From Candidatus Koribacter versatilis Ellin345 (GTDB lineage Bacteria; Acidobacteriota; Terriglobia; Terriglobales; Acidobacteriaceae), in the NCBI RefSeq assembly GCF_000014005.1, contig NC_008009.1, forward strand, positions 3,968,001 through 4,032,000: DNA of 64,000 nt. Reading direction: 5' to 3'. Position numbers and translations under genes: made by a program. Shown piece by piece: positions 1-64,000 of the stretch. The notes beneath the pieces are model-generated. The model saw nothing but the letters and a program-made list of their open reading frames with translations. It was not told the DNA's origin and ran no database searches. How positions within the stretch are numbered: position 1 is the first letter of the stretch; every line of letters begins with the position of its first letter.

Positions 1-693
1 GCCGTACGGAGACTCGATCTTCTCCTTCACTTCGTAGTGGCTCAGCGCATCGCGTCCACCTGACCCGCGGGTCGTCATCCGCGTGCGGCGCGACATGTCG
101 CGCGCGATCGGCAGGTTGATGGTTCCCTTCAGTTTCTTCGGCCATCCATGCACCAGAGCCACGTACTTCTTATGAACCCGTCGCGAGGAAAACTGTTCCG
201 CGAGCTTGCGGTGCGCAACGTCGTTCTTCGCAACCACGATCAGTCCGCTGGTCTCTTTGTCCAAGCGGTGAACGATACCGGGCCGCATGTCGCCGCCGAC
301 TTCTGACAGCGCTCGGAACCGATACAGCAGCGCATTCACCAGCGTCCCGCGATTACGCTCTTCCTCCGTTGCACCAGCGCCAACATGCACCATCATTCCT
401 GCCGGCTTGTTGATGACCGCGAGATCATCGTCTTCGTACACCACATCGAGCGGAATATCTTCGGGAATCGCGCGCAACGGCGGCGGCTGATATTCGCCGA
501 CGACATCGATCACTTCGCTTCCGCGCAGCTTATAGGACGGCTTGGAGGACTTTCCGTCTACCAGGATCTTTTCGTCGTCGATCAGCGCCTGTACGCGAGC
601 GCGTGAGACGTCGGGGAGATGCGAGACGAGATATTGATCCAGGCGAATGTTCGCGTCGTCTGCGCTGACCTGGATGTGTTGTGCGCCGTCCAT
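1..693 (-). CDS. rluD: RluA/RluD-family 23S rRNA pseudouridine synthase, 3' end beyond the window
   Basis: The reading frame opens at an ATG (691-693) and is still open at base 1, giving 231 residues of an expected 300-330. The N-terminal 65 or so residues look like an S4 RNA-binding domain (RLDQYLVSHLPDVSRARVQ). The catalytic block HRLDKETSG, whose Asp attacks uridine in this family, lies near residue 145. Together S4 plus RluA catalytic domain is the RluD/RluC arrangement, which modifies helix 69 or related uridines of 23S rRNA; RluC or a TruC-like enzyme cannot be excluded without the C-terminus. A GATAAT hexamer ends 6 bases before the ATG and no Shine-Dalgarno is visible, so the transcript may be leaderless. 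Confidence 0.88.
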   Translation of the reverse strand, partial: MDGAQHIQVSADDANIRLDQYLVSHLPDVSRARVQALIDDEKILVDGKSSKPSYKLRGSEVIDVVGEYQPPPLRAIPEDIPLDVVYEDDDLAVINKPAGMMVHVGAGATEEERNRGTLVNALLYRFRALSEVGGDMRPGIVHRLDKETSGLIVVAKNDVAHRKLAEQFSSRRVHKKYVALVHGWPKKLKGTINLPIARDMSRRTRMTTRGSGGRDALSHYEVKEKIESPYG

Positions 694-712
694 GTCGGCA
701 TTATCTCAGAGC

Positions 713-1273
713 CTAAGCCGAACGTAGCCGGCCGCGCAGCGTGCCGACGAACCGTTCATCGGCGCGGGTTGAGAACAACTCCACGACGGAGTTGCCATTG
801 CGCACCGCGAGCCAGAAGGTCGCGACCAGCAGGAGTCCGGTGATCGCGAAGTTCTGCCAGCCATTCAACGGCCACTGGCCAGACCACGTCCAGGCATGGG
901 CCTGCGTGAATGGGGCGAAGTATGGAATTGGCCAGGAATCGCCATCCGGGCCACGTGCGCCGATCAGGTCGCAAAGCAGATGCAGATGAAAACTCGCAAG
1001 CACGAATAGCGCGGTCTTCAGTCGTTCGCCGCAGAACGCCACCGCGACGAGCGTGACGATGATCGCGAACAGCAGCGTATGCAGCTGATGATGGAATTCG
1101 GAAAACCACAGCAGCGGATGCGCGCTGTGCCGCGTAAATAACTCCGGAACCACGCCAAGTCCGTCGATGTCAGGGATGACTCCCGCGATCATGACGGCCA
1201 CGCGCCCGCGATGATCGAGGCGCGAGAACCCGGCAAGCACTCCTGCAGCCAGGAGATGAGTCGCCGGGCTCAT
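713..1273 (-). CDS. YdjM/DUF457-like membrane-bound metal-dependent hydrolase
   Basis: The 186-residue product begins MSPATHLLAAGVLA, followed by a Pro-Asp-Ile-Asp motif (near residue 33) and a second His-rich stretch (EFHHQLHTLL, then HLHLLCDLIGA) that fit the YdjM family of inner-membrane proteins with a predicted metal site. Three to four hydrophobic helices are visible. The biological substrate of this family is not established. The gene lies 2 bases after the Rieske gene on the same strand and probably shares its transcript. Confidence 0.7.
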   Translation of the reverse strand: MSPATHLLAAGVLAGFSRLDHRGRVAVMIAGVIPDIDGLGVVPELFTRHSAHPLLWFSEFHHQLHTLLFAIIVTLVAVAFCGERLKTALFVLASFHLHLLCDLIGARGPDGDSWPIPYFAPFTQAHAWTWSGQWPLNGWQNFAITGLLLVATFWLAVRNGNSVVELFSTRADERFVGTLRGRLRSA

Positions 1274-1275
1274 CG

Positions 1276-1584
1276 CTAGATCTTCACCAGCACGTCATCG
1301 CCTTCGATTTTCAGCTCGTAGACATCGACACCGAGGGTGGCACTCTGCTCGCTCTTGCCGGTCACGAGATCGAATTGCCAGCCATGCCACGGGCAGACCA
1401 TCTTCCCCTCGTCTACCACGCCCTGGCCGAGCGGGCCGCCGCGATGCGCGCAAACATTGTTCATCGCGACGTACTTGCCGTTTTCGTTGGCAATACAGAT
1501 GGTGCGCTGTTCAACCACAAACTCTCGTCCTTCTCCGAGAGGCGGCAACTCGCTGACAATTGCGATCTTTCTAAACTCTGACAT
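1276..1584 (-). CDS. Rieske [2Fe-2S] ferredoxin-like protein (NirD-type)
   Basis: A 102-residue single-domain Rieske protein. The cluster ligands are visible as CAHRGG near residue 45 and CPWHGW near residue 64, the two-Cys two-His pattern of Rieske centres. Proteins of this size act as ferredoxins for ring-hydroxylating oxygenases or as NirD-like small subunits; no partner oxygenase or nirB is adjacent, so the partner is unknown. It is 3 bases downstream of rsmA and 2 bases upstream of the YdjM-like gene, suggesting one transcript. Confidence 0.85.
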   Translation of the reverse strand: MSEFRKIAIVSELPPLGEGREFVVEQRTICIANENGKYVAMNNVCAHRGGPLGQGVVDEGKMVCPWHGWQFDLVTGKSEQSATLGVDVYELKIEGDDVLVKI

Positions 1585-1587
1585 CCC

Positions 1588-2445
1588 CTATCCCTTGCGG
1601 AGTTCGTTGTACAACTGCGCTGTCTTCTCCAGCGCAACGGCCTCCGCGCGAACGTCGGATTTCAGTCCCACGGCCTTCATAGCCTCGCGCGCTTTCGCCA
1701 TGTCATACGCCACGCGCAGGTTATTGAAGAGCGTCTTTCGCTTTTGCCCGAAGATGAGCTTGAGGAATGAGTCGAAGCCCTCTTCGTCCACGCCAAGCGC
1801 TTCGAGTTTCGGCTCCATCTGGAGCTTCAACACGGTCGAGTGCACCTGCGGCGCTGGATTGAACGATCCCGGCGGCAGCGTGAAAAGCTTCTCAACGTGC
1901 GTGTACAGTTGCGACGTCGCCGAGAGCAGGCCGTAATCGCGGGTACCGGGCTTGGCGGCAATTCGGTCCGCCACTTCCTTCTGCACCATGATCACCGCGA
2001 AATCGATCAGCGCGTGCGCTTCGAACAGACGCAGCAGGATGTCGGAGGTGATGTAGTAGGGCAGGTTGCCGATAATCCGCACCTTCTCCGGCTTGGTGGG
2101 GCGGAGGTCGCGAAGCGGCCCGATGCGCTGCGCCAGCACCGTCGAGAGTTCGACGGCGAGAATGTCGGCTTCGAGAATTTCTACGTTTTCTAGCCGCGAG
2201 TAACGCAGACGTAGCTGCGCTGCCAGCACGCGATCGATCTCTACCGCGATCAGCCGTTTGGCTCGTTTCGCGAGGTGATCGGTGATTGCGCCGCGTCCCG
2301 GGCCGATCTCGACGACGGTCGCATCCGAGATGTCGCCGAGCGCCTCGACGATCTTGAGGGCGCCGCTCGCGTCGGACAAAAAGTTCTGCCCCAGCTTGGC
2401 TTTCTTTGCCGGTTTGGAATTCTTTTCAGCAGCCATCTTCGGCAA
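1588..2445 (-). CDS. rsmA: 16S rRNA (adenine-1518/1519-N6)-dimethyltransferase RsmA (KsgA)
   Basis: 285 residues, close to the usual KsgA length. After a basic N-terminal tail comes KKAKLGQNFLSD, the family signature, then the SAM-binding VVEIGPGRGAIT (near residue 45) and the catalytic NLPYYITSD (motif IV, near residue 126). The enzyme dimethylates two adjacent adenines in the 3' hairpin of 16S rRNA during small-subunit maturation. A TTG at 2445 is taken as start because AGGAGAG lies 8 bases upstream; an ATG 9 bases further in is the alternative. The gene is divergent from glgA across about 150 bases. Confidence 0.93.
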   Translation of the reverse strand: MPKMAAEKNSKPAKKAKLGQNFLSDASGALKIVEALGDISDATVVEIGPGRGAITDHLAKRAKRLIAVEIDRVLAAQLRLRYSRLENVEILEADILAVELSTVLAQRIGPLRDLRPTKPEKVRIIGNLPYYITSDILLRLFEAHALIDFAVIMVQKEVADRIAAKPGTRDYGLLSATSQLYTHVEKLFTLPPGSFNPAPQVHSTVLKLQMEPKLEALGVDEEGFDSFLKLIFGQKRKTLFNNLRVAYDMAKAREAMKAVGLKSDVRAEAVALEKTAQLYNELRKG

Positions 2446-2596
2446 GTTTGCGTCTCTCCTGCGCCAGAATTAGACTTCGTTCGGTACTTCTTACGGGTTA
2501 TAAGCGGTAGGCCGCGGACATCTTTACTTCCTATGAATTTATCCTAAGAGGTTGCATAGGCGCGAACCGGGCCAGGGCTGATAAAGGGGAGGGTGC
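2446..2596. promoter_or_regulatory. divergent intergenic region between rsmA and glgA
   Basis: About 150 bases separating two divergent genes, so promoters for both must lie here. I could not pick convincing -35/-10 pairs. The glgA ribosome site AGGGGAGGG sits just before its ATG. Confidence 0.4.
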
Positions 2597-4051
2597 ATGC
2601 ACATCGCATTCGCGGCATCGGAATGCGTTCCATTTTCCAAGACCGGGGGGCTAGCCGACGTTGTAGGCGCAGTTCCGCGGGCACTGGCTGCACTCGGCCA
2701 CAAGGTTTCGGTTTATACGCCTTTATATCGCAATACGAAGCTTGAAAATCCGAAGACCGCGGTCCGCAGCATCACCGTTCCCTTCGACGACCAATACCGC
2801 TTCTGCTCCATTGTGGACGGCGGGATGATTGACGGCGTGCAGTTCTACTTCGTGGATTACCCGGCCTACTTCGATCGCGACGCGCTATACGGCACACCGA
2901 TCGGCGATTACCACGACAACGCCGAACGCTTTGCGCTGTTCTCGCGCGCCGTGATTGAGGGCTCGAAGATCCTCGGCGTCCCCGACATTTTCCATTGCCA
3001 CGACTGGCAATCTGCGCTGATCCCCGTACTGCTGCGCACGTTGTACGCCGAGGACCCGGCCTTCGACCACGCGAAGATCGTATTCACGATTCACAACATG
3101 GGATACCAGGGACTCTTCCCCGGAGAAATCCTGCCGCTGCTCATGCTGCCGTGGGACCTGTTCACGCTGACGAAGATGGAGTTTTACGGCAAGGTCAACT
3201 TCCTGAAGGGGGCGCTGGTTTACGCCGACTTCGTCACTACCGTGAGCCGCCGCTACGCGCTCGAGATCCAGACTGCGGAGTACGGCTTTGGCCTGGAAGG
3301 CGTGCTGCGCGGGCGTTCCGGGACAGTTGCAGGAATCCTTAACGGTGTGGATTACAGCGAGTGGAGCCCGGAAACCGATCGCTTTATCGCCGCGAAATTC
3401 TCGGCCGACAGCCTCGCCGCTAAAGCCCAGGACAAAGCCGACCTGCTGCGCGAATTCGGCCTACCCGAGACGAAACTGCCAGTCGTTGGAATCGTCTCGC
3501 GCTTTGCGGCACAGAAGGGCTTCGATCTCATCCAGCAAGTTGGCGATCGCCTGGCGCGCGAGGAAGCGATCTTCGTCGTGCTCGGTTCGGGAGATAAAAC
3601 CTACGAAGATTTGATGCGCCGCCTGAGCAAACAGTATCCGAACCGGTTCGCGGTGCGCGTCGCGTATGACAATGCGCTCGCCCACAAAATCGAAGCCGGC
3701 AGCGATATGTTCTTGATGCCCTCGCGCTACGAACCCTGCGGGCTGAACCAGATCTACAGCCTGCGCTACGGCACGGTGCCGATTGTCCGCGCCACCGGCG
3801 GGCTCGATGACACCATCGAAAATTGGGACCCTATCACCAACCGCGGCACAGGTTTCAAGTTCGTCGAATACTCCGGCGAAGACATGCTCGACACCGTCCG
3901 CAAGGCACTCGAACTCTTCAAAGACAAAACCGCGTGGCAAAAACTCATGCGCAACGGCATGGCCCGCGACTTCTCGTGGAATACCGCGGCGAAAGAATAT
4001 GTGCGGGTGTATGAGAAAGCGAAGCAGGTAAGAGCGCCAATGCCAGTGTAG
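2597..4051 (+). CDS. glgA: glycogen synthase (ADP-glucose), GT5 family
   Basis: 484 residues, the usual size of bacterial GlgA. The N-terminal ADP-glucose-binding motif SKTGGLADV is at residues 14-22, and the C-terminal glycosyltransferase block EPCGLNQ with the following GT-B fold region is intact near residue 382. It transfers glucose from ADP-glucose to the non-reducing end of alpha-1,4-glucan. A strong AGGGGAGGG precedes the ATG. No other glg gene is in the window, so in this genome the pathway genes are at least partly scattered. Confidence 0.95.
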   Translation: MHIAFAASECVPFSKTGGLADVVGAVPRALAALGHKVSVYTPLYRNTKLENPKTAVRSITVPFDDQYRFCSIVDGGMIDGVQFYFVDYPAYFDRDALYGTPIGDYHDNAERFALFSRAVIEGSKILGVPDIFHCHDWQSALIPVLLRTLYAEDPAFDHAKIVFTIHNMGYQGLFPGEILPLLMLPWDLFTLTKMEFYGKVNFLKGALVYADFVTTVSRRYALEIQTAEYGFGLEGVLRGRSGTVAGILNGVDYSEWSPETDRFIAAKFSADSLAAKAQDKADLLREFGLPETKLPVVGIVSRFAAQKGFDLIQQVGDRLAREEAIFVVLGSGDKTYEDLMRRLSKQYPNRFAVRVAYDNALAHKIEAGSDMFLMPSRYEPCGLNQIYSLRYGTVPIVRATGGLDDTIENWDPITNRGTGFKFVEYSGEDMLDTVRKALELFKDKTAWQKLMRNGMARDFSWNTAAKEYVRVYEKAKQVRAPMPV

Positions 4052-4095
4052 GTTCCATAGGCCGTTTCCCGGGGAACTTCGGGTACACTGCCTTC

Positions 4096-6582
4096 GTGTA
4101 CCGAGTATCCCGCGCTCTATGGTCGGTCAGTGAAGCAATTGCCGGGGATGTCCGGCTCGCTTGGCGGCGCATGCTGCGCTCTCCGGCATTCACGCTTTGT
4201 GCCGTCATCTGCCTGGGGCTCAGCATCGGCAGCACATTCGCCATGTTCCAGGTTGTGGACGCTTTGCTTCTGCGCAAGTTGCCCGTTCACGAACCGGACC
4301 GCCTCGTTGAGATCGCACGTTCGGACGAAGTGAATCTGCATTCGCCCGAAGTCTGGCGGCTGTTCAGCGAGCGGCAAATTGTGCTGTCGAAGGTGGCTGG
4401 GTTTGGCGAAGATATATATTCGGTCGCCACTCCTAACACACAACCGCAAAAACTCGCGGGGATTTATGTAACCGGCTCGTACTTCCAGGCACTCGGAGTC
4501 ACGCCCGTCCGCGGCCGGGCGCTGAACGAACTAGACGATCGCCCTAATGCCTCTCCGGCGTGCATACTAAGCTTCGCGTTCTGGCGACGCCGCTTCCAAA
4601 AATCTGACAGCGCTCTCGGGCAGCAAGTCTTTGTAAATGGCCGGGCCTGCGAAATCGTCGGCATTGCTCCGCAAGACTTCTTCGGCACGGATGTCGGATA
4701 CGGGTTTGACATCGCGATCCCGTTTGCGATGCAACGGTCACTTCGTCCTGAGGGCACCACGTGGCGTACGCTGTTTACGTCGCTTGCGATGTTCGGGCGA
4801 CTTCGTCCAGGAGTCTCCCTAGAGCAAGCCAATGCTCAAACGGAAGCGATCTCTCGACCTATTCTCCACAGCGCGATTCCGCATGATGCTTCGGAGTCCT
4901 ATCGCCGGAAGATTTCAACGATGTCTCTCATCGCGCGACCCATGGCGAAGGGGGCCGCGTCGGACAGCCGCTATCGCTATGGGAACGCCGTAAAGCTTAT
5001 GCTTTGCCTTACGGGAGCTCTCTTCTTCGTCGGTTGCTTGAACCTGGCGAACCTGACTTTGGCTCGATCTGCATCGCGGGAGCGCGAGTTTGCCACTCGC
5101 TACGCGCTCGGCGTCACACGCAGTCGACTGTTCGCCCAGCTGATGACCGAAACGCTGGTCATCGTAGCAACGAGCATGCTCCTTGCAATCCCGTTGGCGT
5201 TTGGGGGCGGCCGGACCCTGATGGCCGCCGTTTCGTCGCACACCGATCCGCACTATCTCGATCTGCGGGTCGATGGTGCGTCCTTCTGCCTTTTGTGCGG
5301 CATGACGCTGTTTTCGGTGTTGCTGATTGGAATCTTCCCGGCGCTCCGCGCGATTCGTGAACCATTCGCTCTTCAACCGCACCGCGCCGACGCTTCCCAT
5401 TCCTTCGGTCGCATCGGACCGGACGTGCTTTCTGTGGCCATTCAGTTTGCGTTTTCGATGGCGATGGTCGCGATCGCCCTCGTACTCGTGAAAACAGTTC
5501 GGGATCTTTCGTCTGCCGATCTCGGATTTGATCAGCGCTCCGTGTTGCGTGTCGACGTGCAGCGGCTCGGTGAAGAACCCGATGGGACGCGAGATGAACT
5601 TGTAGCACAGCGCCTGCAGCAGCACCTCGCGGCAGACCACTCGATCGTATCGATTGGGCGAACCAAGCCGCTGCTCGATGCTTCCACTGTTCGCATCTCC
5701 ACCATGACTGCGAGCGGTCGTGAGAAGCAGATCCTCGCGTACGTGGTGTACATCGACCCCAGTTATTTGCCGGCGTTGCGCATTCCTGTGAGATCCGGCC
5801 GCAACTTCGCTGCCTCTGATGACCAGGGTACAAATCCTGTAGCAATCTTAAGCAGAACCGCGGCCCTGGCACTCTTCAATGAGAATGTCGCGGGTCCCTA
5901 CACTTTCCGCCAGGCTCTTGGTAAATCGAACCCTGAATCGGTGACGGTGGTTGGAGTTGCCGCCGACGCGCAATATGGCAAACCAAATGATCCCGCGCTG
6001 AACGTGATCTATAGGCCAGTCGCACAATGCGGTACCGCCTGCGCCGGCATTGGCCAGTTTTACATCCGTTATCAAGGGCCGCTGGCAGTGCTTCAACGCG
6101 AAACTGATCGGATAGCCGATGAGGTCGATTCCCGCCTCGTACTCGACAGCACGCCACTCGAGCAAGAAAGCAGGTCCCTCATCCAGCAGGAGAGGTTGAC
6201 CGCAACACTCGCCACCATGGCCGGCAGTTTCGTTCTGATTCTCGCTGCGATCGGCATTTTCGGCGGGGTTTCGATCGGCGTTGAGCGGCGCATAAAGGAG
6301 ATTGGCATTCGGCTGGCACTGGGGGCGCAGAAACGCCACGTGTACCACACGATGCTCAGGCATACCTCCGCGGCGGTCCTCGCTGGAGCAATCCTGGGTG
6401 GAGTGTTCGGATTCGAAGTGATTGGCGTGGTCCGACAGAGTTTCTACGGTGTCTCCGCTGCCACTCTCACGCCGCTGCTCACCACGGCAGCATTGCTCAT
6501 TTTCGTCGCGCTCGTTGCAGGCGCGATTCCTGTCGAACGCGCTCTGGTTTCGGATCCGGTTTCCACCCTGCGCTCGGAGTAG
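4096..6582 (+). CDS. MacB/FtsX-type ABC transporter permease of the acidobacterial ADOP kind
   Basis: 828 residues starting at GTG. The N-terminal stretch DVRLAWRRMLRSPAFTLCAV followed by a long membrane helix is the hallmark of the large permease family expanded in Acidobacteria. Two MacB-type periplasmic regions (residues about 60-270 and 500-660) alternate with two FtsX domains (about 290-420 and 690-820); the second contains the EIGIRLALGAQ signature. Such proteins probably work with a separate MacB/LolD-type ATPase to move lipids, peptides or drugs across the envelope, but no ATPase gene is adjacent. Seen: fold order and signature. Unknown: substrate. Confidence 0.85.
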   Translation: MYRVSRALWSVSEAIAGDVRLAWRRMLRSPAFTLCAVICLGLSIGSTFAMFQVVDALLLRKLPVHEPDRLVEIARSDEVNLHSPEVWRLFSERQIVLSKVAGFGEDIYSVATPNTQPQKLAGIYVTGSYFQALGVTPVRGRALNELDDRPNASPACILSFAFWRRRFQKSDSALGQQVFVNGRACEIVGIAPQDFFGTDVGYGFDIAIPFAMQRSLRPEGTTWRTLFTSLAMFGRLRPGVSLEQANAQTEAISRPILHSAIPHDASESYRRKISTMSLIARPMAKGAASDSRYRYGNAVKLMLCLTGALFFVGCLNLANLTLARSASREREFATRYALGVTRSRLFAQLMTETLVIVATSMLLAIPLAFGGGRTLMAAVSSHTDPHYLDLRVDGASFCLLCGMTLFSVLLIGIFPALRAIREPFALQPHRADASHSFGRIGPDVLSVAIQFAFSMAMVAIALVLVKTVRDLSSADLGFDQRSVLRVDVQRLGEEPDGTRDELVAQRLQQHLAADHSIVSIGRTKPLLDASTVRISTMTASGREKQILAYVVYIDPSYLPALRIPVRSGRNFAASDDQGTNPVAILSRTAALALFNENVAGPYTFRQALGKSNPESVTVVGVAADAQYGKPNDPALNVIYRPVAQCGTACAGIGQFYIRYQGPLAVLQRETDRIADEVDSRLVLDSTPLEQESRSLIQQERLTATLATMAGSFVLILAAIGIFGGVSIGVERRIKEIGIRLALGAQKRHVYHTMLRHTSAAVLAGAILGGVFGFEVIGVVRQSFYGVSAATLTPLLTTAALLIFVALVAGAIPVERALVSDPVSTLRSE

Positions 6583-6699
6583 AGGTCTCACATCTCGCCC
6601 TCCACGAGGCGCTAGTCCTTCGGAACCAAGAAAACAAATTGCGCGCGCTGCGATTTGGCCGCACAATATGCGCAAATTTCTTGTGGAGGCGGCACCAAG

Positions 6700-6828
6700 A
6701 TGCGGAGCACCCACTTTGAGGAACACTCCAGCGAGTCGCCGGTACGGGTGAAGCTCGCGAAGGGTTCTTCTGCGGCGGCGAGTAAGCGCTCGAAGTCCGA
6801 CCGCAAAACTTCGGCCAAGAAGCACTGA
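6700..6828 (+). CDS. possible small basic protein (42 residues)
   Basis: An ATG preceded by GGAGG (6685-6689) at 10 bases spacing opens a 42-residue frame ending at TGA 6826-6828. The product starts MRSTHFEEHSSES and ends in a Lys/Ser/Arg-rich tail (SKRSKSDRKTSAKKH). No family recognised. The ribosome site and the tidy tail favour a real gene; the short length argues for caution. Confidence 0.4.
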   Translation: MRSTHFEEHSSESPVRVKLAKGSSAAASKRSKSDRKTSAKKH

Positions 6829-6897
6829 GCGCGCCCAGCCGATAATTCCCGAAGAGTCTGCGAACGCCGCGGTGAGGTCTAAGCCTCTCGCGTTCGA

Positions 6898-6930
6898 GCC
6901 CACCCTACAATTCCTTCGTGCCCTTCGTGG
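6898..6930. repeat. repeat-like sequence forming the 3' end of the permease gene
   Basis: CCTTCGTG occurs twice 9 bases apart (6913-6920 and 6922-6929), next to CCCACCCTACAA (6898-6909). On the coding strand this reads as AACCACGAAGGGCACGAAGG, a type of dispersed intergenic repeat I recall from acidobacterial genomes. It supplies the permease C-terminus KSLTTKGTKEL and its stop. Confidence 0.5.
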
Positions 6931-8377
6931 TTAAAGATTTTTGCCTTGCGAACCACCAGAACACCGGCACGCCGAGCAGAATTACCAGCGCGCCGCCGGT
7001 AGAAATTGAATTCAACGGCGGACCGATCAACGTCGTGGGAATCATGGCGTACTTCAGGTTGTCGACGAAGGTGTAGCAGAGCAGCATCGCGGCTGCAGCG
7101 ATGAAGACTGCGGGAACGACGGGATATCCCCACGTTTTGTAGGGACGATTCGCGTTCGGCTCGCGCCGCCGGAAGACGAAGACGGTGCTCGTCGCGATCA
7201 TGTAGAACAGCCACTCGGCGAAGATTGTTAACGAGAACAGCTGCTGGAATTTCCCGACCAGCGACACGAGAATGACCGCCAGCGCTCCCTGGAAGACGAT
7301 CGCATTTGCAGGCGTGAGGTAGCGCGGATGCACTTTGCCGATGGCCTCGAAGAAATAGCCGTCGCGCGCCAGGGCATACGGAATTCTTGCGCCGCTGAGC
7401 GTGGTGCCGTTGATCGTTGCCAACATCTGGATCGCCATGAGTGCCGCGAATATCGAGGCCGCGCCTGCGCCAATTGAGACCAGGACTGCATCCGATGCCG
7501 CGCGCTTCGACATCGCGATGGCCTGCGCTGGAAGCGCATATTGCACTGCGGCGTTGAGGAGCATGTACAACGCTGCCACGATGCCCACGCCGACAATCAG
7601 CGCGATCGGCACGTTGCGCTCGGGGTGGTCGATTTCCTCGGCGACCATGTTGATGTCGTTCCAGCCGTCATACGCCCAGAGCGCGGCAACGAGCGCGATC
7701 ATGAAGCCGGCAATGCCGCCAGTCGCACCCGTGAAGCTGGTTGTAAAGTTCGACCACGAGCCGTGGCCCGCGAAGAAACCAACGACAATCACGCCGAAGA
7801 TGATTGCGAGCTTCAGGACGGTGAAGACTACCTGGAACTGTCCGGCTTTCTTCACGCCGATGTAGTTCACGGCCGAGATGAAAATGATGAGCGCTACGGC
7901 CGCCAGCTGCGCGTAGGTGAATGGCACTCCCGAGACGACGTTTTTTGGCAGGAACGACAGCGCGGGATAGCCGCCAAGAATCTGCATCATGCCGGTTGCG
8001 ATGGTCGCCATGGAGCCGGGCTTCGCGATGACGAACCATGACCACGCATAGAGGAAGCTCATCAGCGGGCCGTAGGCATCGCGCACGTACACATATTCGC
8101 CGCCGGATTGCGGCTTCATCGCGCCGAGTTCTGCATACGTCAGCGCGCCTAGGAACGACAGGATGCCACCGACGATCCATGCGAGATAGACGAGCTTCGC
8201 GGTGCCGACGGCGCGCATCATCTCGGCGGGTACGAGGAAAATGCCGCTGCCGATGATGGTGCCGACGACGACGGCGGTGGCGTGGCTTACGCGCAGGTCG
8301 CGCGCCAGTTGCGGAGTGTTACTCGGCGCTGATTTCGGCGTCGGGCTGATGATTGCCTCCAAGAAGTAGACTCGCAC
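6905..8377 (-). CDS. APC-superfamily amino acid permease
   Basis: 490 residues with about 12 hydrophobic helices. The first helix carries GTIIGSGIFLVP, the unwound-helix motif of the amino acid-polyamine-organocation family, and a GGILSFLGALTYAELGA stretch follows in helix 2. It probably imports or exchanges amino acids; the exact substrate is not readable. The GTG at 8377 overlaps the end of the symporter gene by 59 bases, so the true start may be further in: a GGAGG stands just before an ATC-ATC pair near 8355, but no standard start codon is well placed. The last 11 residues are encoded by a repeat-like sequence. Confidence 0.88.
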   Translation of the reverse strand: MRVYFLEAIISPTPKSAPSNTPQLARDLRVSHATAVVVGTIIGSGIFLVPAEMMRAVGTAKLVYLAWIVGGILSFLGALTYAELGAMKPQSGGEYVYVRDAYGPLMSFLYAWSWFVIAKPGSMATIATGMMQILGGYPALSFLPKNVVSGVPFTYAQLAAVALIIFISAVNYIGVKKAGQFQVVFTVLKLAIIFGVIVVGFFAGHGSWSNFTTSFTGATGGIAGFMIALVAALWAYDGWNDINMVAEEIDHPERNVPIALIVGVGIVAALYMLLNAAVQYALPAQAIAMSKRAASDAVLVSIGAGAASIFAALMAIQMLATINGTTLSGARIPYALARDGYFFEAIGKVHPRYLTPANAIVFQGALAVILVSLVGKFQQLFSLTIFAEWLFYMIATSTVFVFRRREPNANRPYKTWGYPVVPAVFIAAAAMLLCYTFVDNLKYAMIPTTLIGPPLNSISTGGALVILLGVPVFWWFARQKSLTTKGTKEL

Positions 8378-9836
8378 TATAACCGATGGCGAACGTCACA
8401 AACGATCCGATGGCCACATACCACGGGAACGGGACCGCGCGCGGCAGCGCAAACTGCGGCACAATCGCTTTTCCCTGCCAGATGTAGATGTTCACCAGGA
8501 AGCCGGCGGTGAGGCCGATCGCTGTGCCCAGTTGGTTCGCGCGCTTGGTCAGCACGCCAAGCAGGAACGTGCCGAGCATGGCGCCCTGCGCGACGGAAGC
8601 GATCGTCAAGCCGAGTTCGACGACCTTACCGCCGCGTCGAGAAAGAATGGCAAGGCAGAAGAGAACGAGTCCCCAGGCGATGGTACCGACGCGAGACAGT
8701 AGCATGCGCGTTTTTTCGGTGGAACTGGGATAGAGCCGCAGCCAGAAATCAATGATCGACGTCGAAGTGAGCGAATTCAGGGCCGCGCTTAGGTTCGACA
8801 TGGCAGCCGCTAAAATCGCGGCGATCAGCAGGCCGGAGACGAGGTGCGGCATCTCAGTGACAATGAACGTGGGGAAGATGCGGTCCGTCTTGGCGAAGGC
8901 GACGCCGTGGTAGAAGACCCAGAGCATCGCGCCGACGCAGAGGAACAGCGCGAACTGGAGAAGCACAGCCACGCCGCTCGCCAGCAGCGCCCAGCGTGAA
9001 TCCTTCAGGCTGCGCGCCGCTAATAGTCGCTGCACGATGAGTTGATCGGTGCCGTGACTCGCGGTCGTCAGGAACGCGCCACCGATTACGCCGGACCAGA
9101 AGGTGTAGGTCTTCCAGAAATCCCAGCTGAAGTCGAAGACCCTGAACTTCCCTGCCGCCGCGGCAGTGGCGTGAATCGCGCCCCAGCCGCCGGGGACGAG
9201 ATGGATGATGGTGAAGAAACCGACGATCGTCCCGCCGATGTAGATGAAGGTCTGGATGACGTCGGTCCAGATCACCGCCGCGAGGCCTCCCTCGAACGTA
9301 TAGATGAGCGTCAATATGCAGACAATGGAGATGGCGATCAGGTCGCGGCTGAAGTCGCTGAAATTACCGAGTTGCGGGCCGAGGGCGATACCGATCACCA
9401 ACGCGACAGCGTAAACGCGAACGCCTTCGGCAGCGGCGCGGGTGATGAGGAAGAGGCCAGCGGTGTAGGTGCGCAGCTTGCCGCCGAAGCGACGCTGGAT
9501 GAGTTGGTAGGCGGTGAACAGGTATCCCTTGAAATATTGCGGGAGCAGGATGATGCAGATGATGACTCGCCCTACGAGGTATCCGAAGGCGAGTTGCAGG
9601 AAGGTGAAGTTGGTGTCGTAAGCGAGACCCGGGACGCTGACCAGGGTCAGAGTGCTGGTTTCGGCGGCGACGATGGAGAGCGCCAGCGCCCACCAGGGAA
9701 TGGATCGGTCTGCGAGGAAATAATCTTTCAGGGTGCGCTGTGACTTGCGGAAGCGCAACCCGAACAGCGTAATACCCGCTAAATATGCCGCGATGATGAG
9801 GAAATCTGCTGCGTTGAGCCCGGCGCGCGCGTGAAT
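8319..9836 (-). CDS. sodium:solute symporter (SSS family), probable ATT start
   Basis: 505 residues if started at ATT (9834-9836). The only other in-frame start, TTG at 9758, would remove most of helix 1 (NAADFLIIAAYLAGITLFGL), and a stop lies upstream of the ATT with no ATG, GTG or TTG between. AGGAGA (9843-9848) is 6 bases before the ATT, which supports it. About 13 membrane helices; the region DYFLADRSIPWWALALSI is typical of SSS proteins, which use the sodium gradient to import sugars, vitamins or organic acids. Substrate unknown. The APC permease follows with overlap, so the two are likely co-transcribed. Confidence 0.85.
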   Translation of the reverse strand: MHARAGLNAADFLIIAAYLAGITLFGLRFRKSQRTLKDYFLADRSIPWWALALSIVAAETSTLTLVSVPGLAYDTNFTFLQLAFGYLVGRVIICIILLPQYFKGYLFTAYQLIQRRFGGKLRTYTAGLFLITRAAAEGVRVYAVALVIGIALGPQLGNFSDFSRDLIAISIVCILTLIYTFEGGLAAVIWTDVIQTFIYIGGTIVGFFTIIHLVPGGWGAIHATAAAAGKFRVFDFSWDFWKTYTFWSGVIGGAFLTTASHGTDQLIVQRLLAARSLKDSRWALLASGVAVLLQFALFLCVGAMLWVFYHGVAFAKTDRIFPTFIVTEMPHLVSGLLIAAILAAAMSNLSAALNSLTSTSIIDFWLRLYPSSTEKTRMLLSRVGTIAWGLVLFCLAILSRRGGKVVELGLTIASVAQGAMLGTFLLGVLTKRANQLGTAIGLTAGFLVNIYIWQGKAIVPQFALPRAVPFPWYVAIGSFVTFAIGYSASLLLGGNHQPDAEISAE

Positions 9837-9918
9837 GTCGTGTCTCCTACGGCGAGTGGATTGCGACCATTATTCACGCTTCCGGCAAAATGCGCGAGGC
9901 GTGGGATAATTTTCGTCA

Positions 9919-10821
9919 ATGAGTTTGTATCTCGGCATCGACGGCGGCGGCACCAAGACCAAGTTTCTCCTCGGCAACGAACGCGAAATCCTCGCGGAAA
10001 CCACAACCGGCGGCAGCAACATTACGCGCAGCGGCGAACCGGCAGTCCGCGAGGCGCTGCTGGTTGGCATGGAGCAAGTTTGCGCTTCGGCGGGCGTGAG
10101 CCCTGCGGAGATCGTGCGGACGGTGGCGGGCATTACGGGATCGGCGAATCCGCGGCCGCGCGCGCTCCTCGAACAGTTCCTGCGCGAGAGGCTCACGGGC
10201 GAAATCGTGATCGTGGGCGACATGGTGATCGCACACCACGCCGCACTCGATGGCGCGCCCGGAGTGCTGGTGAATGCCGGTACCGGTTCCATCGCCTACG
10301 CACGCAACCAGCAAGGCGACACGGCCCGCGCGGGCGGTTGGGGCTTCGCGATTTCGGACGAGGGCTCCGGGCACTGGGTTGGTCGAGTTGCGATCGCAGC
10401 GGCGATGCGTTGCTACGACTCGCGACGCGAGGAAGCTTATCTGCACCACTTGATGGCCGCCCTCGGGGTGGAGGATCCGGTAGACCTCGCGAAGCTCGCG
10501 AACTCTGTCGCGAATCCGGACCTGGCGCAGGTCTTCCCCGCGGTGGTGAACATCGCTCAGAAGGGCGACGAGACCGCGCGCAAGATCCTGGTGAGTGCGG
10601 GCGCGGAACTCTCCTACCTCGCGGAAACCCTGATCCAGCGCCTGTTTCCGACGGTAGAAGCCGTTGCAATCGCGGGAACGGGAGGCATTTTCCGGAACTC
10701 CGTCACCGTGTTCGAATGCTTCTCTGCTGAGCTGCACAATGTTCATCCTGACGTATCGATCACGTTGCCTGAAGCTGATCCTGCGCTCGGTGCTCTGATG
10801 CTGGCGCGACAGCCACTCTGA
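9919..10821 (+). CDS. BadF/BadG/BcrA/BcrD-type ATPase, probable N-acetylglucosamine kinase
   Basis: 300 residues of the ASKHA fold. The phosphate-1 loop GIDGGGTKTK is at residues 6-15, and a phosphate-2/adenosine region (NAGTGSIAYARN near residue 120, then GGWGFAISDEGSGHWVG) matches the GlcNAc kinase branch of the family. It likely phosphorylates an amino sugar or related sugar, which fits recycling of cell-wall sugars. A GATAAT box (9905-9910) stands 8 bases before the ATG with no obvious Shine-Dalgarno, so the message could be leaderless. Confidence 0.82.
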   Translation: MSLYLGIDGGGTKTKFLLGNEREILAETTTGGSNITRSGEPAVREALLVGMEQVCASAGVSPAEIVRTVAGITGSANPRPRALLEQFLRERLTGEIVIVGDMVIAHHAALDGAPGVLVNAGTGSIAYARNQQGDTARAGGWGFAISDEGSGHWVGRVAIAAAMRCYDSRREEAYLHHLMAALGVEDPVDLAKLANSVANPDLAQVFPAVVNIAQKGDETARKILVSAGAELSYLAETLIQRLFPTVEAVAIAGTGGIFRNSVTVFECFSAELHNVHPDVSITLPEADPALGALMLARQPL

Positions 10822-10864
10822 TTCCTGCACAACCATCGGTGCGGCTGGCAGCATCTCGACAAAT

Positions 10865-11518
10865 ATGCCGATGCGCCGCAAACCCGTGCAATCCGAGTTG
10901 CCCCTGCTGATGAAACCACGCAGCCTCGAAGCGCTCGCTCACGACGCGAAGGACTGCCGTAATTGCGATCTCTGGAAGACCGGCACGCAAACCGTCTTCG
11001 GCGAAGGCGGCGCGCATGCGCGAGTGGTCTTCGTCGGTGAACAACCCGGGGATAAAGAGGACCTGGAAGGCCGGCCGTTCGTGGGACCTGCGGGAAACCT
11101 GCTGAATACTGCCCTCGAGCAAGCCGGCATCAATCGCAACGAAGTTTACGTCACGAATGCGGTTAAACATTTCAAGTGGGAGCCACGCGGCAAGCGCCGT
11201 CTGCACAAGAAACCCAACGCTGCTGAGGTTGCAGCCTGCCGTTCGTGGATGGATGGAGAAATCGCGGCGATTCAGCCGGAGATTATCGTTTGCCTCGGAG
11301 CAACGGCAGCGCAGGCGATGCTTGGAAGAAGCTTCCGCGTCACCAAGCAGCGCGGTGAGTTCCTGCCCGGGCCAAACGGAGCGTCGGTCCTGGCGACGGT
11401 GCATCCGTCGTCGATCCTGCGGGCTCCGGATGAGGATGCGCGGCATGAGGAGATGCGGCTGTTTGTAGATGATCTGCGGAAGGTGGCGGCACGGATGAAC
11501 GTGAAGCGGGCAGCGTAG
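10865..11518 (+). CDS. udgX: uracil-DNA glycosylase-like protein UdgX (family 4 fold)
   Basis: 217 residues. The iron-sulfur cysteines are at C31, C34, C125 and C143; motif A is GEQPGDKED (58-66) and the C-terminal motif is HPSSILR (180-186). The insertion KRRLH at 110-114 matches the UdgX R-loop (KRRIH in the studied mycobacterial protein), whose His becomes covalently bonded to the abasic sugar after uracil removal. H114 is the equivalent residue here. Role by family knowledge: tight, uracil-specific capture of damaged DNA. Leu replaces Ile within the loop. Confidence 0.85.
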   Translation: MPMRRKPVQSELPLLMKPRSLEALAHDAKDCRNCDLWKTGTQTVFGEGGAHARVVFVGEQPGDKEDLEGRPFVGPAGNLLNTALEQAGINRNEVYVTNAVKHFKWEPRGKRRLHKKPNAAEVAACRSWMDGEIAAIQPEIIVCLGATAAQAMLGRSFRVTKQRGEFLPGPNGASVLATVHPSSILRAPDEDARHEEMRLFVDDLRKVAARMNVKRAA

Positions 11519-11554
11519 TTGTTGAGTGGCGTCTCCTGGATCACAATAGTGAAG

Positions 11555-11938
11555 ATGAGTGAGAATGCCACTTCTCAGCTGCTGGCGCGCATCGTCGGCA
11601 AGTGCCCAATCTGCAAGCTTCCGCCGCGCCGGCATGCATGGTCGCAGTTGGCGAGCACGATCTGCGGCGATCCGAGCTTCCAGGAATCATTGGCAAACTT
11701 CTTCCAGCTGTTTCGTACCCACGAATGGATGAGGCTCCGAGCCTACCAAGGGTTCGATCCGATGCGCGACGCTGTCGTCGTCTACGCGGTCCGCTGTCCT
11801 GATGGGGGCGCACTCGTCTTAGCGGTCCGGAGCAACTTCGACCTGTACGCGCCGGACGAACTCTATGGCTGCGAGATCATTGATGCGAAAGCGAGTGACG
11901 CTCTGTGCACTCAGCTTGAGAATTGGGAAGATATCTAG
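11555..11938 (+). CDS. hypothetical protein with one CPxC motif
   Basis: 127 residues from the ATG at 11555 (an upstream TTG at 11519 would add 12 residues and has no ribosome site). A CPICKLPPRRH segment near residue 18 could be half of a zinc site. The rest is a mixed alpha/beta sequence with a hydrophobic strand pair (DAVVVYAVRCPDGGALVLAV). I do not recognise a family. It follows udgX on the same strand with 36 bases between. Confidence 0.6.
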   Translation: MSENATSQLLARIVGKCPICKLPPRRHAWSQLASTICGDPSFQESLANFFQLFRTHEWMRLRAYQGFDPMRDAVVVYAVRCPDGGALVLAVRSNFDLYAPDELYGCEIIDAKASDALCTQLENWEDI

Positions 11939-11942
11939 GTCG

Positions 11943-13397
11943 CTACGCTCCCTGCGGCTGCGCCTCGCGCGAGGCCTTCTTCTTGATCTCGATCGAGAGG
12001 CGCTTGATCTTCTGGTTCAGCGTGGAGAGCGGGATGCGAAACTTCTCGGCGGCTTCGGTCTGGTTCCAGCCGACTTTTTCCAGCATGTCCACAATGATCC
12101 GGCGTTCGCAGTCTTCCATGATCTCGAAGAGCGAGGCGTCAGGACGGGTCTCGACGAACGAGAGGCTTGAGCCGCGGCCGACGACGTTGTCGGGCAAAAG
12201 ATCGATGGTGATCGATGGACCGTTGGCGAGAACCACTGCACGTTCGATGACATTTTCCAACTCACGAACGTTGCCTTGCCAGTTGTAATCGAGCAGCGGG
12301 CGCAAGGCTTCGGGGGTCATGCGCATGAGCGGCTTGGCGTTTTCTTCGCAGAACTTCTTGATGAAGTGTTCGCAGAGGAGCGGGACATCCAGGCGGCGCT
12401 GGCGCAACGGCGGCAGGTCGATAGTGATGACGTTCAGGCGGTAGAAGAGGTCCTCACGGAACTTCCCTTCTTTTACGAGCTGGCGCAGGTCCACGTTGGT
12501 TGCGGCGATGATGCGCACGTCTACCTGGATCTCCTGCACGCCGCCGAGGTGCATAAACTTGCGGTCCTGGAGCACGCGCAGGATCTTGGCCTGCGTCTCC
12601 ATGCTCATGGTGCCGATTTCGTCGAGGAAGAGCGTGCCGCCATCGGCGACTTCGAACAGGCCCTTCTTGCTGGCGATGGCCGAGGTGAATGCGCCCTTTA
12701 CGTGCCCGAACAGCGTGGATTCCAACAGGTCGGTCGGCATCGAACCGGTGTTGATGGGCACGAATGCGCGGTCCTTGCGCGTGGAGTTCATGTGGATCGC
12801 TTTCGCGATCAGTTCTTTGCCAGTGCCGCTCTCGCCTTGCAGAAGTACGGTGGAGCGCGAGGGCGCAATCTGGGTCACGAGGTCGAAGATGCGCAGCATC
12901 GGCTCGCTCTTGCCGATAATGTTTTCGAAGTTGTAGCGTTGTTTCAGGGCGCGCTTCAGTTGCAGGTTTTCTTCTTCAACGCGGCGGCGTGCGATGGCAG
13001 CGCCTACGTCGGCGAGCAGCTTCTCGTTGTCCCACGGCTTCTGGATGAAGTTGGTGGCGCCCGCCTGCATCGCGTTCACTGCGTTTTCCACGGTGCCGTA
13101 GGCGGTGATCATGATCACGGAAATTTCGGTATCGCGGCTGCGGATCTCTTTCAGGATTTCGATGCCATTGCGATCTGGGAGCGCGAAGTCGAGCAGAACG
13201 AGGTCGTAGGGATGCGCCGCCATCTGCATTAGGCCGTCGCCACCATCCACGGCGGTGTCCACCTGGTAGCCTTCGAGTTCGAGCAGGGTCTGCAGCGATT
13301 CGCGGATCGCGGCTTCGTCGTCAATGATGAGCACTACGCCCGCGGCGCTCAGCTCGCGGGCACTGTTGCTCGTGCGGGAGACCGCAATTTCAGGCAT
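11943..13397 (-). CDS. NtrC-family sigma-54-dependent response regulator
   Basis: 484 residues: receiver domain (acidic pair D26-D27, phospho-acceptor D70, K120), AAA+ domain with Walker A GESGTGKE (188-195) and Walker B GTLFLDE (254-260), and a C-terminal Fis-type helix-turn-helix (WNQTEAAEKFRIPLSTLNQK). It should activate RNA polymerase-sigma-54 when phosphorylated. The sigma-54 contact loop reads GAFTSA (235-240) instead of the standard GAFTGA. The start codon lies inside the 3' end of the histidine kinase gene, so the two are translationally coupled partners. Confidence 0.92.
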   Translation of the reverse strand: MPEIAVSRTSNSARELSAAGVVLIIDDEAAIRESLQTLLELEGYQVDTAVDGGDGLMQMAAHPYDLVLLDFALPDRNGIEILKEIRSRDTEISVIMITAYGTVENAVNAMQAGATNFIQKPWDNEKLLADVGAAIARRRVEEENLQLKRALKQRYNFENIIGKSEPMLRIFDLVTQIAPSRSTVLLQGESGTGKELIAKAIHMNSTRKDRAFVPINTGSMPTDLLESTLFGHVKGAFTSAIASKKGLFEVADGGTLFLDEIGTMSMETQAKILRVLQDRKFMHLGGVQEIQVDVRIIAATNVDLRQLVKEGKFREDLFYRLNVITIDLPPLRQRRLDVPLLCEHFIKKFCEENAKPLMRMTPEALRPLLDYNWQGNVRELENVIERAVVLANGPSITIDLLPDNVVGRGSSLSFVETRPDASLFEIMEDCERRIIVDMLEKVGWNQTEAAEKFRIPLSTLNQKIKRLSIEIKKKASREAQPQGA

Positions 13398-16302
13398 TCA
13401 CAGCCTTCCTGACCATGGGGAACTCCATCGTGAACTGCGTGCCCTCGCCGGGGCGGCTGTCCACGCGGATCTTGCCCGCATGTTCCTGGATAATGCCGTA
13501 GGTCACAGCCAATCCGAGGCCGGTGCCTCCGGAGTGGCCCTGCCGCGGCGATTTCTTCGTGGTGAAAAATGGATCGTAGATGCGTTGGATGTGTTCCGGC
13601 GCAATGCCGCTTCCGGTGTCGCATACCTCAACCTCAACCGCGCGGCCGTTGCGCGTGGTGATGCTCAGCGTGCCGCCCGAGGGCATCGCATCCTTGGCGT
13701 TGAGGAAGAGGTTCAGGAACACTTGCTGCAACTTGCCGGTGTTGCCGTAGATCTTGGGCAGCGTAGGCGCGAGGTGGTTTTCCACCTTCACGCGCGAGGT
13801 CTTTAGCTGGTGCTCGAGTAAGGCGAGCGTGTCGCTGACAACCTTGTTGATGTCTACTTCAGCAAATTCGCTGCTGCCGGTGCGGGAGAAGTTCAGCAGG
13901 TTGTTAACGATCTCCGAGGCGCGGAACGTCTGTGTGGTGATCTTCTCGAGCAGCGCCGAGCGGCGTTCATCGCCCTGCAACTGCTTGGAGAGCATCTGCG
14001 CGTAGGACGAGATCACCGCAAGTGGCGTATTGACTTCGTGCGCCACGCCGGCGGCCAACAATCCAATGGACGAAAGCTTTTCTGCCTGCGCCAATTGCGA
14101 TTCGAGTTCGACGCGATCGGTCATGTCGTCGAGGATGATGATGCGGCCGATGACGTTGAAATCGCGCGTGACCAGCGGTGCGATAGCGATGTTACAAATG
14201 CGCGTGTCGCCCGCGGGAGTGCCCATGCGGAACTTATAGAGATTGTTAATGCCGGGAACCTGGCGGACGCGATAGAACTCTTCCACGAAATTCAGCGGGA
14301 AGACATCGGAGAGGCGCTTGCCGAGGGCCTCCGCGCGGGGCAGCGCGTACATCACTTCCATCTGCGCATTCCACGATTCGATCTTGTCTTCGAGATCGAC
14401 GGCGAGCACACCGACGCTTACGGATTCGACAATGTTCTCGTTGAATTCCTTGAGCCGCTCGTACTCGGTGATTTTTTCTGCGAGCGACTGGTAGAGGCGC
14501 GCGTTCTGCAGCGCGATGCCGATGTAGCCGGCCAGCGTCTCGAGCAGCTCTACATCTTCGCTGGAGAGGAAGTCGCCCTCAGTGGTCTTGCCAAGGCCGA
14601 CCATCGCGATGGTGCGGCCCATCACCGTGCAAGGCAGATAGTAGTTCAGATCGAGGCGGCGAATGGTCTCGCGCGCGCCGGGATTTTCGCGAACTGCCTG
14701 GCTGGTGTTGTCGAAGAACAGGTGCCCGGCTGCAGCCATGTCCGGACGCTCTTCGTTCATGAAGCTCATGTCGAGCCCGGTGGTCTGCGAGATGCCGCAG
14801 CTCTTTGCCAGCACCCAGCGACTTTGTTCATCGTGCACGAAGACGGCGATGCGATCGACGAGCAGCGTGCGCGAGAGGCGGTCCACAATGGACGCCAGCA
14901 TCTTGTCGAGATCGGTTTCGGAGTTCAGGTCGCGGCCGAATTCGATGAGCGTCTTACGGTAGTCATACCGCTTGCGATAGAAGAACTTGTCGAGCTTGTC
15001 CTGGATCCAGTTCTTGAACGGATCGAAGAGCAAGGCCGTGACGACGATCGCCGCCATCAATCCGGCTGGGCCGGCGCTCGGGAAGTTCTTGTGGAACATT
15101 TCCGAGGCCCCGCCGATCGCCATGAAGTAAATACCGGTGATCGTGCCGGCGGCGAGTGTGTAGGCCATGCCGCGCTTGAAGATGAGGTCCACGTCCATCA
15201 GGCGATAGCGGAAGATGGCGTAGCCGAAGGTCAACGGGAGGAAGATCAGTGAGAGCACCGAGATCTTCATGGCCGCGGTCGGCAGGCTGCCGCGCAGGTA
15301 CGGGATGACGTAGAAGATGGTGAACGGCGCGATCGCCATGAACGTGCCGCGGGTCACCCACTTCATCTGCTGACGCAGGATGGGCGAGGCGGCATTCGCG
15401 TAGGTCTGCCAGAGCACCACGGTCGCAGCCACGAAATACACCGCGAGATACAGCATCTGGCCGCGGTCGAGGTTCCAGCGCAGGACTTCACTGGGGCGCA
15501 GGAAATTCAGCGCCACGATATGCAGCGAAAGCAGCGCGGCGGGCACCGCATAGACAGCAGGCACCAGCCACTTGTGTCGCTTTACTACGTCTTTGGTCTC
15601 GGGGAATGTGAGCGCGAAATGCAGGAAGAGCGCCGGCTGTAACAGCCATGCGGTCACGTTTGACCAGTAGATGATCCAGTCGAACTGGTTCAGCTTACCG
15701 GTGAAGTGGAACGAGTAGTAAACGAACGACGCCAGGCAGAACAGGTAGAAATGGGTCGCCTTTGGGGCCGTCCAGCGCCGGAACAGAACGTAGATGCCGA
15801 TGCCAAGGTAAATCAGCGCGATGAGGCGCAAGCCGCCATTCAGGGAGCGATCGGCCGGAGTGAGAATCACCGGGACTTCGATCGGCACATTGCTGCGGGT
15901 CAGCGAGAAAGTAGCCTTTGACCAGCTTCCGGTGCGGTAAATCTGCCGCACTTGCACGGCTTTGCGGGTAATATCGACGCCGTTGATGGCGATCAGGACG
16001 TCACCCTGCTTGATACCGGCCTTCTCGCCGGGGCCGTCGGCCTCGACCTTTTCGGCCTTGAGATGGCCGCCGGATTCCACCCACCAGACGCCGTCGGTAG
16101 GGGTCTCGAACTCCCGCTCTTTCTGGAAGTTAATGAAGGAGAATACGATTGCAGTCGCGGTCAGCAGCGCCACAACGGCGGCAACGAAGCGGACTTGATT
16201 CTCCTTCAGCATGGGCCGGTTCCGTCCTTTGCCAGAGCTGGTGGGAAGGACGGTAATCTCCGGCGAATCCATGTGCAAATCTACTGCCATCTCACTTTGC
16301 AT
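13390..16302 (-). CDS. membrane histidine kinase with PDZ, GAF and PAS domains
   Basis: 970 residues from ATG 16302; upstream in-frame codons lack a ribosome site. Order: one helix (about 30-50), an extracytoplasmic PDZ-like region (EKAGIKQGDVLIAINGVDI, about 90-150), about seven further helices (about 160-410), a GAF-like domain (about 440-620), a PAS domain (about 630-730), HisKA with H755 in GVAHEVNTPL, and a HATPase domain with GGTGLGLAV near residue 930. It phosphorylates the adjoining NtrC-type regulator. The PDZ plus seven-helix sensor suggests an envelope-protein or stress signal; the ligand is unknown. Confidence 0.9.
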   Translation of the reverse strand: MQSEMAVDLHMDSPEITVLPTSSGKGRNRPMLKENQVRFVAAVVALLTATAIVFSFINFQKEREFETPTDGVWWVESGGHLKAEKVEADGPGEKAGIKQGDVLIAINGVDITRKAVQVRQIYRTGSWSKATFSLTRSNVPIEVPVILTPADRSLNGGLRLIALIYLGIGIYVLFRRWTAPKATHFYLFCLASFVYYSFHFTGKLNQFDWIIYWSNVTAWLLQPALFLHFALTFPETKDVVKRHKWLVPAVYAVPAALLSLHIVALNFLRPSEVLRWNLDRGQMLYLAVYFVAATVVLWQTYANAASPILRQQMKWVTRGTFMAIAPFTIFYVIPYLRGSLPTAAMKISVLSLIFLPLTFGYAIFRYRLMDVDLIFKRGMAYTLAAGTITGIYFMAIGGASEMFHKNFPSAGPAGLMAAIVVTALLFDPFKNWIQDKLDKFFYRKRYDYRKTLIEFGRDLNSETDLDKMLASIVDRLSRTLLVDRIAVFVHDEQSRWVLAKSCGISQTTGLDMSFMNEERPDMAAAGHLFFDNTSQAVRENPGARETIRRLDLNYYLPCTVMGRTIAMVGLGKTTEGDFLSSEDVELLETLAGYIGIALQNARLYQSLAEKITEYERLKEFNENIVESVSVGVLAVDLEDKIESWNAQMEVMYALPRAEALGKRLSDVFPLNFVEEFYRVRQVPGINNLYKFRMGTPAGDTRICNIAIAPLVTRDFNVIGRIIILDDMTDRVELESQLAQAEKLSSIGLLAAGVAHEVNTPLAVISSYAQMLSKQLQGDERRSALLEKITTQTFRASEIVNNLLNFSRTGSSEFAEVDINKVVSDTLALLEHQLKTSRVKVENHLAPTLPKIYGNTGKLQQVFLNLFLNAKDAMPSGGTLSITTRNGRAVEVEVCDTGSGIAPEHIQRIYDPFFTTKKSPRQGHSGGTGLGLAVTYGIIQEHAGKIRVDSRPGEGTQFTMEFPMVRKAVNA

Positions 16303-16390
16303 GCTGGTTTCCGCTAAGTCACAGGAAAACCAGCGCCTACGAAAATTATATGTCCAGTCAATCCCGAAATCGGAAAGAGTGTACAAAAAA

Positions 16391-16600
16391 TCATATTCCT
16401 ATCTGCTTGATAGACGGGCTTCTCCCGGAAACGGTGGGAGGAATACTTGGGACGAATGGAATTTGGAAGCGTGCTCGGGAGCGGGAAAGGCGCGATTGGA
16501 GACGAATGTTTGGATTGACTCTGGGCTCCAGCAGCCAGAAAATCAGCTTCCAGTCGATCAGGAAGCTGACCAGCATGCGGTACCCCTTTGGGTAGCGCAT
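16391..16600 (-). CDS. possible small hydrophobic-basic peptide
   Basis: ATG at 16600 preceded by AAAGGTGG at 8 bases opens a 69-residue frame, MRYPKGYRMLVSFLIDW with a hydrophobic start and an Arg/Ser-rich end. The first 35 codons look gene-like, the rest less so. No family recognised. The rest of the 16303-16824 interval shows only the hairpin described next. Confidence 0.25.
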   Translation of the reverse strand: MRYPKGYRMLVSFLIDWKLIFWLLEPRVNPNIRLQSRLSRSRARFQIPFVPSIPPTVSGRSPSIKQIGI

Positions 16601-16627
16601 AAGCACCACCACCTTTCAACGTGAGAT

Positions 16628-16651
16628 CGCCCGGTGATTCCGCACCGGGCG
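16628..16651. terminator. 9-bp perfect hairpin in the histidine kinase-nuoB interval
   Basis: CGCCCGGTG (16628-16636) pairs perfectly with CACCGGGCG (16643-16651) across the 6-base loop ATTCCG. It is followed by a moderately T-rich run on the plus strand. It may be a terminator or an attenuator ahead of nuoB. Confidence 0.4.
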
Positions 16652-16824
16652 TTCGCTTCTTACGGCAAAGTCGGTGCTTCTTCGGAGCAATCGAAGCTCT
16701 CGGCACGATGAAAGTTCCTCCCAATGTACCCCCGCGCAAATTCTTGACCATGTGACGGCTATCACAGCCCTCGGGTATGCCGATTTGGCACCATGAAGCT
16801 GCCGGAACCACGGCTGAGGCAAGC

Positions 16825-17433
16825 ATGTCCTGGATCGAAAACAAGTTTGAAAAGAACTTCCTGCTGAGCAGCGTTGATTACGTCTTTAACTGGGCCCGCA
16901 AGTCTTCAGTTTGGCCGATGACCTTCGGCCTGGCGTGTTGCGCGATCGAGATGATCACTGCATCGACCGCCCGGTACGACATTGCGCGGTTCGGCAGCGA
17001 AGTGTTTCGCCCATCACCCCGGCAGAGCGACCTGATGATCGTGGCAGGCACCGTGACGTTGAAGATGGCGCCGGTGGTCCAGCGCATTTACGAGCAAATG
17101 CCCGAACCTAAGTGGGTGATGGCGATGGGTGCGTGCGCGTCAGTCGGAGGGCCATTCAACACCTACGCGACATTGCAGGGAGTGGACAAGATCGTGCCCG
17201 TGGATGTGTACGTGGTGGGCTGTCCGCCGCGGCCGGAGAACCTGTTCTACGGACTGCTAAAACTCCAGGACAAGATTGACCACATGACGCTGGCGAAGAG
17301 GCCCACCGATGTCCGGCTCGACGAAACTATGCTCGACGAGTTTCGAAAGAGTGTTCGCATCGCGCAGGCCGGATCGACGGTCGTGATTCAACCTGCGGCT
17401 CCGCCGGTCGTACCGGGACTGCAGACCAAATAG
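16825..17433 (+). CDS. nuoB: NADH-quinone oxidoreductase subunit B (lone copy)
   Basis: 202 residues from ATG 16825, which has GAGG 5 bases upstream; an earlier in-frame ATG (16777) lacks a ribosome site. The cluster N2 ligands are present: the Cys pair in [10 protein letters not shown], the Cys in MGACAS and the Cys in VGCPPRPE. NuoB carries the last iron-sulfur cluster before quinone in complex I. No nuoA, nuoC or nuoD is next to it, so it must join subunits encoded elsewhere, or serve another NuoB-like complex. Confidence 0.9.
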
Positions 17434-17512
17434 GAATAAAGTTTTCAAGCGGGGCATGGCTTCGGTCGTGCCCCTTTTCGTTGTCGTATCATCTGACCGA
17501 ACGGAGGCGCCT

Positions 17513-18328
17513 ATGTCGGTCACGATTCGGGAACCTGCCGTCGCCGGACGCTTCTACCCCGGCAATCCAGAAAAGCTCACGGCGGACATCGGCGATTACA
17601 CCACGCCAACCAACGCGGAGAAACTGGCGGCCATTGGCTGCGTCGTCCCGCATGCCGGTTACATGTATTCCGGACATGTCGCCGGAGCAGTGTATGAACG
17701 ATTGGATCTGCCGAAACGTTTCGTAATCCTCTGCCCGAACCACACGGGCGCTGGACATCCGCTGGCAGTGATGCGCGAGGGCTCGTGGCGTACGCCGCTG
17801 GGCGATGCTGCGATTGACGCCGAACTTGCCGACCAACTGCTCGCGGCGTTTCCACTCACCAGCGAGGACGCCGACGCGCATCGCACTGAGCACGCGCTCG
17901 AAGTGCAGCTTCCCTTTCTGCAAATCCTCGTTCCCAATTTTCGATTCGTTCCGGTCGCCGTCGGCACGGGGCGCTTCGATGTTCTTTCCGCGCTGGGTGA
18001 ATCCATCGCAAAGGTAGTGCAGAGCGCTGCGGAGCGCGTGATGGTGATCGCATCGAGCGATATGAATCACTACGAGAACGACGCCGACACTCGCGTGAAA
18101 GATCGGCTTGCGATTGAGCGCCTATTGGCTCTCGATGCGAAGGGGCTTTACGACGTGGTGCACGAGAAGAACATCAGCATGTGCGGCTATGGTCCGGCGG
18201 TCGCGATGCTGACGGCGGCAAAGCGCGTGGGTGCTTCGCGAGCAGAACTCATCAAATACGCGACCTCGGGCGATGTCTCGGGAGATCGAGACATGGTGGT
18301 TGGCTACGCCGGCATTGCAGTGCTCTGA
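17513..18328 (+). CDS. Memo-family (MEMO1-like) protein, AmmeMemoRadiSam B type
   Basis: 271 residues from ATG 17513, preceded by GGAGG. The sequence MSVTIREPAVAGRFYPGNP begins a typical Memo fold; putative metal-binding residues occur in VPHAGYMYSGHVA (His near residue 47), the CPNHTG segment and SSDMNHYEND (His near residue 185). In many bacteria the Memo gene sits with AMMECR1 and a radical-SAM gene; here it stands alone. Enzymatic role is not established for the family, although it is related to extradiol dioxygenases. Confidence 0.85.
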   Translation: MSVTIREPAVAGRFYPGNPEKLTADIGDYTTPTNAEKLAAIGCVVPHAGYMYSGHVAGAVYERLDLPKRFVILCPNHTGAGHPLAVMREGSWRTPLGDAAIDAELADQLLAAFPLTSEDADAHRTEHALEVQLPFLQILVPNFRFVPVAVGTGRFDVLSALGESIAKVVQSAAERVMVIASSDMNHYENDADTRVKDRLAIERLLALDAKGLYDVVHEKNISMCGYGPAVAMLTAAKRVGASRAELIKYATSGDVSGDRDMVVGYAGIAVL

Positions 18329-18347
18329 AGAAATCGCGCGCAAAAGA

Positions 18348-18373
18348 AAATGCCCGGATCGCTCCGGGCATTT
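18348..18373. terminator. bidirectional rho-independent terminator
   Basis: AAATGCCCGGA (18348-18358) pairs perfectly with TCCGGGCATTT (18363-18373) over a TCGC loop. The A and T arms make it usable in both directions, and it lies between two convergent genes. Confidence 0.85.
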
Positions 18374-18390
18374 GTGTTGCAAGGTTTTGT

Positions 18391-19779
18391 TTAGTGAGGA
18401 CGAGTCGCAGGCGGATGGCCTCCGGCCGGTGCTCCGCCACCCATGCGTTGACCACCACCCGTTGGCGGTCCGCCCATGTGTTGACCAGAGGGTTGTCCCC
18501 CGCTCGCGTGCTGTGCGCCGCCGGCATGCGCAGGCTGCGCACCGCTCTTCGCGCCAGTGCTCGTGCCAGTCTTCGTGGCGGTTGTATTCGACGTCGGCTT
18601 GGCGCCGGACGTCGCAGTCGCCACAGGCGGCTTCACGCGGACATTGTTCGAAGCTTTCGCGCGCGTCGAGACTGCGGCATGCGATCCACCTTCAGGATGT
18701 CCCGCGAGAATTGCCGGGTGCACGTTCGGTGGATTGCCCACCACAACCGTCTTCACCGGAGTCTTGCCGACAACCGGAACGGTTGGTGCGTGCCAGTTAG
18801 CCGGCACAGCTCCGTATGCTGGACCCACGTTCCAGGAATTGAAACTCGAGCCGGGCATCCACATCCAGCCGTAGGCCGGAACGTAGTTCCAGGCACCGTA
18901 GCGATACGGTCCCCATCCCCACGGATACGACGAAACCCACATGTAGCCTAAGCCTGGGTTGTAGTTCCAGACGCCGTTCATGAACGGGTCCCAACCCATT
19001 CCCATGCCGTAGGGCTGCCATCCCCAACCGAAGCCCGGGACGTTGGTGTAATTGCCGTAAGAACCAAGGTATCCGAACTGTGAGCTATACGCATCGCCAT
19101 AACCAACCGGGGCGGCCTTCATGCTCAGCGCCGCAACCTCTCCGTCACGATGCTTGTCCCACGTGTCGCTGCCCAGCTCGTCGACGCCTCTACCAACCTT
19201 CGCGTCTTCGGCGGCAAGGTTCACGGATTCGTTGTTCTTAATCTCGATCGACTGGTCGCCGTCAACCATGGCGTCGCCCTTGAACACGGAGACGAGAACA
19301 TTCTTGTCGCTGGCGTCGACGCGGAAGTGCGAGGACTTTGCAACGTGGATGGTCTTGGCGCCGGCCTTGACGATGATGTTGTCGTCTTTGCCTACCTTCG
19401 AGAAGTTGAAGTACACCACGCCGTGATCAACATTAATGATGTTGATCTTTCCGCCGGAATCGGCAAGCGCGAGTTTTTCGAACTGGATTTGCGCGTCATC
19501 CACCATTCGCACGGTGCTGCCATTTTCAAACTGGATTTCAGCGTGCGAGTTGTTCGGCGTGTAGATCCACATGCCCGCTGTTACCGGCGTATTGAGAACG
19601 GCATGAGTGAATCCGTCATCCTGGTTTGTCGTGTTGATTTGGGCGTCGCCATCAATGTAGCTCAGGCGAACGATGCGGACATTGGATTCGGCCAAGGCAG
19701 GCAGCAACAGCACGAAGCTGCAAACAACTGCCAAGAGCGCGATCAACAAACCCTTCCGACGCTGCAACATGAAGCACAC
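18391..19779 (-). CDS. secreted FecR-domain protein with aromatic-rich DUF6600-like region
   Basis: 462 residues. A signal peptide (GLLIALLAVVCSFVLLLPALA) precedes a FecR-like domain (about 30-190). A Tyr/Trp/Gly/Pro-rich region (about 200-330) with repeated WGW and YGAWNY-type segments is typical of DUF6600 proteins, and the C-terminal 120 residues are low-complexity Ala/Gly/His/Thr ending PPATRPH. Probably an envelope or surface protein that is common in Acidobacteria. Its function is unknown and no sigma-factor gene is nearby, so a classical FecR signalling role is unlikely. Confidence 0.8.
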   Translation of the reverse strand: MCFMLQRRKGLLIALLAVVCSFVLLLPALAESNVRIVRLSYIDGDAQINTTNQDDGFTHAVLNTPVTAGMWIYTPNNSHAEIQFENGSTVRMVDDAQIQFEKLALADSGGKINIINVDHGVVYFNFSKVGKDDNIIVKAGAKTIHVAKSSHFRVDASDKNVLVSVFKGDAMVDGDQSIEIKNNESVNLAAEDAKVGRGVDELGSDTWDKHRDGEVAALSMKAAPVGYGDAYSSQFGYLGSYGNYTNVPGFGWGWQPYGMGMGWDPFMNGVWNYNPGLGYMWVSSYPWGWGPYRYGAWNYVPAYGWMWMPGSSFNSWNVGPAYGAVPANWHAPTVPVVGKTPVKTVVVGNPPNVHPAILAGHPEGGSHAAVSTRAKASNNVRVKPPVATATSGAKPTSNTTATKTGTSTGAKSGAQPAHAGGAQHASGGQPSGQHMGGPPTGGGQRMGGGAPAGGHPPATRPH

Positions 19780-20302
19780 TCCCCGCAGGTACTCTGCGCC
19801 GTACTAGGATGCATTCTATAGCAGCTATTCGCGTTGACATTGCAAATGTTGCTACAGCAATTCTCTCGCAACAGAGCTTGCTCACTTACGGTAACCCTGT
19901 CCTTACGACGGAGTTGCTGCTGAAACGCGATCCGACGCCGCTGGTGGCCTCTGCTCTTGTGGGTCGTCAGAAGCCGAGGATAGAGCCATCTGAGCGACTC
20001 CAAGCGAGCATCGTATTGTCTTCGTATCTCCTTGAAAAGGAACGACATCAAGAGATTAAGTAATCACATCTTAGGTTACTAAAGTACAGTCATATACCAG
20101 CATTAGGGTATGTACTAACGGACAATACCCGCTACATTGGAGATGTCCGCAGCAGATCCCCTGCTTGAACGAGCCTCGCGTTCTCCAGGTCTCTCGGCAA
20201 GACAAAAATCTCTTCGTATTAGGCGCCTTCGTCCCAAGGCGCGCGTCCACGAGTGTTTCGTGGCGCCGGCCCCGATGTGTGTGAGTTTGGGAGGAAGCTG
20301 CT
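19780..20302. other. intergenic region between the FecR and exopolysaccharide genes
   Basis: About 520 bases with no convincing gene; it should hold divergent promoters. A hairpin GCGCCTT/AAGGCGC (20223-20229 and 20236-20242) and a short inverted repeat ATACC/GGTAT near 20094-20112 are visible. The exopolysaccharide operon ribosome site GGGAGG is at 20289-20294. Confidence 0.4.
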
Positions 20303-20713
20303 TTGGGATTCGATCCGCACAGAGTTAGACGACGCCGACATATCCGCCACTTCTACGCGGGATGCGGCTGGCTGGTTTATTTCGCCGGATGGGCGCGCGT
20401 ATTGCCGCGAACTCCCAAGGTAGAAATCTGGTCGTTCGGCCTGGTCTTCCTGGCGTCGGTGATCCTCATTCATGCCAGCGCCGCTGCCTGGATTGGCCAC
20501 AACAAGCGCATTGCCAGCCGCGGGAAGCGTGGACTCTCCACCCGCTACATGTCGCCAAATTTCTCGACCGACCATCTCGACCGTCCGCTGTTAGTGGATC
20601 GCGACGCTCGCGACGCGGCTGAAGTAACGGTATCTGTGAAAGGGCCGGCAAAACTCTACGTAGCGTACGTCGGCGTGGAAGAAGAGGTAGCAATGGAAGT
20701 GGGTGCCGATTGA
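20303..20713 (+). CDS. small membrane protein of an exopolysaccharide operon (PgaD-like position)
   Basis: 136 residues starting at TTG, with GGGAGG 8 bases upstream. Two hydrophobic segments (about 18-34 and 45-64) are followed by a soluble tail. It resembles small accessory subunits of poly-N-acetylglucosamine synthases by size, topology and position, but I see no decisive sequence signature. Its stop overlaps the start of the glycosyltransferase gene (TTGA), so synthesis is coupled. Confidence 0.65.
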   Translation: MGFDPHRVRRRRHIRHFYAGCGWLVYFAGWARVLPRTPKVEIWSFGLVFLASVILIHASAAAWIGHNKRIASRGKRGLSTRYMSPNFSTDHLDRPLLVDRDARDAAEVTVSVKGPAKLYVAYVGVEEEVAMEVGAD

Positions 20714-21978
20714 TCCCGCTGGCTTACGAATCGCTTCTCAAAGCCTTGCGCGCGGTAGACCACACCGTGGTGTACGTGTATGCGCTGCGGTTTTACGGCC
20801 TCTATCCGATCCTGATGAGTTGGGTGTGGATCTCGCTGTCGCTTTTCTTCCGTCGTCGACAGGAAGATACCGAAATGGAAATGTCGGGCCCTGCCCCGAT
20901 GGTCTCGATTCTCGTACCCGCGTTTGCTGAAGCGGAGACGATCGACGACACCATTGAAGCGCTTCTGAAGCTCGATTATCCGAACTACGAAGTCATCCTC
21001 GTGAACGATTGCTCACCGGACAACACCGCCGAAGTCGTTCGCCAATATCTCGACGATCCGCGCATCAGGCTATTGAACAAGCAGGTGAACGAAGGCAAGG
21101 CCATGGCTTTGAACGATGCGTTGCCGATGTGCCGCGGCGAGATTCTTGTGGTGATTGACGCCGACATCATCGTGTCGCGCGATCTTCTGAATTACATGGT
21201 GCCGCACTTTGCCGGCACGCGCGTGGCAGCCGTGACCGGCAATCCGCGGGTACGCAACCGGGTCTCGATCCTGCAGCACCTGCAGGCGGTGGAATTCTCT
21301 TCGATCGTCTCAATGCAGCGCCGTGCGCAACGCGTATTGGGCCGCGTGTTGACCGTGTCTGGCGCGGTTTTCGCGGTTCGCCGCAGCGCTTTACTCGAGC
21401 TTGGTGGGTTCACACCGCACATGGCGACCGAAGACATCGACCTGACCTGGCGTTTGCAGATGAAATTCTGGGATGTCCGTTACGAACCGCGCGCCGTGGT
21501 GTGGATGCAGGTGCCGCTCAGCTTGCGCGAGTTGTGGAAGCAGCGAAAGCGTTGGGCGCGCGGGCTCGTCCAGGTGCTCAAGCGCCATCGCGAAGTACCG
21601 ACCAACTGGAAGATGCGTCGCATGTGGCCCATCTTTTACGAATCGATCTTCTCGATCCTGTGGTCGTACGTCTTCGTGCTGATGACCTCGTACTGGCTGA
21701 TTTCCTTGGCAGTTGGCTACGCGCCACGAGGCGTATCGCCGTTCCCAAATTTCTGGGGAATGATGATCGCTACGACCTGTCTTTTGCAGCTATTCATTGG
21801 CGCGTGGGTTGACCGGCAGTACGACCCGGGAATTATGTGGTCGTTTCCGGAAGCAGTTTTCTATCCGGTCATTTATTGGATGTTGATGGCACTGATTACT
21901 TCGTTCTACACGATTCCGGCGTTGTTCAAGAAACCGCCGAGAGTACAGACGTGGCGAATTCGGCGGGGTCCTGCATGA
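20710..21978 (+). CDS. pgaC: PgaC/IcaA-like processive glycosyltransferase (GT2)
   Basis: 422 residues starting at TTG. A membrane helix near residue 35 precedes the GT2 domain: VSILVPAFAE, then the nucleotide-sugar Asp in ILVNDCSP, the metal-binding DAD (VVIDADIIV), the acceptor-site TED (MATEDIDLTW) and the processive QRKRWARG motif. Three or more C-terminal helices follow. This is the set of residues found in poly-beta-1,6-GlcNAc, hyaluronan and cellulose-type synthases. Substrate is inferred as UDP-GlcNAc because a PgaA-like outer membrane protein follows. Confidence 0.88.
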   Translation: MIPLAYESLLKALRAVDHTVVYVYALRFYGLYPILMSWVWISLSLFFRRRQEDTEMEMSGPAPMVSILVPAFAEAETIDDTIEALLKLDYPNYEVILVNDCSPDNTAEVVRQYLDDPRIRLLNKQVNEGKAMALNDALPMCRGEILVVIDADIIVSRDLLNYMVPHFAGTRVAAVTGNPRVRNRVSILQHLQAVEFSSIVSMQRRAQRVLGRVLTVSGAVFAVRRSALLELGGFTPHMATEDIDLTWRLQMKFWDVRYEPRAVVWMQVPLSLRELWKQRKRWARGLVQVLKRHREVPTNWKMRRMWPIFYESIFSILWSYVFVLMTSYWLISLAVGYAPRGVSPFPNFWGMMIATTCLLQLFIGAWVDRQYDPGIMWSFPEAVFYPVIYWMLMALITSFYTIPALFKKPPRVQTWRIRRGPA

Positions 21979-23585
21979 AGTTTCGAATTTTCTTATCGAT
22001 TTTGATTTGCGTTGCGAGCGGACTCGCACAGGACGCCCCGCACCTGGCGACAGCCGATGCGCTCGCCAATAAAGGCGATCGCGCGGCTGCGATCCGGATG
22101 TATGAGTCGCTGCTCGCGAAAGACGCTGGGAACGAGCGGCAGGTAACGCCGCGACTGGCGCGTCAACTGCTTTGGTCCGACATGGCGGAGAAGTCGCTGC
22201 CGCTGTTCCGTCGCGCGATCAGCACCAACGCCGACGACTGCGAACTGCGTCTTGACTACGCGACGGCGCTGTCCTGGTCGGACCACTTGAAGCAGTCGTT
22301 CAAAGAATATGCCACGATCGGCGAGGTCTGTGCGAAGTACAAGACCGAGGTGCTGCTTGGCCAGGCGCGTGTTCTGCGTTGGATGGACAAGCCTTCGGCA
22401 TCGAGCGAGATCTATCGTCAACTGCTTGACGATCCCAAGGCACAAGACGCGGCGAAGATCGGTCTTGTGCTGAATCTGCAGGCCGAAGATCGCTACCGCG
22501 AGTCGCGGACCGTGGCGCAGCAGGATCTGAAGGCTGGCATTCGCGATGAGGCGCTCTACATAGCAGTCGCGGGCGACGACGTTCGCCTCGGTAACTCGGC
22601 CGGGGCGCTCAACGACATCTCTGATACGCCTAAGCAATACGCATCGAACCGCCAGTTGACTGACCTGCATGACTACTTGGAGCGGCGCGATAATCCGACT
22701 ATTGACGAACATTCGTCGAACTTTCACGATCGCGACGGCACGTCGTACATTTCGAACGAGACTGGATTCCGAACGACGACGTTCAGCACCGGCATCAACT
22801 TTATTCAAGGCTTCTCACGCTTGTTTGGAGACACAGTACAGAACGCGGAAGGCAGCGTGGTCGCCGACTGGACGACGGCCAGCGTAGACCATCACTTCGG
22901 CGAAAGCTTGTTCATGAATGGCCGGGTCACGTCGTCGCGCTTCCGCAACGTTGGCGGATTCGACCCCTATACCGGCGAGATCAACGCAGTCATCACCCCG
23001 CAAGACCGCACGCGGATTGACATCACCGCAGCGCGCGTTCTCATCTCCGACAACTACCAGGCACTCGCACATCACCTGGTTGGGAATTTCGTGAGCGCGG
23101 GAGCCGACATTCCTGCTGGCGTGGATTGGACGTTCACCGGAGCAATGGACTACACGCACTGGACAGAAGGCAACAACCGCATGCGCTACCGCTTCATTCC
23201 GGCGTATCGCGTGGAGGGCCGCCCTCGAATTACAGTGAGCCTGCCGATGCTTTTCCAGACCTACGACCAGGGCTTCAGCTTCAACTTGTTTTCTCCGAAG
23301 CGCTATTTCGAAGTTGGGCCGGCGGTCAATCTCTACATCCGTAAGTGGCACTACTGGAATTTCTCGGCGTACGGCGAGATCGGCGCGCAACACGAAGACG
23401 CGCAACCGTGGCGGCCGATGGGACAAGTACGTGCGCACGCTGACCGTGATCTCTGGCGGCATTGGGCGACAACTGCTTCCGTAGGATGGTCGAACTCCAA
23501 CGTGGCAAGCCCGTCGGGATTTGAGCGCTTCTCGCTCGAGGCCGGGCTCAGCTATCGCTTTGGAGATGAGAAGCGGCGCTGGTAG
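21975..23585 (+). CDS. PgaA-like outer membrane export protein (TPR plus beta barrel)
   Basis: 536 residues from ATG 21975, which overlaps the PgaC stop (ATGA). A signal peptide (FRIFLSILICVASGLAQ) precedes TPR-like helical repeats (about 25-240) with alternating Ala/Leu/Tyr patterning, then about 300 residues of short amphipathic strands ending in Phe/Tyr-rich segments (SLEAGLSYRFGDEKRRW), as expected for a porin. The arrangement matches PgaA, which exports the polymer. No PgaB-like deacetylase is present in the operon. Confidence 0.75.
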   Translation: MKFRIFLSILICVASGLAQDAPHLATADALANKGDRAAAIRMYESLLAKDAGNERQVTPRLARQLLWSDMAEKSLPLFRRAISTNADDCELRLDYATALSWSDHLKQSFKEYATIGEVCAKYKTEVLLGQARVLRWMDKPSASSEIYRQLLDDPKAQDAAKIGLVLNLQAEDRYRESRTVAQQDLKAGIRDEALYIAVAGDDVRLGNSAGALNDISDTPKQYASNRQLTDLHDYLERRDNPTIDEHSSNFHDRDGTSYISNETGFRTTTFSTGINFIQGFSRLFGDTVQNAEGSVVADWTTASVDHHFGESLFMNGRVTSSRFRNVGGFDPYTGEINAVITPQDRTRIDITAARVLISDNYQALAHHLVGNFVSAGADIPAGVDWTFTGAMDYTHWTEGNNRMRYRFIPAYRVEGRPRITVSLPMLFQTYDQGFSFNLFSPKRYFEVGPAVNLYIRKWHYWNFSAYGEIGAQHEDAQPWRPMGQVRAHADRDLWRHWATTASVGWSNSNVASPSGFERFSLEAGLSYRFGDEKRRW

Positions 23586-23674
23586 ATCGATTGCGTCAGC
23601 GCAAGTACGATCTTGGCTAGCATCGGCGCAGAGGCGCGTGGCATAATCGCGGCCCCTTCCCCAAAGGTGGATTC

Positions 23675-25531
23675 TTGATTGCTTCGCGCAAACTGCGTTG
23701 CTTCGCCGCGCTGTGTTTTCTTTCGTCCGCACTCTGCTTCGCGGACGATTCCCCGCACCTTGCCACAAGCCAAAACCGCGCCGCGGCAGGAAAGCTCGAA
23801 AATGGCGTGCTGACGATTCATCTCGAACTGCGTAGCGGCCTATGGCGTCCTGAGGCCGAAGATGGGCCGGAACTTTTCGTGCAGGCGTTTGGGGAAGAAG
23901 GAAAACCAGCCCAGGTTCCCGGCCCGATGATGCGCGTGCCCGCGGGCACCACCATTCATGCAACTGTGAAGAACACGCTCAAAGTGAAAGCGATTCTGTA
24001 TGGTCTGCATGCGCGTCCCGGCGATGCCAAGGATAGTTTCGAGTTAAAACCCGAAGAGAGCCGCGAGGTGACCTTCGCTGCCGGTGATCCTGGCACGTAC
24101 TTTTATTCCGCGCGCACTTCCACCGACTATCCCGATCTACCGCCGCTCCGCGATGATGCGCAGTTGAATGGCGCATTCATTGTGGACGACCCACGCGACA
24201 CCACGCCGGACCGCGTGTTCGTGATTAACACGATGTTCGTAAAAGGCGAAGTCTTCCACCCGACGATCGAGATTCTCAGCATCAACGGGAAGATTTATCC
24301 GTTCACGGAGCCGCTGGAGTACACCGAGGGTGAAGCGGTGCGGTGGCGTGTGCTGAATCCGGGCGTCTCTGAGCACCCGATGCATCTGCATGGCGCATTC
24401 TTTAATCTTTTAAGCGTTGGAAGCGCCGAGAAAGAAGCGAAGTACGCTCCGGGCGAGAGGCAATCTGTGGTGACGGAGGATATGGTGCGGGCGAGCACCA
24501 TGATGATGGAGTGGAAGCCGCCGCACGAAGGACGATGGCTCTTCCACTGCCACTTCCACGCGCACATCTCGCATGATGAACGCGTGCCGGTAATGATTGA
24601 CAACATCGACGCTGCGCCGCCGAAACACGAACACCACGACATGATGATGAGCGACATGGCCGGACTGGTAATGGCCATTAACGTGAAACCACGCGCCGAC
24701 AAAAAGCCTGCGCCGATGGTCGCTGCCGCGCGCAAGGTTGATCTCGTGGTTGAACCCACGACGGACCAAGGCAAGTCACCGACATTCTCCTGCTCGGTGC
24801 GTGAAGGCAAGAAAATCGTCGCATCCCAAGAAAAAGCGATGGGGCCGCCGATCGTCGTGACACGCGGCGAAGCGGTGGAGATCACGGTACTGAATCATTT
24901 GAAAGTTCCCACAACGATTCACTGGCACGGCATTGAACTCGAGAGCTACTACGACGGCGTAATGGGCGGTGGCTCAGGCAGCCAGATGACGCCGGCGATC
25001 GCGCCGGGCGAAAGCTTCGTCGCAAAATTCACGCCGAACCGCGCCGGGACGTTTATCTATCACACGCACGCGGCGACGCCGGAGCAGCTTTCCGGCGGAG
25101 TGTACGGTGCGCTGATTGTTCTCGACCCCGGACAAACCTACGATCCGGAACACGATCGACTGCTGGTGATTGGCACCCGCGACGCTGATTTTTACGCGAA
25201 GCGAATCACGATCAACGGTTCGGAATCGCCGAATGATGTAGCGCTGCTGGCGGGCGTGAAATATCGGCTGCGCGTGATCAACATGGCGCCGGAGTTGATG
25301 GCGGACTTGCAATTCGGAACCGCTGAACATCCGGCAACGTGGCGGGCGATCGCGAAGGATGGTGCGGCTTTACCGGCGCGCCTGGTAAAGAGCGGCGATG
25401 CGAAACTGCACATCGCTTCCGGCGAGACCTACGACTTCGAGTTCCAACCGCAGACGAAGGGCGACGTCCCTATCGAGGTGAAGAACACGCTCAACGATGC
25501 GAAAACGTTGAGCAGGTTCGTAGTTCAGTAG
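23675..25531 (+). CDS. multicopper oxidase with reversed copper-motif order
   Basis: 618 residues from TTG with AAAGGTGGA upstream; a signal peptide ends near residue 23. Four cupredoxin-like segments can be outlined (about 35-170, 180-310, 355-490, 495-618). Copper motifs: HPMHLHG at 234-240, HCHFHAH at 291-297, HWHGI at 416-420 and HTHAA at 463-467. In laccases and CueO the last two come first, so the order here is inverted. Segment 1 lacks copper ligands. It should oxidise a metal or phenolic substrate in the periplasm with oxygen; the substrate is unknown. Confidence 0.85.
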   Translation: MIASRKLRCFAALCFLSSALCFADDSPHLATSQNRAAAGKLENGVLTIHLELRSGLWRPEAEDGPELFVQAFGEEGKPAQVPGPMMRVPAGTTIHATVKNTLKVKAILYGLHARPGDAKDSFELKPEESREVTFAAGDPGTYFYSARTSTDYPDLPPLRDDAQLNGAFIVDDPRDTTPDRVFVINTMFVKGEVFHPTIEILSINGKIYPFTEPLEYTEGEAVRWRVLNPGVSEHPMHLHGAFFNLLSVGSAEKEAKYAPGERQSVVTEDMVRASTMMMEWKPPHEGRWLFHCHFHAHISHDERVPVMIDNIDAAPPKHEHHDMMMSDMAGLVMAINVKPRADKKPAPMVAAARKVDLVVEPTTDQGKSPTFSCSVREGKKIVASQEKAMGPPIVVTRGEAVEITVLNHLKVPTTIHWHGIELESYYDGVMGGGSGSQMTPAIAPGESFVAKFTPNRAGTFIYHTHAATPEQLSGGVYGALIVLDPGQTYDPEHDRLLVIGTRDADFYAKRITINGSESPNDVALLAGVKYRLRVINMAPELMADLQFGTAEHPATWRAIAKDGAALPARLVKSGDAKLHIASGETYDFEFQPQTKGDVPIEVKNTLNDAKTLSRFVVQ

Positions 25532-25540
25532 CCGCGGTTC

Positions 25541-26335
25541 TCAACTGCGCGGGAGGCGCTCCAGCCACTCGCGCAGGGTTCTTCCCACTTCCTCCGGCTT
25601 CTCAAACGGCGAGTAGTGCCCTGCCTTCTCGATCACCCGCATCTCTGCGCCGCGAATGCCAGCGCGAATGGCTTCGCCCTCCGAGACGGGAACACTGTCT
25701 TCCTCGCCGAAGATGACCAAGGTTGGCACGTTGATGGTCGTGAGCGTGGGTGTGGAATCGGGGCGTGCTGCCATCCCCTGCTGGCTCGCGGCAATCCCGG
25801 CAGCGGATGTTTCCATCAGCATGGCGCGCGCGGCATTGGCGATGTCGGGGCGATTGCTGCGCGTGCTTTGACCGAGAAGTTTGGGGAGCATGTCTTCGAT
25901 GAAAGGCTCGGGGCCGCGAGCCAAGACATCGTCGGCAGACTTCAGGCGATTGGCGCGGGCTTCGTCGGTATCGGCGGGGGCTTTGGTGTCAATGAAGCAG
26001 AACGCTTTCACCCGCTCGCGGGCTTGTCGCCATAGTTCGAAGTTGATGTAGCCGCCGATGGAGCAGCCGACGAAAGCCGCGCGCTGGATGCCAGCGTCTT
26101 CGCAAATCTTCAGAACGTCGTGGGCATGCTTTTGCATGGTGGCAGGGCCGTTGCCTGGTTGCGATTGTCCGTGGCCGCGAAGATCGGGGAGGGTTAGGCG
26201 AAAACGGGACGCGAGCGTATCGACGATCGGCAGCCAGAATTTGTGGTTTGCGGGGAACGGGTGGAGCAGGACTACATCGGGACCGCTGCCGTGGATCTCG
26301 TAGTAGAGAGTAGTGTCGTCGCTCTGCAATTGCAT
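25541..26335 (-). CDS. alpha/beta-hydrolase (RsbQ / enol-lactonase-like)
   Basis: 264 residues. The oxyanion-hole region VVLLHPFPANHKFW (near residue 20), nucleophile elbow GCSIGG (Ser near residue 92), an acid in FGEEDSVP (near 212) and a C-terminal His in EKAGHYSPFEKP (near 240) make a complete Ser-Asp/Glu-His triad. Such proteins hydrolyse small esters or lactones; the substrate cannot be read from sequence. Confidence 0.85.
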   Translation of the reverse strand: MQLQSDDTTLYYEIHGSGPDVVLLHPFPANHKFWLPIVDTLASRFRLTLPDLRGHGQSQPGNGPATMQKHAHDVLKICEDAGIQRAAFVGCSIGGYINFELWRQARERVKAFCFIDTKAPADTDEARANRLKSADDVLARGPEPFIEDMLPKLLGQSTRSNRPDIANAARAMLMETSAAGIAASQQGMAARPDSTPTLTTINVPTLVIFGEEDSVPVSEGEAIRAGIRGAEMRVIEKAGHYSPFEKPEEVGRTLREWLERLPRS

Positions 26336-26380
26336 GCGGACATTGGAACATATCCGAAGGACGGCAGAGTGGTAGCGATA

Positions 26381-26426
26381 GGGGTCCTTCGACTGCGCGT
26401 GTTGCGCACGCTCCGCTCAGGATGAC
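26381..26426. repeat. dispersed-type intergenic repeat
   Basis: TCCTTCGACTGCGCGTGTTG followed by CGCACGCTCCGCTCAGGATGACAG between two genes. The ends CCTTCGACT and CTCAGGATGACA match a short repeat that I recall being widespread in acidobacterial and other soil genomes. Only one copy lies in this window, so the repeat status rests on memory. Confidence 0.45.
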
Positions 26427-26438
26427 AGACCGATGAGG

Positions 26439-26825
26439 TTATGCGTAATCGATAGGGTGGCGCTCCAGCCAGTGGGCATCGCGCGCGGTGCCGAGGTTCT
26501 TCATCGCGCCGGAGGCCATGCCCCTGGTTTCGTGGCGGGTGGACCAACCCACGCCAATCAGGAGGCCGGTGACGCCGCCTAGCACGCCGAACAATGCGCT
26601 CTCCGCGGTGAGCTTGCGCTTGTTGCCGAGGTAGCCACACAGTACCCCGATGCCGGCGCCCAGCACCGTCAGTCCAAGCGAACTGGGGGCTGTTTTTACC
26701 AGGACTTTGGGCAGACGATCTTCTGCGGGAATGGCGCTATGGCCGTCCTTAGCGCCTTCCAGCGCTGTGCTGACGAGATCGCGTGCGTATTCGAGATTCT
26801 CTCCGACCCACTCTGTCACGTTCAT
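26439..26825 (-). CDS. small membrane protein with glycine-rich helix pair
   Basis: 128 residues from ATG 26825. A soluble N-terminal half with NLEYARDLVSTALEGAKDG is followed by two hydrophobic, Gly-rich helices (SSLGLTVLGAGIGVLCGYLG and ESALFGVLGGVTGLLIGVGW) and a charged tail. Resembles glycine-zipper membrane proteins of unknown role. It stands alone between the hydrolase and the Fur gene. Confidence 0.6.
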   Translation of the reverse strand: MNVTEWVGENLEYARDLVSTALEGAKDGHSAIPAEDRLPKVLVKTAPSSLGLTVLGAGIGVLCGYLGNKRKLTAESALFGVLGGVTGLLIGVGWSTRHETRGMASGAMKNLGTARDAHWLERHPIDYA

Positions 26826-26960
26826 ATCAAGTACCGCCTTTGCAGATATTGTCCGCAAAATAGCGTCGCTTGGCTGTGATTTGGGTCACCTCAGGATGTT
26901 GCAGATGAGGTTGCAATCGTAATGGAACGAAGTTCCGGAATAGGGCGACGGCCCTAAAAC

Positions 26961-27461
26961 TTAGCGCCCGTTGTCTTCCGCTTTCGAGCAGTTCTCGCAA
27001 ATGCCGAAGACTTGGAAGCTGTGCCGCGTGGTGCGGTAGTGGTGCTTCTTGCCAATGTCCTTCTCGACCTTCTCAATTTCAGGAGAGAAGAACTCCACCG
27101 AGCTGCCGCAATTGGTGCAGACCATGTGGTGATGGCTGCGGCGATAGAACTGGTGCTCGTAACGGGCGACGCCGTCATGGAAAGCGACTTCGCTGGCGAG
27201 TCCGCACTCGGTGAGCAGCTTCAGGGTGCGATAAACCGTGGTGAAGCCGATGCCCGCATCTTTTTTCTTCACCAGGCGGAAGAGTTCGTCGGTCGAGAGG
27301 TGGTCACGGGTCTCCACGAAGGTGCGCAGGATGACATCCCGCTGTTCGGTGTGTTTCAGGCCGACTTTGCGGAGATGTTTATGGAAGACATCCTCGGCCT
27401 CGCGCATCATCTCGCGCGAAATGCTGGGCTGATCGTCTACGCGTTTCGGTGGTTGGCTCAC
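26961..27461 (-). CDS. Fur-family transcriptional regulator
   Basis: 166 residues from GTG 27461; a longer frame to 27548 would run into the neighbouring gene and is not favoured. An N-terminal winged helix (KHTEQRDVILRTFVE ... GFTTVYRTLKLL) is followed by the Fur metal region: HHHMVCTNCG with one Cys pair and GICENC with the second, both structural zinc sites. Whether it senses iron, zinc, manganese or peroxide cannot be decided; the extra His residues would fit Fur or PerR. The target genes are unknown. Confidence 0.88.
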   Translation of the reverse strand: MSQPPKRVDDQPSISREMMREAEDVFHKHLRKVGLKHTEQRDVILRTFVETRDHLSTDELFRLVKKKDAGIGFTTVYRTLKLLTECGLASEVAFHDGVARYEHQFYRRSHHHMVCTNCGSSVEFFSPEIEKVEKDIGKKHHYRTTRHSFQVFGICENCSKAEDNGR

Positions 27462-27517
27462 GGGGCTCAAGGCAGTTCGACCGTTAATAGTAAAAGCATA
27501 CCATTCGCGCCAAGGAG

Positions 27518-29038
27518 CTACTTGGACGGGAAGTAGCCCATGCTCCAAGCGTTGGAGTTGTCGATCATCGGCGCAAAAGCCAGCGTCTTCCCGTCCGGCG
27601 ACGGCTGCACGGCCCAGATATCCCAGCTCGGACGGTAAAGCATAGTCGCGTGGCCCGTTAGATCGCTGTGTACCACTGCCGTTCCTCGAGACGAGTAGCT
27701 GAGCAGGAACAGACTCTTACCGTCACTCGACCAGCTTACGCCGTTCAGTTGCGCCCATTCGCCGCTGGAGAACTTCTGAGGCGTGGCACTGCCGGCAGCG
27801 ACGATCTGGACTTTACCGACTTTGTAATCGAACTCGGTGGTTGCGACCTGCGTGCCATCCGGCGAGATATTCCATCCCATGAAGTCGGGTACGCCGGGGG
27901 CTTTGCCAAATTCCTTTTTCCTGCCCTGGGTGGGATCGAAGGCAGAGAACGTCAGCCCAGTGTCGCCGCTTTCAGCGACCAGGCAATCGCCGTTCAGAGG
28001 ACAGCGAATATTGGGAATGCTTGTGATGATCGTGATCGGGTCGCTATCGAGGGTGAAGCTTCCCTTCACATCCATAACGAACTCCGGGGCGCCGCCGGCA
28101 ATCGGGACCCGCATCACCTTGCCGCCGGTGACCGTGAGTTTGGGCGCGACGACTTTCGGCCACTGCACGTATAGCACCCACTTACCATCGGGACTTACGA
28201 CGGGCGAGAGCTGCTCCTCAGGGCCGGAGGCGAGAGCACGCGGGCTGCGCTCCTGTATCCCCTGGACGTAGATGTTGTAGTTGCCGTCGCGGTTCGAAGT
28301 GAAGACGATGTTCTTGCCGTCGGGAGACCAGGAGCCGAACCAGTTGATGGCAGCGTTCAGGGTGAGCCGCTGCGGTGCTTTCAACTCGGTGTTGTTGTTT
28401 CCGAGTTCCGCGAGATACACCGCGCTCTCCAATTTGCCGTTGAGAAAAACGAAGTGGTTGCCATCGCTGGTGGCGTGAAAATCGGTGAAGGAATATCCGT
28501 TCCAATTCGTAAGCTGTTGCGGCTTGCCCTTCGGTTTGCCGGTATCGACGTTGTAGCGGAGTTCGTAGAGATTGCGTTCGTACTGGCGCGGCGGGGCCTC
28601 GCTCATGGAAAAGATAATGCGTCCGGGCTGTTCATACGTCGCAAACGTGACCCGCAGATCGCTGAGCAACACCTGCGGATCTCCGGCATTGAGGTCGCGG
28701 CTCTCGAGAGCGCCGGTTGGGCCCTCGAGTGAGGAATGCTGCCTGACGTAGAGAATGCGTTTGCCGTTGGAGATCCAGGTCGGCCCGAACAATCTGTATC
28801 CGCCTTCTGGTTTCAGGAAGTCGTGGGCCTGGCTGCCGTCAGAGTTCATGATTCCGATGGAACGCTTGACACTGTCGAGATAGACGATCTGCGAACCATC
28901 GGGCGAGAGGGAGGCCTGGAAAGCATCGTCGCGAAGCTTTTTGAGCGAGGCGCCGATAACCGAAATCATGTAAACGCCTTGCCGTTCCTGCGCCACCGGA
29001 CCGCTCACCAGGAGTTTGGTCCCATCCTGGGACCACAC
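27518..29038 (-). pseudogene. TolB/WD40-like beta-propeller half of a kinase-propeller gene, after an in-frame TGA
   Basis: 506 codons from GTG 29038, in the same frame as the kinase gene and only 9 bases beyond its TGA. The sequence is a series of propeller blades with LSPDGSQIVYLD, WSPDGKNIVFTSNRDG and SPDGKWVLYV motifs. In Acidobacteria such propellers are normally the C-terminal, extracytoplasmic sensor half of a Ser/Thr kinase of about 900 residues. The stop therefore splits one gene. It may be a real inactivating change, a sequencing error, or the part may be made by reinitiation at GTG, although without signal peptide or good ribosome site. Confidence 0.7.
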
Positions 29039-29047
29039 GAGGCGCGC

Positions 29048-30415
29048 TCAACGGAAGCAAAACGATTCGGGCGTAGGCAGGGTCTGCGTCTCACCGCTCG
29101 ATAAAAGGCGAAGGTGCAGTCCTTCAAGGTCTGCGAAGAGGAGGTATTTGCCATCCGGGGAGATGGAAACTCCCGAGACGGGGTCCTCCGACGAGTTCGA
29201 AGTAATGGCCTGGGGCTTGAGGACAGCCTCGGTGTAAGGCCCATGCGAGCCGAAGAAGCCGCCGAAATATCCTGCCGCGAACAACACGGCAACAAGAACG
29301 GCCGCAATGCCGATAAACAGCGGCGTCTTGCTGCTCTTCTTTGGTGGCTCAATTACCGCCGTGCTCGGCCCGGACACCGGCGCGCTTGCCGCGGTCTGCG
29401 ACGCGTACGACTGGGCTTGCACCGAGGGCGCTGAAGCTGCGGCGACCGACGACGAAGGGGCGGCGAAAACAGTTTGCGACGGTGAGGCCGCGGCAGGCTG
29501 CGAGGGTGTGGACGCTGCTTGCACCGCCGCACTCTTGCCAGATTCGATCTCGCGACGCAAACGCTTGAGGTCCGCGCGCATTTCCGACGCGACCTGGTAG
29601 CGTAGGTCGCGGTCCTTCTCGAGAGCTTTATTGATAATCCGCTCGAGTTCCGCAGGGATATCGGGATTCAGCCGCACCGGTGCCGTCGGCTGGCGATTCA
29701 AGATCGCATCGAAAATACTGGCCGTGCTGTCGCCGCGGAACGGAAGTTGGCCTGTGGCCATCTCGTAGATCACAGAGCCGAATGAGAACAGATCACTCCG
29801 AGCATCGAGTTCTTTCGCGCGGGCCTGCTCTGGTGACATGTACGCCACGGTGCCGAGCGTGGAGCCGGGACTGGTGAGATGCGGGTCTTCCGCCGCCATC
29901 GTCATCGTGTTCGCCGAAGCGATCTGGCTGGACGATGGATTCCTGCCGGAAACTTTTGCGAGCCCGAAGTCGAGGACCTTTGCAGCGCCCCGCTTGGTAA
30001 CGAAAATGTTCGCGGGCTTGATATCGCGATGAACGATGCCGGCGGTATGTGCGGCATCGAGCGCGTCGGCGACATCAATCGCGATGGGCAACAACTCGTC
30101 CATCGCCAGCGGACGGTTGTCGACGCGGTGCTTCAGCGTCTGGCCGTCGAGATACTCCATCGCGATGAAAGCTTTGCCGTTCTCCTCGCCGATATCGTAA
30201 ATGGTGCAAATGTTCGGATGATTGAGCGCGGACGCAGCCTGGGCTTCACGCTGGAAACGTGCGAGCGCTTGCGGATCGGTGCTGACGGTGTCGGGGAGAA
30301 ATTTGAGGGCAACGAAGCGGTGCAGGCGAGTGTCCTCCGCCTTGTACACCACGCCCATGCCGCCGCCGCCGATTTTTTCGACGATGCGGTAATGCGAGAT
30401 TACCTGGTCGATCAT
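29048..30415 (-). CDS. membrane-anchored Ser/Thr protein kinase (PknB type), truncated by TGA
   Basis: 455 residues. Gly-rich loop [14 protein letters not shown] (near residue 15), catalytic lysine in ALKFLP, catalytic loop [10 protein letters not shown] (near 130) and DFGLAKV make an active Hanks-type kinase. A Ser/Ala/Pro-rich linker leads to one membrane helix ([20 protein letters not shown], near residue 370) and the first propeller blade ([14 protein letters not shown]), then TGA. It should phosphorylate cytoplasmic proteins in response to the external sensor, which here lies beyond the stop codon. Confidence 0.9.
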
Positions 30416-30523
30416 TGATTAGGTATTAGCCCCGGGGAGTTGAATCATCTTACGGACGTTGAAAGACAGCGTCAACAGTGGGTTTGTAGTGAGCACCCGG
30501 GATCACTACAATTGAGCTTTCCC

Positions 30524-32980
30524 ATGGCTACCACGAAGGTCGCTCCCGCTACCCGCACTACGAGCCGTATCGCGCTCAAAGTCGTAATTGCCCTGCTGGC
30601 GCTGTTGTTGGTGGTGTTCCTCATCGCCGACGCCTGGTTCTTCCACGCTGCCAAGGTTGCGCTGCCGCAACTCGACGGCTCGCTGTCGGTGCCGGGGCTG
30701 TCCGCGCCGGTCACAGTTGCGCGTGATGTGCATGGCGTGCCGACCATCCAGGCGCAGAACCTCGACGACCTGTTCTTCGCTCAAGGTTTCGTGGCCGCGC
30801 AGGACCGCTTGTGGCAAATGGATATGACGCGCCGCTACGCTTCGGGCGATCTCGCCGCGATTCTCGGGCCGGAGTTGGTGAAGCACGACAAGCAGCAGCG
30901 AATTCTTGGCATGCGGGTGATGGCCGAGCGCGGCGTGGCTGTGTTGAGCACGCGCGACCGTCAGTATCTCGAGGACTATGCCAAGGGCGTGAATGCGTAC
31001 ATTGCGCAGCACCAGAAAACGCTGCCGCTGGAGTTCCGCCTGCTGACGTATTTTCCGCGCGCGTGGACGCCGGAAGATTCCATGCTCGTCGGACTGGGGA
31101 TGTATCAGTATCTGAATGGCTATGAAGCTGAGACGAAGCTGCTGCGCGAGAAAGTCACGGCGAAAGTTGGGCCAGAACTTGCCGCCGATCTTTATGTGAA
31201 CAGCAGTTGGCGCGATCATCCTCCGGGATCGGAGAGCGGCGAGATCGAGAACAACGGCGACGGCAATCCGAACGAGAACGAAGAGCAATCGAGAAGCCGG
31301 ACTTCATCGCCCGCCCACCCTGTTGCTGCGCGAGAAGGGTGGGGCACCCACATTCAACCTGGCACTCACGATCCCGCGGCTGAATATGAGCCGATGATTC
31401 CTGGATCCAACGATTGGGTGGTGAGTGGCTCGCATACCGCGACTGGCAAGCCGCTGCTCTCGAACGATATGCACCTCGGGCACTCGATCCCGAACACCTG
31501 GTACATGGCGCACCTCATCTGCGCCGATTACGATGCCGCAGGCGTCACGCTGCCGGGCATGCCGTATGTGATCGTGGGACACAACCGGCGAATCGCGTGG
31601 GGATTCACCAACGTTGGGCCGGACGTACAGGACGTTTTCGTCGAGACCTTCAACTCCAATGGTGAGTACCAGACACCACAGGGCTGGATGCAGCCTGAGC
31701 ATCGCAAAGAGACGATCCGCGTGAAGGGCAAACCCGAAGTCGTGGTAGACGTGGTGATCACACGCCACGGGCCGATCGTCACCGACCTCGTGCCTGGCGA
31801 GACGCGCAAGATTGCGGTGAAGTGGACCGCTGCAGATCCGAACGCCATCGGACTTCCCTTCTTCGACGTGAACAGCGCCGGCAACTGGCAGCAGTTCCTC
31901 GATGGCTTCTCAAAGTTCGGCGGTCCCGGACAGAACGTGGTTTATGCCGATGTGGATGGGCACATCGGGTACCACACCACTGGCAAAGTCCCCATTCGCG
32001 CCAGTGGCAACGGCGCGCTCCCGGTGGCGGGCAACGACGACGCGCACGAGTGGACCGGCTACATCCCGTTCGACAAACTGCCGAGCGGGTTCGATCCGCC
32101 GTTAGGCATTATCGGCACTGCAAATGGCAGGATCGCGCCGGATGGCTATCCGTATCTCATCAGCAACGAGTGGACGGAGCCATACCGCACCCAACGCATT
32201 TACAGAGTGCTGAGTTCGAAGCAGAAGCTGACGCCCGCCGACATGCTCGCGCTGCAGATGGACGCACATTCAGAACTCGACAAGTTCACCGCCGAGAAAC
32301 TTGTCTACGCTGTCGACCAGAACCCAAAGGCTTCCGACCGCGCGAAAAAAGCCGCGGACCTGATGCGTGGATGGGACGGCGATGTGAACAAAGATTCCGT
32401 CGCGCCGACTATCGAGACTTACTCCCGCCGCTGGATCTGGAGGAAGATGATCCAGGGTAAAGGCATTGAGCCGCACGACTACGACTGGATGATGAACGCG
32501 GTGTGGTTCGAGAATGTGCTCGCGCATCAACCCGACCGCTGGCTGCCGCCGGGATACGCGAATTACAACGAACTGTTCGCCGCCGCGGTGGAAGACACGG
32601 TGAAACGCGACGACGCACCGCACGCGCTGGGACTCTGGAAATATGGGCGCGCGTTCCCGGTAGAGTTCTCACATCCGTTCTGGGGACGGCTGCCGATCAT
32701 CAAGCGCAGTGCCGGTACCGGGCCAACAGCGCAGTCGGGTAATGCGTACACGGTCAAGGCGACCGCGAAGGATTTCGGCGCGTCAGAGCGCATGACGGTG
32801 GACTTCTCCGACCTCGATCACTCAACGTTGAACATCGTGAACGGCGAGTCGGGAAACATCTTCAGCGATTACTTCAACGACCAGTGGGCGGCCTACAGCG
32901 GAGGGACAACGTTCGCGTGGTCGTTCTCAGCGGACGCCGTGAAGGCCTCGACGAAGCACCAACTTACACTCACTCCGTAG
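30524..32980 (+). CDS. penicillin acylase-family N-terminal-nucleophile amidase
   Basis: 818 residues from ATG 30524. A membrane anchor or signal helix (about 14-35) is followed by the alpha-chain region with VPTIQAQNLDDLFFAQGFVAAQDRLWQMD, typical of the family. The autocatalytic nucleophile is S295 in IPGSNDWVVSG; the beta chain then carries NDMHLGHSIPN and the conserved HNRRIAWGFTN. Such enzymes hydrolyse acyl amides, including acyl-homoserine lactones or beta-lactams. The substrate here is not known. A polar stretch (about 245-285) contains a genomic inverted repeat. Confidence 0.88.
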   Translation: MATTKVAPATRTTSRIALKVVIALLALLLVVFLIADAWFFHAAKVALPQLDGSLSVPGLSAPVTVARDVHGVPTIQAQNLDDLFFAQGFVAAQDRLWQMDMTRRYASGDLAAILGPELVKHDKQQRILGMRVMAERGVAVLSTRDRQYLEDYAKGVNAYIAQHQKTLPLEFRLLTYFPRAWTPEDSMLVGLGMYQYLNGYEAETKLLREKVTAKVGPELAADLYVNSSWRDHPPGSESGEIENNGDGNPNENEEQSRSRTSSPAHPVAAREGWGTHIQPGTHDPAAEYEPMIPGSNDWVVSGSHTATGKPLLSNDMHLGHSIPNTWYMAHLICADYDAAGVTLPGMPYVIVGHNRRIAWGFTNVGPDVQDVFVETFNSNGEYQTPQGWMQPEHRKETIRVKGKPEVVVDVVITRHGPIVTDLVPGETRKIAVKWTAADPNAIGLPFFDVNSAGNWQQFLDGFSKFGGPGQNVVYADVDGHIGYHTTGKVPIRASGNGALPVAGNDDAHEWTGYIPFDKLPSGFDPPLGIIGTANGRIAPDGYPYLISNEWTEPYRTQRIYRVLSSKQKLTPADMLALQMDAHSELDKFTAEKLVYAVDQNPKASDRAKKAADLMRGWDGDVNKDSVAPTIETYSRRWIWRKMIQGKGIEPHDYDWMMNAVWFENVLAHQPDRWLPPGYANYNELFAAAVEDTVKRDDAPHALGLWKYGRAFPVEFSHPFWGRLPIIKRSAGTGPTAQSGNAYTVKATAKDFGASERMTVDFSDLDHSTLNIVNGESGNIFSDYFNDQWAAYSGGTTFAWSFSADAVKASTKHQLTLTP
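31314..31343. repeat. inverted repeat inside the acylase gene
   Basis: CCCACCCT (31314-31321) pairs with AGGGTGGG (31336-31343), followed by GCACCC. The GGGTGGGGCACCC form resembles a short intergenic palindrome I recall from acidobacterial genomes. Here it encodes part of a low-complexity insertion (SRSRTSSPAHPVAAREGWG) just before the catalytic chain. Confidence 0.45.
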
Positions 32981-32996
32981 ACTTTCAGGGCAAACG

Positions 32997-33020
32997 AAAG
33001 GACGGCCGCAGCCGCCCTTT
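32997..33020. terminator. terminator between convergent acylase and lipoprotein genes
   Basis: AAAGGACGGC (32997-33006) pairs with GCCGCCCTTT (33011-33020) over a CGCA loop, with one mismatch. It is flanked by A and T runs and lies between convergent genes. Confidence 0.75.
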
Positions 33021-33037
33021 TGTGGAACTCAAATACT

Positions 33038-34216
33038 CTACTGGTCGAGCAACTTGATGTCCCAGCCATCTCCGATGATGTCGTAGGGCATGCCGTAGGT
33101 GCCGCTGGGATCGAACTGGAGCAACTCTCCGCCCTGCATCACGTAGACCCAGTTTTTCTTGGGCGCCGGCGTGATTGCTGTCACGTTGCCAGTGGACGTC
33201 GGGATCGTCGCTTTGCCCGAGTTGATGACCGCAAGACAATTGGTCGTGCTGCAGTTCTTGCTGCCGACAAAGATGGCGCTATTGAAGGCGGTCATCAGAG
33301 TGTGCAGACCGTCTGGAATCGCGGTGATGCCGGAGACGGTTCCGCCTGAGACATCGACGGTGCTGTAGACGCCTTGGCTACCCTCTGGCTTCGTCAAATC
33401 GTTCCCGGCAATCGAGAGCGTCGAGCCGTTCAACAATCCAACGGTCGCACCCGGAACTGGGATGGCGGTTCCCGGCGTTTGAGCTGACGGCGAAACGGCC
33501 AGCGGTTGCACGCTTGGCGCGGCTGCGCCGGAACACTCCGTACCGCAATTCAAAACATAAGCAGTTTTGTTATCACTTCCGAAATAAGCCATGTACGGGC
33601 GATTAAACCCGGTGATCTCTTTGGCTTTGATCGTCGTTGCGCTCAGGTCCACGTACCAAAGCGAATCGGTGTCGTCGGCGAAAACGAGCAGTGAGTTGTT
33701 GTCGCTGCTCAGTGCCACGCGCCGCGCGCCGGCAACCGGGATCTGTACACCGGCGGTTCCGGTCGTCAAATCAAACGTCAACACCGCCCCCGGAGGGGTC
33801 GGATTCGCTTCCGGGTTTTGCGGAATTGGAAAGTACGCATGCTTGCCATCTGCACTCAGAACGCCGCCATCGGTGTGATAGTTCAGAGGGAGCGAACTGG
33901 TGACGGTTTCCTGCGCGCTAGCAAAGTAGTTGAGGCTGAAGCTTAAGTCGTCGTAGATGAGGACGAAGCTGCGATCGGGAGCGATGTACATCGTCTGCGG
34001 CGCGGAGAGCGCAGCGACCGTCGTGAGATAGATCTGCGGCGGAGTCTTGTCAATGTTAAGGATGTTCACGCCGCCCGTAACTGCGTTGTCAAAGAGGGCG
34101 CGGTCCTTGAGGTTAGAGACTTGCGCGTTGTTGCTGCTGCCGCCACCGCACGACGTCCAGAACGCTGCACAGAGAATTGCAAAAAGAATTGCTGCTCGCT
34201 TCAAGAGCACTCCCAA
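33038..34216 (-). CDS. secreted lipoprotein with propeller-like repeats
   Basis: 392 residues. A lipoprotein signal (AILFAILCAAFWTSCGGGSS) places the mature Cys near residue 23. The remainder resembles a seven-blade propeller of lactonase or YVTN type (IAPDRSFVLIYDDL, LSADGKHAYFPI, SSDNNSLLVFAD), with many Gly, Ser and Thr residues. Probably a surface or periplasmic protein; function unknown. It is the last host gene before the prophage. Confidence 0.75.
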   Translation of the reverse strand: MGVLLKRAAILFAILCAAFWTSCGGGSSNNAQVSNLKDRALFDNAVTGGVNILNIDKTPPQIYLTTVAALSAPQTMYIAPDRSFVLIYDDLSFSLNYFASAQETVTSSLPLNYHTDGGVLSADGKHAYFPIPQNPEANPTPPGAVLTFDLTTGTAGVQIPVAGARRVALSSDNNSLLVFADDTDSLWYVDLSATTIKAKEITGFNRPYMAYFGSDNKTAYVLNCGTECSGAAAPSVQPLAVSPSAQTPGTAIPVPGATVGLLNGSTLSIAGNDLTKPEGSQGVYSTVDVSGGTVSGITAIPDGLHTLMTAFNSAIFVGSKNCSTTNCLAVINSGKATIPTSTGNVTAITPAPKKNWVYVMQGGELLQFDPSGTYGMPYDIIGDGWDIKLLDQ

Positions 34217-34661
34217 GAGCCGGAAAGCCTAATATTTTCCTGCTGGAAAACCGTGATTATAACAGAGTAGACGCGGCCCAGCGGCGAAGGTGAGTGTGAG
34301 TACAGGAATTGAGTGAGAGTGGTGGGATGTTGGGGGACACAGCGGGAACGCGCGGGATTCATGCGGGTTAGGTGACGTTTTCACCCGCTCCGCGGCGCCA
34401 TGCTGACTGGAATTAAATGAGAGTGCCGAGCCGCATGTCCGCTGGATTCTGCTTGTAAGTTGTTGATAGTTCGCGCGGCGAACGCCGATCCAACGGACAT
34501 CGTGTCCGTTGGATTCTACCGAGGCGCTTGGCACAGCGGCGGGAACGCGGCGCGCTTGCGATTGGCGCGGTTCTGAGGGTGTTCCGATCCAACGGACATG
34601 GGAGAGGAAGACGCCAAACCCGCCGCCAGTTTCGGTGCGAATCCAACGGACATCACTTTCC
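34217..34661. other. non-coding interval holding the host-prophage junction
   Basis: About 445 bases without a convincing gene. The left part (34217-34430) contains two imperfect 17-bp direct repeats, GGAATTGAGTGAGAGTG (34305-34321) and GGAATTAAATGAGAGTG (34409-34425). The right part holds five copies of the prophage end motif. The exact junction could not be fixed; a 5'-TG at 34424 just outside the first motif copy is the best guess. Confidence 0.5.
34435..34653. repeat. five-copy prophage end motif (probable transposase binding sites)
   Basis: Core ATCCAACGGACAT occurs on the plus strand at 34488-34500, 34587-34599 and 34641-34653, and inverted at 34435-34448 (one change, AGCGG) and 34503-34515 (last base changed). 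The copies at 34487-34515 form a head-to-head palindrome with a 3-base centre. Spacing is irregular, as in the Mu ends where MuA binds several 22-bp sites. A matching set should exist at the unseen right end. Confidence 0.65.
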
Positions 34662-34925
34662 TCATTTCGGTGGCTCGGTTTGGAGCTCATTGAGTTTGTC
34701 CATGACGCTCTCGGCGGGGATATACCACCAGCCCCGCTCGCCGTAACGGAAGGAGCCCTTCAGTTCGCCGGCTTCACACATTCGGGTGACACTTTTGGCG
34801 GACCGGAAGAGGATCTTCGCAGCCCGGGGAGCCGAGATACACCCGGTGTGAACGAACTGCATTTTAAGTTGATTTGTGCCACCGCCAGAGGGCGCTTCCT
34901 GCTTCTTTTTTGTGTTGATGGTCAC
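34662..34925 (-). CDS. small helix-turn-helix protein (excisionase/MerR-like), last early gene
   Basis: 87 residues from GTG 34925, with GGAGG 8 bases upstream. The core SAPRAAKILFRSAKSVTRMCEAGELKGSFRYGERGWWYIPAESV is the winged-helix pattern of excisionase and MerR N-terminal domains. Its start overlaps the stop of the preceding gene (GTGA). It resembles its upstream neighbour and may have arisen by duplication. It could bind the nearby end motif, but this is an inference. Confidence 0.65.
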   Translation of the reverse strand: MTINTKKKQEAPSGGGTNQLKMQFVHTGCISAPRAAKILFRSAKSVTRMCEAGELKGSFRYGERGWWYIPAESVMDKLNELQTEPPK

Positions 34926-35158
34926 CTGGCCCTCCTCCTTTCGCGATCGCGCCCGCGCGCCATCCTGGCGTCACGGTAAGCGATCACAGACGAACGGCTG
35001 ATTCGGTTCCAACCGCGATCGGTGATACGCCATCCGGAGATCGATCCTGCATCCACCAGGCGCGTCACAGTCTTCGCGGAACAGCCCAAAATTTCAGCCG
35101 CCTCGGAACTCGAAATATCGACGTCCTTCAGCCTCTTTTTTTGCTGTCCTCGTACCAA
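34922..35158 (-). CDS. small helix-turn-helix protein (excisionase/MerR-like)
   Basis: 78 residues if started at TTG 35158. The core ISSSEAAEILGCSAKTVTRLVDAGSISGWRITDRGWNRISRSSV is an excisionase-like winged helix, followed by an Arg-rich tail. The frame overlaps the GemA-like gene by 31 bases and lies in its -1 frame. A run of seven A residues sits in the overlap and no ATG or GTG is available upstream of the domain, so the start, or a fusion by slippage, is open. Confidence 0.6.
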   Translation of the reverse strand: MVRGQQKKRLKDVDISSSEAAEILGCSAKTVTRLVDAGSISGWRITDRGWNRISRSSVIAYRDARMARGRDRERRRAR

Positions 35159-35661
35159 ATTCCCGCCTTTTGCAACAAACGTTTCAAGCCCCAGCGGACG
35201 CTATTCGCGTCGGCAAGGGTGCGAATTTGTGGGTTGCTGCGCTTGCCAAGTGGTGACGATGGCGAGCACAGCCAGGCATCGAAGCGATCACGCGTCCAAT
35301 CGAGGCGCAGGTAGAAGCGCTCGATGGTGGCGAGGTCTTCGGCGGATGCGAGGCGCGGCTCTTTCTTAAATTCCTGGCCATCGCGGCGGCCGTCGATCCC
35401 GGCGCGGCGCGCATCCTCGCGGCGGCGCGTTCGCTTCGATGGAGCCTTCACGTTCAGGAGCCGCTGCAGGGCGTCAATGAGGCCCTTCGCCTCGTCCAGA
35501 GTGAGGTCTTTAAAGGATGAGATCAGCCGGCCGGTCTGCTGCGATGCCCACTGCAGGCGCTCCTCGCGCGTGCCGCGTGTGGCGTCGAGCGTGTGCCTCT
35601 CGTACTGCGAGTAGAGCACCTGCAGGCGCTGAACCTGACCTTTTGTGATGGCGACAGTCAC
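35128..35661 (-). CDS. GemA-like (Mu gp16, DUF1018-type) phage protein
   Basis: 177 residues. The start ITKGQVQRLQVLYSQYERH and the following LTLDEAKGLIDALQRLLN resemble the GemA family of Mu-like phages, which modulates host gene expression. The C-terminal part (LATIERFYLRLDWTRDRFDAWL) also fits. Support is moderate, from pattern and position only. The first codons overlap the stop of the preceding gene (ATGA). Confidence 0.6.
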   Translation of the reverse strand: MTVAITKGQVQRLQVLYSQYERHTLDATRGTREERLQWASQQTGRLISSFKDLTLDEAKGLIDALQRLLNVKAPSKRTRRREDARRAGIDGRRDGQEFKKEPRLASAEDLATIERFYLRLDWTRDRFDAWLCSPSSPLGKRSNPQIRTLADANSVRWGLKRLLQKAGIWYEDSKKRG

Positions 35662-35858
35662 GACAACTTCACCTCGAACCTATAGCCGCGAGTCTCGGGT
35701 TTGCAGAGCACACATCCACCCGCTCGAATCTCAGAAGTGTGGACGGGCATACGGCATGCCGGGCAGTTGCGCCGCTCTTCCCCGCACCACGAGCAGATGT
35801 AAATGTCATCGTCATCACCGGGATCCGCATTGCTGACCACTATTCGATTTCGCTCCAC
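35658..35858 (-). CDS. small Cys-rich (zinc-ribbon-like) phage protein
   Basis: 66 residues. CSWCGEERRNCPACRMPVHTSE and GCVLCKP give three CxxC pairs, enough for one or two zinc sites. Acidic segment DPGDDDD precedes them. No known family. Coupled to neighbours by overlaps at both ends. Confidence 0.6.
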   Translation of the reverse strand: MERNRIVVSNADPGDDDDIYICSWCGEERRNCPACRMPVHTSEIRAGGCVLCKPETRGYRFEVKLS

Positions 35859-36031
35859 GCTTCTGGTTTACCGGCGCGCTGGGCTTTGATCGCCTGCTCA
35901 ATATCCTGCAGCTTGATGACTACGGCCGCGATGCCACAGAAGAGGAGCGTTGGGACGTCGAAGCGGTGCAATGCAACCGCGAGCGCAACACACAACCCGA
36001 TCCAAACTATGAAACTGAGAGTCTTCTTCAT
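35840..36031 (-). CDS. small phage membrane protein
   Basis: 63 residues with one or two hydrophobic segments (SFIVWIGLCVALAVALHRF and PTLLFCGIAAVVI) and a charged C-terminus. No family recognised. Its start overlaps the stop of the gene before it. Confidence 0.55.
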   Translation of the reverse strand: MKKTLSFIVWIGLCVALAVALHRFDVPTLLFCGIAAVVIKLQDIEQAIKAQRAGKPEAWSEIE

Positions 36032-36366
36032 CGCTTCCTCCGCTTCTTTGCCTTCACCGGCTCGGTGCCGAGCTGGTTGAGAATTTCAGGAAACAACTTA
36101 GCGAGCTGCAGCGCGGTCTTTGGCGTTGCCAAACCCACGCGCTTGCCGCGGATAGTGATCCACGTTGGAGGGGGAAGCTCGCGCGCGGCCTTCCTGGCCT
36201 CTTTAACGGCGCCTTTTCGCAGGCGCTTGGCGCGCTTCTGCGCGAGCTTCTCCTTGCGGTCCTGCTGTCCGCATTCCGGGGAGTGGAACATCCGCGTGTA
36301 GTCATAATCGCCATTCTTGTCGCGCAAAATCTCGTTACAACCAGCCCTCGCACACTGCCTCGGCAT
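36028..36366 (-). CDS. basic phage protein with Cys/His pair
   Basis: 112 residues. An N-terminal CARAGCNEIL and FHSPECGQQ segment can form a single zinc knuckle; the middle and end are strongly Lys/Arg-rich (KLAQKRAKRLRKGAVKEARK ... VKAKKRRKR), suggesting nucleic acid binding. Unknown family. Confidence 0.6.
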   Translation of the reverse strand: MPRQCARAGCNEILRDKNGDYDYTRMFHSPECGQQDRKEKLAQKRAKRLRKGAVKEARKAARELPPPTWITIRGKRVGLATPKTALQLAKLFPEILNQLGTEPVKAKKRRKR

Positions 36367-36404
36367 TGCCCCTCGCCTCTGATCGTTCCGGGTCTACGCC
36401 CGTG

Positions 36405-36812
36405 TTAGTTATCGTTCTTCCGCCGGCGTGCCCACCGCTTCATCCACCAGCGTTTGTGGGCCCAGAACACTTGACCACCGCCGCACTCAAACTCTTCGCC
36501 CTTCCATGTCACGATCTGATCCCATCGCAATGCGCTATCCACGCGGCCCCATTCGTCGAAGGTGCTTCCCGGTTTCTCAGCTCGCAGACTCGCACCGCAC
36601 CGCCAGAAGTGATGCCACGTCCTCACCTGGTACGGCCGCACATAGAAGATGACCGTATTGATGTAGCAGCAGTAGGCGATCGCGAGGTTCGGATTCGGAA
36701 CCTTCGATGTCAAAGGCTCGGTGATCTCGATCAGCCACGGCTTCGGTTGCTCGACGAGCCAGCCACTCGCGATTTGATCTTCAAGAATGTAGGGCTCGGC
36801 GATTAGCATCAT
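36405..36812 (-). CDS. hypothetical phage protein, Trp-rich
   Basis: 135 residues from an ATG-ATG pair whose first codon overlaps the stop of the DnaA-like gene (ATGA), with GGAGG about 10 bases upstream. Many Trp residues (WLVEQPKPWLI, RTWHHFWRCG, HKRWWMKRWARRRKN). I do not recognise it. The basic C-terminus may bind nucleic acid. Confidence 0.6.
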   Translation of the reverse strand: MMLIAEPYILEDQIASGWLVEQPKPWLIEITEPLTSKVPNPNLAIAYCCYINTVIFYVRPYQVRTWHHFWRCGASLRAEKPGSTFDEWGRVDSALRWDQIVTWKGEEFECGGGQVFWAHKRWWMKRWARRRKNDN

Positions 36813-37639
36813 TCGTCGCCTGCCTCCTGCATCCGCGCGAACAAGCGGCGCTCGATCGCCTCGACGCGCTCGCGCAGTTCAGCCGATTCCGCCATCGATT
36901 TCTCCAAGCGGGTGACAGATGTTTTCGCGGTACCGGTGGAGCGCACCAGGTAGAGGGCGATGTCTGGGAATGATCCGATCCCGAGCCGATGCGCGATGTA
37001 GGTGACGATCGCGCGCATTTTCGCGCCGGGCTGCGCGTTGCCAGGCTGCATTACGTCCGCTTCCGTGCATCCATAATCGAGTGCTACTTCGCGCACAACA
37101 TCAGAGAAGCGGATACGCCCTGCAGGCGCCGTCGACACGTCGCCTTCGAGCCGAGCCTTTATGGTGCGCACGGTACGCGCGAGCTGAGGGTCGGTGACAA
37201 GGCGTTCCTTGATGCGCCGCACGCCGTAGCAGAGCGTGGTGTGGTGGACGTCGCTCTTGCGCGCGATCTCGCTCAACGAATAAGGAGTAAGGTGCGACGC
37301 CAGCAGCCACATCACCTGGCGCACTAGCGCCATCCGCGAGAATTTGCGCGGCGTTGAGAAGTATTCCAGCGGGACCTCGAACTCCTTTGCCACTTCTTCG
37401 GCGATTGCCGAGAGCGTAATCACCCGCCCAGCCCGATTGATACGCGGCTTCATCTCGCGCTCTTCATACTGGCTGCCGCGGTTGTGCCGGCGCATGCGAA
37501 TGAATTCTTCGCTGATCTCGTGAAGGCGGTCGATCTGCGTCCGCATTTCGCTGAGCATCACGCGCATGGCGGCCAGGTCGGACGAGGTCAGCGCCGGTTG
37601 AGGAGGCATCTTGTGGGGTTTAAGGAGTTCGAGATTCAT
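36809..37639 (-). CDS. stand-alone protein with two DnaA domain IV-like helix-turn-helix domains
   Basis: 276 residues from ATG 37639. A coiled-coil-like N-terminus (MLSEMRTQIDRLHEISEEFIRM) precedes a first domain (about 65-155) with SLSEIARKSDVHHTTLCYGV, matching the DnaA signature with HHTTLCYG for DHTTVLHA. A second, more diverged copy (about 165-250) has VVREVALDYGCTEADVM and FPDIALYLVRSTGTAKTSVTR. No AAA+ domain is present. It may bind DnaA-box-like DNA in the phage or host to control replication or transcription. The stop overlaps the next gene. Confidence 0.75.
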   Translation of the reverse strand: MNLELLKPHKMPPQPALTSSDLAAMRVMLSEMRTQIDRLHEISEEFIRMRRHNRGSQYEEREMKPRINRAGRVITLSAIAEEVAKEFEVPLEYFSTPRKFSRMALVRQVMWLLASHLTPYSLSEIARKSDVHHTTLCYGVRRIKERLVTDPQLARTVRTIKARLEGDVSTAPAGRIRFSDVVREVALDYGCTEADVMQPGNAQPGAKMRAIVTYIAHRLGIGSFPDIALYLVRSTGTAKTSVTRLEKSMAESAELRERVEAIERRLFARMQEAGDE

Positions 37640-37857
37640 ACGGCAAACACCTTCTTTTCGGGATCGAGCGCGGTGTAGATCACATGGTCGCCGTCGAGGT
37701 AACGCATCATCTCGTGCGCGGTCACGCGCTGGACCTGCTCCGCCACCAGCAGCACGCTCAGTCCGGTCGCAGGGTCGATCAGGTGGAGATCGACGAGCGT
37801 CGATTTCACCGTGCTCACCTGCATCCGGTAGCGATACGCTTCGGCGGGCAGTTGCAT
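37636..37857 (-). CDS. hypothetical small phage protein
   Basis: 73 residues, MQLPAEAYRYRMQVSTVKST with alternating hydrophobic strands. No family recognised. It overlaps the DnaA-like gene by 4 bases (ATGA) and directly abuts the gene before it. Confidence 0.55.
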   Translation of the reverse strand: MQLPAEAYRYRMQVSTVKSTLVDLHLIDPATGLSVLLVAEQVQRVTAHEMMRYLDGDHVIYTALDPEKKVFAV

Positions 37858-38067
37858 CTACTTCTTCTCCAGTGGCACGAAGCCGAGAACGCCGCCGCCC
37901 ACGGTGGCGATGGCTGATGCTTTCGGCGTGCGATCGGGCATCACCAGCGGCTCGGGCGCGGGCCACTCATGCACACAAGCACAGCAGCGGCGCAGCTTAT
38001 TCGCCAGGATGCTGAAGATGGACCAGCCGCAGCGCGGGCAGGTTTCGAACTTGTGGACTTCAGGCAT
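37858..38067 (-). CDS. small zinc-ribbon phage protein
   Basis: 69 residues. CPRCGWSIFSI and RRCCACVHEW give a two-knuckle zinc ribbon in the first 35 residues. The tail ASAIATVGGGVLGFVPLEKK is hydrophobic. Possibly DNA or protein binding. Confidence 0.6.
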   Translation of the reverse strand: MPEVHKFETCPRCGWSIFSILANKLRRCCACVHEWPAPEPLVMPDRTPKASAIATVGGGVLGFVPLEKK

Positions 38068-38368
38068 CTCTTCTCCCTAAAAAAATTAAGACTGAGTTGG
38101 TCACTCTCATCATGTGGCGGAATCGCTCGCTGTCCTTTGCTTGCGCCAGTTCCCGGCACAACAGTTCCAGCGTCACCAATGCCAACGAATATTCGCGCTG
38201 GCCGATTACCAGACCCATCTTTTCGGCGCGGCGCAGAGCGCGCCGGCACTCGACCACGGCATCATGGCCGATGACGTGGGCTGGTGAATCGAACCACTGA
38301 GCTACAACTCGCTCCAGCGCACGATGGACGCGCTCTTGCACTTCTCTGAATTCCGCGATCTCAGGCAT
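38060..38368 (-). CDS. hypothetical helical phage protein
   Basis: 102 residues, almost entirely amphipathic helix (FREVQERVHRALERVVAQWF ... LALVTLELLCRELAQAKD). AGGAGAG stands 5 bases before the ATG, and the start overlaps the preceding stop. Unknown family. Confidence 0.6.
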   Translation of the reverse strand: MPEIAEFREVQERVHRALERVVAQWFDSPAHVIGHDAVVECRRALRRAEKMGLVIGQREYSLALVTLELLCRELAQAKDSERFRHMMRVTNSVLIFLGRRDA

Positions 38369-38549
38369 GGGCGCTCTCCTCCGGGCGGAACGTTTCGATG
38401 GTGTCGAACTGCGGATAGCGATCGGAGAGTGCCTCGTAGTCGTCGAGCATCTCGCGTGTCGCGGCGTCGGCTTCCACGCGCTCGACCAGTTTCATTAAGT
38501 CGTCGATCGTTGTTCCGTCGTGTGGCACGGCGTCCAGAGTTCCTACCAT
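38361..38549 (-). CDS. small acidic phage protein
   Basis: 62 residues, strongly acidic (DDLMKLVERVEADAATREML ... EESAHA). A GGGGG is 5 bases before the ATG. No family recognised. Small acidic early proteins in phages are often inhibitors of host functions, but nothing here proves that. Confidence 0.55.
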   Translation of the reverse strand: MVGTLDAVPHDGTTIDDLMKLVERVEADAATREMLDDYEALSDRYPQFDTIETFRPEESAHA

Positions 38550-38581
38550 CGATGTCCCCCGGCTGGTGGTAGGCTTTCGCG

Positions 38582-38842
38582 ATGCGCGTTTTGCTCAATT
38601 TCGTGAGCCGCAAAACCCTCACGATTCACACGATGGCCGAGGACTGCCGCACGCGCATCGGACCGTTTCTCGACGTCCAAAGTTCGGCAACGTTGCTGCG
38701 GCTGCTCCGCTACATCGGCGCAAACGACCGCGCGATCGCCGACTACGAGTTCGCGATGAGATCGTGGGGCCAAGGCTCGGTGTTCGTAGACATCAACGAC
38801 GCCGGGTTGAAGCTGCTGCAGATTCGCCCGCTCAGCCATTGA
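38582..38842 (+). CDS. plus-strand gene inside the leftward early operon
   Basis: 86 residues, MRVLLNFVSRKTLTIHTMAE with ATLLRLLRYIGANDRAIADYEF later. Its composition looks more like a protein than the opposite-strand frame, and GGTGGTAGG lies upstream. It is divergent from the acidic gene at 38361-38549 and overlaps the end of the next early gene by 11 bases. Function unknown. Confidence 0.55.
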   Translation: MRVLLNFVSRKTLTIHTMAEDCRTRIGPFLDVQSSATLLRLLRYIGANDRAIADYEFAMRSWGQGSVFVDINDAGLKLLQIRPLSH

Positions 38843-39275
38843 CGGCCTCCTGATCGAGCGCCGCGCGGATCTGGCCTTCCATTTCCTTCACAGCCTGGTC
38901 GCCGCCGAGAGCGCGAACGCGGCGAAACAACGACACCCCCTCGCCATATAGCGGGCGAATGCCGGCCTCGATCTCTTCCGACGACGTCGCCACGTAATAG
39001 CCATAGGGCTGAACACGCGAGCCGCATATCTTCAACTTGAAATCGACAACCAGGCTGCGCACCTGCTCCTTCACTTCGCGTGCGTCGAGCCCGGTCTTTT
39101 CGGTGAGTGCGGCGATTGAGATCGCGTTGCGTGCGCCCTTGTGGTCGCGCAGGATTCGCAGCACGGCGCGCGCTTCGTTTGGCAGAGGCCACGGCTTATT
39201 GCCAGTGAGCACTTCATGGATGCGGCGCTCGGCCTCGGCCGCGTGATCAGGAAACATCGTGGGCTGGTCAGTCAC
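38832..39275 (-). CDS. hypothetical phage protein with winged-helix-like region
   Basis: 147 residues. ARAVLRILRDHKGARNAISIAALTEKTGLDAREVKEQVRSL reads as a winged helix; the C-terminal half is helical and acidic. It may be a DNA-binding regulator. Unknown family. Its start overlaps the stop of the preceding gene. Confidence 0.6.
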   Translation of the reverse strand: MTDQPTMFPDHAAEAERRIHEVLTGNKPWPLPNEARAVLRILRDHKGARNAISIAALTEKTGLDAREVKEQVRSLVVDFKLKICGSRVQPYGYYVATSSEEIEAGIRPLYGEGVSLFRRVRALGGDQAVKEMEGQIRAALDQEAVNG

Positions 39276-39561
39276 GGTTCACCTCGCCAGCGCGATCGAT
39301 GTCCTGCTGTTGCTCAAGAGGCTCGACGTTTTGGCGCTTAAAGCGAATCCGCAACCAGGCGAGCGCCGCAAAGTAGTTCTCCACATAGTGTTCGCGGTCC
39401 CAGAGGCTGCGCTTCATGCGCGCGGGCAGCGAGTGGTAGCAGAAGCCGTTGAAGCTGAACTTCGGCTGCTTCGGAAGGCCACAGCAGCGGCATACGGTTC
39501 CAGCGAGGTCCGCGTACGCCACGTTTGCGCGTTCCAGATCGATGTCGATCGGTTGTTCCAT
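39268..39561 (-). CDS. hypothetical phage protein with CxxC motif
   Basis: 97 residues. GTVCRCCGLPKQPKFSFNG contains a Cys cluster, followed by aromatic residues (YFAALAWLRIRFKRQ). The ATG comes 3 bases after the stop of the 57-residue zinc protein. Unknown family. Confidence 0.55.
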   Translation of the reverse strand: MEQPIDIDLERANVAYADLAGTVCRCCGLPKQPKFSFNGFCYHSLPARMKRSLWDREHYVENYFAALAWLRIRFKRQNVEPLEQQQDIDRAGEVNRD

Positions 39562-39564
39562 CTC

Positions 39565-39738
39565 TCACTTCCCCTTCAGGTGGTCGCCGCCCACATGCCA
39601 CCCATGGCATGGTTTGCAGTGATAGGCGACCACGATTTCATCGGCCTTGCGTCGCCGAATCCGCTTGGCGATGCGCTCGGCCTTCGCCTTCGTGCTGTAC
39701 ACCGTCTTCAATGCGCATCCCTGCTGCGGCTTCGCCAC
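39565..39738 (-). CDS. 57-residue basic zinc-knuckle phage protein
   Basis: Starts at GTG 39738 with AGGAG 8 bases upstream and ends at TGA 39565-39567. The product has a Lys/Arg-rich first half (KAKAERIAKRIRRRKADE) and YHCKPCHGWHVGGDH, a compact Cys/His zinc site. Similar tiny proteins are frequent in phages; function unknown. Confidence 0.6.
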   Translation of the reverse strand: MAKPQQGCALKTVYSTKAKAERIAKRIRRRKADEIVVAYHCKPCHGWHVGGDHLKGK

Positions 39739-39749
39739 GGATCAGGCTC

Positions 39750-40439
39750 CTACGCTTGCTGTTCCTGCTCGATGATGGTTTGCAGCGCGAACACCTTGGC
39801 CTCGAACGTAGAGCCGAGGAAGAGGCGGTCCATCTGCGCTTCGGTGAGGCAGAACGTCGCGACGTTGGTGAGTGGACGTTCGTCCTTTGGAGGCTCGGCA
39901 TGGCCGTTGCCGTTCTTCGCCGCGTGTTTGGCAGGCGATTTGCGGGGGGGCGTAGCGTTCGCGCTGGGAAGCGTGCTGTAGTACCAGTGCTTGGAACAAA
40001 AGCCGGTTCGGTTGCGCGAGGTGAGGCCCTTGGTGCAACCATCGAATTTGCAAACGAGGTCAGACATGATTTGCTTCTCTCTTCTTTCCTTCACCAACTT
40101 CACGACGGCGTGAACGAGTTTTGCGCCGCCCTGCTCGATGAACTTGTTCGCATCGCCGCTGCACATCGAGAACTCGATGGGCGCGTCTTCCGCGATGGGC
40201 TCCGCCTGGCGCTCACGAATGCGGCGCGTGCGAGCTGATACGGGTTGATCCAACTCGATGCGGGTCGATCCGGGTTGATACACATCGCGCCGCACCGCGG
40301 GTTTCTCGGCCGCCAGCTTTGCGACGCGCTTCTGCTCCGGGCAAAACACCCCGTCTTCGCAGAGCGGACAGAGGTCGATGCCTTCCTGCGCTTCGCACTT
40401 GAAACAACCGTTCTCGCGGCACTTCCTGCAGGCAGCCAT
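39750..40439 (-). CDS. Cys-rich phage protein with two zinc regions
   Basis: 229 residues. The N-terminus has CRKCRENGCFKCEAQEG and CPLCEDGVFCPEQK, at least two knuckles. A second region near residue 130 has CKFDGCTKGLTSRNRTGFCSKHW. A basic linker and an acidic, helical C-terminus follow. AGGAG stands 6 bases before the ATG. Probably a nucleic acid-binding early protein. Confidence 0.6.
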   Translation of the reverse strand: MAACRKCRENGCFKCEAQEGIDLCPLCEDGVFCPEQKRVAKLAAEKPAVRRDVYQPGSTRIELDQPVSARTRRIRERQAEPIAEDAPIEFSMCSGDANKFIEQGGAKLVHAVVKLVKERREKQIMSDLVCKFDGCTKGLTSRNRTGFCSKHWYYSTLPSANATPPRKSPAKHAAKNGNGHAEPPKDERPLTNVATFCLTEAQMDRLFLGSTFEAKVFALQTIIEQEQQA

Positions 40440-40448
40440 CGTTCGCTC

Positions 40449-40994
40449 CTAGCCCTTCGCCTTCTTCGGCGACTTCTTTGCGGCCTTGGCGGCTGACTTC
40501 GCTTCGCGCGCGGCGATCGAGGCGACGGTGTCTACGTTGAGCGAAGGTGTTTTCGACGCGACGCGGAAGCACATGGCGAACAACTCCAGTGCGCGCCCAC
40601 CACGCCAGCCGGAGATCTTCGCGGCGCGGATGAGTTCGGCCGCGTTCTTCTTCAGCGTGTGCTTCGTCGTGCGACTAAAGAGGTCATTGAAGAGCCGCGG
40701 CTTGCCTGCTTTCGACAGGAGCAGCTGCAGCTGCGTCACATGGTCCTCATCAATCGAGATCGTGCGGCCGGAGGTGATGGTGGCGACGTATTCCTTGCCT
40801 TCGAGTCGCCGCGATTGCTCGGCATTCTTCGGCACGAAGCCGTGTTGCTCGACGATGTTCAGGAGAACGGCCTTGGCATCGTCGGCGAAAGCCTGGGCTT
40901 TGTCGGCTACGGCCTGCGCCTCAACGTAGGCCTGGCAAATCGCGTCGATACGCAGGGTGCTGATGGTTTCGGGCTGATGGGCTGCGGCGGACAT
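40449..40994 (-). CDS. hypothetical early phage protein with Lys/Ala-rich tail
   Basis: 181 residues. An N-terminal coiled-coil-like helix (YVEAQAVADKAQAFADDAKA) and a central region (EYVATITSGRTISIDEDHVT) precede a histone-like tail (AKSAAKAAKKSPKKAKG). AAGGAG is 6 bases before the ATG. Its place next to transposition genes would fit a Gam-type or replication accessory, but the sequence does not show it. Confidence 0.6.
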   Translation of the reverse strand: MSAAAHQPETISTLRIDAICQAYVEAQAVADKAQAFADDAKAVLLNIVEQHGFVPKNAEQSRRLEGKEYVATITSGRTISIDEDHVTQLQLLLSKAGKPRLFNDLFSRTTKHTLKKNAAELIRAAKISGWRGGRALELFAMCFRVASKTPSLNVDTVASIAAREAKSAAKAAKKSPKKAKG

Positions 40995-41003
40995 GCGTGC
41001 TCC

Positions 41004-41315
41004 TTACTTTCTGGAAATCTGAACCATGTAGATCGCGTCGCCGGGTTCATCAAGGCGGACGAACACACGCCAGCGGCCGGCAACAAGAGAGCGTGAAAAA
41101 ATGCGGGCGATATCCACTTCTCCGAAGGCGGCAACGTGGCGATGGATGCGCGCGCGGATCTCGGCCTTGCCTTCCTCCAGCTCGGCGATCAACCCCACCG
41201 ACTCCGGGTGAAAACTGGAGATCGCGTGGATGAGGTCCATCGCATCGATGTACTGCTCGACCTGGTCAGCGAGATTGAAGTCGGTGGTGGGGACGACAGG
41301 CATCGCGGCGCTCAT
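41004..41315 (-). CDS. hypothetical early phage protein
   Basis: 103 residues, mainly helical in the first 70, then strands (ARIFSRSLVAGRWRVFVRLD). It overlaps the preceding gene by 4 bases. Unknown family. Confidence 0.55.
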   Translation of the reverse strand: MSAAMPVVPTTDFNLADQVEQYIDAMDLIHAISSFHPESVGLIAELEEGKAEIRARIHRHVAAFGEVDIARIFSRSLVAGRWRVFVRLDEPGDAIYMVQISRK

Positions 41316-41593
41316 GCGATCACCTCGACAACATTCACCGGCTTGTTACGCGGCGTCTTCGGCTTCTCGATCTTTCCGGTGTCGAGGAACCAGCCCAACA
41401 TCACGATCGAGCAGCGATCGCCGCAGATGTGCTTGTTGAAGTCGGCCTCGGCATGGTCGTCGTCCCAGGGCTGGCAGGTGAACTTATCCTGATCGCTGTC
41501 AGCATCGTGGGCGATGGCAATCAGTTTGCGGTTATCACTCTTCGCCAACTCGATGCCGCAGACATCGCAGTAAAAGGGTTCGGGCTTCTTCAC
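41312..41593 (-). CDS. zinc-binding early phage protein
   Basis: 93 residues from GTG 41593, which has GGAGGTGG just upstream; a longer frame to 41728 is not supported. FYCDVCGIEL and HICGDRCS give two CxxC pairs, and an acidic DADSDQDKF stretch lies between them. Unknown family. Confidence 0.6.
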   Translation of the reverse strand: MKKPEPFYCDVCGIELAKSDNRKLIAIAHDADSDQDKFTCQPWDDDHAEADFNKHICGDRCSIVMLGWFLDTGKIEKPKTPRNKPVNVVEVIA

Positions 41594-41829
41594 TGGACCA
41601 CCTCCGCGAGCCAATGGAACCCGCCCAAAGCAACTAGCGCCGCGAGGACCGCAATCGCTGTCGCCTGGTAACGGTTCTTCTTCAAGAGCCGCCGCAACAC
41701 GCGGCGATAGCGCGCACATTCGGAACATTCGATCCGCACCCGTTCGCCGTCCTCGGAAATGAACAGCCCGGCGGTGCGCACCGTCTCAATCCCGAGCTGA
41801 TCGTCAAAGTCAGGAAGCCAGTGGGTCAT
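41590..41829 (-). CDS. small membrane-anchored phage protein with CxxC
   Basis: 79 residues from ATG 41829, preceded by GGGGGTG. ECSECARYRRVLRRLLKKNR is a basic segment with one Cys pair, followed by a C-terminal membrane helix (ATAIAVLAALVALGGFHWL). Overlaps both neighbours by 4 bases. Confidence 0.55.
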   Translation of the reverse strand: MTHWLPDFDDQLGIETVRTAGLFISEDGERVRIECSECARYRRVLRRLLKKNRYQATAIAVLAALVALGGFHWLAEVVQ

Positions 41830-41966
41830 CGCGGCACCCCCGGAATGCGGCCTGTGGCGATCGCCGAGATGACGATGCCTACGAAATACCCGGCGACAAA
41901 CCACAGCGCCGCGGTACAGAAGGTGTTCACTCGCGAAGCGAGTCGAGAACGCCACGAAGTGGTCAT
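41826..41966 (-). CDS. 46-residue phage membrane protein
   Basis: ATG at 41964-41966 overlaps the stop of the MuB-like gene (ATGA) and the stop at 41826-41828 overlaps the next ATG. The product, MTTSWRSRLASRVNTFCTA then LWFVAGYFVGIVISAIATG, has one clear membrane helix. The perfect coupling at both ends argues for a real gene. Confidence 0.6.
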   Translation of the reverse strand: MTTSWRSRLASRVNTFCTAALWFVAGYFVGIVISAIATGRIPGVPR

Positions 41967-42961
41967 GCGGAGGCTTCTTTCTTGGCCTGGCGTTTCTCTA
42001 TCGCGCGCTTGATGTCGCGGATGGACCAGAACAGACGCCGGGCTGAGATGTAGTTGTGTTCACCGGAGCGGCGAACATCGAGGGCCTTGGATTCGGTGAT
42101 GAGCTTGCGAACGATCGGCGACGTCACCTTCTCGCCGAGTTCCTGGCGGATGATCGTGTCGGCCTCGTCGTCGGAGATTCCCGGCAGAGCCTTGCCGAAG
42201 TGCAGCCGCGAGTTCCACTGTTCGAGCCGCGCGGCATCGCGCATAAAAGTGGTTTCGAGCTGGTGCGAACCGGCGAGCAGGATCGCGCAGTGCGGCATGC
42301 GATCGAAGAGCCCGCGGATGGTTTCGAGGCACTCGTAGTTGAGGTGCTGTGCCTCGTCGAGGATGAAGATCACCTTGCGGGTGCGAAACTCGAAGCGCAG
42401 CCGCTTCAGGATGCGCTGCGCGTCGCCGGTGGTATCGACACCGCAGGCCTCGGCGATCTCGCGCATGATCTTCTGCGAGGTCTTCACCGACTGTGGGCAA
42501 TATACGTAATAGGCGCGGCGGCCGTGACCGTTCTTCGATACTTCGGCACAGTTGAGTTCCGCGGTCAGGTGTTCGAGCACGAACGTCTTCTGCGATCCCG
42601 GCGCGCCGTGGACGTAGATCATGCGGCAGTCGTCGAGCGCCTCGTAGAAGTACTGGCGCAGCAGCTGCACGTTCTCCGTCTCATAGAGCTTGTCGCCTGC
42701 CTGCGTAACGGGTTCGATTGGGTGCGCAGCAATGAATTCGGTAATGGCCTTGCGAAGAGGGGCATCGTTGGAGGCGATGTTGGCGTAGCGTCCCTTGATG
42801 AAGAAGCGGAGGGTCACCGACGAGTAGTTGATTCGCCTGGCGAAATCGGAATAAGCGAGGCCGGTGCGTGCCAGATACTCGTTCAGCTGCTCGCGTACGG
42901 CGTTCGCGGCGGGCAAAGAAGTTGCCAGCAAAAGTTCGCGATCTTTCATACTGAGTGCCAT
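41963..42961 (-). CDS. MuB-like AAA ATPase, transposition target activator
   Basis: 332 residues. N-terminal HTH-like region (YSDFARRINYSSVTLRFFIKG, about 37-57), then AAA ATPase: Walker A region GAPGSQKT at 119-126 and Walker B VIFILDEAQHL with D202-E203. MuB binds ATP and DNA, selects the target and activates the transposase. The second Gly of the Walker A loop is replaced by Gln. It lies 3 bases after the transposase gene, the normal A-B order. Confidence 0.88.
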   Translation of the reverse strand: MALSMKDRELLLATSLPAANAVREQLNEYLARTGLAYSDFARRINYSSVTLRFFIKGRYANIASNDAPLRKAITEFIAAHPIEPVTQAGDKLYETENVQLLRQYFYEALDDCRMIYVHGAPGSQKTFVLEHLTAELNCAEVSKNGHGRRAYYVYCPQSVKTSQKIMREIAEACGVDTTGDAQRILKRLRFEFRTRKVIFILDEAQHLNYECLETIRGLFDRMPHCAILLAGSHQLETTFMRDAARLEQWNSRLHFGKALPGISDDEADTIIRQELGEKVTSPIVRKLITESKALDVRRSGEHNYISARRLFWSIRDIKRAIEKRQAKKEASA

Positions 42962-42964
42962 CGA

Positions 42965-45034
42965 TCAGTCCCCCTCCATCAATCCGGCGATCTCTTCGGC
43001 TACGTCGCCTACATACTTCTGGCTCACCTTGGGTGCGGCCGCTGCTGCTGCCTTGGCCGCGCGCGCCATTGAACTGCGTTGCACTGCCGGCACCTCGCTG
43101 GCGGGTGGCAGCGCGAGCACCTTGTTCACCAACCGCTCCACGCCGGTGACGACACCGGAGGCGCGGGCGGCATCGCGCATGGCCACGTAGGCATCGCGTG
43201 TGTTGCGCTCCAGGCGGCGGCGCTGCTGCATGCTTTCCGCAATCGCGTTCGCCGCCTGGGTGGTGTTCTGGGGGAGGAACTCTTCGGGCTTGGCCCAGCA
43301 AATGAGGTTGCCGTCGAGATCGAGGACCGCCACGCGATCGAGATCGAGCGGGTCGTAGGCCACCATCACTTCGCAGTTGCTCACGTCGTGCAGTCGCTTC
43401 ACCGCGGTGAAATCCGCGCCGATGAAGCGCCGTTTGCCCACGGTGACCGAGCACTCGCGCACCATGCGCTGCTCCCGCGAACACAACATGAGGGCCAGAA
43501 CGTTGTCGGCCGGCGCGGGGCGTTGCAACGGGTTGCGCTCCTGCTCGAAGACCTGCGCCGGTGTGCGACCGTCCATACCCTGACCGCCATGCGGCGTGTT
43601 GTGGTACTCGTCAAGCCAGGCGCGGAAGAGCTTCATCACCAGCGTTGCTGGCGGCAAGAGCGATTGGTGCAGACCGTTGATGCCTTTGCCCATCTGGATC
43701 AGTCGCGCGCTCTCACGCTCCAGACGGCTGTGCTCGGCGATGGCCTTCGATGTGAACTCAGGACGGCGATCTGGATTCGAGCCGCTATAAGTTGGGAAGA
43801 GCGCGTCGAACTGTTTGTGCACGGTGCGGAAGAAGCGTTCAACGTGTTTCGACTGCGGATGCCGCACGATGCAATGGCGGATCGAGATCCCGCAGCGCGC
43901 AAGCACGCCGGCCTGCGTGTCGAGCTCCTGCTGCCACCAGTCCTGTGGGGCCTTACCGGAATCGCGCAGATACGCGGGCAGCGCGGCCTTGGCAACGGAT
44001 TTGTAGTCCTTGCCGTTGTCGCAATAGAACTCTTCGCATGCGCCATAGCTGGCGATCGCCTGGCGTAGGCAGGTTGTGATGGAGATTGAGCTGCCTTCTT
44101 CGGCGAAGCTGTAACCAACGACGTAGCGGGCGCGGAAATCGAGCAGCGCGGTAAGGCGCATGCGAATACGCTGGCCGCGCGGGATATCGTCAAAGACATC
44201 GTTCTGCGCGAAGAGATCGTGGATCATGTGATCGCTGACCCAGATTTGATTTGCGTATTCGTTGTAGCCGCGACGGACGTAGGGCGAGATCAGGTCGCGG
44301 TAGCGGCGCTCGCCATCGCGCACCAGAATGCTCATCGCCGGCGGCGCGGAATTCAGGAACGAGCGCACCGTCTCGTAAGACGGCATCTCCTCTTTCGCGA
44401 TGCCGAGGAGCTCATGGTGAGAGAGCAGCGAGCGATGCGCTTCACGCGCGCCCCACTTCAACCCGATATAGGCAGCGGCTGCTGCGGCGTCGCCGTGCCG
44501 AGCAAACCAGCGCGAGCGTCCTTTGTCTTCGCGGGTCCGGTCGGCGAGTCGTTCGCCCTTCTTGAAGCGGCTGTGCCAGCGCCAGATTGTCGCGGGGCTG
44601 GATGAATACTTCGCCGCGAGATGCTCGACCAGGCGGCTTATGGAAGTGACAGGCTCGCCATCCGCTAGGCGCACGGTAGCCCATTGCGCCTTGTGCTGTT
44701 CGAAGTTGGCGATGGCGAGGCAGGCAGCTTCGCGCCGCGCGGCCTGGGCTTCTTCTTCCTCGTCAACGCAGGCGATCTTCAGGAGGGGCTGCTCAGCGGC
44801 GGTTGCGCTGTTCTGTGGGAGGAGAGTGATCGCACCTCGCACGGCGAGCAGCCTCTCGCGAAGATCGGTGGGAAAACTCTCGATGCAGTACTCGCGAACG
44901 AAGCGGCCATTGGCGGCTTTAGTAGCGGACGCGCGGCTGATGACCTTGCCTTCGCGGGCGAGACGGCGGAGATGGCGTTCACTGAACGAGATGGCGGCGA
45001 GCACATCAGCTTCGATCAGCCAGAGGTCGCTCAT
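42965..45034 (-). CDS. Mu-type DDE transposase (MuA-like)
   Basis: 689 residues. An N-terminal HTH (VLAAISFSERHLRRLAREG) and a second DNA-binding region (SSSPATIWRWHSRF, near 145) precede the RNase H-like core with D268 (QIWVSDHM), D339 (EEFYCDNGKDY) and E399 (PQSKHVERFF). A beta-barrel region and an Ala/Lys-rich C-terminus, which in MuA contacts MuB, follow. It should cut and join the phage ends. All catalytic residues are intact. Slightly longer than MuA (663). Confidence 0.92.
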   Translation of the reverse strand: MSDLWLIEADVLAAISFSERHLRRLAREGKVISRASATKAANGRFVREYCIESFPTDLRERLLAVRGAITLLPQNSATAAEQPLLKIACVDEEEEAQAARREAACLAIANFEQHKAQWATVRLADGEPVTSISRLVEHLAAKYSSSPATIWRWHSRFKKGERLADRTREDKGRSRWFARHGDAAAAAAYIGLKWGAREAHRSLLSHHELLGIAKEEMPSYETVRSFLNSAPPAMSILVRDGERRYRDLISPYVRRGYNEYANQIWVSDHMIHDLFAQNDVFDDIPRGQRIRMRLTALLDFRARYVVGYSFAEEGSSISITTCLRQAIASYGACEEFYCDNGKDYKSVAKAALPAYLRDSGKAPQDWWQQELDTQAGVLARCGISIRHCIVRHPQSKHVERFFRTVHKQFDALFPTYSGSNPDRRPEFTSKAIAEHSRLERESARLIQMGKGINGLHQSLLPPATLVMKLFRAWLDEYHNTPHGGQGMDGRTPAQVFEQERNPLQRPAPADNVLALMLCSREQRMVRECSVTVGKRRFIGADFTAVKRLHDVSNCEVMVAYDPLDLDRVAVLDLDGNLICWAKPEEFLPQNTTQAANAIAESMQQRRRLERNTRDAYVAMRDAARASGVVTGVERLVNKVLALPPASEVPAVQRSSMARAAKAAAAAAPKVSQKYVGDVAEEIAGLMEGD

Positions 45035-45092
45035 CGCGTGCCTCCCTTAGAAAGTGTTAAGCGTCCGGCAGGGAAAAAAACGCGGGCATCGC

Positions 45093-45584
45093 TCACAGTG
45101 CCCTCCCTGACAACGCACCTTCAAGGCGGGAGACAACTGCGTCCGCGCGTTTACGAATCAGGTATTGGCGCCCGAGTTCAAGGAGGTCGTACTCAGCGAC
45201 GGTGATAACGCGGAAGCCCGCCAATTCAGCGCGGGTGCGAAGCAGGCGGTCATCGCCGGTCACGAAACAGAAAGCGCGGTCTAGTTCTGAAGGCCAGCGG
45301 AAGTCTTCGCGCGATTCGGCAGTGAACCCGTTGAGTTGGCGTTCGGTGATCTTCCGTCCAACCAGTTCCGTGAGTTCATCGGCAATCTGCGGACGGCTTT
45401 TGCCGCATTTCCGGATCGCATCCACGAGGATGCCCCGCACCAGCGAAGCGTCGTCCATACTGCCTGGCACTGGCCGTTCGGCCATGAATAGGCTTGGCTG
45501 ATGGTCTACTGAAAAAACTTTGTGTCGATTTTCCGTAGAAAGATGAGTGCTCTCCGGGAGAGACTCGCCGCGTGATGAATTCAT
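45093..45584 (-). CDS. early phage protein, probable regulator
   Basis: 163 residues from ATG 45584, which overlaps the stop of the Ner-like gene (ATGA) and has GGGAG 8 bases upstream. A helical segment VRGILVDAIRKCGKSRPQIADELTELVGRKITERQLNGF could be an HTH, and RTRAELAGFRVITVAEYDLLELG follows. I have seen this type near the repressors of transposable phages, but no function is known to me. Confidence 0.65.
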   Translation of the reverse strand: MNSSRGESLPESTHLSTENRHKVFSVDHQPSLFMAERPVPGSMDDASLVRGILVDAIRKCGKSRPQIADELTELVGRKITERQLNGFTAESREDFRWPSELDRAFCFVTGDDRLLRTRAELAGFRVITVAEYDLLELGRQYLIRKRADAVVSRLEGALSGRAL

Positions 45585-45817
45585 GCAGCGCGCTCCCGGC
45601 TGATCTTCTCGATCGCAAGCTCGATCTTCCGGCACTCGGACATCAGGGCCAGAGTTATGCGCTCCGACTTATTAATGCCCTGCCCAACCCGGCGCACGAC
45701 GGACGTGGAAACACCGAGGCCCCGAGCGACGCGCGCATAAATCCCCTTGTACAGCTTCGCCCTTACGAGGCTGGGATGAAGCGTGCTATGTTGGCGTGTC
45801 ACTCTCTGACGTTGCAT
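45581..45817 (-). CDS. Ner-like small HTH regulator, first early gene
   Basis: 78 residues if started at ATG 45817. IYARVARGLGVSTSVVRRVGQGINKSE is a compact helix-turn-helix; the rest is a charged helix. In Mu, Ner is the first early gene and turns down both the early and repressor promoters. The ATG lies inside the operator palindrome and only 8 bases after the -10 box, so the mRNA would be nearly leaderless; a GTG at 45802 is an alternative. Confidence 0.6.
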   Translation of the reverse strand: MQRQRVTRQHSTLHPSLVRAKLYKGIYARVARGLGVSTSVVRRVGQGINKSERITLALMSECRKIELAIEKISRERAA

Positions 45818-45841
45818 GACACTCGTATATACGAGTGTCAT
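45816..45841. promoter_or_regulatory. 26-bp perfect palindromic operator
   Basis: Half-site ATGACACTCGTAT (45816-45828) is followed directly by its exact reverse complement (45829-45841). It lies between the divergent repressor and Ner-like genes and covers the early promoter -10 box, as expected for the site bound by the phage repressor or Ner-like protein. A partial half-site GTGTCACTC lies nearby at about 45797-45805. Confidence 0.8.
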
Positions 45842-45854
45842 AAATGGAAGTCAA
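45826..45854 (-). promoter_or_regulatory. early promoter
   Basis: On the minus strand, TTGACT (45854-45849) and TATATA (45831-45826) are 17 bases apart, a near-ideal sigma-70 promoter reading into the Ner-like gene and transposase operon. The -10 box is the exact centre of the palindrome. Predicted start is near 45819. Confidence 0.8.
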
Positions 45855-45865
45855 GGGGATTCTTT

Positions 45866-46633
45866 GTGCCTGCACAGGAAAAGTCTCAAATGGGGCACTA
45901 TGCCGATGTCGTCTTGCGGCTTCGCGCTTATTTAAAGATGAACCAATCGCAGTTCGCCGATGCGTTGGGAGTGACCCAGGCGTCCGTATCCCGATGGGAA
46001 CAAAAGGGTGCATCCACTCGCGGCCCCTCGCGAGGGGCTTGGACGTCGATGTACTTTCTCGGTTTCGACACTCCTCTCGCAAACGAGCTCTATGAAAGGG
46101 CCGGGCTCGATCCGGAAGCCGTCAAAAGGCTTGCGCGCGATTTCCGTGATGACCTGTCCGGGCGGGAGACGACCTACGTGAGAGAGAACGGAGACGGCCC
46201 GGTGGAGGGCGTCGCGATCCCACTGTTGACGGATAAGGCGGCGGCAGGCCAGCCGCGTCTGATAAACGAGAAGGACATCCAAAAATACCTCTTGTTCCCA
46301 CGCGAGATGGTGCCGCACCCCACATCAACCAGGTGCATGCGCGTTCGTGGCGATTCGATGGCACCGATCGTTGACGACGGATACATCGTCGCAGTCGACA
46401 CCTCAGAACGAGATCCTCGAAAGCTCGTAGAGAGCATGGTTGCTGTCAGCGATCCTGAATCGGGATGCACGATCAAGTGGCTTCGCCAGGCGGGTCGGGC
46501 TCGGTTTCTTCTCGTGCCACAGCACACAAGCCCGCGCCATAATCCGATTGTGCTCGACCCTAAAGAAGAGGGCTGGCGCATTATCGGGAGGGTCCTGTTC
46601 TGGATCGGCCAACCGCCGCCGGCGAGAAAATGA
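45866..46633 (+). CDS. phage repressor, XRE HTH plus S24 LexA/CI peptidase domain
   Basis: 255 residues from GTG 45866, with AAGGGG 7 bases upstream; ATG 45890 is the alternative. The HTH (NQSQFADALGVTQASVSRWEQKG) is at about 26-48. The C-terminal peptidase has the catalytic serine S164 in RGDSMAP and lysine K204 in CTIKWL, and an Ala-Gly pair (A127-G128) that fits a self-cleavage site. It should keep the early operon silent and be inactivated by the SOS response. The early promoter is divergent and shares its operator. Confidence 0.88.
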   Translation: MPAQEKSQMGHYADVVLRLRAYLKMNQSQFADALGVTQASVSRWEQKGASTRGPSRGAWTSMYFLGFDTPLANELYERAGLDPEAVKRLARDFRDDLSGRETTYVRENGDGPVEGVAIPLLTDKAAAGQPRLINEKDIQKYLLFPREMVPHPTSTRCMRVRGDSMAPIVDDGYIVAVDTSERDPRKLVESMVAVSDPESGCTIKWLRQAGRARFLLVPQHTSPRHNPIVLDPKEEGWRIIGRVLFWIGQPPPARK

Positions 46634-46644
46634 GGAGGGTAAAA

Positions 46645-47268
46645 ATGAAGTCCGTTCTCTTAGGATTTTTTTGCCTAGCGCTGATGGGAACGCTGCTCTG
46701 CCAACAAGGTCCCGATCCAGCGGCTCACGCGGCACTAGACTCGTTAAAAGCGCATGCAGGGTGGGCACAGGAGCCTTCGAGCTTTCTCGGTATCAAATTC
46801 GGAGAGCCCCTATCCGCAGCTGTTAGCGAATGCCCGACGGACTACATTGGCAACCACAAGTTTTATGCAGCCTACAAGACGCGCGAAATCTGCTACGAAC
46901 CGGTCGCGGATTTTTTCAAGGTGAATCACGTCGACAACTTCTTTGACGTGTATGTCCATGAGGTTGATGGCAAGGTGGCGAGCATCACAGCGCATTTTCC
47001 CGAGAATAACGCGGCCACGATGGAAGAGGCCCTGGAGGGAAAATTCGGGAAACCTCACTCCACAAAGCAAGAGGAAGTTCGAACGCGGATGAACGTCGCC
47101 TACACGAAAATTTCAAATGAATGGTTTGGGGCTAACGTTGTGATCGACTTCGAATCGATCGGGTCCCAGGTTGACGAGGGATACGTCACAGTGAGCACCG
47201 CAGCATATTGGAAGTTTCTGGAGGATAAGAAAAACGCCCAGAAGGAGAAGCTCAAGAGTTCGTTCTAG
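46645..47268 (+). CDS. secreted phage-carried protein of unknown function
   Basis: 207 residues from ATG 46645, which has GGAGGG 6 bases upstream and starts 11 bases after the repressor stop. A signal peptide (KSVLLGFFCLALMGTLLCQQG) precedes a domain with FFDVYVHEVDGKVASITAHFPE and KFGKPHSTKQEEV. It may belong to the lysogenic conversion genes expressed with the repressor. No family recognised. Confidence 0.65.
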   Translation: MKSVLLGFFCLALMGTLLCQQGPDPAAHAALDSLKAHAGWAQEPSSFLGIKFGEPLSAAVSECPTDYIGNHKFYAAYKTREICYEPVADFFKVNHVDNFFDVYVHEVDGKVASITAHFPENNAATMEEALEGKFGKPHSTKQEEVRTRMNVAYTKISNEWFGANVVIDFESIGSQVDEGYVTVSTAAYWKFLEDKKNAQKEKLKSSF

Positions 47269-47286
47269 AGCCACCGCGAGGGGGGA

Positions 47287-48183
47287 GTGATGGCAAGCTG
47301 CAGGTTTTGCGGGAAGAAGGCTGGCCTCTTCAAGCACGAACACGAGGAGTGCGCGCTCGATCATAGCGAGGCGATGAGGAATTTCCCGCTCTCGATCGAA
47401 ACGGCGCTGACCTCCGGCAAGACGATAGCCGAAGCTGGTTCCGGGCTTGACGAGATCGCTGAGAAGGGGCGTTTGACGTCAACTGAGAAATGGCAGCTTT
47501 TCACCGAAGTGTGGAACCGAGTCGTTCGCGTGATCGCAATGGAATCGCCGCTCTCCCCGGATCAATATTCGGCGCTTGAACACTTTTACAACGAATCCAA
47601 GATGAGCGCGGATGCGGTGCAGTCAACGGCGGGCGGCCGCGCGGCGATCCTCAGCTTTCTATTGTGGACCGTATATCACGATCAGATCGACCCATATCGC
47701 GGCCCGGTGAACTTCAACACCAAGGATGACGAGGTCGCCGTCTTCGGGATGGCCAACATCTACCTGCTGGAAGAGCGCGCGCAGCGCGTCTCGAATTCAG
47801 TCTATGGCGGCCTATCGCTTCCGATCGGGCATGGCATTTACTACCACATGGGGCGCGGCCAATCGCAGTCGGTTTCAGTGCAGGTATTGAAGGAAATTGA
47901 TTACGGTGACATTCTCATCACCACGAAGAGGCTTTACTTCGGAGGCACGTCGAAGAGCTTTGCGATCGAGCACAAAAAGGCGCTTCGCTTCGAACCGTTC
48001 AGCGACGGCGTCGGTATCTCAGCCACTGGTAAGCCGAAGATCCTACGCTGCGCCGCCTTTGATGACTGCGGCTGGTTCCTCTACAACCTGCTGACGGCGC
48101 TCGCGGCGCGGGAGTCGAAGCCGCGCGAGGTGAAGAACGTGCTGCCGATCCGCGTGAAGGCACAGTCCGAAGGAGGAGCTTGA
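47287..48183 (+). CDS. protein with zinc knuckle and bPH-like domain
   Basis: 298 residues. N-terminal CRFCGKKAGLFKHEHEECALDH binds a metal ion by its Cys/His pattern. The middle is helical. The C-terminal segment GDILITTKRLYFGGTSKSFAIEHKKALRFEPFSDG has the look of a bacterial PH-like domain. GGGGGGAG precedes the start. It shares an overlapping stop-start with the next gene, so the two make a pair. Function unknown. Confidence 0.65.
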   Translation: MMASCRFCGKKAGLFKHEHEECALDHSEAMRNFPLSIETALTSGKTIAEAGSGLDEIAEKGRLTSTEKWQLFTEVWNRVVRVIAMESPLSPDQYSALEHFYNESKMSADAVQSTAGGRAAILSFLLWTVYHDQIDPYRGPVNFNTKDDEVAVFGMANIYLLEERAQRVSNSVYGGLSLPIGHGIYYHMGRGQSQSVSVQVLKEIDYGDILITTKRLYFGGTSKSFAIEHKKALRFEPFSDGVGISATGKPKILRCAAFDDCGWFLYNLLTALAARESKPREVKNVLPIRVKAQSEGGA

Positions 48184-48917
48184 TGGGCGGAGAGATAGTC
48201 AAGGCGACGAGGTTTACCTCTGTACCACAAATTGTTCGTTCGCTCCGGACGATGAACGCGGAAGAGAGAGCTGCAATCGGTGCCACCCTATTGAAGGATG
48301 GGGCGAAGGGGATCGCGCTGCAAACCTATCGCGTGTTTCAGGGCGGGATCGCCGACTCCTTCCTGAACTCGATCATGGACCGCGTGCAGGAGATGATCGA
48401 CTCGGGCAAGATCCCCGAGAACCACTCGGAAACAGCGGCTGGAGTTCGCTCCTGGTATGAATTCTTCAACTTCGTTGATGGGCAACCCGACACAACGCGC
48501 TTCGAGGCTTTTTGTGCCCTATTTATGGCAGCGAACACGCTGAGCCACGCGGATGGAGATGCGCTGCTGGAGCATCAGCTGATGCAGATCGTAAATAAGC
48601 TCAGCGCCGCACAGATGCAAACGCTGCTCGTGGTGATGAGGTTCGATGGTTATGGGAGCAACAGTGAGATCCTCGTTCCAAACATGCTGAAACACGTTGG
48701 CCATTCTGTTCGCTCGTTATTGATGATGAACATGCAAGGCCTCGTCGACGCCGGGCTCGTCGCCGAGGACTGGAAGCATAACGGCCGCGACGGTACAACG
48801 TGGCGCGGGCTCAGTGACCTTGGCCAGGAGTTCAAGCGCAGGATTTTGGATTACGAGAAGATGCGCGAGTGGCAGCAGATCGAGAAGCAACGCGCCGCGT
48901 CCGCTGGCGAGAAATAA
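48183..48917 (+). CDS. hypothetical helical protein, partner of the bPH-like gene
   Basis: 244 residues from ATG 48183, overlapping the previous stop (TGATG). Mostly helical, with ALFMAANTLSHADGDALLEHQLMQIVN and a winged-helix-like GLVAEDWKHNGRDGTTWRGLSDLGQEFKRRIL at the end. No family recognised. Coupled with the bPH-like gene as a two-gene unit carried by the phage. Confidence 0.6.
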   Translation: MGGEIVKATRFTSVPQIVRSLRTMNAEERAAIGATLLKDGAKGIALQTYRVFQGGIADSFLNSIMDRVQEMIDSGKIPENHSETAAGVRSWYEFFNFVDGQPDTTRFEAFCALFMAANTLSHADGDALLEHQLMQIVNKLSAAQMQTLLVVMRFDGYGSNSEILVPNMLKHVGHSVRSLLMMNMQGLVDAGLVAEDWKHNGRDGTTWRGLSDLGQEFKRRILDYEKMREWQQIEKQRAASAGEK

Positions 48918-48922
48918 AAAAC

Positions 48923-48945
48923 GACAATCCGGACAAACTGGACGC
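48923..48945. repeat. 9-nt iterated sequence before the fibre gene
   Basis: GACAATCCGGACAAACTGG then ACGC, three units of about nine bases (consensus CGGACAAAC). The same pattern recurs at 56022-56044 with 20 of 23 bases identical. Both stand upstream of rightward phage gene blocks, so they may be late promoter or activator sites. Confidence 0.5.
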
Positions 48946-48977
48946 AATAAACACTGCGCGTGCTGCACATTCAGCGC

Positions 48978-51900
48978 ATGCTGCGTCGCATATTCGCCCT
49001 CTCATTCCTGCTGTTCTCGGCCGTCGCACTGATGGCGCAATCGAAGATCACGCTCAACGGCAACATCCAGCAGATGACCGGCGAAGTACCGAGCAGCCGT
49101 ATCCGGGTGAAGGTCGATCTCATCCAGTGCGCGCCCAACTTGCCGCGCGTCTCGGGCGTTGCGATCATCGGCGATTCTTCGAAGTCGATCGCACCGGATG
49201 GCAGCGGAAACTTCACGACGCTGATCTGGCCGAACCCAACGATTACCTGCGACACGCTCGGCAACTCGAATTACCAGGTCTCGATCACCAAGGACCAGGC
49301 CACTCTCTGGAGCGCGGTATATCACATTGCGACCTCGCCCTCGACCCAGGACCTGAGCACGCTGACGCCGGTCGCAGTCACGGTCGTCTCCCCATATCTT
49401 GCGGGCCACATGCTGCTGCATGGCACCGCGGCGCCATCGTCGGGTGATGGCAACGACAACGACTTCTTCCTGAACACAACGGCGTCGTGTCTCTACGGCC
49501 CCAAGGCGTCGGGCGCGTGGCCGGGATCGTGCACGTCAATCATCGGGCCGCCTGGAGCCGGAAACATTGCGAGCCTTACCGGTGACGGCAGCGGTATTAA
49601 CGTAGCAGGAGCAGCGACGATCACGGGAGCGGTGAACGCCTCCGTCATCAACGGCGGATCGAGTGTTTACATGGCGTCCACCAGCGGCACTGGAAGTTTG
49701 CTCTTTCCGTTCATCGGTTTTGACTCCCTTTGCGATAACACTGGCCGCACACTTCTTTTCGGTCCTGGTCACTACCGCACCAGCGGATGCGACATGGGGA
49801 GCAGCTTCGGTTTCGCCGGCGTGGTTCCGTTTGGTGATGGCACGCCGGGAACCGGCGCGGTGTTGCACTACACCGGAGGAGGCCACGCGCTCGGTATTAA
49901 CCCGGCCTCAGTCGGTGTGACCACCAACAAGTTCTTCGTCAGAGACATCGCGATTGACGGAACCGGATCGAGTAGTGGCATCCGCGATACGTTTGCCTAC
50001 TCGTCCGGAGGAACCGCGACCGGCACAGGAAAATGCCTCGCGACAACGACAGGCGGAGGCGGCAGCGGCGGAACGGCCACGGTGGCCGTGGCGAGCGGCG
50101 TGATAAGCGGCAACCTGACGATCCTTACCTTCGGACAGAGCTATACAGGCGTGCCAAGCTCATGGAACCTTAGCCTCCCCGCGAGCGGCGCGGCTTCGAG
50201 TTGCAGTGGAACGATCACGACGACGGGCGGCGCGATCGCCGGCGCGGACGCGATTCTTGCCGGCAATACGACTGCATCGGTGAAGTCAGCGAATGGCGTG
50301 TTCCAAAATGTGCTGGTTACGAACTTCCCGAATGGCGCGGGCATACATTGCGTCGCGTGCGAAATCATGCAGCTCAATTCCATCTGGTCGAGCCATAACA
50401 AGTACGGCTACTGGTTCGACGGCGTCGGCACCAACCAGATCAACACGAACATCGACATGAACGGTGACCGTGCCAGCTCTAACCAGATCGGCATATACGC
50501 GACGCAGCTGCAGGACTTCAATATCCGCGGCGGCGATGTCGAGTACAACGCGCAGGAGGGCATTAAGCTGGCCGGCGACGCTAACACCAGCGTCCAGTCT
50601 GGAAAAATCGACGGCGTCCGTCTTGAGGGAAACCAAAGCAGCCGCACGCAAACCAGCTGGTCCCTAACCTCACTGGCGTGCGCCTCCAGTGTTCTCACCG
50701 GGCAGACCTCCACCTCTCACACGATGTCTGTCGGAGACCCGGTTGCGATCACCGGATCCACCGGCCCCAGTGACTACAATGTGAATGCGCTGGTCGCGTC
50801 GGTTCCTGATAACACCCATTTCACAATCTCAATCGGCTGCAGTACCGGGAGCGCATCGCCGGCAGGGTCGATCTCCACGGCCTGGTCTCAGCTCTATGTT
50901 GACGGCGCCAGCCTTCTGCAGGGCATCACGCTCGACGGCCTGCGCTTCTACACCACGGTTGGCCCGAACATCGCCGACGAGTGGATTGGCGCGGTCGGCG
51001 GCGTTACGGGCGGGGCCAGCGTACAACGTGGAATTCACCACTCAAGCACGAGCTATACGAGTTTCATTCGTTCAACATCGAGCGCACGGATGTGGTTCCA
51101 AGACGAAAACCCTTCCACGAACTGGAGCCGGCCATCCGCAGCGGTGAATGTTTGTTTCGAGTGGTACGACAACAGCACGCCGGCAAGGAACATCGGATGC
51201 AACCTGCTGCTCGGCGGCACCGTCGCTCCATCGGCGGCGGGTGGCGGCAGCGTGGGGACTGCTGCGCTGCCTTTTGGTAACGCTTACTTTGGGGGTGCGG
51301 CGACCAACAACTTCCACTTCAACCTTCCGAGCTTCACCGCGGCGCGCACGCTGTATGTTCCTGACGCGAATTCCACGGCCGTCGTACCCGACACTGGCGC
51401 GTCGCACAACTACCTCACCGCGGTATCGGCAACCGGCGTGATCTCGAAAGCGCAGCCGGCCTTCACCGATATAAGCGGAACGGCGGCAACGACACAGATT
51501 GCGACCGGAACCCCGGCCGCGGGCTCCTACCCGGACGGAGGAACTGGAGCGTGGACGCCGCTGCCGGTCACGCAGAGCTCGCTTATTTACCAGACCGGGC
51601 CGATCGCCGAGCAGATTGGCAACGCGTCCGACCAAACGGTGTGGACCGTGGCGATGCCGGCAATTCCGGCGGGCAAGTGCGTCCAGGCAGATGTCTACCT
51701 GTACCACTCGGTCTCATCATCGGCGTCCGTGGCCTACAAGTTCACGTATGGCAGTTCCTCGGTGAGCACGAGCTCCTCCAACTCAACGACGAACTCGCAG
51801 ATCCGGCTAATCATGAAGTTCTGCAACAACGCCGGCGTCCAAAACGCTCAGTGGGTGATCATCGAGCAGCCATTCGTCGGAGGAACCGCGATCGGCTCGA

Positions 51901-52019
51901 CGATTAACACAACGACGAGCGAGGATTTGAGCACATCGAAAAACCTCGTGTTCTCGTTCAACGCCGCCACCACAGAGAAGATCATCCACAAAGGCTCGAT
52001 CGTCAGATTAATTCAGTAG
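48978..52019 (+). CDS. beta-helix fibre-like protein with a signal peptide
   Basis: 1013 residues from ATG 48978. A clear signal peptide (RRIFALSFLLFSAVALMAQ) precedes a domain of about 130 residues, then Gly/Thr/Ser-rich segments and a right-handed beta-helix region (about 400-600: QNVLVTNFPNGAGIHCVACE, NQIGIYATQLQDFNIRGGDV). The C-terminal part has tail-fibre-like text (DISGTAATTQIATGTPAAGS) and an Ig-like end. The cysteines and the signal peptide point to secretion, which is odd for a virion fibre. It may be a tail spike or a secreted surface protein. Confidence 0.7.
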   Translation: MLRRIFALSFLLFSAVALMAQSKITLNGNIQQMTGEVPSSRIRVKVDLIQCAPNLPRVSGVAIIGDSSKSIAPDGSGNFTTLIWPNPTITCDTLGNSNYQVSITKDQATLWSAVYHIATSPSTQDLSTLTPVAVTVVSPYLAGHMLLHGTAAPSSGDGNDNDFFLNTTASCLYGPKASGAWPGSCTSIIGPPGAGNIASLTGDGSGINVAGAATITGAVNASVINGGSSVYMASTSGTGSLLFPFIGFDSLCDNTGRTLLFGPGHYRTSGCDMGSSFGFAGVVPFGDGTPGTGAVLHYTGGGHALGINPASVGVTTNKFFVRDIAIDGTGSSSGIRDTFAYSSGGTATGTGKCLATTTGGGGSGGTATVAVASGVISGNLTILTFGQSYTGVPSSWNLSLPASGAASSCSGTITTTGGAIAGADAILAGNTTASVKSANGVFQNVLVTNFPNGAGIHCVACEIMQLNSIWSSHNKYGYWFDGVGTNQINTNIDMNGDRASSNQIGIYATQLQDFNIRGGDVEYNAQEGIKLAGDANTSVQSGKIDGVRLEGNQSSRTQTSWSLTSLACASSVLTGQTSTSHTMSVGDPVAITGSTGPSDYNVNALVASVPDNTHFTISIGCSTGSASPAGSISTAWSQLYVDGASLLQGITLDGLRFYTTVGPNIADEWIGAVGGVTGGASVQRGIHHSSTSYTSFIRSTSSARMWFQDENPSTNWSRPSAAVNVCFEWYDNSTPARNIGCNLLLGGTVAPSAAGGGSVGTAALPFGNAYFGGAATNNFHFNLPSFTAARTLYVPDANSTAVVPDTGASHNYLTAVSATGVISKAQPAFTDISGTAATTQIATGTPAAGSYPDGGTGAWTPLPVTQSSLIYQTGPIAEQIGNASDQTVWTVAMPAIPAGKCVQADVYLYHSVSSSASVAYKFTYGSSSVSTSSSNSTTNSQIRLIMKFCNNAGVQNAQWVIIEQPFVGGTAIGSTINTTTSEDLSTSKNLVFSFNAATTEKIIHKGSIVRLIQ

Positions 52020-52065
52020 ATGGGTTTTTCCACTGCTGCGGTTGACGGGCACGCGACGATTGAGC

Positions 52066-52857
52066 ATGAACTCTCCATTCGCGTGGCCCGGAGGTAAGAA
52101 GCACCTGAAGAAGCGCCTGCTGCAGATGATGCCGGCGCACGAAGCTTACGTCGAAGTCTTCTCGGGATCGGCGAAATTGCTGTTCGCAAAAGAGCCTTCG
52201 CCCTGGGAGATACTTAACGACATCAACAGTGACGTGGTGAATTTCTTCCGCGTCGCGCGCCATCGCGCGGCCGAGCTGGCCGAACGGTTCGAACACGAAG
52301 TCATCGCGTCCCAGCGCTTCAAGGCATTGCGATCGGCGGCGGACGGCGCGAGCGAGATTGACCAGGCGCTGCGCTTCATCTACCTCGCGTGGTGGTCCTT
52401 CGGCGGCAAGGGCGAACACTTCGCCTCGCTGCGGATATCAGAGTTGCGGAAAGCCAAGCATCCGGTGAAGCGATCGCTGCGCCTGGTGCGCGACCTCATC
52501 CACCGCACAGCGGATCGCCTGGTGGACGTATTGATCGAGAACCGCGACTTCCTGGAATGCATCGATCGCTACGACTCAACAGACACACTGTTCTACTGCG
52601 ACCCGCCCTACACTTCATTCTCGAAGATCGCCCGTTACGGCGAGATGGCAGAGGCGCGCCACCGCGACCTGGTGTCGCGCCTGCGGAAGATCCGCGGCAA
52701 GTTCATACTGAGCTACGACGACTCACCGCTGGTGCGATCGCTGACCGATGGGTTGGAAATACAGGAAGCGCGCGTGCCTTACACGATCGCTGCGGGAGAG
52801 GCGAAGATCGGTCGCGAGTTGATCATTTCGAATTTCAGGCTGAAGAGCGTTGCGTAG
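52066..52857 (+). CDS. Dam-type DNA adenine-N6 methyltransferase (D12 class)
   Basis: 263 residues from ATG 52066. Motifs: WPGGK (7-11), AYVEVFSGSAKLLF (motif I, 28-41), NDIN (51-54) and DPPY (179-182). This is the alpha/D12 order of Dam and M.DpnII. The recognition site cannot be read. No restriction gene is adjacent, so it likely modifies phage DNA or protects it from host restriction. A 90-base relic of a related gene lies 715 bases downstream. Confidence 0.9.
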   Translation: MNSPFAWPGGKKHLKKRLLQMMPAHEAYVEVFSGSAKLLFAKEPSPWEILNDINSDVVNFFRVARHRAAELAERFEHEVIASQRFKALRSAADGASEIDQALRFIYLAWWSFGGKGEHFASLRISELRKAKHPVKRSLRLVRDLIHRTADRLVDVLIENRDFLECIDRYDSTDTLFYCDPPYTSFSKIARYGEMAEARHRDLVSRLRKIRGKFILSYDDSPLVRSLTDGLEIQEARVPYTIAAGEAKIGRELIISNFRLKSVA

Positions 52858-52910
52858 CCGGGGCGAAAAGCCAACGGGGCAGAGGGCGGGCCGGCCCCCA
52901 GCCCCATTTG

Positions 52911-53420
52911 CTAATTAGCTACTACCCATATCTCGTAAACTTGTAGCGTTAATGTGCAGTTGCTGCCTCCAACGCACGAGGTGAGCGCATAGACCTTCAG
53001 AGTGGTCAGATCCAAAGTGGTTGGAAGAGAGGTCGAACCTGTTTGGAGCGTGCTATCGGCTCCCAGGACGTTGAAGAACGTGTGTATGTCGGCACCAGTA
53101 CAGGTCGTTGTGCACCAGAACATGCGCCCCAGCCTGCCTGAGCCGCTTCCATAGAACTGGTTTCGGACATACAAAGTCAGGCTGGAGGGTGACGGCGGCC
53201 CGCTGGCAAATCCGTTCCAGTGGTGGGTATTGTCGGCATCGCCCGCAAGCTCCGTGCCACTGGCATATGAGTCTGTCGTCAGGTTGGCATCGTAAGCCAG
53301 AGTTCCAGAGGTGAAATCCCCATTGTTCGTTGTAGGTCTGATCGTCGTTTGAGCTGTCATTGCGCAGCACGAGACACAGATGGCGACGATGTTAGCGAAA
53401 ACGAAGTGTCGAAATTGCAT
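52911..53420 (-). CDS. small secreted protein of unknown function
   Basis: 169 residues from ATG 53420, with AAGGAGG upstream. A signal peptide (FVFANIVAICVSCCAMTAQ) leads to a Thr/Ser/Gly-rich beta domain (TLAYDANLTTDSYASGTELA; SSLTLYVRNQFYGSG) with two Cys pairs. It is on the opposite strand to the rightward genes around it. It shares the style of the fibre-like protein and may be an acquired accessory gene. Confidence 0.6.
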   Translation of the reverse strand: MQFRHFVFANIVAICVSCCAMTAQTTIRPTTNNGDFTSGTLAYDANLTTDSYASGTELAGDADNTHHWNGFASGPPSPSSLTLYVRNQFYGSGSGRLGRMFWCTTTCTGADIHTFFNVLGADSTLQTGSTSLPTTLDLTTLKVYALTSCVGGSNCTLTLQVYEIWVVAN

Positions 53421-53571
53421 CAAGCCTCCTTGTGATACTTCAGCGAGCGATGGTAGGGAGGTAGTTTGGCTACGTCAACGAAGCATTGGTGGTTGTACTT
53501 GTGGTGAAGTCAGAGCTTCCGTCCGTACATCAAACACCTTCCACTCGGCCAAGTAGCCTTGAGAACTCTAG

Positions 53572-53661
53572 GCGCGCGTGCCCTATACGATCTCTGCGGG
53601 AGATACGAAGCTCGGCCGAGAGCTAATCATTTCGAATTTCAGGCTCCGCGCAGCCGCGTAG
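53572..53661 (+). pseudogene. C-terminal remnant of a second DNA adenine methylase gene
   Basis: These 90 bases align without gaps to the last 90 bases of the intact methylase gene (52768-52857), 71 of 90 identical by hand count. Translated, ARVPYTISAGDTKLGREL is followed by IISNFRLRAAA and a stop, against ARVPYTIAAGEAKIGREL in the intact gene. Nothing upstream continues the match. It marks an old recombination point at the edge of the GHKL cassette. Confidence 0.8.
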
Positions 53662-53719
53662 ATCGCCATGAGCCGAGGTGCACTACAATTGAGGTGAGGG
53701 CGTTTTACATCCCTACGGG

Positions 53720-54973
53720 TTGGAGAAAACTTTGCGCCGGGGCCCCCTTCAAGACCTGCTGCGACGCACAAAACGGTTCAAACGAGGAAGGATTCGCAAC
53801 CGGCGTGTCTCTCTTCAACGACGCTTACGGCGGCGGAAGAATCTGGTGCCTCAGTTACGCGTTGTTATTCCTCCGAGCTTCTCGATCCTCGATGATCCCG
53901 AATCGAACCTCGCTTTCATATCGCGATTCCGAAGCCAGCTTTCCGCCAAGATGTACAGGTCTGTTCACTTCGATCACTCAGGGTGCAAGAACTTGGGAAT
54001 GGATGCGCAGGCGATTGTGGATGTCCTCGTTGCCGAGGAATTGGCTAGGCGACCGAACGGAATTGGAATAGGTGGAGACTTTCCCCGCGACGCTCGGACG
54101 AACGTAATGCTGCGAGCGATCGGAACGTTACGCCAGTTCGGACATCCCGAAATGAAGCTGGCTCCAGAAGTCGAGAGTCGCATCGAACGCTGTGACCGCG
54201 TCAATGGCAACGGACACAACCTCAAATACAGTTCTGAGCGGGACCGTGCTGCACTAGCATTGGTCACGTATGTTGAGCGCGTGCTCCAACATCAGTCCTT
54301 CATGCTCACCTTCGAAGGTCGTTCCGACTTGAGCAGCATAATCACGGAGGTAATCGGCAATGCCGAAGAACACAGCGGGCGCTGGTATGCCGTCGCGTTC
54401 TCGCAGCCGGGCATCGTTGAACAACAAGGCATGCCTGAACCCGAGGAATGTCAGATGGTCCTCTTTAATTTTGGCCGCTCCATTTATGAGTCCTTGGTTT
54501 CGAGAGGAGCATCTACCTATGTGAAGGAGAGGATCTCAGCCTTGGCAAATGAGCATCGTCATTCCAGGCAGTTTTCCGACAGTTGGACAGAGGAAGATCT
54601 CTGGACTCTGGCAGCTCTCCAGCAAGGTGTCAGTCGATATCGAACCGACGAAAAGGGGAAGACGCGCGGAAATGGGACGATTGAACTCATACGCGCCTTT
54701 TCCGAGCTATCCGATGTACCCAAAAAAATGTGCGTCGTTTCAGGGCACACGTATATACTCTTCGACGGAAGCTACAAATTGCGCGCCGACTCCAACGGTT
54801 TGCAAATGATTGCCTTCAATACATCGAACGATTTGGAAAAACCTCCAGACCCACGGTACGTTCGTCACTTGAAACACGGGTTCCCAGGCACGATCATCAG
54901 TATGCGATTTGTGATGGATTCCAGATACCTGGAATCGCGGATTCAAAGCAATGGCTCATCAGAACGTAATTGA
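53720..54973 (+). CDS. GHKL (histidine kinase-like) ATPase of a phage-carried cassette
   Basis: 417 residues from TTG 53720; GTG 53846 with GGAAG upstream is a good alternative that removes an odd Arg-rich N-terminus. The region FSILDDPESNLAFISRF to DHSGCKNLGMDAQAIVD (about 54-105) is a STAS-like N-terminal part. The ATPase has N-box TEVIGNAEEHSG (E210, N214, H218), a VLFNFGRS segment and a Gly loop RGNGTIELI (316-324). There is no dimerisation or phospho-His helix, so it is not a normal sensor kinase. It overlaps the next gene by 23 bases. By hand count the region is near half GC, lower than the phage genes around it. Confidence 0.72.
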   Translation: MEKTLRRGPLQDLLRRTKRFKRGRIRNRRVSLQRRLRRRKNLVPQLRVVIPPSFSILDDPESNLAFISRFRSQLSAKMYRSVHFDHSGCKNLGMDAQAIVDVLVAEELARRPNGIGIGGDFPRDARTNVMLRAIGTLRQFGHPEMKLAPEVESRIERCDRVNGNGHNLKYSSERDRAALALVTYVERVLQHQSFMLTFEGRSDLSSIITEVIGNAEEHSGRWYAVAFSQPGIVEQQGMPEPEECQMVLFNFGRSIYESLVSRGASTYVKERISALANEHRHSRQFSDSWTEEDLWTLAALQQGVSRYRTDEKGKTRGNGTIELIRAFSELSDVPKKMCVVSGHTYILFDGSYKLRADSNGLQMIAFNTSNDLEKPPDPRYVRHLKHGFPGTIISMRFVMDSRYLESRIQSNGSSERN

Positions 54974-55292
54974 CCTCATCGAGTATCGCCTTCCCGAGAC
55001 CAAGACCTACTCTGGTCGTGTGCGGGGCGAGTTCGTTCGTCGGCAGATGAAACTTGAACAACTCGATTCCCAGATCGAGGTTGTCCAGATCGTCATACCA
55101 GCGGACACTTTCAGTGTGAACATGTCCTTCTTCCTCGGGTTATTTGGTGACAGCGTCCGCACGTTGGGGAAGCACGGATTCTTCGAGCACTACTCGTTCC
55201 TCGCGCCAGCGCCGCTCCTGCGGATTTTGAATCGGTATGCAGATGAAGCGTTGAAAGAGGGCATGGCGATTCCCGAATCCAAGACCGCGTGA
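54951..55292 (+). CDS. STAS-like (DUF4325-type) protein
   Basis: 113 residues. The region VVQIVIPADTFSVNMSFFLGLFGDSVRTLGKHGF resembles the STAS-like domain that often accompanies GHKL ATPases, in a manner recalling anti-sigma factor and antagonist pairs. Its start lies inside the ATPase gene, indicating coupled synthesis and probably a complex. Family call is moderate. Confidence 0.6.
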   Translation: MAHQNVIDLIEYRLPETKTYSGRVRGEFVRRQMKLEQLDSQIEVVQIVIPADTFSVNMSFFLGLFGDSVRTLGKHGFFEHYSFLAPAPLLRILNRYADEALKEGMAIPESKTA

Positions 55293-55942
55293 TCCGCTCC
55301 GCCTTCATCGCCGTTGCTCAGTCCTTGCAAGCAGCGGCTGCACTGTCGAGGTTCGCTTGGATGCAGCCTTGGGTTTCGATCGTTCAGATCTTCGTTGGAG
55401 CGCTACAGGCCTGGATTTTATGGCGCTTGACGTACTTCATTTTCGAAAGAAATGCGCAACAGAAGGTTTCCGAGCGCCAGGCATCTTGGTTTCATAAGGT
55501 AGTAATCGATCCTCAGGTTCCCGCCCTCGAATCGTTTTTCTTAGAAATAGATGCGGTTCTCGATGTTGCAGCCACCCGGTGTCAGCAAGCTAAACTAAGC
55601 GCTCAAACCGCGGTTTTCGACGAGGTCAGTCGTAAGGCGATCGAGGACTTCACGCACACACTCATTACGGCAAGGCGTCGGCTCGTCGATCGTCTTAGGG
55701 TCTTCGACGATGGATTCGCTGACGAAATCGGCGATCGGTTCCTTGCCCTTCAAGACAAAGTTACTGAGTGGTTCGATCAGATGCGCTCCAAAAAGGCGAT
55801 TCAAGGAACAACGTCTCTATCAGATAGCCTGAATGAGGCTCACAACGGTATCGTCCGAAGGCTGATGGAATTCGAATTCACAAAATGGGGTTCTGCTACT
55901 AAGCAAGTCCGATGGAGACGCGCGTTCCTTTTGCGCGACTGA
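55289..55942 (+). CDS. membrane-anchored helical protein, possible effector
   Basis: 217 residues from GTG 55289, overlapping the STAS-like stop (GTGA). One membrane helix near the N-terminus (WVSIVQIFVGALQAWILWRLTYF, about 28-50) is followed by a long, charged helical domain (VIDPQVPALESFFLEIDAVLD ... RRRLVDRLRVFDDGFADEIGD). No enzyme motif was recognised. In the cassette it is the natural candidate for the membrane-acting output component. Confidence 0.6.
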   Translation: MIRSAFIAVAQSLQAAAALSRFAWMQPWVSIVQIFVGALQAWILWRLTYFIFERNAQQKVSERQASWFHKVVIDPQVPALESFFLEIDAVLDVAATRCQQAKLSAQTAVFDEVSRKAIEDFTHTLITARRRLVDRLRVFDDGFADEIGDRFLALQDKVTEWFDQMRSKKAIQGTTSLSDSLNEAHNGIVRRLMEFEFTKWGSATKQVRWRRAFLLRD

Positions 55943-55980
55943 GCTCCCCGAAAGCCAAATTTGCTCCGCTCCTAAAACGC

Positions 55981-56000
55981 ACCGCCCTCCGGGCGGTTTT
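55981..56000 (+). terminator. rho-independent terminator after the cassette
   Basis: ACCGCCC (55981-55987) pairs with GGGCGGT (55991-55997) over TCC and is followed by a T run. It insulates the cassette from the lysis block. Confidence 0.85.
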
Positions 56001-56021
56001 CTTGTGCTCAAAAGAAAACCA

Positions 56022-56044
56022 GACAAACCGGACAAAGCGGACGC
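56022..56044. repeat. second copy of the 9-nt iterated sequence, before the lysis block
   Basis: GACAAACCGGACAAAGCGG then ACGC: units CAGACAAAC, CGGACAAAG and CGGACGC in a row. It lies 138 bases before the glucosaminidase start, just after the terminator, the position expected for a late promoter control site. The interval 56045-56181 shows no gene. Confidence 0.5.
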
Positions 56045-56181
56045 GTACCCGCATGGATACAGCCTAGAGTCCACACATCGGCACAACCCAACTTTCGACG
56101 AAAGGAAGTCTGCGGAGAATCGCCAGAGCTAACTCGGCCGTCCTTCACCGCTCATCGGGACGGCCGGGTTCAAACAACCGA

Positions 56182-56655
56182 ATGACGACTCAATCCCAAC
56201 TCGACATGCTCGAAAAGTTTGGTGAAGCCGCGGGTGCCGAGCAGGCAAAATTCGGCGTGCCGGCGAGCGTGGTGATTGCGCAGGCAATCCTGGAGTCGGG
56301 ATGGGGTGAGCATCAGCTCGCGACACGCTACAACAATTTTTTCGGCATCAAGGCGCGCGCCGGCGAGGAGTATTGCGAATTCTCCCCGGATGCGATCGAG
56401 AAAGCGGCGGGCGACAAAACCCGCAAGCGCTATGCGAAGTTCGGCTCAATGCAGGAAGCATTCAACCGCCACGGCGAGCTGCTCTCCACCGCCGATCGCT
56501 ACCAGCCTGCGATGCGCTTTGCCAATGACCCGCTGGTTTTCGCCGCGCAACTTCAACGCTGCGGCTATTCGGAAGATCCCAAGTATGCGCGGAAGCTGAC
56601 CACGCTCATCCGCGATCACAACCTCACCCGCTTCGACGCCAAGGAGGCCGCATGA
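56182..56655 (+). CDS. phage endolysin, glucosaminidase (FlgJ/GH73-like)
   Basis: 157 residues. The segment FGVPASVVIAQAILESGWGEHQLA (about 25-50) includes the catalytic Glu of the LESGWG motif; NNFFGIKA and YAKFGSMQEAFNRHGELL follow as in GH73 enzymes. No signal peptide, so release should need the holin-like proteins downstream. It cleaves the glycan strands of peptidoglycan. Stop overlaps the next start. Confidence 0.88.
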   Translation: MTTQSQLDMLEKFGEAAGAEQAKFGVPASVVIAQAILESGWGEHQLATRYNNFFGIKARAGEEYCEFSPDAIEKAAGDKTRKRYAKFGSMQEAFNRHGELLSTADRYQPAMRFANDPLVFAAQLQRCGYSEDPKYARKLTTLIRDHNLTRFDAKEAA

Positions 56656-57299
56656 GTGCTTCGCACAGATCTCGCGCTTCGCGCTTGTTCCAGTTCATCT
56701 TCGCCATTGTCCCGGTACTGATCCTCGGGTTCCTGACGCTGATTCTCGCTGCCTGCAACGAAAGCGAATATCACAAGGCCACTCGCGCCGCCGCCGGTAT
56801 TGCATCCGGGCTCTCGGCCGCGGAGCAGGAAACGGAAGATCTCGCGAACGCCAAGCTGATCACGTTCGAAGAAGCCGGGGCGGTCCTCGGCGAGATCGAC
56901 GACGCGACGAAGGTCAACGACGAATACGTGTCGCAGTTGAAGGCATTCACGGCGATCAACGTGAGCAACCGCGTTGTCCTGATGAATTGGCTGGCGGCGA
57001 TGACCGGTTCGATCGAGCGCCTGAATTCCGGTGGCGTGTTGAAGATCAAGAACCCAGATGCCAAAGCGAAGCTGGCGGCGATCGTCGGCGGCATCCAGGC
57101 GTCGATCGCGATCCTGGAAGCGCTGGTTCCGAATTTGCAGCAGGCCGGTGCGTATCAGATGTGTCCGCAGCCGGGACTGCGCGACGCGTGGGTGGCCGAG
57201 GCGAAGAGTTTAGCGAGACACAACCAAGCGAGGGCGCGGGCCGGGTCGGGCTATGACTACCGGATGCAACCGCGCCCATTTTTGTCATTCGCCGTTTAG
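56652..57299 (+). CDS. phage lipoprotein
   Basis: 215 residues. A hydrophobic helix (FIFAIVPVLILGFLTLILAAC) ends in LAAC, a lipobox with Cys near residue 36. The mature part is helical and Ala-rich (GLSAAEQETEDLANAKLITF; AKLAAIVGGIQASIAILEAL). It may act in lysis as a spanin-like component or in superinfection control. No family recognised. Confidence 0.65.
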   Translation: MSASHRSRASRLFQFIFAIVPVLILGFLTLILAACNESEYHKATRAAAGIASGLSAAEQETEDLANAKLITFEEAGAVLGEIDDATKVNDEYVSQLKAFTAINVSNRVVLMNWLAAMTGSIERLNSGGVLKIKNPDAKAKLAAIVGGIQASIAILEALVPNLQQAGAYQMCPQPGLRDAWVAEAKSLARHNQARARAGSGYDYRMQPRPFLSFAV

Positions 57300-57314
57300 G
57301 CGACGGAGGGACGT

Positions 57315-57497
57315 ATGGAAACCGATCAGATTGTCGAGCTGGCGATGGAAGGTTTGGTGACGGCGACGAAGTTGATCGCCGAGCTAAAGGCGCAGGGGCA
57401 GTTAACCGACCAGCAGCTGCTCGATTTTGCGGCGACGAAAGACGCCGAGACCAGGGACCGGATCGAGAAGTTCCTGGCGGGGCAAAAACCGGTTTAG
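57315..57497 (+). CDS. 60-residue phage protein
   Basis: METDQIVELAMEGLVTATKL then IAELKAQGQLTDQQLLDFAA and a charged end. Helical; GGAGGGACGT precedes the ATG. Unknown family. The gap after it (57498-57663) shows no gene. Confidence 0.55.
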   Translation: METDQIVELAMEGLVTATKLIAELKAQGQLTDQQLLDFAATKDAETRDRIEKFLAGQKPV

Positions 57498-57663
57498 GCG
57501 AGTTCCCGGTTTGGCGTCGCCGGAGACGGGGATGGGGAAAGGCCCCAGATTTTCGGATCGACGCGCCAGAAAGCCGGGTGCGCGCGCACTCGGGCATTTA
57601 AACCGAGGAGTTTTACCGGTCGCAGCAGGTTGAAAAGGCAGGATTTCGGGTTTCGAGGGTCAG

Positions 57664-58014
57664 ATGGGTGTTTTGCAGGGCAAAAAGACGTATCTGGCGG
57701 GTGGACTTTTGATGCTCCTCGGGGTGGCCAGCTTCCTGACCCAAACCGGAGACGCTGACACTGCCGCCGGGATGGTAATTGCCGGTTTCGGGTTGATCGG
57801 TTTGGGAGCAAAAGCCGAGCGCCATCGCCGCGAGATCGTGGACACCCTGGAGCTGGTGAAGGCGGCGATCGAGAAGAGGCCGCTCACGACTGAAGAGAAA
57901 GCTGCGCTCGCCGGCGATGTGCTCGCGATCGGAGCTGAGGCAGCAACGACTCCGATGTTGAGTATGGCGGGGGCATCGCTTCCCGAGGCTTCGGCGCCGG
58001 AGGCGAGAGGCTGA
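57664..58014 (+). CDS. holin-like membrane protein
   Basis: 116 residues with two hydrophobic segments (YLAGGLLMLLGVASFLTQT and AAGMVIAGFGLIGLGAKAE) joined by a short acidic turn and a charged helical C-terminus. This is a common class II holin topology, and the neighbours are lysis genes. The stop overlaps the next ATG. Confidence 0.65.
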   Translation: MGVLQGKKTYLAGGLLMLLGVASFLTQTGDADTAAGMVIAGFGLIGLGAKAERHRREIVDTLELVKAAIEKRPLTTEEKAALAGDVLAIGAEAATTPMLSMAGASLPEASAPEARG

Positions 58015-58436
58015 TGCAGGCGCCGGCTCTCCAGGTCGATTACCGCGGAGCGCTGATGAAGGCAGCGCTGGCGTGCGGCGGCGGTATCGGAATGACGATC
58101 GCGTGGTTCGCGATCAAGTTCATCACCGTGGATCCGAAGCTTGCTGCCGACGTGGTGAAGACAGTGCTTGGATGGGGCCCGCTCTCACTGATTGCGATCG
58201 TGGGCGTGGTGCAGGCTGACATTCGCGCCAGGGAAAGTATGCGCGTGCAGGCCGAAGCAGCGCGGGCGCAGCAGGCATTAGCAGACGCGGTGACGCAGAT
58301 CGCGGCGAAAGACGATCGCGAGAGTGAAGAACGGCGCCGGCAATTGAATTACATCGGTGCACAGCAGGAAAAGATTTTGGAGCGGCTCGACGCGATGCGA
58401 CCGAGTCAGGCTGAGGCAAAAGGAGCGAGCGCGTGA
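58014..58436 (+). CDS. membrane protein with coiled coil (spanin- or Mu gp25-like position)
   Basis: 140 residues: two hydrophobic helices (LACGGGIGMTIAWFAIKFI and LGWGPLSLIAIVGVVQADI) and a long charged coiled coil (SMRVQAEAARAQQALADAVTQ). Similar proteins precede the terminase genes in transposable phages. Probably a lysis accessory. Coupled to both neighbours. Confidence 0.55.
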   Translation: MQAPALQVDYRGALMKAALACGGGIGMTIAWFAIKFITVDPKLAADVVKTVLGWGPLSLIAIVGVVQADIRARESMRVQAEAARAQQALADAVTQIAAKDDRESEERRRQLNYIGAQQEKILERLDAMRPSQAEAKGASA

Positions 58437-58753
58437 GTGTTACCGACATCGCGTTAATGCGGCGCTGGCGAGGAGCGATTCTCGAATACGTCTACAACGG
58501 CCATCGCCATCAGCAGAGCCGGATGGACGGCGTCGCCCTGTGGGGAATGATGCAGGACTTCGGCCACATGGCGAGCTTGAATGACGTCATCACCATGCTG
58601 CAGCAGTTGCGCGATCGCGAATACCTAACGTTCGAAGAGACTCGCAATAAGTACACGAATGAGATCTCGATCACCAAGATTCAGATCACACCTGAGGGTT
58701 GCGATCTTGTCGAGGGACTGGTGAAAGAAGATCCGGCGGTGAGAATCCTCTGA
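58433..58753 (+). CDS. winged-helix phage protein before the small terminase
   Basis: 106 residues from GTG. ALMRRWRGAILEYVYNGHRHQ and NDVITMLQQLRDREYLTFEETRN, then ISITKIQITPEGCDLVEGL, fit a winged helix. Proteins of this kind stand at the same place in other Mu-like phages. Stop overlaps the next ATG. Confidence 0.65.
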   Translation: MSVTDIALMRRWRGAILEYVYNGHRHQQSRMDGVALWGMMQDFGHMASLNDVITMLQQLRDREYLTFEETRNKYTNEISITKIQITPEGCDLVEGLVKEDPAVRIL

Positions 58754-59373
58754 TGGCCGCTCGACGTAAGACCGGAGAGAAGCCGCGCGTACGCCAACCG
58801 CTGAAGATCGATCAGCTTTCGGCAGAGATGTTGAAGCGGATACAGGACGAGCGCGCGAACTTCCGGACGTGGAAACAGATCGAGGAGGACTCGCCGAAGT
58901 GGGACGAGTGGAGCACGGTGAAGGCGGACGTGATCGAGCTTTTTCCTGATCTGCGGTTGCCGCATTCGAATTTGCAGCGCTGGTACGACATCCGCATTGA
59001 CCAAGTGCGCCAGGAGAACCTGGCCGAAACGGAAAAAGCGCGTGAGTTCGCGAGTGCGTTTCGTGATCGCGAATTCAGCGGGCTCGATGAAGCGGTGATG
59101 AACGCGATCCGCGACCAGGTCTTCTCGCTGATGAAGACCGCAGGGCCGAAAGACCAGGCGAACTTTCTCGATGCGCTTGTGGAGTTCGGACACCTGGTGG
59201 CGAAGTTCAAACGGATTGAGCTGGGCAAGGAAAAAGTCGGACTCGAACGCGAACGGCTATCCCTGGTTGCGACGAAGATCCGAGGTTTGAAGGACGAAGT
59301 GCAAAAAAAGCAGCTCACGTCAGAGGACCTGCAGGCGAGATTGGACGAGATGTATGGCATCACAGCAGCGTGA
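58753..59373 (+). CDS. DUF3486 / Mu gp27-like small terminase protein
   Basis: 206 residues from ATG 58753. PLKIDQLSAEMLKRIQDE and LPHSNLQRWYDIRIDQV match the gp27 family pattern of a KIDQL start and a Ser-x-Leu-x-Arg-(Trp/Tyr) helix. It precedes the large terminase as in Mu. Its end overlaps the next gene by 20 bases. Confidence 0.82.
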   Translation: MAARRKTGEKPRVRQPLKIDQLSAEMLKRIQDERANFRTWKQIEEDSPKWDEWSTVKADVIELFPDLRLPHSNLQRWYDIRIDQVRQENLAETEKAREFASAFRDREFSGLDEAVMNAIRDQVFSLMKTAGPKDQANFLDALVEFGHLVAKFKRIELGKEKVGLERERLSLVATKIRGLKDEVQKKQLTSEDLQARLDEMYGITAA

Positions 59374-60802
59374 GATCGAGAGGACGGCAAGCAAGGCCCT
59401 GGTAAAGCTTTATCCCTATCAGGTGCGCTGGATCCTCGACGAGGGACGTTTCAAGCTCATTGTGAAGGGTCGCCAAACCGGCCTGAGCTTCGGAACCTCG
59501 CTGCGCCACGTTCGCCGCCGCATAAAGACCCGAGGCGACACGATCTGGATCTCCGCATCTGACCGCCAGTCGCGCGAGTCGATCGAATATTGCAAAACTC
59601 ATGCGAAGGCCGTTGGGGAAGCGTTCGACTTCGCCGAGATCGCGTTTCCCGGTACCGACGACAAGGCCCAGCAGATCACGTTTCTGCACAATGGCGCGCG
59701 GATCATCGGTCTTCCGGCGAACCCGGATACCGTTCGCGGCTACCACGGTGATGTTGTCCTGGACGAGTTCGGCTTCCATCGCGACGCGAAGAAAATTTAC
59801 AAGGCTGCGATCGCGATCGCATCGCGCGGCTATCAGCTCGAAGTGATCTCCACGCCGAACGAACAGGCGGGCAAATTTTGGGAGATCGCAAAAGCTGCCG
59901 GCGTTCCCGCCGATGGCGGCTCCGAGCGCACGCATTGGACGAAGGGTGTCTGGTCGGTGCACTGGCTCGACATCTACACGGCGGTGAAGGAAGGCTGCCC
60001 GATCGACGTCGAGGTTATGCGCCAGGCGTGCTACGACGACGACACCTGGCAGCAGGAATACTGCTGCGTATTCCTTGCCGACGCGCAGAACTACATCCCG
60101 ATGGAATTGATCATCGCGGCTGAGAGCCAGATGGCTTCGCTCGATGCGCGCCCGGAGGACCTCGCCGGCCGCGAGCTTTACCTGGGCATGGATATCGGCC
60201 GCAAGAAAGATCGCACCGTGATCTGGATCGACGAGAAGCTTGGCGATGTCATGATCACGCGTGCCGTCGAGACGCTCGAACGCACGCCGTTCGCGAAGCA
60301 ATTTGAGCAGGCCGCCGCGTGGATGCCGTATGTGCGTCGCGGTTGCATCGATTCGACGGGCATCGGCGCGCAGATCGGTGAGGATCTAGAGCGCAAGTTC
60401 GGCGCCGCGAAAGTCGAGAAGGTCGAGTTCAACATCGCCAACAAAGAAACGATGGCTGGACTCGCAAAGCGCAAGCTTGAAGATCGTCAGGCGCGGATCC
60501 CGGAGTCGCCGTCGATTCGCCGGGCGATCAACGCAGTAAAGCGCTACACCTCGCCGACCGGACATTTCCGCTTCGACGCCGATCGCACTGAGGCTGGCCA
60601 CGCCGACGAATTCTGGGCTTTCGCACTCTGTTTGTCGGCCGCTGAAGGCGGATCCTCGCCCGCGCTGGCCTCGATCGACACCGATACCTCTCTCAACCGC
60701 GCGCGCAACGGTGTGGATGAAGACCTGGTTGCAGCCGGCGCGCGGCGTGAGCGTGGCGATTACATGATGGGCGCGCGCAATCGGGATCGGAGGGTCTGGT
60801 GA
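59354..60802 (+). CDS. large terminase subunit (Mu gp28-like)
   Basis: 482 residues. ATPase: Walker A-like GRQTGLSFGTS (39-49), TIWISASDRQSRES, Walker B VVLDEFGFHRD (near 137). Nuclease part: YLGMDIGRKKDRT with Asp near residue 280, CIDSTGIGAQIGEDL, and HADEFWAFALCL with Asp near 419. It packages DNA by headful with cutting of the host-joined phage DNA. All motifs intact. Confidence 0.9.
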   Translation: MASQQREIERTASKALVKLYPYQVRWILDEGRFKLIVKGRQTGLSFGTSLRHVRRRIKTRGDTIWISASDRQSRESIEYCKTHAKAVGEAFDFAEIAFPGTDDKAQQITFLHNGARIIGLPANPDTVRGYHGDVVLDEFGFHRDAKKIYKAAIAIASRGYQLEVISTPNEQAGKFWEIAKAAGVPADGGSERTHWTKGVWSVHWLDIYTAVKEGCPIDVEVMRQACYDDDTWQQEYCCVFLADAQNYIPMELIIAAESQMASLDARPEDLAGRELYLGMDIGRKKDRTVIWIDEKLGDVMITRAVETLERTPFAKQFEQAAAWMPYVRRGCIDSTGIGAQIGEDLERKFGAAKVEKVEFNIANKETMAGLAKRKLEDRQARIPESPSIRRAINAVKRYTSPTGHFRFDADRTEAGHADEFWAFALCLSAAEGGSSPALASIDTDTSLNRARNGVDEDLVAAGARRERGDYMMGARNRDRRVW

Positions 60803-62310
60803 AACTCTTTCCTCTTGACCTAACCGAAGCCCGCGCGGCGCTGGTGGCGCAAGCCAAGGCCAACACCGCCGAAGAAAAGAAAGCGGCCGAGGCGCTGGGC
60901 CCGCAATTGTTCCAGCTTGGCGATCCGGAGAATGTCGCGTTCCAGCGGATCACGTCGCCGAACACGCGTCGCGATCTGAACCCGCTCATGCACGAGCGGA
61001 TGCAGCAGGTGTGCTTCTACCTGTCGGTGACAACGCCGATGGGTAAGCGCATTGTCGAGATCATCACCAGCTACGTGGTGGGTGAAGGCTTCAACGTGGT
61101 GGCGAAAGACCCCGCGGTGCAGGAGATCATCGATCGCTTCTGGAAAGACCCGATTAACGATTTCGAGCGATCGCTGCGCGACTACTCCAACGACATCTCG
61201 GCGTTCGGCGAAATCTGTTTACCGGTGGCGGTGAATCCCGTCGACGGGTTCGTTCGCATGGGCTGGATCGACCCGATCGAGATCGACGCAATTGAGTATC
61301 AGCCGATGATGACGGCCTTTGGTGAAACGACCATCACGGTGCCGGCATTCGTGCGGTTGAAGAAGAAGATCGGCGAGCTGCAACCACAGCGCCTGCAGAT
61401 CGTCCACACCGATGAGGATCCCAACTCGGAAACCTTCGGCCAGCTGGTGGGCGATTGCTTCTTCTTCGCAGTCAACAAATCGAAGGCCGCGAGCCGCGGA
61501 TTGAGCGACCTGTTCTGCCTGGCGGACTGGCTCGATGTGCTGGACCAGATGATCTTCGACTTCGCGGATCGCGCGCGCTTCCTGAACATGTGGGTTTGGG
61601 ACGTGACGCTGAGCGGCGCCGACGACAAGCGGGTGAAGGAGTTCAACCGCGACCTGACGAAGGCCCCGCCGCGCCAGGGCGGCGTGCTCACGCACAACGA
61701 AGCGGTGAAGATCGAGGCCAAGACGCCGGACATGAAAGGCCAGGACTTCTCGGCCGGCGCGCAGATGGTGAAGACCTACGGACTAGGCGGCATCGGACTT
61801 CCGCCGTTTATGTTCGCGGATCCCACAGACGTGAACCGCTCGACCGGCGAAGTGATGGAAGGCCCCACAGGGAAAAAGCTCACCGATCGCCAGAACGAAA
61901 TCAAGCGGCTCATTCGCCAGGTCGTCCAGTTCGTGCTGCACCAGGCGGTAGCGCATGGTGTGCTCAGCGCCAAGGCCGATCTCGACTTCGACCTGCAGGT
62001 GCCGGACCTGCTGATCAAAGATTTGCAGAAAGCCGGAACCACGATGCAGGCGGTGACCGGTTCGCTGGCAGCGGCAAAAGATGAAGGCTGGATCACGGAA
62101 GAGACGGCCGCGCGCTCGTTCCACGTTGTGCTCTCGCAGATCGGCGTGCAAGTGGATTCACAGGATGAATTCGCGGCGGCGCAAAAAGAAAAACGGCAAC
62201 GCGATGCAACCGCGCAAAACTCGCTGAATGACCAGAAGAACCTGGCCGATGCACTGAACAACCTGGGCAACACGGATGCGAAGAAGGCTGCATCGGGAGT
62301 TGTGCAATGA
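60799..62310 (+). CDS. phage portal protein
   Basis: 503 residues from GTG overlapping the terminase stop (GTGA). The central stretch GLSDLFCLADWLDVLDQMIFDFADRARFLNMWVWDVTLSG and RLIRQVVQFVLHQAVAHGVL is typical of portal proteins. It forms the dodecameric ring for DNA entry. I cannot say whether it belongs to the Mu gp29 (DUF935) branch or another. Position between terminase and gpF-like supports the call. Confidence 0.8.
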   Translation: MKLFPLDLTEARAALVAQAKANTAEEKKAAEALGPQLFQLGDPENVAFQRITSPNTRRDLNPLMHERMQQVCFYLSVTTPMGKRIVEIITSYVVGEGFNVVAKDPAVQEIIDRFWKDPINDFERSLRDYSNDISAFGEICLPVAVNPVDGFVRMGWIDPIEIDAIEYQPMMTAFGETTITVPAFVRLKKKIGELQPQRLQIVHTDEDPNSETFGQLVGDCFFFAVNKSKAASRGLSDLFCLADWLDVLDQMIFDFADRARFLNMWVWDVTLSGADDKRVKEFNRDLTKAPPRQGGVLTHNEAVKIEAKTPDMKGQDFSAGAQMVKTYGLGGIGLPPFMFADPTDVNRSTGEVMEGPTGKKLTDRQNEIKRLIRQVVQFVLHQAVAHGVLSAKADLDFDLQVPDLLIKDLQKAGTTMQAVTGSLAAAKDEGWITEETAARSFHVVLSQIGVQVDSQDEFAAAQKEKRQRDATAQNSLNDQKNLADALNNLGNTDAKKAASGVVQ

Positions 62311-63203
62311 CGCCGGGACAGGAATTCGCGGCCAAGCTCGCGGAGCTGATGCGCCAGGTGAAGGCGATGGAGCCGATGGTGCAGCGACAGATCGTGGACC
62401 TGCTACAGGAGGCCCGTGGCCGCATCATCGCGCAGATCTCCACGCTCGATCCCGAGCGCTACACCGCGGCGCAGCTGCAGGCGTTGAAGCAGTCGATCGA
62501 CCGCGTGCTGGACGAATTCCGCAGCAAGGCGACGCAGACGGTAGACACCTTTGAGGCAAAGGCTGCGCAGATGGGCGTGCAGATTGTGGATGCGCCGGTG
62601 AGCGCCGCGTTTGGTTCGATGTCGCTGGGGCAAATCGACCCGAGCACGTTGGCGATCGCGCAGGGCTACACCGCGGACCTGATCGGAGCTTTGTCGAAGA
62701 CGGCGGCCGCGAACATCAACGCGGCGATCCAGCGGGCATTCCTCGGCGGGCAGTCGTTGACGGACATCATCGCGCAGATCGGCAACGCGCTTAGCGGCGG
62801 GAAATTCGACGGACTCTTCGGTTCCTTTGGCGCGCGCGCAGAGTCGATCGCGATGAACGAGATCCTGCGCGTGCAGAGCCTGGCGACGCAGGGACGCATG
62901 GAAGACCTGCTCGAGCGGCATCCGGATTTGCAGAAACAATGGTTGTGGATTCCGGCCGCGAAGCAGCCGCGCATTTTGCATCAGCTCGCGAGCGGCCAGG
63001 TGACGGACGTGACCGAGCCCTACAAAGTTGCGGGCGAAGACCTGATGTTCCCGCGTGACCCGAATGGCTCGGCGTGGAACACGATCAACTGCCACTGCAT
63101 TTCGCGGCCGTACTTCGCGGCGGACGCGTTGGCACCGACGGCGCAGCACAAGGGCGTTCTCGAAGATCTTGGAATTTCAGTTTCGGTTACGCGCGCAGCG
63201 TAA
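62307..63203 (+). CDS. phage head morphogenesis protein (Mu gpF-like)
   Basis: 298 residues. N-terminal helices (MRQVKAMEPMVQRQIVDLLQ) are followed by SIAMNEILRVQSLATQG and the C-terminal SAWNTINCHCISRPYF, the NCxC motif of the Mu F/SPP1 gp7 family. It joins the head during assembly. Start overlaps the portal stop. Confidence 0.85.
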   Translation: MTPGQEFAAKLAELMRQVKAMEPMVQRQIVDLLQEARGRIIAQISTLDPERYTAAQLQALKQSIDRVLDEFRSKATQTVDTFEAKAAQMGVQIVDAPVSAAFGSMSLGQIDPSTLAIAQGYTADLIGALSKTAAANINAAIQRAFLGGQSLTDIIAQIGNALSGGKFDGLFGSFGARAESIAMNEILRVQSLATQGRMEDLLERHPDLQKQWLWIPAAKQPRILHQLASGQVTDVTEPYKVAGEDLMFPRDPNGSAWNTINCHCISRPYFAADALAPTAQHKGVLEDLGISVSVTRAA

Positions 63204-63221
63204 CAGGAGGAGAAGTAGAAG

Positions 63222-63614
63222 ATGGCTGAACTCAACATTCCCGCTGCACCCGCCCTTCTGCCCAAAGAGGAACAGAAGAAGTGGCGCTCCGCTTATGCGA
63301 GCGCCTTCAAACAAGCGCAGATCGATTTCCCCGAGGACCTGCCGGCACAGCAGAGCGCGGCATTGCGCGAAGCCAACCGCATGCTGCGCGTGGACGCGCC
63401 GGAGAGCTACGAGGAAGCACAGAAGATCGCCGATCACCTGGTGCTGGTGCGCGGCACGCGCATCGATGAGAAAACGCAGAAGGAATATCTGCACCTGGTG
63501 ACGATCGATGGCAAGAAACATCGCTTCGAAGTGCCGGCGACCGGCGAGGGTAAGGGCCGCGGGAAGTCGAAAGAAAAGGCGGACGAAAAAGAACCGGAAG
63601 CGAAGACGGCCTAG
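63222..63614 (+). CDS. small phage protein with charged tail
   Basis: 130 residues with AGGAGGAG upstream. KWRSAYASAFKQAQIDFPE (a helical block) and LHLVTIDGKKHRFEVP precede a Lys/Glu-rich tail (GKGRGKSKEKADEKEPEAKTA). Part of it resembles ChaB-like phage proteins; not certain. May be a head accessory protein. Confidence 0.6.
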   Translation: MAELNIPAAPALLPKEEQKKWRSAYASAFKQAQIDFPEDLPAQQSAALREANRMLRVDAPESYEEAQKIADHLVLVRGTRIDEKTQKEYLHLVTIDGKKHRFEVPATGEGKGRGKSKEKADEKEPEAKTA

Positions 63615-63694
63615 GCAGTAGCGCACCGGCGATGTGAGCTGAGCGGCCGGGTTCCGGTGACCACCAGAGCCGCTCAGTTCGGAGAGAACACACG

Positions 63695-64000
63695 ATGTCG
63701 TTTGAACAGCTGGTTCAGGAACTGATGGAAGCTTTGCTGAACGTCTTCGGGCGCGACGACAACGGCAACCGGCAGTACATGCTGGTGGAGACGTTCCCCG
63801 ACTACCTGATTGCGCGCGGCCCGGACGGCGACCTTTACCAGATCTCGTACACCGTGGGCGCCGATGACGACGCGATCACCTTCAGCGATCCGCAGGAAGT
63901 GGAGACGGCGTATGTGCCCGTTGCGGAAGCCGCGACCTTTCTCGCCGCGGTGGCAGGCGCGGATCCGAACTCGAATGTATTTCCGGTGGAAGTGATGCGC
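63695..64000 (+). CDS. phage protein, N-terminal part only (possible protease/scaffold)
   Basis: The frame from ATG 63695, with GGAGAG upstream, is open to the window end (102 codons). The sequence VETFPDYLIARGPDGDLYQI and ITFSDPQEVETAYVPV is of a type found at the start of phage prohead protease or scaffold proteins, which also fits its position after the gpF-like gene. Call is tentative because the domain itself lies beyond the window. Confidence 0.55.
   Translation, partial: MSFEQLVQELMEALLNVFGRDDNGNRQYMLVETFPDYLIARGPDGDLYQISYTVGADDDAITFSDPQEVETAYVPVAEAATFLAAVAGADPNSNVFPVEVMR

Follow-up and report, generated by a model that had tools for sequence, protein, structure and literature searches.

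P0001, a protein of a Mu-like transposable prophage, is predicted to consist of two copies of the DnaA domain IV fold, the second diverged, in a chain for which no ATPase was reported, and single-copy genes of the same kind recur beside the transposition gene MuB in other Mu-like phages. On present evidence we put at roughly 0.4 the probability that P0001 is an early protein that reads DnaA boxes in the host, its copy 2 making a second contact, which places this reading ahead of the alternatives considered below.

Results

Two DnaA domain IV copies in one phage protein

The window, that is the whole stretch of 64,000 nucleotides that was analysed, contains the P0001 gene with its ATG at 37639 and its stop at 36809, precisely in the coordinates, strand and frame given by the sequence-only reading that we followed up. 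At each end the gene shares a few bases with its neighbour (Table 1). Its GC content at the three codon positions (0.64/0.45/0.76) is coding-like, and it is preceded by AGAAGG upstream of the ATG. An N-terminal coiled coil was considered for the protein and rejected, the heptad test not being significant (p 0.27). Neither an AAA ATPase family nor domain I was reported for P0001 by Pfam or NCBIfam, the NCBIfam DnaA model matching only with its C-terminal part and far below the cut-off, and no DnaA-type family of PHROGs came up for P0001 or for eight other phage proteins scanned.

Table 1. Positions in the window of P0001, its parts and the neighbouring prophage features
Feature	Position	Strand	Remarks
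P0001	36809..37639	-	276 aa: N-terminal predicted helix, then DnaA domain IV copy 1, then copy 2
Long single predicted helix	37475..37585	-	P0001 residues 19-55
DnaA domain IV copy 1	37136..37420	-	residues 74-168; Pfam E 2.6e-12; Z 15.3 to 1j1v
HHTT, start of copy 1 recognition helix	37235..37246	-	residues 132-135
DnaA domain IV copy 2, diverged	36824..37117	-	residues 175-272; Pfam E 2.8e-4; Z 16.1 with alignment
ATCCAACGGACA, five copies (4 exact, 1 with a mismatch)	34436..34652	both orientations	distal end of early operon
Two small helix-turn-helix genes after gemA	34662..35158	-	HTH_17 E 1.4e-8 for 34922-35158
GemA-like early gene	35128..35661	-	Pfam GemA E 0.0022, below cut-off; present in all six relatives (L048-L053)
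MuB-type AAA ATPase, DNA transposition protein	41963..42961	-	phrog_296 E 1e-30; AAA_22
MuA-type transposase	42965..45034	-	phrog_310 E 2.8e-83; Pfam rve and Mu-transpos_C
S24-peptidase repressor	45572..46633	+	divergent from early operon

The Pfam family Bac_DnaA_C (PF08299) matches P0001 twice, with an E of 6.9e-18 for the whole protein. Taken alone, the N-terminal half scores above the Pfam cut-off (E 2.6e-12), and the C-terminal half reaches 21.3 bits (E 2.8e-4), which is significant yet under the cut-off of 31.5. The C-terminal half alone also matches full-length DnaA, its best non-self match (E 5.5e-7, in one genome) being a 458-residue frame of DnaA length, and it has matches at E <= 0.01 in 31 of 396 genomes of the phylum, its own included.

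In a model of the whole protein made by AlphaFold2 without an alignment (mean pLDDT 63.5), copy 1 folds as domain IV, superposing on E. coli DnaA (PDB ID: 1j1v) with a Z of 15.3 and 1.4 Å over 93 residues, and the best Foldseek match of this model is to 3pvp (E 1.2e-3). The helices of copy 2 follow in the same order in the model; no DnaA row among the matches listed covered this copy, and it was therefore modelled separately with an alignment. The result (pLDDT 80.6; Z 16.1 and 1.1 Å over 93 residues to 1j1v; Z 16.6 to 3pvp) comes from an 11-row alignment of domain IV that leans towards this fold, so that the sequence evidence carries the assignment of copy 2. By these matches and models both halves are predicted to be DnaA domain IV folds. 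A phage protein with two copies of domain IV and no ATPase is what the sequence-only reading had proposed, and Pfam, the fold models and the Mu-like early operon bear it out; the diverged second copy that it saw is upheld by the Pfam match, the DnaA match and the aligned model alike, and structure prediction against DnaA domain IV, the check it named, gave a different fold for neither half.

In a tree of domain IV sequences copy 1 groups with a Bradyrhizobium phage sequence (L231; 95/84) and copy 2 with the domain IV of a transposase (L067; 90/94), in both cases on long branches. AU tests reject neither a recent duplication of copy 1 into copy 2 (p 0.24) nor a capture of copy 1 from the host dnaA (p 0.135), and the tree does not settle where either copy came from.

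A Mu-like prophage with a variable early region

The genes from 34.6 kb to the end of the window make up, judged by their content, a Mu-like transposable prophage, which besides the genes in Table 1 encodes an endolysin, a terminase, a portal protein and head genes. P0001 belongs to its leftward early operon, on the same strand as MuA and MuB, and lies late in the operon, 4.3 kb from MuB. The closest named relatives of the prophage MuB are on Acidobacteriaceae contigs, and in six related prophages from the same host family (L048 to L053) MuA, MuB and the GemA-like gene are all retained. None of the six has a domain IV gene, so a gene of the P0001 type appears dispensable in these prophages. 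The stretch before gemA varies among them; for instance, in L051 this slot (8249-8860) encodes a protein whose C-terminal domain is of the DnaJ type, with an HPD motif (Pfam DnaJ E 1.5e-5, under the cut-off), and which would be a further part of host type taken up by these phages. The prophage also has a frame of 1019 residues (48960-52019) that lies between the repressor gene and one for a DNA methyltransferase and has no match in Pfam or PHROGs.

Only one further exact copy of ATCCAACGGACA occurs in the 5.65 Mb genome, and none was found at the right end of the prophage, so that the repeated sites stand at one end only. At the same place L050, L052 and L053 have different, lineage-specific repeat clusters, and since these three have no domain IV gene, ATCCAACGGACA was rejected as a target of P0001; the copies are probably phage-end (transposase) sites. 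The region of the divergent repressor and early promoters contains a perfect 13-nt palindrome, ATGACACTCGTAT/ATACGAGTGTCAT (45816-45841), a likely operator that falls within the long repressor frame as annotated but upstream of its helix-turn-helix.

Single domain IV genes recur beside MuB

From a MuB alignment we collected 148 MuB-anchored loci (68 from genomes and 80 viral), in which stop-to-stop frames were searched with a domain IV profile at E < 0.001 and duplicates then removed. A single-copy domain IV frame is present at 23 of the 148, which reduce to 19 non-redundant loci with named hosts that include Hephaestia, Sphingomonadales, Rubritepida, Novosphingobium and Ahrensia. All 19 frames are on the MuB strand and start at most 2.0 kb downstream of the MuB end, 15 of them within about 0.4 kb, and upstream of MuB there is a full MuA at 17, a partial MuA at one and a contig starting in MuB at the last. 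With such a frame near MuB at 19 non-redundant loci, free domain IV can be called an accessory that recurs among Mu-like phages, mostly just after MuB. The remaining 125 loci have no domain IV frame, and 104 of these have MuA.

Single domain IV genes are also found in other temperate phages: in ctOK67 the gene adjoins one for a putative replisome organizer, in Bradyrhizobium ppBeUSDA76-2 it lies near a DUF1376 gene, and further examples are Bradyrhizobium ppBjS10J-1 and a Microcystis phage. Two frames were seen in other settings. L067 (832-1782) encodes a Y1 transposase with a fused C-terminal domain IV (Pfam Y1_Tnp E 4e-13; Bac_DnaA_C E 9.4e-10), and on a Rhizobium lusitanum plasmid (L252, 6998-7747) an N-terminal domain IV with 42% identity to copy 1 over the matched part is followed by a long, helical-looking tail, in a frame for which no gene is listed and within 7 kb of which neither MuA nor MuB was found.

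A second tandem domain IV protein was not found in genome, phage, plasmid or contig searches; apart from those made with profiles, these searches reach no further than close relatives. Among 200 genomes of the family the only full-length match was P0001 itself, and the 396 genomes of the phylum gave no other two-copy protein. P0001 matched in 15 of 50,697 phage records and 3 of 72,556 plasmid records, no match covering 80% of it, and pattern and single-protein scans of viral and genome contigs returned no relative. The titles and abstracts shown by our literature searches described neither a tandem domain IV protein nor domain IV genes beside MuB.

Box-reading residues are largely kept in copy 1 and in the phage set

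D433 and H434 of DnaA (E. coli numbering is used throughout) have roles in box reading. The portion of PMC9638019 available describes T435 as a base-contacting residue, R399 and S400 as minor-groove contacts, and R442 and K443 as contacts to the backbone. Copy 1 has R398, K399, R407, Q408, H433, H434, T435, T436, R442 and R443, and so largely keeps the box-reading residues; the DnaA-box-type recognition helix that the sequence-only reading had recognised is thus supported for this copy. Its further suggestion, that two copies in one chain imply recognition of paired sites, fared less well, for in copy 2 position 434 is T and position 435 is G, and with the equivalents of H434 and T435 lost, recognition of two like boxes is unsupported.

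The same residues are mostly kept in the 19 non-redundant domains of the Mu-like phages, where H434 and R407 are each found in 18, T or S at 436 in 17, T or S at 435 in 16, and R or K at 399 in 15. Position 433 is D in 15 of them, N in two and H in two. Copy 1 has H433, as do all 48 Acidobacteriota DnaA rows, the sole D row of that set being the transposase L067, and D433 is found in all seven alphaproteobacterial host DnaA proteins. That phage and host match at this position fails as a general rule, however, since the phage protein of L099 has H433 and the DnaA of its host D433. Copy 1 also differs from the host DnaA, with RK against NN at 398/399 and R against an acidic residue, in the prophage's own host DnaA, at 442.

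In Acidobacteriota DnaA generally the R399 position is mostly N and the D433 position H. Genome-wide, the E. coli-type box gives 117 matches in the host against 123 for the reversed control, a comparison to be read with the reservation that the host's own box may differ, and in the 8 kb around dnaA there is no exact E. coli-type box, only two TTATNCACA-like matches with one mismatch each. Given H433, the mostly N399 and the lack of an excess of E. coli-type boxes in the host genome, the DnaA box of Acidobacteriota may differ from the E. coli type.

Alternative roles for P0001

Foremost among the alternatives, and one that we regard as possible though rather unlikely, is that P0001 would be a phage transcription regulator like GafY or GafA, which binds prophage operators and recruits RNA polymerase to middle or late promoters. 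Its position late in the early operon would suit such a role, and GafY is by analogy a strong precedent. First named HdaB as a replication factor, GafY is, in the part of PMC9632790 at hand, thought not to act on oriC and is reported to activate a phage-like gene cluster. This reassignment of a tested stand-alone domain IV protein from replication control to transcription cautions against assuming a replication role for P0001. GafY is further described as binding sigma-70 RpoD and GTA promoters (PMC11150451, in excerpt), and activation of GTA promoters as needing the DnaA-like domain of GafA (PMC9638019; also PMC6363796, both in excerpt). However, a Pfam scan of ten prophage proteins reported no DUF6456, the family of the GafY partner GafZ. 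In our GafY reference (L242, from Ahrensia), MucR, the domain IV protein, DUF6456 and SufE stand in a row, the neighbourhood that the available text of PMC9638019 gives as the GafA/GafY setting, and this protein has R in place of H434. The phage set keeps the reading residues that the GafY reference has lost, and this is our reason for preferring host-site reading, a preference that comes from comparison with one GafY protein.

Replacement of Mor by domain IV would predict that a phage has one or the other, and we compared the two across the 46 records of at least 30 kb among the 80 viral loci, of which 10 have domain IV and 16 have Mor. Over all 46 there is no association (Mor in 4 of 10 with domain IV and 12 of 36 without; p 0.72), and four phages carry both. 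Only in a subset chosen post hoc, the 24 records not of Acidobacteriota type, is Mor rarer with domain IV (4 of 10) than without it (12 of 14; Fisher p 0.032), and replacement of Mor by domain IV was rejected as unsupported over the full set. In phage Mu, mor sits after gemA. The two small helix-turn-helix genes after gemA in our prophage, both of which have tblastn matches in L051 and the second also in L050, fit that place better than P0001 does.

An accessory role in transposition appears improbable. P0001 would here steer the target choice of MuA/MuB, or hand the transposition fork to the host replisome by way of DnaA-type sites. The closeness to MuB of most frames in the phage set (about 0.4 kb or less in 15 of 19) speaks for it, as do the single domain IV genes near replication-type genes in ctOK67 (replisome organizer) and ppBeUSDA76-2 (DUF1376). 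However, 125 of 148 MuB loci do without a domain IV frame at E < 0.001, so domain IV is not part of the core transposition reaction, and in the window P0001 stands 4.3 kb off.

The sequence-only reading had also raised recruitment of the replication machinery to the phage, and named a search for DnaA boxes there as a check. DnaA binds its boxes through domain IV, and P0001 could thus in principle bring host DnaA-type replication to boxes in the phage genome. The search did not bear this out: the phage is Mu-like, with MuA and MuB of its own, no ATPase or helicase-loading domain was reported for P0001, and the 41.8 kb used as the prophage stretch have no exact TTWTNCACA against 0.98 expected. 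Across 20 non-redundant phage sequences there was likewise no excess, with one box against about four under an order-2 expectation, a shortfall that is not significant, since counts this low came from 15.5% of 200 permuted motifs. Avoidance of boxes by domain IV phages was considered as well and rejected, the raw count of 1 against 7.1 expected, from a set with the window including its host part, having become 1 against about 4 on removal of duplicates and with the order-2 expectation. We regard recruitment to phage boxes as very improbable. Equally hard to credit is that P0001 is a relic, decayed or neutral, left by the capture of a dnaA, as the failure of our genome, phage, plasmid and contig searches to find an orthologue and the loss of key residues in copy 2 might suggest, for the frame is intact, with coding-like codon bias, a ribosome site and overlapping neighbours, and copy 1 keeps its box-reading residues.

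Discussion

The reading that we favour, in which P0001 reads host DnaA sites, can be put as follows. Copy 1 would read DNA of the DnaA-box type, and the diverged copy 2 would make a second, different contact, either with DNA or structural. Without the ATPase and helicase-loading parts, P0001 would occupy DnaA sites but could not start replication, and by acting in this way, during phage replication by transposition, on the host origin and on promoters under DnaA control, it would hold back host initiation or DnaA-dependent regulation. The DNA binding, the host target and the inhibitory outcome are all steps that we infer, and competition for host DnaA boxes, as the sequence-only reading had it, is possible.

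In favour of host-site reading we count the two predicted domain IV folds, the lack of an ATPase, the place of P0001 on the MuA/MuB strand of a Mu-like prophage, the single domain IV beside MuB elsewhere, the kept reading residues, H433 as in Acidobacteriota DnaA, R434 in the GafY reference, and no excess of boxes in the domain IV phages. Against it stand the E. coli-type box, not enriched in the host, the differences between copy 1 and the host DnaA, the H433/D433 mismatch of L099, the non-significance of the box shortfall, and the six relatives that lack the gene.

Domain IV proteins beside transposition genes suggest that Mu-like phages may use DnaA landing sites to influence their hosts. 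More tentatively still, the free domain IV proteins adjacent to MuB in Mu-like phages of several bacterial groups might still read DnaA boxes, letting a phage that does not replicate from oriC occupy host DnaA sites during replicative transposition, and P0001 would be a bivalent form whose second domain, of different specificity, could hold a DnaA site and a second DNA site together. Free domain IV proteins have so far been read in two conflicting ways, as replication regulators and as phage-type transcription activators, and the 19 non-redundant loci with the order MuA-MuB-domain IV and kept reading residues are a defined protein set with which to settle that conflict. The tandem protein in turn raises the question of whether the two domains of a single chain recognise DNA sites that differ from each other.

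Compared with known systems, P0001 shares the fold of DnaA domain IV (PF08299; 1j1v, 3pvp) in both copies, as predicted, and most box-reading residues in copy 1, and differs from DnaA in missing domains I to III, in having two copies per chain and in a copy 2 without H434 and T435. The single domain IV phage proteins, namely UOF79249.1 of ctOK67 (annotated dnaA), hypothetical proteins of Bradyrhizobium and Microcystis phages, and those of the Mu-like L218, L214, L202 and L098, are like it in their early or replication region, in the lack of an ATPase and in an HTT or HST recognition helix, but have one copy, and the Mu-like ones stand right after MuB rather than 4.3 kb off. The transposase L067 is a further case of domain IV reused outside replication initiation, as a Y1_Tnp fusion and not as a phage early gene. 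GafY (HdaB) and the N-terminal part of GafA likewise belong to a phage-like system and have a DnaA domain IV with no ATPase, and GafY is, like P0001, a small protein; GafY, however, has one copy, a DUF6456 partner (GafZ) and, in L242, R for H434, whereas P0001 has two copies, belongs to a transposable phage and has no DUF6456 among the ten proteins scanned. A similar example from E. coli is YfdR, a cryptic prophage protein that the accessible part of PMC4776307 links to inhibition of host initiation and describes, unlike P0001, as a binder of the DnaA protein and not as a domain IV DNA-binding protein. If host-site reading is true, the phage would act on host replication through DNA and not through protein contacts.
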